Positions 1 through 15,974 of a DNA stretch of 15,974 bases are shown one piece after another. Source of the stretch: DATDCY01 sp031406795 [NCBI: Candidatus Rokuibacteriota bacterium]. GTDB lineage: Bacteria; JAUVQV01. A program made the position numbers and the translations under genes. The notes beneath the pieces were generated by a model, which made no database searches, was not told the DNA's origin, and was given only the letters and a program-made list of their open reading frames with translations. Positions within the stretch are counted from its first letter, which is position 1. Every line of letters starts with the position of its first letter. The DNA is taken from contig JANOHV010000212.1 in the NCBI GenBank assembly GCA_031406795.1, positions 1 to 15,974 of the forward strand, read 5' to 3'.

Positions 1-158
1 CAACGATTCCGCAACAAGGAGGTCGGGCGACCGCGGCGACCGGCTCAAGTTGTTACTTCGTATCGGATTCCGGCTGGCTCACGCAGCGGCGTGCCCTCGG
101 GAGCATTTTCGGGAGGCTTTTTCCAGGTCCAGGCGGACTGCGGAGGGACTTATCCCTG
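1..158. other. Flank left of the insertion sequence, no gene recognised
   Basis: These bases lie outside the candidate left end of the insertion sequence. The short ORF starting at 91 runs into the element and does not resemble a known protein. I see no promoter, RNA gene or terminator here. It may be the interrupted neighbour of whatever lay upstream of the efflux operon, but the window edge prevents a call. Confidence 0.3.
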
Positions 159-184
159 CGCCCTTGGCTGGAGGGCGCTGGCGC
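159..184 (+). repeat. Candidate left terminal inverted repeat
   Basis: It starts CGCCCTTGG and has CGC at internal positions 18-20 and 24-26, matching the reverse complement of 1896-1921 in phase. Identity is about 16 of 26. It lies about 30 bp beyond the transposase stop codon. Confidence 0.45.
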
Positions 185-214
185 TGGTAGTGTGGCGCGC
201 CGGAGCGGAGATGG

Positions 215-1457
215 TCAGGGGCTGCCCCTGGTTCTTGTCAGCCAGGGGGCGGACCAGAGGGGTGAGACAAGATCGGCGTAGAACTCGCGAGCGATGGCGA
301 TCAGCGTCAGGCGTTTGCGGATTTCGGGTTTGAGGTTGCGCAGATAGAAGCTCTGGATCAGGACGAAAGCGATAAAGAGCGTCAGGACGAAGTTCTGGAT
401 GGCAACAGGATGGTGTTTGAAGCAGTGATTGAGCGCCCAGTGGGTGGCCAGGGTGTTGAAGAGATCGTTTTCGATGTCCCAGCGACGGTGGCCTACGGTG
501 CAGAGCTGCGGTGCCGGCAGAACGGCGGATGGGATCGTCGTCTGCCACCACCAACTGTGCTCTTCGGCCTGGACCTCCCAGCGGCCCGCGATGCGGTGAC
601 GTTTGTTCTCGCTCTCCTGGGTGTGCAACACCCGCAGGGGAACCCGGATTCCCGCAGCGGATTCGAAGCCTTCTTCATCCCAGTACGCAATGGTCTTCTT
701 CCCATCTTGATAGAGCTTCGGCCTCTGGTGCTGGAACAATCCTTGCGCATCGAGCAGGAGATTTCGCTTGTCGCCCTTGAGAACGGTGACCACATGTTTG
801 CCCAGCTCGAGGCACAGGTTGATAAAGGGCGCCTGAAAGTAGAGGGCATCGGCCACAAAGGCGTCGAAGAATCGGGGATAGTTCTCACAGACGCGCCGCA
901 CGAGTCGGCCGGCCGCCCCCACCTCATCCTCCCCAGGCTGGATCATCTCCAAGTCCAGGGGCGCTGCCAGGTCAAAGCCGATGAGATGGCAGACCACTGC
1001 CCGGTGGTAGTACTCCGTTACCTCACGGGCGTTAACCGTGATCGTGCGCTGGTTGCACGCCGGACAGCAACGGTGCCTGCTGGGAAAAAAATTCATGGCC
1101 GTCTATGGCCGCAAAGCGCAGGGTCCAGCGTTTGACAAAGACCTTGTTGCGTCCGAGACGGTGATTGATCTTGCACAGCATGGTGCGCAGGATCTGCGGG
1201 TCGATCTGCGCTGCGACCCTGCCGATGGTGTCGGCGCTCGGTTTGATCGGTCCGACCAATCTCTCCAGTCGCCGCGATGGCCGCAGTGCCGACTCGATGG
1301 CATTGAGACTGCCGCATCGAAGCACCGACATGGCAAAGGCGCTTCCCCAGATGGCCGTTGCCGGAATCTGCGGCTTGCGCCGCGAATCCCGCACCGTAGC
1401 CAGCAGCGCTCCGAAATCGAAGAGCTTCTCCAAATAGCGGCTAAACCGGGCGAGCAT
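215..1457 (-). pseudogene. IS4-type DDE transposase, split into two frames at a T7 run
   Basis: It catalyses transposition of the surrounding element. The first frame begins at the ATG at 1457, preceded by GGAGGT at a 10-base spacing, and overlaps the end of the upstream small ORF by 17 bases. It carries the first catalytic Asp (D119, in AAIDGHEFF) and then runs out of frame. The second frame (ending at 215) continues the protein with a cysteine cluster (CCPACNQR), the second Asp (VADALYF, about D203) and the R-x3-E segment RRWDIEN (about E329). Reading through with one T fewer in the run at 1085-1091 gives an intact protein of about 413 residues with all three acidic residues. Neither frame alone has the full triad. 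It is either a one-base inactivating frameshift or a programmed slip. I label it pseudogene because intactness cannot be shown. Confidence 0.8.
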
Positions 1458-1827
1458 CGGGAGCCGACCTCCGGCGGCGCACTGGGGAAGGCGCCTGCTT
1501 TGCCGCCTTCTCCTTGAGAAACCGCTCCAGATACTCCTGGAGCATCTTCTCCCACAGGGCGGCGGCCTCCCGATAGTCTCCCGCCCAGGTGCGCACCTCC
1601 TCCTCCAGGGCCGGCGGCACGTATACCATCTTGCGGCTGCGGCCAACCTTGATGGAGAGGTACAAGGAAACGTGCTTCAACCCCTTGGCGCACTTGCAGC
1701 TCTTCTTCCCGCAGGTCCGAGCCATCGTGACCAAGCCGGCCCGCATCATGGGACGGCTCTGCAGCAGGCTGGTCAGACGAGAGCGTGCTCTACTTCCGGC
1801 GGCGGACAAATAGGCAGAGTGGGTCAT
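1441..1827 (-). CDS. DUF6788-like small protein of the insertion sequence
   Basis: This 128-residue protein is basic at its start and then carries a paired-cysteine knuckle (CGKKSCKCAKG), a short beta-like stretch (VSLYLSIKVGRSRKMVYVP) and a charged helical C-terminus (about residues 72-110). The pattern of Cys-rich knuckle, then GR-x-R-x-x-YVP, then helix is that of the DUF6788 family, which is often found directly upstream of transposase genes. Its role is unknown; nucleic-acid binding is a guess from the cysteine knuckle and charge. The start is supported by GAGGAGG a few bases upstream. The next gene's start codon lies inside its end, so translation is probably coupled. Confidence 0.7.
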   Translation of the reverse strand: MTHSAYLSAAGSRARSRLTSLLQSRPMMRAGLVTMARTCGKKSCKCAKGLKHVSLYLSIKVGRSRKMVYVPPALEEEVRTWAGDYREAAALWEKMLQEYLERFLKEKAAKQAPSPVRRRRSAPDARPV

Positions 1828-1846
1828 GTCCTTCCTCCTCTAAGTG

Positions 1847-1870
1847 TCTGATATTCTTACGCATATCAGA
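1847..1870. promoter_or_regulatory. Palindrome over the -10 region, possible operator
   Basis: Perfect 8-base arms, TCTGATAT and ATATCAGA, are separated by 8 bases. The site covers the -10 box and probable transcription start of the insertion-sequence promoter, a typical position for a repressor operator. No repressor gene is recognised in the element, so an operator role is inference; an RNA hairpin at the transcript start is the alternative. Confidence 0.4.
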
Positions 1871-1888
1871 TTGCCAGCTAAAAGTCAA
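1860..1888 (-). promoter_or_regulatory. Promoter of the insertion sequence
   Basis: On the minus strand a -35 box TTGACT (1888-1883) and a -10 box TATGCG (1865-1860) are separated by exactly 17 bases, with TG one base before the -10 (extended -10). It sits about 33 bases upstream of the start codon at 1827, reading into the small ORF and transposase. This fits a sigma-70 type promoter. Confidence 0.65.
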
Positions 1889-1895
1889 CCCCCAT

Positions 1896-1921
1896 GCGAA
1901 TGCGAATTTGCTCCAAGGGCG
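1896..1921 (-). repeat. Candidate right terminal inverted repeat
   Basis: Read on the minus strand it starts CGCCCTTGG followed by CGC at positions 18-20 and 24-26, the same layout as the left end. It lies just upstream of the element's promoter. The palindrome GGGTTAACCC at 1929-1938 lies immediately outside it. Confidence 0.45.
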
Positions 1922-2105
1922 GGGGGGCGGGTTAACCCCTTGGATTGCCTACAGACCTACCTCGGCAAATTTCTAGTTGCGGAACCGCTGGGCAGCACGC
2001 CGGCCGTCGCGACGTTTCGGGGCGCCGCCGCTTGATCGGGAGGGTGCACTCCGGTATGTTCGAAGACGATGCGGGGCTGCCGCAGCCCGCGGACGAGGAG
2101 GAAAC

Positions 2106-3455
2106 TTGCGACAGGAACGTTGGCTGCCGATGATTGCCCTCACGGCGCTGCTCGCGGCGACCCCGGGCGCGGCGGCCGCGGGCGAGATCCCGCTGACGCT
2201 GGAGGAGGCGATCGGCATCGCGCTGCGCAATCACCCCGCGCTCGCGGCCGCCGCGGGGCGCGAGAACGGGGCCTGGGCGGCGCACGACCGGGCGGCCGCC
2301 GAGCGCTGGCCGCAGCTGCGGCTGGAGTCGCGACTCGCTCACCTGAGCGAGGTTCCCGCGACCGAGATACCCGGCCGCGAACCGGTGCCTCTGGCGGAGC
2401 GCGACACCTGGGTCACCTCCGCCTCCCTGCAGCAACTCGTGTATTCCGGCGGCAGGGTCAGCGCCGCGGTCCGCCAGTCGGGGCGCGGCGCACAGGCCGC
2501 CGGCGATGCGCGGCTGAGGACGCGGCAGTTGGTCGCCCACGGGGCCGAGCGCGCGTTCCGCGTGCTGCTGGCCACCCAGGAGGAGATCGGCGTCGCCGCG
2601 TTGAACCTGGCCGCGGCCGAGAACCATCTGCGCGTCGCCGGGGAGCGGTATGCGGCGCGCGCGGCGGCACGGTTCGACGTGTTGCGCGCCGAAGTGCAGG
2701 CCGAGGAGGCGCGCCAGGAGGTGATTCGCGCCGACGGCAACCTCATGGCGGCCCGCGCCCTGCTCCTGCAGGCCCTGGGGCTGCCGAGCGGCGAACACCG
2801 GGCCCTGCCCCCGGAGCCGGCGGCGCTGCCACAGCCGGGGGTCGACGAACTCCTCGCCGCGGCCGAGCGGGACCGCCCCGACCTTCGTGGCCTGGCGCGC
2901 CAACTCGCCGCCGCCGATGCCGGGGTGGCCGCCGCGCGCGCCGAGCGCTACCCGACGCTCGCGCTGGCCGCGGACTACCAGCTGGTCACACCCGAGTCCA
3001 CGACGGTCTTCACGCGCTGGTCGCTCGGCGCTCTCGTGAGTCTGCCGCTGCTCGACGGCGGCCGCGCCGGCGCGCGGCGGCGTGAAGCCGTGGCCGCCGT
3101 GGTGCAGGCGGGCGCCGCGTTCGCGCAGGGGCGTCGCCAGGTGGAGGCGGAGGTACGGCAGGTCGTCGCCCGGGTCGCCACCGCGGCGGCCCAGGTGCGC
3201 GTCGCGCAGCGGCAGGTCGAACAGGCCGAGGAACTCGCGCGGCTCGCCGACGTGCGCTTTTCGGGGGGGGTCGGCACGGCCACCGAGGTTGCCGACGCCA
3301 AAGGGAGTCTCGCCCGCGCGCGCTACGGCCTGGTGCGCGCCCGGGCCGAGCGCGGGATCGCCGACGCCGAACAGGCGCTCGCGGTCGGGTCGGTGCCGAC
3401 CGAGGCGCCCGCGGAGCGAACGCAGCCGGCGACAGCAGGGGGGACGAAGCAATGA
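2106..3455 (+). CDS. TolC-like outer-membrane efflux protein
   Basis: It forms the outer-membrane channel of the exporter encoded downstream. From the chosen start it has 449 residues, the usual length of TolC-family proteins. It begins with a signal peptide (basic RQER, hydrophobic IALTALLAATPGAAAA). The mature part begins with LTLEEAIGIALRNHPAL, the classic start of an outer-membrane efflux (OEP) repeat. A second repeat lies after about residue 235, with long alanine-rich helices and the SLPLLDGGR segment typical of the family. I chose the TTG at 2106 because GAGGAGG lies just upstream and it supplies the basic n-region; the ATG at 2130 would give a signal peptide without positive charge. 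The stop overlaps the next start (ATGA). Confidence 0.88.
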   Translation: MRQERWLPMIALTALLAATPGAAAAGEIPLTLEEAIGIALRNHPALAAAAGRENGAWAAHDRAAAERWPQLRLESRLAHLSEVPATEIPGREPVPLAERDTWVTSASLQQLVYSGGRVSAAVRQSGRGAQAAGDARLRTRQLVAHGAERAFRVLLATQEEIGVAALNLAAAENHLRVAGERYAARAAARFDVLRAEVQAEEARQEVIRADGNLMAARALLLQALGLPSGEHRALPPEPAALPQPGVDELLAAAERDRPDLRGLARQLAAADAGVAAARAERYPTLALAADYQLVTPESTTVFTRWSLGALVSLPLLDGGRAGARRREAVAAVVQAGAAFAQGRRQVEAEVRQVVARVATAAAQVRVAQRQVEQAEELARLADVRFSGGVGTATEVADAKGSLARARYGLVRARAERGIADAEQALAVGSVPTEAPAERTQPATAGGTKQ

Positions 3456-4651
3456 GGAAGCCGAATCCGAGGCTCGTGGTTCCCATGCTGCTGGTGCTCG
3501 CGGTCGGCGCAGCGGGCCTCTGGTACGCGGCGGGCCGGCGCAACCATGTGGCGCCGGGGACACTCTCCGGCAACGGGACGATCGAGGCGACCGAAGTCGA
3601 GGTCGGCGCCAGGATCTCCGGCCGGTTGCTGACGGTCGTGCCCCGCGAGGGCGACGCGGTACGCCGCGGGCAGGAGCTGGCGACGCTCGAGGCCGCCGAA
3701 CTCGAGGCGCAGGCGGCCCAGATCCGCGGCAATCTGGCGGCCGCCGAGGCGGCGTTCGCCGATGTCGGCGCCGGGACGCGCGTCGAGGAGATCCGCCGTC
3801 TCAAGGCCCAGGTGCAGGCCGCGCGCGATGCGCAGGCGCAGGCGCAGGCGCGCATGGACCTGCTGCGCGCCGGCACCCGCCCCGAACTGCTGGCGCAGGT
3901 GCAAGCGGGGGTGCAGCAGGCCCAGATCGCCCTCGATGACGCGCAGCGGGACTTCGAGCGCACCGGCCGGCTCGCAGGCGAGGGTGCGGTCGCCGGGCGC
4001 GATCTCGACGTGGCGACGGCCCGCCGCGACGCCGCGGCCGCGGGGCTCGACGCCGCCGGGAACCGGCTTGCCGAAGCGCAGGCCGGCGCGCGGCCGGAGG
4101 AACTCCGCGGCGCCGCGGCCGCCGGCGCCCAGGCCGCTTCCCAGCTGCAGGCGGCGCAGGCGACGCTCGATCTCGCGGTTGCCGGTCCGCGCCGCGAAAC
4201 GCTTCGGGCCGCCGAAGCGCGCGTGGAGGCCGCGCGGGGGGCCGTCGCGGTCGCCGAGGCGCTGCTGGCGCAGACGCGGATCGCGGCCCCTTCCGATGGC
4301 CGGGTGACGCTGCGAAACGCGGAGCCGGGCGAGGTGGTCACCCCGGGCTTTCCGATCGTTCGCATCGCCGATCTCGCGCGGGTGCGGGTGCGGGTGTACC
4401 TCCCGGGACCCCAGATCGGCCGGGTGCGGACCGGCCAGCGCGCGGCGGTCAGCGTCGACGCGTTTCCCGGCCGCATCTTCGCCGGCGTCGTTACGCAGAT
4501 CGCCGAGAAGCCCGAGTACACGCCGAAGAACGTCCAGACGCGCGAGGAGCGCGCGAAGCTCGTCTACGGCGTCAAGATCGAAGTCGAGAACCCTGGCGGG
4601 GAACTCAAACCGGGCATGCCTGCCGACGCCGTGATCACGCTCGGCGACTGA
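3452..4651 (+). CDS. HlyD/YbhG-like periplasmic adaptor (membrane fusion protein)
   Basis: This 399-residue adaptor would link the inner-membrane ABC transporter to the TolC-like channel. One N-terminal membrane segment (about 9-27) anchors it. The first half of a lipoyl-like domain is at about 50-82 (GARISGRLL...GDAVRRGQ) and the second half at about 276-305 (RIAAPSDGRV...GEVVTPGFP). Between them is a long alanine/glutamine-rich coiled-coil hairpin. A beta-barrel-like domain follows and the protein ends KPGMPADAVI. The hairpin has four copies of an AG-x-R-x-E element, at 107, 140, 211 and 244, two on each arm at 33-residue spacing. The start overlaps the previous stop. Closest in layout to E. 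coli YbhG; the substrate is unknown. Confidence 0.9.
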   Translation: MRKPNPRLVVPMLLVLAVGAAGLWYAAGRRNHVAPGTLSGNGTIEATEVEVGARISGRLLTVVPREGDAVRRGQELATLEAAELEAQAAQIRGNLAAAEAAFADVGAGTRVEEIRRLKAQVQAARDAQAQAQARMDLLRAGTRPELLAQVQAGVQQAQIALDDAQRDFERTGRLAGEGAVAGRDLDVATARRDAAAAGLDAAGNRLAEAQAGARPEELRGAAAAGAQAASQLQAAQATLDLAVAGPRRETLRAAEARVEAARGAVAVAEALLAQTRIAAPSDGRVTLRNAEPGEVVTPGFPIVRIADLARVRVRVYLPGPQIGRVRTGQRAAVSVDAFPGRIFAGVVTQIAEKPEYTPKNVQTREERAKLVYGVKIEVENPGGELKPGMPADAVITLGD

Positions 4652-4742
4652 GGCGCTACTCTGAGGAATCATCGCGAAACCAAGCGAGGAATTGCAGGTG
4701 TTCATCCCGAATCGAAAAAAGGGAAACCGTGCAAAAGCCTCT

Positions 4743-4772
4743 CTAGTCTCGCGGGTGAAGCGCCCGCACTAG
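4743..4772 (+). promoter_or_regulatory. Hairpin just upstream of the ATPase gene
   Basis: CTAGT (4743-4747) pairs with ACTAG (4768-4772), and GCGGG (4751-4755) with CCCGC (4763-4767), with a three-base bulge on one side and a 7-base loop. It lies in the only sizeable gap of the operon (4652-4792), 20 bases before the ATPase start. There is no T-run after it, so it is not a classical terminator. It could adjust mRNA stability or translation. Confidence 0.3.
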
Positions 4773-4792
4773 CGCCGCTGATGGAGCAGCCG

Positions 4793-6787
4793 ATGATCCT
4801 CGCCCGGGGGCTGCGCAAGTCCTTCGGCGCCACGGCCGCCGTCGACGGCCTCGATCTCGCGGTCGGCCGCGGCGAGATCTTCGGCCTGGTCGGGCCGGAC
4901 GGTGCCGGCAAGACGACGGCAATCAGGCTGCTCTGCGGCATTCTCGACGCCGACGCCGGGGAGGCCGCGGTCGCCGGTTTCGATCTGCGACGCGAGCCCG
5001 AGGCGGTCAAGCTGCGGATCGGCTACATGTCGCAGCGTTTCTCGCTCTACGGCGATCTCACCGTGGCGGAGAACCTGCGCTTCTTCGCGCGCCTCTTTCA
5101 GGTGCCGCGCGAGGAGCGTCGGCGCAAGCAGGACGAACTGCTGGAGTTCGCGCGGCTCGGGCCGTATCGCGACCGCCTCGCGCAGAACCTCTCCGGGGGC
5201 ATGAAACAGAAACTCGCGCTCGCCTGCACGCTGATCCACACCCCGGAGGTCCTGTTCCTCGATGAACCGACGACCGGAGTCGACCCGGTGTCGCGCCGCG
5301 ATTTCTGGAAGATCCTGTACGACCTCCTCCGCGCGGGGGTGACCGTCCTGGTGAGCACGCCGTACATGGACGAAGCCGAACGCTGCGGGCGCGTCGCGTT
5401 GATGGACCGCGGCCGCATCCATCTCTGCGACACCCCGGCCGCTCTCAAGGGGCGTATGCAGGGCCGCCTGCTCGAACTGGTGGCGACCCCGCAGCGGCTG
5501 GCCCGGGACGTCCTGGCCCGGATGCCCGGCGTCTGCGGTATCCAGGTCTTCGGCGACCGGCTGCACGTCTGGGTGCGCGAGGAGGGCCTCGACGAAGGCG
5601 CGGTCTGCGCGCACCTGGCGGGCCACGGCATCATCGCCTGCGAGTCGCGGCGCGTGGCGCCCGGTCTCGAGGACGTCTTCGTCTCGCTCCTCGCCGCCCC
5701 CCGGGACACCAACCAGGGTGACAGTAGTTCTCGCCCCCCCAAAAAGCCCCTGCTAGAGCCGGAGGGGTGGCGCGAAGCGGGGGGTGCGCAGCGACCACCC
5801 CGGCGGCGGGGTGGCAGGCAGGACCCCGCAGGCGACGCACGGTCTGCGGGGCCGGCCGTCGAAGTCGAGGGCCTCGTCAAGCGCTTCGGCGCCTTCACCG
5901 CCGTCGACGGCATCAGCTTCTCGGTGCCGCGCGGCGAGATCTTCGGCTTTCTCGGCCCCAACGGCGCCGGCAAGTCGACCACGATCAGGATGCTGTGCGG
6001 CATCCTGCTGCCGACCGCGGGGCGCGGTGCGGTGGCCGGCCTGGACATCGTGCGCCAGTCCGAGGGCATCAAGACCCGCATCGGCTACATGAGCCAGCGC
6101 TTCTCGCTCTACGACGATCTGACCGTCGCCGAAAATATCGAGTTCTTCGCCGGGATCTACGGGGTGGAGCCGCGGCGGCTGGCGGAGCGCCGGCGCTGGA
6201 TCCTCGCCATGGCGAATCTCGAGGGGCGCGCCGACAGCCCGGCCCGTGAGCTCTCCACCGGCTGGAAGCAGCGCCTGGCCCTGGGGTGCGCCGTGGTGCA
6301 CGAACCGCGGATCCTCTTCCTCGACGAGCCGACCTCCGGCGTCGACCCGCTCTCCCGGCGCGATTTCTGGGAGCTGATCCACACCGTGGCGGGGGAGGGC
6401 GTGACGGTTTTCGTCACCACGCACCTCATGGACGAGGCCGAGCACTGCGACCGGCTCGGGATGATCTACGGCGGGCGGCTCGTGGCGCTCGGCAGCCCGC
6501 GCGAGCTCAAGGAGGGCCTGAGCGAGGGGGTCCTGCTCGAAGTGCGCGCCGAGCCGCTGATGCTCGCGCTCGCCGCTGCCGCCCGGGCGCCCGGCGTGCG
6601 CGAGGTGGCGGTTTTCGGCTCGGGTTTGCACGTGATCGCCGTCGATGCCGCTGCCGCCGGCCCGCTGCGCGAAACGCTGGCTGCCGCCGGCGTCCGCGTG
6701 GACGGGATCGCGCCGATCCGCCCGACGCTCGAGGACGTCTTCGTTTCGCTCGTCGAGCGCGCCGATCGCGCCGCCGCGGGGGACTGA
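4793..6787 (+). CDS. YbhF-like ABC exporter ATPase with two fused nucleotide-binding domains
   Basis: It powers the ABC-2 exporter in the cytoplasm. The first domain has Walker A GPDGAGKT (34-41; Asp replaces the usual Asn, as in YbhF), signature LSGGMKQ and Walker B VLFLDEPT. The second, after about residue 352, has Walker A GPNGAGKS, an altered signature LSTGWKQ and Walker B ILFLDEPT. Both halves end in a LEDVFVSL motif common in ABC-2 ATPases. In the first half the H-loop His is Pro (VSTPYMDEAE), whereas the second keeps His (VTTHLMDEAE). A low-complexity linker of about 50 residues joins the domains. I chose the ATG at 4793 because GGAG lies 6 bases upstream; the ATG at 4781 has no SD. 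Length is 664 residues, longer than E. coli YbhF. Confidence 0.92.
   Translation: MILARGLRKSFGATAAVDGLDLAVGRGEIFGLVGPDGAGKTTAIRLLCGILDADAGEAAVAGFDLRREPEAVKLRIGYMSQRFSLYGDLTVAENLRFFARLFQVPREERRRKQDELLEFARLGPYRDRLAQNLSGGMKQKLALACTLIHTPEVLFLDEPTTGVDPVSRRDFWKILYDLLRAGVTVLVSTPYMDEAERCGRVALMDRGRIHLCDTPAALKGRMQGRLLELVATPQRLARDVLARMPGVCGIQVFGDRLHVWVREEGLDEGAVCAHLAGHGIIACESRRVAPGLEDVFVSLLAAPRDTNQGDSSSRPPKKPLLEPEGWREAGGAQRPPRRRGGRQDPAGDARSAGPAVEVEGLVKRFGAFTAVDGISFSVPRGEIFGFLGPNGAGKSTTIRMLCGILLPTAGRGAVAGLDIVRQSEGIKTRIGYMSQRFSLYDDLTVAENIEFFAGIYGVEPRRLAERRRWILAMANLEGRADSPARELSTGWKQRLALGCAVVHEPRILFLDEPTSGVDPLSRRDFWELIHTVAGEGVTVFVTTHLMDEAEHCDRLGMIYGGRLVALGSPRELKEGLSEGVLLEVRAEPLMLALAAAARAPGVREVAVFGSGLHVIAVDAAAAGPLRETLAAAGVRVDGIAPIRPTLEDVFVSLVERADRAAAGD
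5703..5850 (+). repeat. Repeat-like in-frame insert coding the inter-ATPase linker
   Basis: This part of the ATPase gene differs from its surroundings. It has a C7 run followed by A5, a G-rich tract, and a perfect 8-base inverted repeat (CCACCCCG at 5795-5802 and CGGGGTGG at 5807-5814, loop GCGG). It encodes a Pro/Arg/Gly-rich linker with no conserved look, between the LEDVFVSLL end of domain one and the VEVEGLVKRF start of domain two. I infer an intergenic palindromic element captured in frame; an ordinary disordered linker is the alternative. Confidence 0.4.
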
Positions 6788-6791
6788 AATC

Positions 6792-7925
6792 GTGTGGCAG
6801 CGGACGGGGATCATCGCCGGGAAGGAGTTCATCCAGATCGTGCGCGACTGGCGCACGCTCGCCGTCGTCATCGTCCTGCCCGTGCTGATGCTCGTTCTCT
6901 ACGGCTACGCCATCAACTTCGATCTGCGGCGCATCGCGCTCGGGGTGCAGGACGAGGACCGCAGCCCGGCCTCACGCCGGCTCGTCGACGCCTTCGAGCG
7001 CGGCGAGAATTTCGCGGTGGTCGCCGCGCTCGCATCCCCCGCCGCGGCCACGCGAGCGCTCGACGCCGGCGCGGTCCGCGCCGTGCTCGTGATCCCGCGC
7101 GGCCACGCCGCCGATCTCGCCGCCGGGCGGACCGCGATCATCCAGCTGCTGGTCGACGGCGCGGACTCCACGAGCGCGACGACCACCATCGGCTACGCCG
7201 GCGCCATCGTGCGCGAACACTCGGGGGCGACCACCATCGAAGCGCTGCGACGGCGGGGCCTGCTCGTGCGCGACGGGTTTCCGCCGCTCGAGATGCGGGC
7301 GCGCTTCTGGTACAACCCCGAACAGCGGAGCGTGAACTACATCGTCCCCGGCCTGATCGCCGTGATCCTGATGATGCTCTCCACGCTGCTCACCGCGCTC
7401 ACCGTGGTCCGCGAGCGCGAACGCGGCACGATCGAGCAGCTGGTGGTCTCGCCGCTCAAGCCCGCCGAGTTGGTCCTCGGCAAGCTGCTCCCGTACGCGC
7501 TGATCGCGTTCGTCGACGTCCTGCTCGTCATGGGGGCCGGGCGTCTGCTCTTCGGCGTGCGCGTCGCCGGGAGCATCCCGCTGCTGCTGGGCCTCTCGGC
7601 AATCTACCTCGTCTCCGCGCTCGGCATCGGCCTGCTGATCTCGGTGCTCTCGCCCACCCAGCAGACCGCGATGACCGTCGGTCTGCTCGCCTCGCAGCTG
7701 CCGACCATGCTGCTCTCGGGTTTTCTCTTCCCCATCAGCGCGATGCCCGAGCCCGTCCAGTGGCTGACGAACCTGATCCCCGCCCGCCACTACCTGGTGA
7801 TCGTGCGCGGGATCTTCCTCAAAGCCAACGGGCTGGCCCAGCTCTGGCCGCAGGCGCTGCTGCTCGCCGGAATCGCGGCGCTGACGCTCGGCCTGGCCGC
7901 CCGCAAGTTCAGGAAGAAGCTGTGA
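6792..7925 (+). CDS. ABC-2 type exporter permease, YbhS-like
   Basis: One of two inner-membrane permease subunits working with the upstream double ATPase. At 377 residues it has one N-terminal membrane segment (about 20-40, VVIVLPVLMLVLYGYA) and a large periplasmic domain to about residue 170. It has the family motif WYNPEQRSVNYIVPGL, then five C-terminal membrane segments including TIEQLVVSPLKPAEL and FLFPISAMPEPVQW. I chose the GTG at 6792, four bases after the ATPase stop, because the conserved protein begins there (WQRTGIIAGKEF). It matches the length and layout of E. coli YbhS. The next gene's start overlaps its stop (GTGA). Confidence 0.9.
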   Translation: MWQRTGIIAGKEFIQIVRDWRTLAVVIVLPVLMLVLYGYAINFDLRRIALGVQDEDRSPASRRLVDAFERGENFAVVAALASPAAATRALDAGAVRAVLVIPRGHAADLAAGRTAIIQLLVDGADSTSATTTIGYAGAIVREHSGATTIEALRRRGLLVRDGFPPLEMRARFWYNPEQRSVNYIVPGLIAVILMMLSTLLTALTVVRERERGTIEQLVVSPLKPAELVLGKLLPYALIAFVDVLLVMGAGRLLFGVRVAGSIPLLLGLSAIYLVSALGIGLLISVLSPTQQTAMTVGLLASQLPTMLLSGFLFPISAMPEPVQWLTNLIPARHYLVIVRGIFLKANGLAQLWPQALLLAGIAALTLGLAARKFRKKL

Positions 7926-9055
7926 ACGCGCGCCGCGTCCTCCATCTGGTGCGCAAGGAGCTGCTCCAGCTGCGGCGCGACCCGCAGATGCTGCGCATCG
8001 TTTTCATCGCGCCGCTCTTCCAGCTCTTCATCTTCGGGTACGCGGTGACGACCGACGTCAAACACGTGGCCACCGCCCTGCTCGATCAGGACCGCAGCGT
8101 CCAGAGCCGCGAGCTGGCCGAACGCTTCGCGCGCTCCGGCTACTTCGACATCGTGCGCCGGCCGGAGGGTCCGGCCGCCGTTGATGCACTGCTCGACGAC
8201 GGCGCCGTCCAGGCCGCGCTCGTCATCCCCCGGGGCTTCGCCGCCGATCTGGCCTCCGAGCGCACCGCGCGCGTGCAGCTGCTGATCGACGGCAGCGATT
8301 CGATGACCGCGGGAATCGTTGCCGGCTACGCCGGCGGGGTCGCCGGGGAGTATTCGGCGGGCATCGCGGCCGAGAGGCTGGAGCGGCTGCGCGCCCGTGT
8401 CCAGCGCGTCCCCGCCGTCGAGGAGCGGACGCGGGTCTGGTACAACCCCGAACTCAAGAGCGTGCGCTACATGGTGCCCGGGGTGCTCTCGATGATCCTC
8501 TTTCTCGTGACGATGCTGCTGACGTCGATGGCCATCGTCAAGGAGCGCGAGATCGGCACCCTTGAGCAGCTGGTGGTGACCCCGATCACGGCGGCGGAGC
8601 TGATCGTCGGCAAGGCGCTCCCCTACATCGGGATCGGGTTCATCGACATGCTGCTGGTGCTCGCGCTCTCGACCTTCTGGTTCCGCGTCCCGATCGCCGG
8701 CTCCGTGGCGCTGCTCTTCGCGCTGGCGACCGTGTTCATCTTCACCAGTCTCGGCCTCGGGCTGTTCATCTCCACGATCTCGCAGACCCAGCAGCAGGCG
8801 ATGATGTCGACGTTCTTCTTCATGCTCCCCTCGATCCTGCTCTCCGGGTTCATGTTCCCGATCGCGAACATGCCGCGGGTCATCCAGTACGTGACGCTGC
8901 TGATCCCGCTGCGCTATTTCCTCGTGATCGTCCGTGGCATCTTTCTCAAGGGCAACGGCATCGACGTTCTCTGGCCGCAGGTGGCGGTGCTGCTGGGGTT
9001 CGGGGCGGCCATCCTCGGCCTCGCCGCCCTGCGCTTCCGCAAGCACCTCGGTTAG
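7922..9055 (+). CDS. ABC-2 type exporter permease, YbhR-like
   Basis: The second permease subunit, also 377 residues and clearly a paralogue of the first. It has RRDPQMLRIVFIAPLFQLFIFGYA as N-terminal membrane segment, a periplasmic domain, WYNPELKSVRYMVPGV and five further membrane segments with TLEQLVVTPITAAEL and FMFPIANMPRVIQY. Such permeases pair as heterodimers over a YbhF-like ATPase. The GTG start at 7922 overlaps the preceding TGA by the GTGA arrangement, so the two are probably made in equal amounts by translational coupling. It is the last gene of the exporter operon; a long palindromic element starts at its stop codon. Confidence 0.9.
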   Translation: MNARRVLHLVRKELLQLRRDPQMLRIVFIAPLFQLFIFGYAVTTDVKHVATALLDQDRSVQSRELAERFARSGYFDIVRRPEGPAAVDALLDDGAVQAALVIPRGFAADLASERTARVQLLIDGSDSMTAGIVAGYAGGVAGEYSAGIAAERLERLRARVQRVPAVEERTRVWYNPELKSVRYMVPGVLSMILFLVTMLLTSMAIVKEREIGTLEQLVVTPITAAELIVGKALPYIGIGFIDMLLVLALSTFWFRVPIAGSVALLFALATVFIFTSLGLGLFISTISQTQQQAMMSTFFFMLPSILLSGFMFPIANMPRVIQYVTLLIPLRYFLVIVRGIFLKGNGIDVLWPQVAVLLGFGAAILGLAALRFRKHLG

Positions 9056-9179
9056 CAGGGCGCTGAAAAGGGCCCATCTGCGGCGTTGCACTCCTCGTGT
9101 CTGCCTGCGGCGGGCACGAGCCCGCCTCGGCAACCACTTCGGGGTGCGCCTTGCACCTGGGCCCTTTTGAGCACCCTGC
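9055..9179. repeat. Long palindromic gene-end repeat, copy 1
   Basis: An imperfect inverted repeat of about 125 bp. The outer arms carry GCAGGG, GCT, AAAAGGGCCCA and their complements. The centre is a perfect 7-base stem, GGCGGGC (9109-9115) and GCCCGCC (9120-9126), with loop ACGA. The left arm contains GCGGCGTTGC 17 bases before the central stem; copy 2 at the right end of the window has the same arrangement. It begins at the stop codon of the second permease gene. It could end or stabilise that transcript, although no T-run follows. Confidence 0.65.
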
Positions 9180-9372
9180 CGAGGCGGGGTACTGACAGTT
9201 GAGAAGTCTGCGCCTCCGCGCGGACAGGGGAGCTGCCTTGCCAGGACGAAAAATCGCGCCGGGAGCGCGCCGGCCGACCCCGTGCACTTACTGACGGAGG
9301 GGAGGTCTTCAAACTATCCAGAACTCCCTGAGTGGAATCATGTACACTGCCCGCCGTAAGGGAGGGCGACGG
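9180..9372. other. Leader of the metallo-hydrolase gene, no clear promoter
   Basis: This stretch follows the palindromic repeat and precedes the hydrolase gene. It contains AT-richer patches around 9308-9348, including TGTACACT, but I could not place -35 and -10 boxes at acceptable spacing. The in-frame ATG at 9340 falls here, but the SD is placed for the ATG at 9373. A promoter is expected but not shown. Confidence 0.3.
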
Positions 9373-10218
9373 ATGGAGATCTCGATCTGGGGCGCGCGCG
9401 GGTCGATTCCCGTGTCCGGGCCGGAGTATCTCCGCTACGGCGGCGACACGACCTGCCTCGAGATCCGTGGCTCCGCGGAGCCGCTGCTGATCGACGCCGG
9501 CACCGGGATTCGCCGCGCCGGCGACCGGCTCGACCTCCAGGGCGTCCGCCACATCCACCTGCTCTTCACCCACGCTCACTGGGATCACGTTCTCGGGTTC
9601 CCCTTCTTCCGGCCGCTGTACACGCCGGGCGTGCGCATCGAGATCTACGGTTGCCTGCAGGCGCAGGCCTCGGTGCACCAGATGCTCGGGCGGGCGATGA
9701 GCCCGCCGAGTTTCCCGGTCGACCTGCGCGATCTCGCCGCCGACCTCGTCTTCCACGAACCCTGCCGCGGCCAGTTCGAGGCCGGCGGGTTCGGCGTGAC
9801 GACCATCCCGCTGAGCCACCCCAACGGCGGGGTCGGCTACCGGATCGAGGAGGGCAAACGGCGGATCGTCTTTCTCACCGACAACGAACTCGGTTCGGTG
9901 CTGCCCGGCGGCCGCACCCGGCAGGAGTACGCCCGCTTCGCCGCAGGCGCCGATCTGCTGCTGCACGACGGGGAACTGACCGCCGAGGAATACCGCACGC
10001 GCGGCGGCTGGGGACACAGCACCTGGGAGGACGCGCTCGACCTCGCGCTCCAGGCGGATGTCCGTCGCTTCGGGATCTGGCACCACAATATGCTGCGGGA
10101 CGACGAGGCGATCGAGCGGATCGTGGGGGAGTGCCAGGCGCGGATCGGCGCCGTCTCGGCCGACACCGAGTGTTTCGCCGCGCACCAGGGCCAGCACTTC
10201 ACCATCGACGACGGCTGA
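9373..10218 (+). CDS. Metallo-beta-lactamase-fold hydrolase
   Basis: This 281-residue cytoplasmic protein (no signal peptide) starts with WGARGSIPVSGPEYLRYGGDTTC, typical of a group of MBL-fold hydrolases related to cyclic-nucleotide phosphodiesterases. Metal-binding residues are visible: H67, H69, D71 and H72 in THAHWDH, H149 in LSHP and D170 in FLTDNEL. Later motifs HDGEL, GWGHSTWEDAL and IWHHN fit the same group. The reaction is probably hydrolysis of a phosphodiester, but the substrate cannot be told. I chose the ATG at 9373, with GGAGGG six bases upstream, over the in-frame ATG at 9340, which adds a non-conserved basic tail and lacks an SD. Flanking genes suggest no pathway. Confidence 0.85.
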   Translation: MEISIWGARGSIPVSGPEYLRYGGDTTCLEIRGSAEPLLIDAGTGIRRAGDRLDLQGVRHIHLLFTHAHWDHVLGFPFFRPLYTPGVRIEIYGCLQAQASVHQMLGRAMSPPSFPVDLRDLAADLVFHEPCRGQFEAGGFGVTTIPLSHPNGGVGYRIEEGKRRIVFLTDNELGSVLPGGRTRQEYARFAAGADLLLHDGELTAEEYRTRGGWGHSTWEDALDLALQADVRRFGIWHHNMLRDDEAIERIVGECQARIGAVSADTECFAAHQGQHFTIDDG

Positions 10219-10343
10219 ATGAAGCCCCTCCGCGGCGAGGTTCGGAGCGCGCGGGGAAATTGACTCCCCTGCCGAAACGTGCCAGTATCCGTGGCATTAT
10301 TTCGCCTGAAAACCATCAACCACCGAAGGGGAGGGAGCAGGGT

Positions 10344-11174
10344 ATGGCACGCAAGGGCAACGTTTTCCTGATGGCGGGGGTTCTCGCACTGGCGTTGTGC
10401 GCCGCGGGCGCGGTTCCGGGCCAGGCGAAGGTCGCGCTCAAGGGCGAGGACTGCGCGAAGTGTCACGAACAGCAACCGGCGGACATCGAGGCGGGCGGCG
10501 GCAAGCACAAGTCCGAGATCAGCTGCCAGGACTGCCACGCCGGCCACCGTCCGGTCTCCAAGAACAACATCCCCAAGTGCAGCGACTGCCACGAGGGCGA
10601 AGAGCACTTCAAGCTGCCCAACTGCCTCGGCTGCCACAAGAACCCGCACACCCCGAAGAACATCTCGTTCGACAAGAAGCAGACCGCGCCCTGTCTGACC
10701 TGCCACAAGGAGCAGATCAAGCAACTCACGGAGTTTCCGAGCAAGCACACGCAGCAGGCCTGCTCGTTCTGTCACGACGTCCACGGCAAGAAGCCCGCCT
10801 GCACCCAGTGCCACAAGCCGCACGCCCCGACGATGACGGCGTCGGAGTGCTCGACCTGCCACCGCGCCCACCAGCCGAAGAACGTCGTGTACCCGGCGAC
10901 CGTAGCGAACGCCCAGTGCGGCGCCTGCCACAAGAAGCCGGCCACGCTGATCGCGGCGACGTCGACCCGCCACGCGAAGGTCGCCTGCGTGCAGTGCCAC
11001 AAGGACAAACACAAGATGGTCCCGAACTGCAACCAGTGCCACCAGGTCAAGCATCCGGCCGGCATCCTGCAGAAGTTCCCCAATTGCCTGACGTGCCACA
11101 ACCACCCGCATGACTTGAACAACTTCGCGGCGGCCAAGCCCGCGGCGGCGCCGGCGGCTCCGGCGACGAGGTAA
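10344..11174 (+). CDS. Dodecahaem periplasmic c-type cytochrome
   Basis: This 276-residue electron-transfer protein has a signal peptide (about residues 1-28, ending GQA). Twelve CxxCH haem-attachment motifs start at C37, C61, C79, C94, C117, C140, C153, C169, C192, C215, C229 and C248, about one haem per 20 residues. Many motifs come in doublets, with nearby His residues available as distal ligands, so bis-His coordination is likely. The tail (about 261-276) is Ala/Pro-rich. Haem would be attached in the periplasm; the protein probably acts as an electron wire or capacitor, as multihaem cytochromes do in metal-reducing bacteria. GGAGG lies 9 bases before the start. It is a single gene, closed by a strong terminator. 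Confidence 0.93.
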   Translation: MARKGNVFLMAGVLALALCAAGAVPGQAKVALKGEDCAKCHEQQPADIEAGGGKHKSEISCQDCHAGHRPVSKNNIPKCSDCHEGEEHFKLPNCLGCHKNPHTPKNISFDKKQTAPCLTCHKEQIKQLTEFPSKHTQQACSFCHDVHGKKPACTQCHKPHAPTMTASECSTCHRAHQPKNVVYPATVANAQCGACHKKPATLIAATSTRHAKVACVQCHKDKHKMVPNCNQCHQVKHPAGILQKFPNCLTCHNHPHDLNNFAAAKPAAAPAAPATR

Positions 11175-11220
11175 CCCCCGAACCGGAAGAACTGACGGGC
11201 GTCGCCTCCAGGTGATGCAG

Positions 11221-11254
11221 GGCCCGCCGGGGAGTCTCCCGGCGGGCCTTTTTT
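11221..11254 (+). terminator. Intrinsic terminator of the dodecahaem cytochrome gene
   Basis: A perfect 11-base stem, GGCCCGCCGGG (11221-11231) and CCCGGCGGGCC (11238-11248), loop of six, followed by TTTTTT (11249-11254). It lies 47 bases after the cytochrome stop and ends at the stop of the converging gene. On the minus strand there is no T-run, so it should act mainly on plus-strand transcripts. Confidence 0.93.
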
Positions 11255-11850
11255 CATCGGTGTGAGACGAAGGCGGAGCGCTTCGCCAGCGGTCCCAGTT
11301 CGGCGTCGGCCTGGAAGAATTCCTCGTCGATCCGGGCGAGGATCTCCCTGGCCCGGACCGGGTCGGCGGCCGTGTCGACCGCGTCGAACTCCGCCCAGAG
11401 CCGGTCGGCCCGGTTCAGGACCCGGCCGAGCGGTCGCAGACGGTCGGCGAGCGCGGATTGCAGTTCCCGAAGCGACTCCGCCAGGAGCCCGATCTGGTCG
11501 CCGCTGCGCAGGCGCATCGGAAAATTCACCGCGCCGCGCCGCAGGCTCTCGGCGAATCTCTCCATCTTGAAGAGCGGGCCGGCGATACTGTGCGAGATGA
11601 AGATGGTGACCAGCGCGACGATGACGCTGCCGATGATCAGGTAGATCAGCACGGACAGACCGATCATGGGGAGCAGTACTTTCTGCAGGTTGTGCAGGGT
11701 TGTGTAGGCCTGCTTGTAACTGGGCCCGAGATCCTGGTCGAGCGCCCGCCGCAGCGTGTAGAGAAACGACGCGCTGGCCACGGCGATCGCGGCGGCGACG
11801 ATGATCATCCAGCGGAGCTGATAGCGTATCCAGATTTCCCGTTCCGACAT
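11254..11850 (-). CDS. Two-helix HAMP-type membrane protein
   Basis: This 198-residue inner-membrane protein has two membrane segments (about 14-32 and 59-86) with a short periplasmic loop between them. A HAMP-like region follows (about 87-135, SHSIAGPLFKMERFAESL...), then a helical, acidic C-terminus (about 135-198). It has no kinase, methyl-accepting or cyclase output domain. Similar stand-alone HAMP proteins with an S-H-x-IAGPL motif occur beside cytochrome genes in Geobacter relatives; their job is not established. It is the last gene of the tetrahaem module, 11 bases after the cytochrome, with a weak GGGGG upstream as SD. It may anchor or sense the redox state of the cytochrome, which is inference. 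Confidence 0.75.
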   Translation of the reverse strand: MSEREIWIRYQLRWMIIVAAAIAVASASFLYTLRRALDQDLGPSYKQAYTTLHNLQKVLLPMIGLSVLIYLIIGSVIVALVTIFISHSIAGPLFKMERFAESLRRGAVNFPMRLRSGDQIGLLAESLRELQSALADRLRPLGRVLNRADRLWAEFDAVDTAADPVRAREILARIDEEFFQADAELGPLAKRSAFVSHR

Positions 11851-11861
11851 GATTGCCCCCG

Positions 11862-12365
11862 CTAATAGTCCTGGTGACAGGCCACGCAGAGTGGCTCAAA
11901 ACCCTTGATCGGATCCGACATCCTCAGGTAGATGGTCTTGTACCAGGCGGTCTGCGTCCGGCCCTCCTGCTGGAGGTACGTGACCGGCTGGTCCTGGTAG
12001 GCCCGCGTCCTGGAGAGAAACGCCATGTGGGGGTTGTGGCAGGAGCCGCAGGAAACCTTCCCGTCCTCGAGCGGAAGCTCCGCGGGCACGTCGATGGTGG
12101 TGGGTGAACGACTGGGGTCGACCCCGACCGGGTGCGAGAGGCCGAGCTTCGTCTGGGTGTGGCACTTCATGCAGATCTCCAGAATTTCCACGACGAAGCT
12201 GTGCGGGTCCATCGTTCCGCCGAAGTAGGCGTGACAGCCGACGCAGGCCTCCGCCCCGCTGAAGATCTGGTGCGGGTTCGTCGGCGGCGCGACATCCGCG
12301 GGGGCCCGGGTCAGCGCAAGAGCGAGAAGCAGGAGGACGAGCACCCCGCTCCGGAGCGCCCTCAT
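11862..12365 (-). CDS. Tetrahaem periplasmic c-type cytochrome
   Basis: A 167-residue protein with an N-terminal signal peptide (RSGVLVLLLLALALTRAPA, to about residue 25). Four CxxCH motifs start at C41, C65, C106 and C160. The stretch LPLEDGKVSCGSCHNPH is typical of doubled-CxxCH and cytochrome c3-like electron carriers; further His residues (for example H55, H78, H113) could be axial ligands. The protein should act in the periplasm or be held at the membrane by partners. Its ATG overlaps the TGA of the upstream membrane-protein gene, so translation is probably coupled. The HAMP-type membrane protein follows after 11 bases. Confidence 0.9.
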   Translation of the reverse strand: MRALRSGVLVLLLLALALTRAPADVAPPTNPHQIFSGAEACVGCHAYFGGTMDPHSFVVEILEICMKCHTQTKLGLSHPVGVDPSRSPTTIDVPAELPLEDGKVSCGSCHNPHMAFLSRTRAYQDQPVTYLQQEGRTQTAWYKTIYLRMSDPIKGFEPLCVACHQDY

Positions 12366-12967
12366 GGCTCATCGACCTTGAAGCCCTTGTAGAGACTTTT
12401 CACGTTTCCGAACCCGGCGTGCAGTTCCCGGTTCCTCGCGGCCGTCACGCCGCCGCCGCCGCGCTCGAGTTCCTCGCGTGTTTCGCGGATCCTCTCCCGA
12501 AGCGTGAGGATGCCGCGGCGCAGCTCGTCGACCCGTTCCTGGTGCCCGGCGAGGCCGTCGGCGAGCTTGTCCTGCAGCGTGCCGAATTCGTGCGGCCGGG
12601 GCGGGCGGGGCCACGCCGAAGGATCCTGCCCCGACAGCGCGGAGCGCACGTTGGCCCGGACGGCGCGGGAGGCGCGGGCCACCGCCCAGGAGATCAGAAA
12701 GACGGCGAGGATCGCCAGGGCCATGATGCCGATGGTCGCCGCGATGTTGGTGTCGACGACCGCGGTGCGCAGCAGATCCCAGGAGCTGCAGTCCTGGGCA
12801 TGCCCGCGGAAGAGGCAATAGCGCAGGGTGGCTACGGCACGCTGGTAGATCAGGTAGGAGAGCGCCGCCCCTCCGGCGACGAGAATGAGCAGTTAGTAGC
12901 AGAGGATGCGCGTCTGGAACCACTTCTTGACGAAGAAATCCCGCCGTTGACCGAGCTTCAAGACCAT
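12362..12967 (-). pseudogene. HAMP-like membrane protein gene interrupted by an in-frame TAA
   Basis: From the ATG at 12967, preceded by GAGGAGG, a continuous frame of 202 codons runs to the stop overlapping the tetrahaem cytochrome start. Codon 25 is TAA (12895-12893). Coding character resumes directly after it. The first membrane segment spans the stop (RILCY, stop, LLILVAGGAALSYLIY); a periplasmic stretch and a second membrane segment (IMALAILAVFLISWAVA) follow, then a charged coiled-coil tail (LRERIRETREELE). The layout and first membrane segment resemble the HAMP-type protein two genes downstream, so it is probably a paralogue. The longest ATG-initiated intact part, from 12724, begins inside the second membrane segment and is unlikely to be functional. 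A sequencing error or restart after the stop remains possible. Confidence 0.7.
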
Positions 12968-13122
12968 GATGCCTCCTCGCGACTACCGCTTTGCCGAGGT
13001 CTCGCGTTCCGTCGCCCCTGAATCGCCTGGTTCAGGCGGGAAAATCCTCCCATGGTTGACGCCTGATGTCCACAGCAGAATGCCCGCTGCGCCGGGGCCG
13101 CGGGCTTGCCCGTCGCGCGCGC
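12968..13122. other. Gap between the CCA-enzyme gene and the tetrahaem module
   Basis: Two hairpins are visible. One is CGCCTG/CAGGCG at 13024-13038 with a three-base loop. The other is GCCCGC (13082-13087) with GCGGGC (13100-13105), 18 bases after the minus-strand stop of the CCA-enzyme gene. Neither has a T-run on the minus strand, so termination is uncertain. I could not place a convincing minus-strand promoter for the module. Confidence 0.3.
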
Positions 13123-14481
13123 TCACCACCCGGGATCTCCCGGCGGCGCCTGCCCGGCCTCGCGCAGCACTGCCGACTCGATGCGCGCCCGGTCTTCGAC
13201 CCGGTTGTCCCGGGCCCACTCGGTGACGCGGCGTTGGATTTCGCCGATGCGCGGACCCCGCGCGAGACCGGTCAGCGCCATGATGCCGTCCCCGGAGATC
13301 ACGAACGCGCCGGCGCGGGCCCCGCTCCCCGGCGCGACCTCCGCCTCGGCCGCGTGAAAGGCCGCGGCGAGCCGCGCGACGGCGGCCACGTCCCCCCGCG
13401 CCGCGAGATCGCATAGCGCGAGCTCCCGCAGAACCGGCCAGTGGACATCCGCGAGGAGCGCGAGCACCCCGGAGCGCCGCAGTTCGGTGAACTGTCCGGC
13501 CTGCATGTGGTGCTCGACGGCGAAGGCGACGGCAGCGCGCTGCCGCCGCGGCAGGTGCAGGCGACGGGCGACGCCGTCCGCGATCGTGGCCCCGGACCGC
13601 TCGTGGCCGTGATAACGGTGGCGGCCCGCCGACTCCCGGTGGGCAGGGGCCTTGCCGGTGTCGTGCAGCAGCACCGCCAGGTTGACGGCCGGGTCGGTCG
13701 AAATCGACGAGCGCAGCGCGGCGAGCGTGTGCTCCCAGGCGTCCCCCTCGGGGTGCCACTCGATCGGCTGCGGGAGCCCCCGCAGCTCGCGGACTTCCGG
13801 CAGCAGCAGCCCGAGCAGACCGAAGCGCTCCATCAGCGTGACGCCGTCGGCGAGCGCCGCTCCCGGCTGCGAGGCCAGCCGGAGGATCTCCTTGCCGATG
13901 CGCTCTCCCGCGACCGAAGCCAGGCGCGGTGCGGCGCGTTCGATCGCGTCGGCGGTTCTCCGCTCGATCGTGAAACCGAGGCCGGCGGCGAAGCGCACGG
14001 CCCGCAGGAGCCGCGCGGGGTCCTCGGCGAAGCGCTCCTCAGGCGAGCCGACGCAGCGAACCACCCGGTCCCGCAGATCGGCGCGTCCGCCCTGCAGATC
14101 GACGATGCCGCCGTCCGCCCGCATGAACAGCGCGTTGATGGTGGAGTCGCGGTGCGCCGAGTCCTCGAGGAGCGGGCCGGGCCCGTCCCGGCAGGGCGCG
14201 GTCGCGGGCGCATCCGCCGACTGCTGCGCGCCGCCGCGAAAGCGGGAGACTTCGAAACTCCGGCCGCCGCGGCTGATCACCACGGTGTCGAACTGCGCCG
14301 ATCTGCCGACCGCGTGGGTGGTGAAGAGGGACGAGAGTTCGGTCAGCGGCATGTCGGTGGCGAGATCCACGTCGGTCAGGGGACGGCCGAGCAGATGATC
14401 CCGCACGGCGCCGCCGGCGACGACGGCCAGACGCCCGCGCGCGGTGATTTCCCGGACAATTTCGAAGGCCGCTTCGAGCAC
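13123..14481 (-). CDS. cca: CCA-adding enzyme / poly(A) polymerase family nucleotidyltransferase with HD domain
   Basis: It adds nucleotides to RNA 3' ends, most likely CCA to tRNA. The 452-residue protein has the class II nucleotidyltransferase head: GGAVRD (23-28), the metal-binding DVD pair (37-39), RDSTINAL (111-118) and the nucleotide-binding RFAEDPARLLRAVRFA (150-165). A C-terminal HD domain follows, with H251, H273-D274 in LLHDTGK, and HGHE around 291-294. The HD domain favours a CCA enzyme over a poly(A) polymerase, but the two cannot be separated firmly, and an A-adding or CC-adding specialist is possible. I chose the GTG at 14481 (MLEAAFEIVREI). The longer ATG form from 14658 would read back through the divergent HU promoter with no conserved sequence. 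Confidence 0.85.
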   Translation of the reverse strand: MLEAAFEIVREITARGRLAVVAGGAVRDHLLGRPLTDVDLATDMPLTELSSLFTTHAVGRSAQFDTVVISRGGRSFEVSRFRGGAQQSADAPATAPCRDGPGPLLEDSAHRDSTINALFMRADGGIVDLQGGRADLRDRVVRCVGSPEERFAEDPARLLRAVRFAAGLGFTIERRTADAIERAAPRLASVAGERIGKEILRLASQPGAALADGVTLMERFGLLGLLLPEVRELRGLPQPIEWHPEGDAWEHTLAALRSSISTDPAVNLAVLLHDTGKAPAHRESAGRHRYHGHERSGATIADGVARRLHLPRRQRAAVAFAVEHHMQAGQFTELRRSGVLALLADVHWPVLRELALCDLAARGDVAAVARLAAAFHAAEAEVAPGSGARAGAFVISGDGIMALTGLARGPRIGEIQRRVTEWARDNRVEDRARIESAVLREAGQAPPGDPGW

Positions 14482-14578
14482 GACGGTTCGTCCCCCCCGG
14501 CCGGCTGCTCCTCGCGGCCGCTGAAATTGTAGGCGCGCGCGCGAAGCGGGGCAAGCGGCGAACGGCGAGAAAAACCCT

Positions 14579-14607
14579 TTGCGTGGTGTTTCGTGGTGTG
14601 CTATGCT
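14579..14607 (+). promoter_or_regulatory. Promoter of the HU-family gene
   Basis: A -35 box TTGCGT (14579-14584) and a -10 box TATGCT (14602-14607) are separated by exactly 17 bases. Transcription should start near 14614, giving a leader of about 38 bases with AGGAGG at 14639-14644, seven bases before the ATG. This is a strong sigma-70 type arrangement, fitting an abundant DNA-binding protein. Confidence 0.8.
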
Positions 14608-14651
14608 CCGCGCAAATCCGGGGAAAATCATCCAAACAAGGAGGGGAGCAC

Positions 14652-14972
14652 ATGGCAAAGGGCAAGGTTGAAGCGCGTCCCACCACGAAGTCCGAGAGCA
14701 TGGCGTTCATCGCGGAGAAGACCGGTCTGACCCGCAAGCAGGTCGCCGGCGTCTTCGAGGCGCTCACGGGCATCATGGCTCGCGATCTGAAGAAGTTCGG
14801 CACGTACACCCTCCCGGGCCTCGCGAAGGTCAAGGTGGTGAAGAAGCCGGCCACGAAGGCGCGCAAGGGCATCAATCCCTTCACAAAGGAAGAGGTGATG
14901 TTCAAGGCCAAGCCCGCCCGCAAGGTGGTCAAGGTCCTCGCTCTCAAGGCGCTCAAGGACATCGTCGCCTAA
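14652..14972 (+). CDS. HU-family DNA-binding protein
   Basis: A 106-residue nucleoid protein that would bend and compact DNA as a dimer. After a basic tail (MAKGKVEARPTTK) comes the HU helical part (ESMAFIAEKTGLTRKQVAGVFEALTGIMARDLKKFGTY), then TLPGLAKVKVVKKPATKARKG. The DNA-contacting arm carries the Pro motif INPFTKEEV, where canonical HU has RNPxTGEE, and the protein ends KALKDIVA. The G of the usual TGEE is Lys here. The protein is unusually lysine-rich and about 15 residues longer than E. coli HU. It has its own promoter, SD and terminator, diverges from the CCA-enzyme gene, and is probably strongly and independently expressed. Confidence 0.92.
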   Translation: MAKGKVEARPTTKSESMAFIAEKTGLTRKQVAGVFEALTGIMARDLKKFGTYTLPGLAKVKVVKKPATKARKGINPFTKEEVMFKAKPARKVVKVLALKALKDIVA

Positions 14973-14998
14973 TTCGTCTCTCGACGCTGCCGTTCGTG

Positions 14999-15034
14999 CG
15001 ATGCCCGGCCCGCAAGGCCGGGCATCGACATTTT
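14999..15034 (+). terminator. Intrinsic terminator after the HU-family gene
   Basis: A perfect 12-base stem, CGATGCCCGGCC (14999-15010) and GGCCGGGCATCG (15016-15027), loop CGCAA, followed by a short T-run (ACATTTTC). It lies 27 bases after the HU-family stop. The stem is strong but the T-run has only four T, and the next gene starts 13 bases later, so some read-through is possible. Confidence 0.8.
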
Positions 15035-15046
15035 CAGGGGTCGATC

Positions 15047-15805
15047 ATGAAGCTTGCGAAATTTCCCGGTGCTTTCCTGCTGGTCCTGGCCGCGGTTTCC
15101 GCCGCCGAGGCGGTCGCGGTCCCGACGGCCGGCGGATTCGATCCGGAGCCGCCGGCGGACCAGATCATCCTGAGCGCCGGTGCGGCCGCCCCGGTGAAGG
15201 TCGACGCCGCGCCCGCGCGACGCGCGCGATGGGTCTTCCAGGCGTCGACGGGGACCGCCCACCAGTTCCGCAGCCGGTTGAACATCCGGCAGGAGGGCGA
15301 GGCCGATCTCGATTTTACCGCTCGCTACGAGACGCGGCCGTACACCAGCGGGGCGCCGTACTACTCGCTGCGGATCGGTCGCTGGAAGGGTGACCGGGCC
15401 TGGGAGTTCGAGACCCACCATCACCTGGTGACGCTGGTCGACGATCCCACGGGGGTGATCGGAAATTTCCAGATCACCCACGGGTACAACCTGAACACCC
15501 TGAACCGGGCCTGGCTCGCCGGCGGCCTGATCTGGCGGATCGGGGCCGGGGTCGTGATCACGCACCCGGAGAGCACCGTCCGCGGCAGGACTTTCAGCGG
15601 CGACGGTTTCGCCGAGGGGTTCTATCTCAGCGGCGTCTGCGGCCAGCTCTCCCTGGAAAAACGGCTGCGGCTCTGGGGCGGGCTCTTTCTCTCCCTCGAG
15701 GGAAAATTCACCGCGGCCTGGGCGCAGGTCCCGATCGCCGACGGCGAAGCGACCGTTCCGAACTACGCCCTCCACGCCCTCGCCGGCCTCGGCTACGCGT
15801 TTTAG
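15047..15805 (+). CDS. Predicted outer-membrane beta-barrel protein of unknown function
   Basis: I do not recognise this 252-residue protein by family name. It starts with a signal peptide (KLAKFPGAFLLVLAAVSAAEAVA). The mature part has many alternating polar/aromatic strands (FQASTGTAHQFRSRL, DLDFTARYETRPY, YYSLRIGRW, WEFETHHHLVTLV, AWLAGGLIWRIGAGVVI, LFLSLEGKFTAAWAQV) and ends ALAGLGYAF. A C-terminal Phe after an aromatic strand is the usual assembly signal of outer-membrane barrels. The length would suit an 8- to 10-strand barrel, and a His triplet (HHH) lies near the middle. AGGGG lies seven bases before the ATG. It is either transcribed by read-through past the HU terminator or from a promoter I cannot see. 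Confidence 0.7.
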   Translation: MKLAKFPGAFLLVLAAVSAAEAVAVPTAGGFDPEPPADQIILSAGAAAPVKVDAAPARRARWVFQASTGTAHQFRSRLNIRQEGEADLDFTARYETRPYTSGAPYYSLRIGRWKGDRAWEFETHHHLVTLVDDPTGVIGNFQITHGYNLNTLNRAWLAGGLIWRIGAGVVITHPESTVRGRTFSGDGFAEGFYLSGVCGQLSLEKRLRLWGGLFLSLEGKFTAAWAQVPIADGEATVPNYALHALAGLGYAF

Positions 15806-15831
15806 CCCGGGTCGCTGGGGAGGCCCTGACA

Positions 15832-15917
15832 CGCCCCGGCGGCGTTGCTTCTCGCGTCGCTTGTGCGGCGGGCCCGAGCCCGCCGCCGCGCGCGCGCGGC
15901 GCGGCCATGCCGGGGCG
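15832..15917. repeat. Long palindromic gene-end repeat, copy 2
   Basis: Outer arms CGCCCCGGC (15832-15840) and GCCGGGGCG (15909-15917) are perfect. The centre is a perfect 9-base stem, GCGGCGGGC (15865-15873) and GCCCGCCGC (15878-15886), with loop CCGA. GCGGCGTTGC (15839-15848) precedes the central stem by 16 bases, matching copy 1 at 9055-9179. It lies 26 bases after the barrel gene's stop. No gene is seen from here to the window end. Confidence 0.6.
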
Positions 15918-15974
15918 CCAAAACGCGCCGGGATCGGCACCGTCCACCCCGGTCGCGCGCTCGGCGGACGCGCG

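What the first reader, a model, noticed from the sequence alone, without database searches (positions are those of the whole stretch)
11254..12967. Membrane protein, tetrahaem cytochrome, membrane protein module
Two related two-helix HAMP-like proteins flank a small tetrahaem cytochrome with an overlapping start and an 11-base gap, and neither has an output domain. This could be an undescribed unit in which the HAMP proteins dock, sense or signal the redox state of the cytochrome, or link it to the quinone pool. It is the best candidate here for a new system.
Basis: inference. Interest (0 to 1): 0.65.

Follow-up and report, generated by a model that had tools for sequence, protein, structure and literature searches.

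The report
Paired membrane hairpins flanking a cytochrome
Two small membrane proteins built like the stem of a bacterial receptor, but with no signalling end, are encoded around a four-haem electron carrier, and related sets recur in many other bacterial genomes, so it is probably one machine, perhaps a redox sensor, that we could not find described (this copy has one gene broken by a stop codon).

Summary
The set is not a local accident. By profile, A and B are homologous two-helix HAMP-type proteins. In 14 loci with a close tetrahaem relative, A lies beside the cytochrome in all and B in 13 (the 14th meets a contig end); seven keep the order A-cytochrome-B. A heptahaem version, B-cytochrome-A, recurs in a Geobacteraceae-centred and a Nitrospirae-centred phylum. 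I did not find it in print.

Lead: a histidine (H56) at the tip of A's hairpin is present in 57 of 63 A-type proteins next to a cytochrome and 6 of 28 without one; Q18 and nearly always R8 stay in both. Sixteen tetrahaem sequences share four haem motifs but only three other histidines. I propose that the hairpins dock the cytochrome, H56 contacts or ligates a haem, and haem state is passed to the HAMP side. The conserved set is well supported; complex, haem contact and signalling are inferred. Main rival: an electron-transfer anchor. Relatedness, and a definition changed after a weak first test, limit the H56 statistics.

The parts
12362..12967 (-). gene A: two-helix HAMP-type membrane protein, interrupted by an in-frame stop
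   Evidence: family alignments; R8, Q18, H56 invariant in 17 rows
12893..12895 (-). in-frame TAA, codon 25 of gene A
12800..12802 (-). codon of H56, tip of the inferred periplasmic hairpin of A
11862..12365 (-). tetrahaem c-type cytochrome, 167 aa, secreted by its N-terminus
12231..12245 (-). haem motif 1 CVGCH
12159..12173 (-). haem motif 2 CMKCH
12036..12050 (-). haem motif 3 CGSCH
11874..11888 (-). haem motif 4 CVACH
11254..11850 (-). gene B: two-helix HAMP-type membrane protein, 198 aa, no output domain
11449..11601 (-). HAMP-like segment of B (residues 84-134)
   Evidence: PF00672 18.8 bits, below the cut-off of 25; H87, A90, G91, P92 invariant in 12 rows

Best explanation
A, the cytochrome and B make one complex at the inner membrane. 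A and B are homologous helical hairpins: N-terminus in the cytoplasm, two membrane helices joined by a short periplasmic hairpin, then a HAMP-type coiled coil in the cytoplasm and nothing beyond. They form a helix bundle on which the secreted cytochrome sits. The histidine at the tip of A's hairpin (H56) touches a haem, most simply as an axial ligand supplied in trans or one that exchanges with redox state. The redox state of the cytochrome would then move the hairpin and so the HAMP bundle, which passes it to a separate cytoplasmic partner (kinase, regulator or scaffold). Shown by sequence: homology of A and B, recurring gene set, association of H56 with cytochrome neighbours, no output domain in the window's A and B. 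Inferred: physical complex, topology, haem contact, signalling. In this window A is truncated as read, so the local unit may be inactive, or the stop may be a sequence error.
For: A-B homology by profiles. Gene set: 14 loci with a close tetrahaem relative, 13 with A and B (7 A-cyt-B, 6 cyt-A-B), one cyt-A at a contig end. 51 loci hold an A and a B gene within 2.8 kb on one strand; 48 of them have a >=3-CxxCH ORF within 900 bases. Stand-alone A/B-type genes near such an ORF: 69 of 99 in the first phylum (42 of 70 without the profile-building loci) and 59 of 82 in the second, against 2 of 20 HAMP domains in large ORFs; both genes of a pair are counted. H56: 34 of 37 with a cytochrome, 4 of 14 without (first phylum); 23 of 26 and 2 of 14 (second). 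Hairpin of 31 residues in 60 of the 63 cytochrome-linked A genes. 16 of 16 tetrahaem sequences: four haem motifs, three other His columns shared by all. The A profile matches TM2+HAMP of the sensory rhodopsin transducer HtrII (2f95, E 3e-7). L138: cytochrome, A, then a HAMP histidine kinase-receiver protein. Receiver-LuxR genes beside A-11-haem genes in 5 of the 10 such loci whose neighbours I listed, 4 confirmed by Pfam. A trans axial His has a precedent in OmcS (PMC6584659, passages).
Against: No structure or complex model. Cytochrome neighbour and H56 are both clustered on the tree; the independent-pairs test has only 5 pairs and shows nothing. With my first definition of A (Q18) the second-phylum table was weak (26 of 37 against 9 of 21, P 0.053); the better figures came after I redefined A by score and realigned. 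Restricted to usual hairpins, the first phylum alone is not significant (34 of 37 against 4 of 6, P 0.14). Six cytochrome-linked A proteins have K, R, V or A at 56. The window's clade has a fourth candidate His (H54) inside the cytochrome and heptahaem partners have six invariant His plus a seventh in 33 of 36, so no haem there need lack a ligand. Members were picked as stand-alone genes, so the lack of output domains among relatives is partly selection. Only one kinase neighbour was noticed; neighbours were not scanned systematically.
Confidence: 0.4

Rival explanations
1. Same complex, but its job is electron transfer: the A/B hairpins anchor the cytochrome and help form a quinol or quinone site at the outer face of the inner membrane, as NrfH/CymA-type anchors do; the HAMP part is only structural.
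For: No output domain in A or B; other versions lie beside NHL-repeat (L114) or PPIase and 26-haem genes (L140) that look like electron-conduit clusters; 2 of 11 rows of the cytochrome alignment match the NrfH model at E<=1e-4; in part of the family one haem may lack an internal His, as a quinol-reactive haem can (recalled).
Against: The invariant residues in A are few and there is one His, no pair for a haem b; B keeps the HAMP linker motif; the NrfH match of the window's cytochrome is far below cut-off (17.6 against 134.2 bits).
Confidence: 0.32
2. Membrane tether or assembly scaffold without sensing: hairpins hold a periplasmic partner (cytochrome, PPIase-like lipoprotein, others) near the membrane.
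For: Relatives without cytochromes sit beside SurA-like lipoprotein, polysaccharide or pilin genes (by eye; SurA-like match in L129 sub-threshold) and keep R8/Q18 but mostly not H56, so the stem may be a general platform.
Against: Does not explain why H56 goes with haem partners, nor the HAMP motif.
Confidence: 0.2
3. In this genome the unit is decaying: A is a pseudogene and cytochrome and B are left over. (About this copy; compatible with the other readings.)
For: In-frame TAA in helix 1 of A; A has the longest end branch of its 15-row clade (2.14).
Against: Rest of A open, GC3 normal, cytochrome and B open; a one-base sequence error gives the same picture.
Confidence: 0.35

Closest known systems
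HtrII, transducer of sensory rhodopsin II (PDB 2f95)
   Same: Two membrane helices plus HAMP, signal taken from a separate cofactor-carrying partner (recalled); best solved-structure match of the A profile
   Different: Partner is a membrane rhodopsin and HtrII carries a chemotaxis output domain (recalled); here the partner is a secreted cytochrome and there is no output
Haem-c chemotaxis receptors of Geobacter, GSU0582 and GSU0935 (PMC3460858, start of abstract in the listing)
   Same: Membrane receptors with haem c on the periplasmic side
   Different: They bind one haem in their own PAS-type domain and are chemotaxis proteins; A and B have no haem motif and no output, and stand beside a multihaem protein
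Af1503 of Archaeoglobus fulgidus
   Same: A HAMP protein without output domain (recalled); its HAMP matches the A profile weakly (E 0.076)
   Different: No cytochrome partner known to me
NapC/NrfH/CymA membrane-anchored tetrahaem quinol dehydrogenases
   Same: Small tetrahaem cytochrome held at the outer face of the inner membrane (recalled)
   Different: Anchor is a helix of the cytochrome itself (recalled); here two separate HAMP-type proteins; NrfH model far below cut-off
Uet porin-cytochrome pathway (PMC10734462, passages)
   Same: Undecahaem cytochrome, NHL-repeat and PPIase genes, kinds of genes also seen around the heptahaem and pentahaem versions
   Different: The passages read name no HAMP-type pair; the window has no such genes beside it
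OetABI conduit of Desulfobacterota (PMC10553843, passages)
   Same: Porin with multihaem cytochromes, in the phylum where relatives of this set occur
   Different: 'hamp', 'nhl' and 'peptidyl' count 0 in the text; no membrane pair described in the passages read

Membership tests
HAMP domain (PF00672) | score above the curated cut-off | tested here: not met
   B 18.8 bits against 25; A no match; at E<=0.01, 1 of 12 B rows and 4 of 17 A rows match
HAMP domain (PF00672) | follows the last membrane helix, with linker proline and downstream acidic residue (features recalled) | tested here: met
   B: H87, A90, G91, P92, G106, R115, D118 invariant in 12 rows; the A profile aligns to TM2+HAMP of solved receptors
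Chemoreceptor or sensor kinase | cytoplasmic output domain | tested here: not met
   the window's A and B end after the coiled coil; no output match
Doubled-CXXCH multihaem cytochrome (PF09699/TIGR01905) | score above cut-off | tested here: met
   32.7 bits against 20.6; 31.8 against 25.2
NrfH/NapC quinol dehydrogenase | score above cut-off (TIGR03153) | tested here: not met
   17.6 bits against 134.2
NrfH/NapC quinol dehydrogenase | quinol oxidation | not testable with these tools
   needs biochemistry
Haem-c chemoreceptor (GSU0582/GSU0935 type) | haem-c motif in the receptor's own periplasmic domain | tested here: not met
   A and B contain no CxxCH; their periplasmic part is a short hairpin

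The most novel reading that the evidence does not exclude
A widespread class of output-less HAMP pairs reads a multihaem cytochrome by giving it an axial haem ligand from the tip of a membrane hairpin: haem oxidation or ligand exchange pulls on the hairpin and switches the HAMP bundle, a redox switch made of separate proteins.
Probability: 0.2. Interest if true: 0.85.

Novelty: new variant of a known kind. Interest (0 to 1): 0.6.

Why it matters
Metal-respiring bacteria carry dozens of multihaem cytochromes, and how cells sense the redox state of that periplasmic pool is, to my knowledge, largely open. A recurring HAMP pair with a single partner-linked histidine gives a concrete, one-residue test. 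It would also explain many small genes next to cytochromes in electron-transfer clusters.

Tried and rejected
Tried without result: two genome-collection scans (none of 226 pattern matches confirmed as a relative of the cytochrome; permease query, 80 loci used only as doors to genomes); plasmids; single-sequence folding of the cytochrome (mean pLDDT 39), so no fold search was run. B folded alone gave 68.5 with helices 3-39, 45-89, 117-157, 164-195, consistent with the topology and no more. No host could be named: in the genomes behind 40 of the 80 loci, the best-scoring matches of the CCA-transferase-like protein are 35-38% identical and spread over several phyla.

Negative results for the cytochrome profile: Acidobacteria-centred phylum 2 of 149 genomes, both partial (E<=1e-12); NC10-centred 0 of 95 (E<=1e-12); Armatimonadetes-centred 0 of 121 (E<=1e-10); the last two had no positive control. 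Positive: Nitrospirae-centred 33 of 148 (E<=1e-10).

Rejected: chance adjacency (recurring gene set); an alternative genetic code (a single TAA; not tested further); the claim that every cytochrome of the family lacks one haem ligand (fails for the window's clade and most heptahaem partners).

Rows dropped or mislabelled: the L104 B protein was lost from the profile by a trimming slip (11 B rows used) and restored in alignment A3; L112's A gene is fused in frame to the next gene and was left out of the profiles; only ORFs passing the stand-alone filter (tail under 90 residues) were counted; the L107/L095 cytochrome (two canonical CxxCH) is not among the 16 sequences. The automatic label 'no cytochrome' is wrong or unsure for L107, L123 and L197 (contig ends) and L142, and also L154 (cytochrome genes beyond 900 bases); they were left as labelled. 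Only CxxCH was counted, so longer haem motifs are missed.

For that I lowered the leading reading from 0.42 to 0.40. In my notes I called the NtrC-like gene at L138 divergent; it is convergent.

Literature: 10 searches of open-licence PMC full text. Passages were read in PMC10734462, PMC10599522, PMC10553843, PMC12977616 and PMC6584659; all others were seen only in listings with the start of the abstract. None of what I saw described this gene set. Subscription papers were not searchable.

Full report
Observation. The window's minus strand encodes A (12967-12362), a 167-residue tetrahaem cytochrome (12365-11862) and B (11850-11254), with a 4-base overlap and an 11-base gap. A convergent 12-haem gene lies beyond B (10344-11174) and a CCA-transferase-like gene on the same strand upstream of A. 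No genome is held for the window.

Families. The cytochrome passes the doubled-CXXCH models. B has a sub-threshold HAMP match; A has none. A and B show no meaningful BLASTP similarity, but profiles of 17 A and 11 B proteins align over 175 columns (probability 99.3). The A profile finds HtrII, chemoreceptors and NarQ among solved structures through TM2 and HAMP; the B profile finds only two chemoreceptor chains at E 0.006-0.012.

Conservation of the set. The window's cytochrome matched 35 of 198 genomes of a Geobacteraceae-centred phylum at E<=1e-5; I followed the better matches, not all. Larger regions and gene listings show 14 loci with a close tetrahaem relative: seven A-cytochrome-B (L099, L106, L107, L115-L118), six cytochrome-A-B (L100 first copy, L101-L105) and one cytochrome-A that meets the contig end (L100 second copy). 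The L107 cytochrome (same gene as in L095) has two canonical CxxCH, one CX4CH and a last motif YxxCH. In the class around G061, which has the best match, 9 of 12 genomes have a cytochrome match, 6 of them with the tetrahaem type.

Wider family. I fetched regions for stand-alone hits picked from those tables, not for every hit, plus 20 HAMP hits in large ORFs as control. Stand-alone A/B-type ORFs with a >=3-CxxCH ORF within 900 bases on the same strand: 69 of 99 and 59 of 82; control 2 of 20, L174 and L175. Both genes of a pair are counted, so these are not independent. Of 51 loci with an A and a B gene within 2.8 kb, 48 had such an ORF; the exceptions are L107 (degenerate motifs), L218 and L219. 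A comes first in the 12 tetrahaem-only pairs and in L107; B comes first in the 36 pairs with a heptahaem partner and in L218 and L219. Other partners are 11-haem cytochromes followed by TlpA-like genes, and 5-haem cytochromes, some near PPIase and 26-haem genes.

The histidine. R8, Q18 and H56 were the invariant residues of the first 17 A proteins. H56 lies mid-hairpin, in the part expected outside the membrane. With A-type defined as scoring higher with the A than the B profile, His stands at 56 in 34 of 37 cytochrome-linked and 4 of 14 other A genes in the first phylum, and 23 of 26 and 2 of 14 in the second. Exceptions with a cytochrome: K (L137), R (L141, L156), V (L222, L226), A (L229). 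His without a cytochrome by the automatic label: L107, L123, L125, L142, L197, L218; of these only L125 and L218 have no cytochrome or contig end to explain them. Limits: the first definition (Q18) gave 42 of 45 against 5 of 28 in the first phylum but only 26 of 37 against 9 of 21 in the second (P 0.053), where B genes carrying Q and members with another hairpin were mixed in. The redefinition and realignment were made after seeing this. Among usual hairpins the tables are 34 of 37 against 4 of 6 (P 0.14) and 23 of 26 against 2 of 10 (P 0.0002). On the tree both traits are clade-wise, and the independent-pairs test has no power. The link is a lead, not proof.

The cytochromes. All 16 tetrahaem sequences (the window, 13 of the 14 loci above, and two 4-haem genes from heptahaem clusters, L137 and L141) have four haem motifs and exactly three other columns with His in all (H32, H78, H113). 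A fourth (H54) is present in the window, L099, L106 and L115-L118 but not in the L100-L105 type; the L095/L107 relative has it too. All 36 heptahaem partners have seven motifs and six invariant His, with a seventh in 33. So one haem may be free for a ligand in trans in part of the family only. OmcS shows that a neighbouring molecule can supply an axial His (PMC6584659, passages).

Function. For signalling: HAMP ancestry; in L138 a cytochrome (apparently split into a 2-motif and a 3-motif ORF), A and a HAMP histidine kinase-receiver protein stand in a row, with an NtrC-like regulator (named by eye) convergent; receiver-LuxR genes stand on the other strand beside A-11-haem genes in L108, L109, L119, L120 and L121, 5 of the 10 such loci whose neighbours I listed (not in L110, L122, L124, L136, L147; Pfam for L108, L109, L120 and L121). 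For electron transfer: the same proteins occur among conduit-like gene clusters. For a general stem: relatives without cytochromes sit by SurA-like lipoprotein, polysaccharide or pilin genes, mostly judged by eye. I rank redox sensing first (0.40), quinol or electron-transfer anchor second (0.32), plain tether third (0.2). The decay reading (0.35) is about this copy and can be true alongside any of them.

Verdict.

Noticed in passing
window 215-1827 (minus): ORFs in different frames that read like pieces of a broken transposase (by eye, not scanned).
   Followed up: no
window 1977-9055 (plus): Export cassette by eye: outer-membrane-factor-like, HlyD-like, a double ABC ATPase and two ABC-2 permeases; closest permease match 64% in an Armatimonadetes MAG.
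   Followed up: partly
window 10344-11174 (plus): Secreted protein with 12 CxxCH motifs, convergent with the finding.
   Followed up: partly
L100, L101, L103: cytochrome-A-B sets stand next to a multi-helix transporter gene; the one in L101 matches amino-acid permeases.
   Followed up: partly
L099, L106, L115, L117: A divergent gene beside A-cytochrome-B: HEAT repeats in L099 and L117 by Pfam, similar by eye in L106 and L115; FUR-family genes downstream in L106 and L117.
   Followed up: partly
L108-L110, L119-L122, L136, L147: A plus an 11-haem cytochrome plus TlpA-like thioredoxin genes recurs as its own set (Pfam for L110).
   Followed up: partly
L095:623-1390 (same gene as in L107): Tetrahaem relative with a CX4CH motif and a last motif YxxCH lacking the first cysteine.
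   Followed up: no
L128, L129, L139, L149, L153: A/B-type relatives with R or D in place of H56 beside a SurA-like lipoprotein gene (by eye; sub-threshold Pfam match for L129 only) and a second secreted protein.
   Followed up: partly
L174, L175: Chemotaxis-type receptor genes with one CxxCH of their own next to, or overlapping, a 4-CxxCH ORF; these are the two positives of the control set.
   Followed up: no
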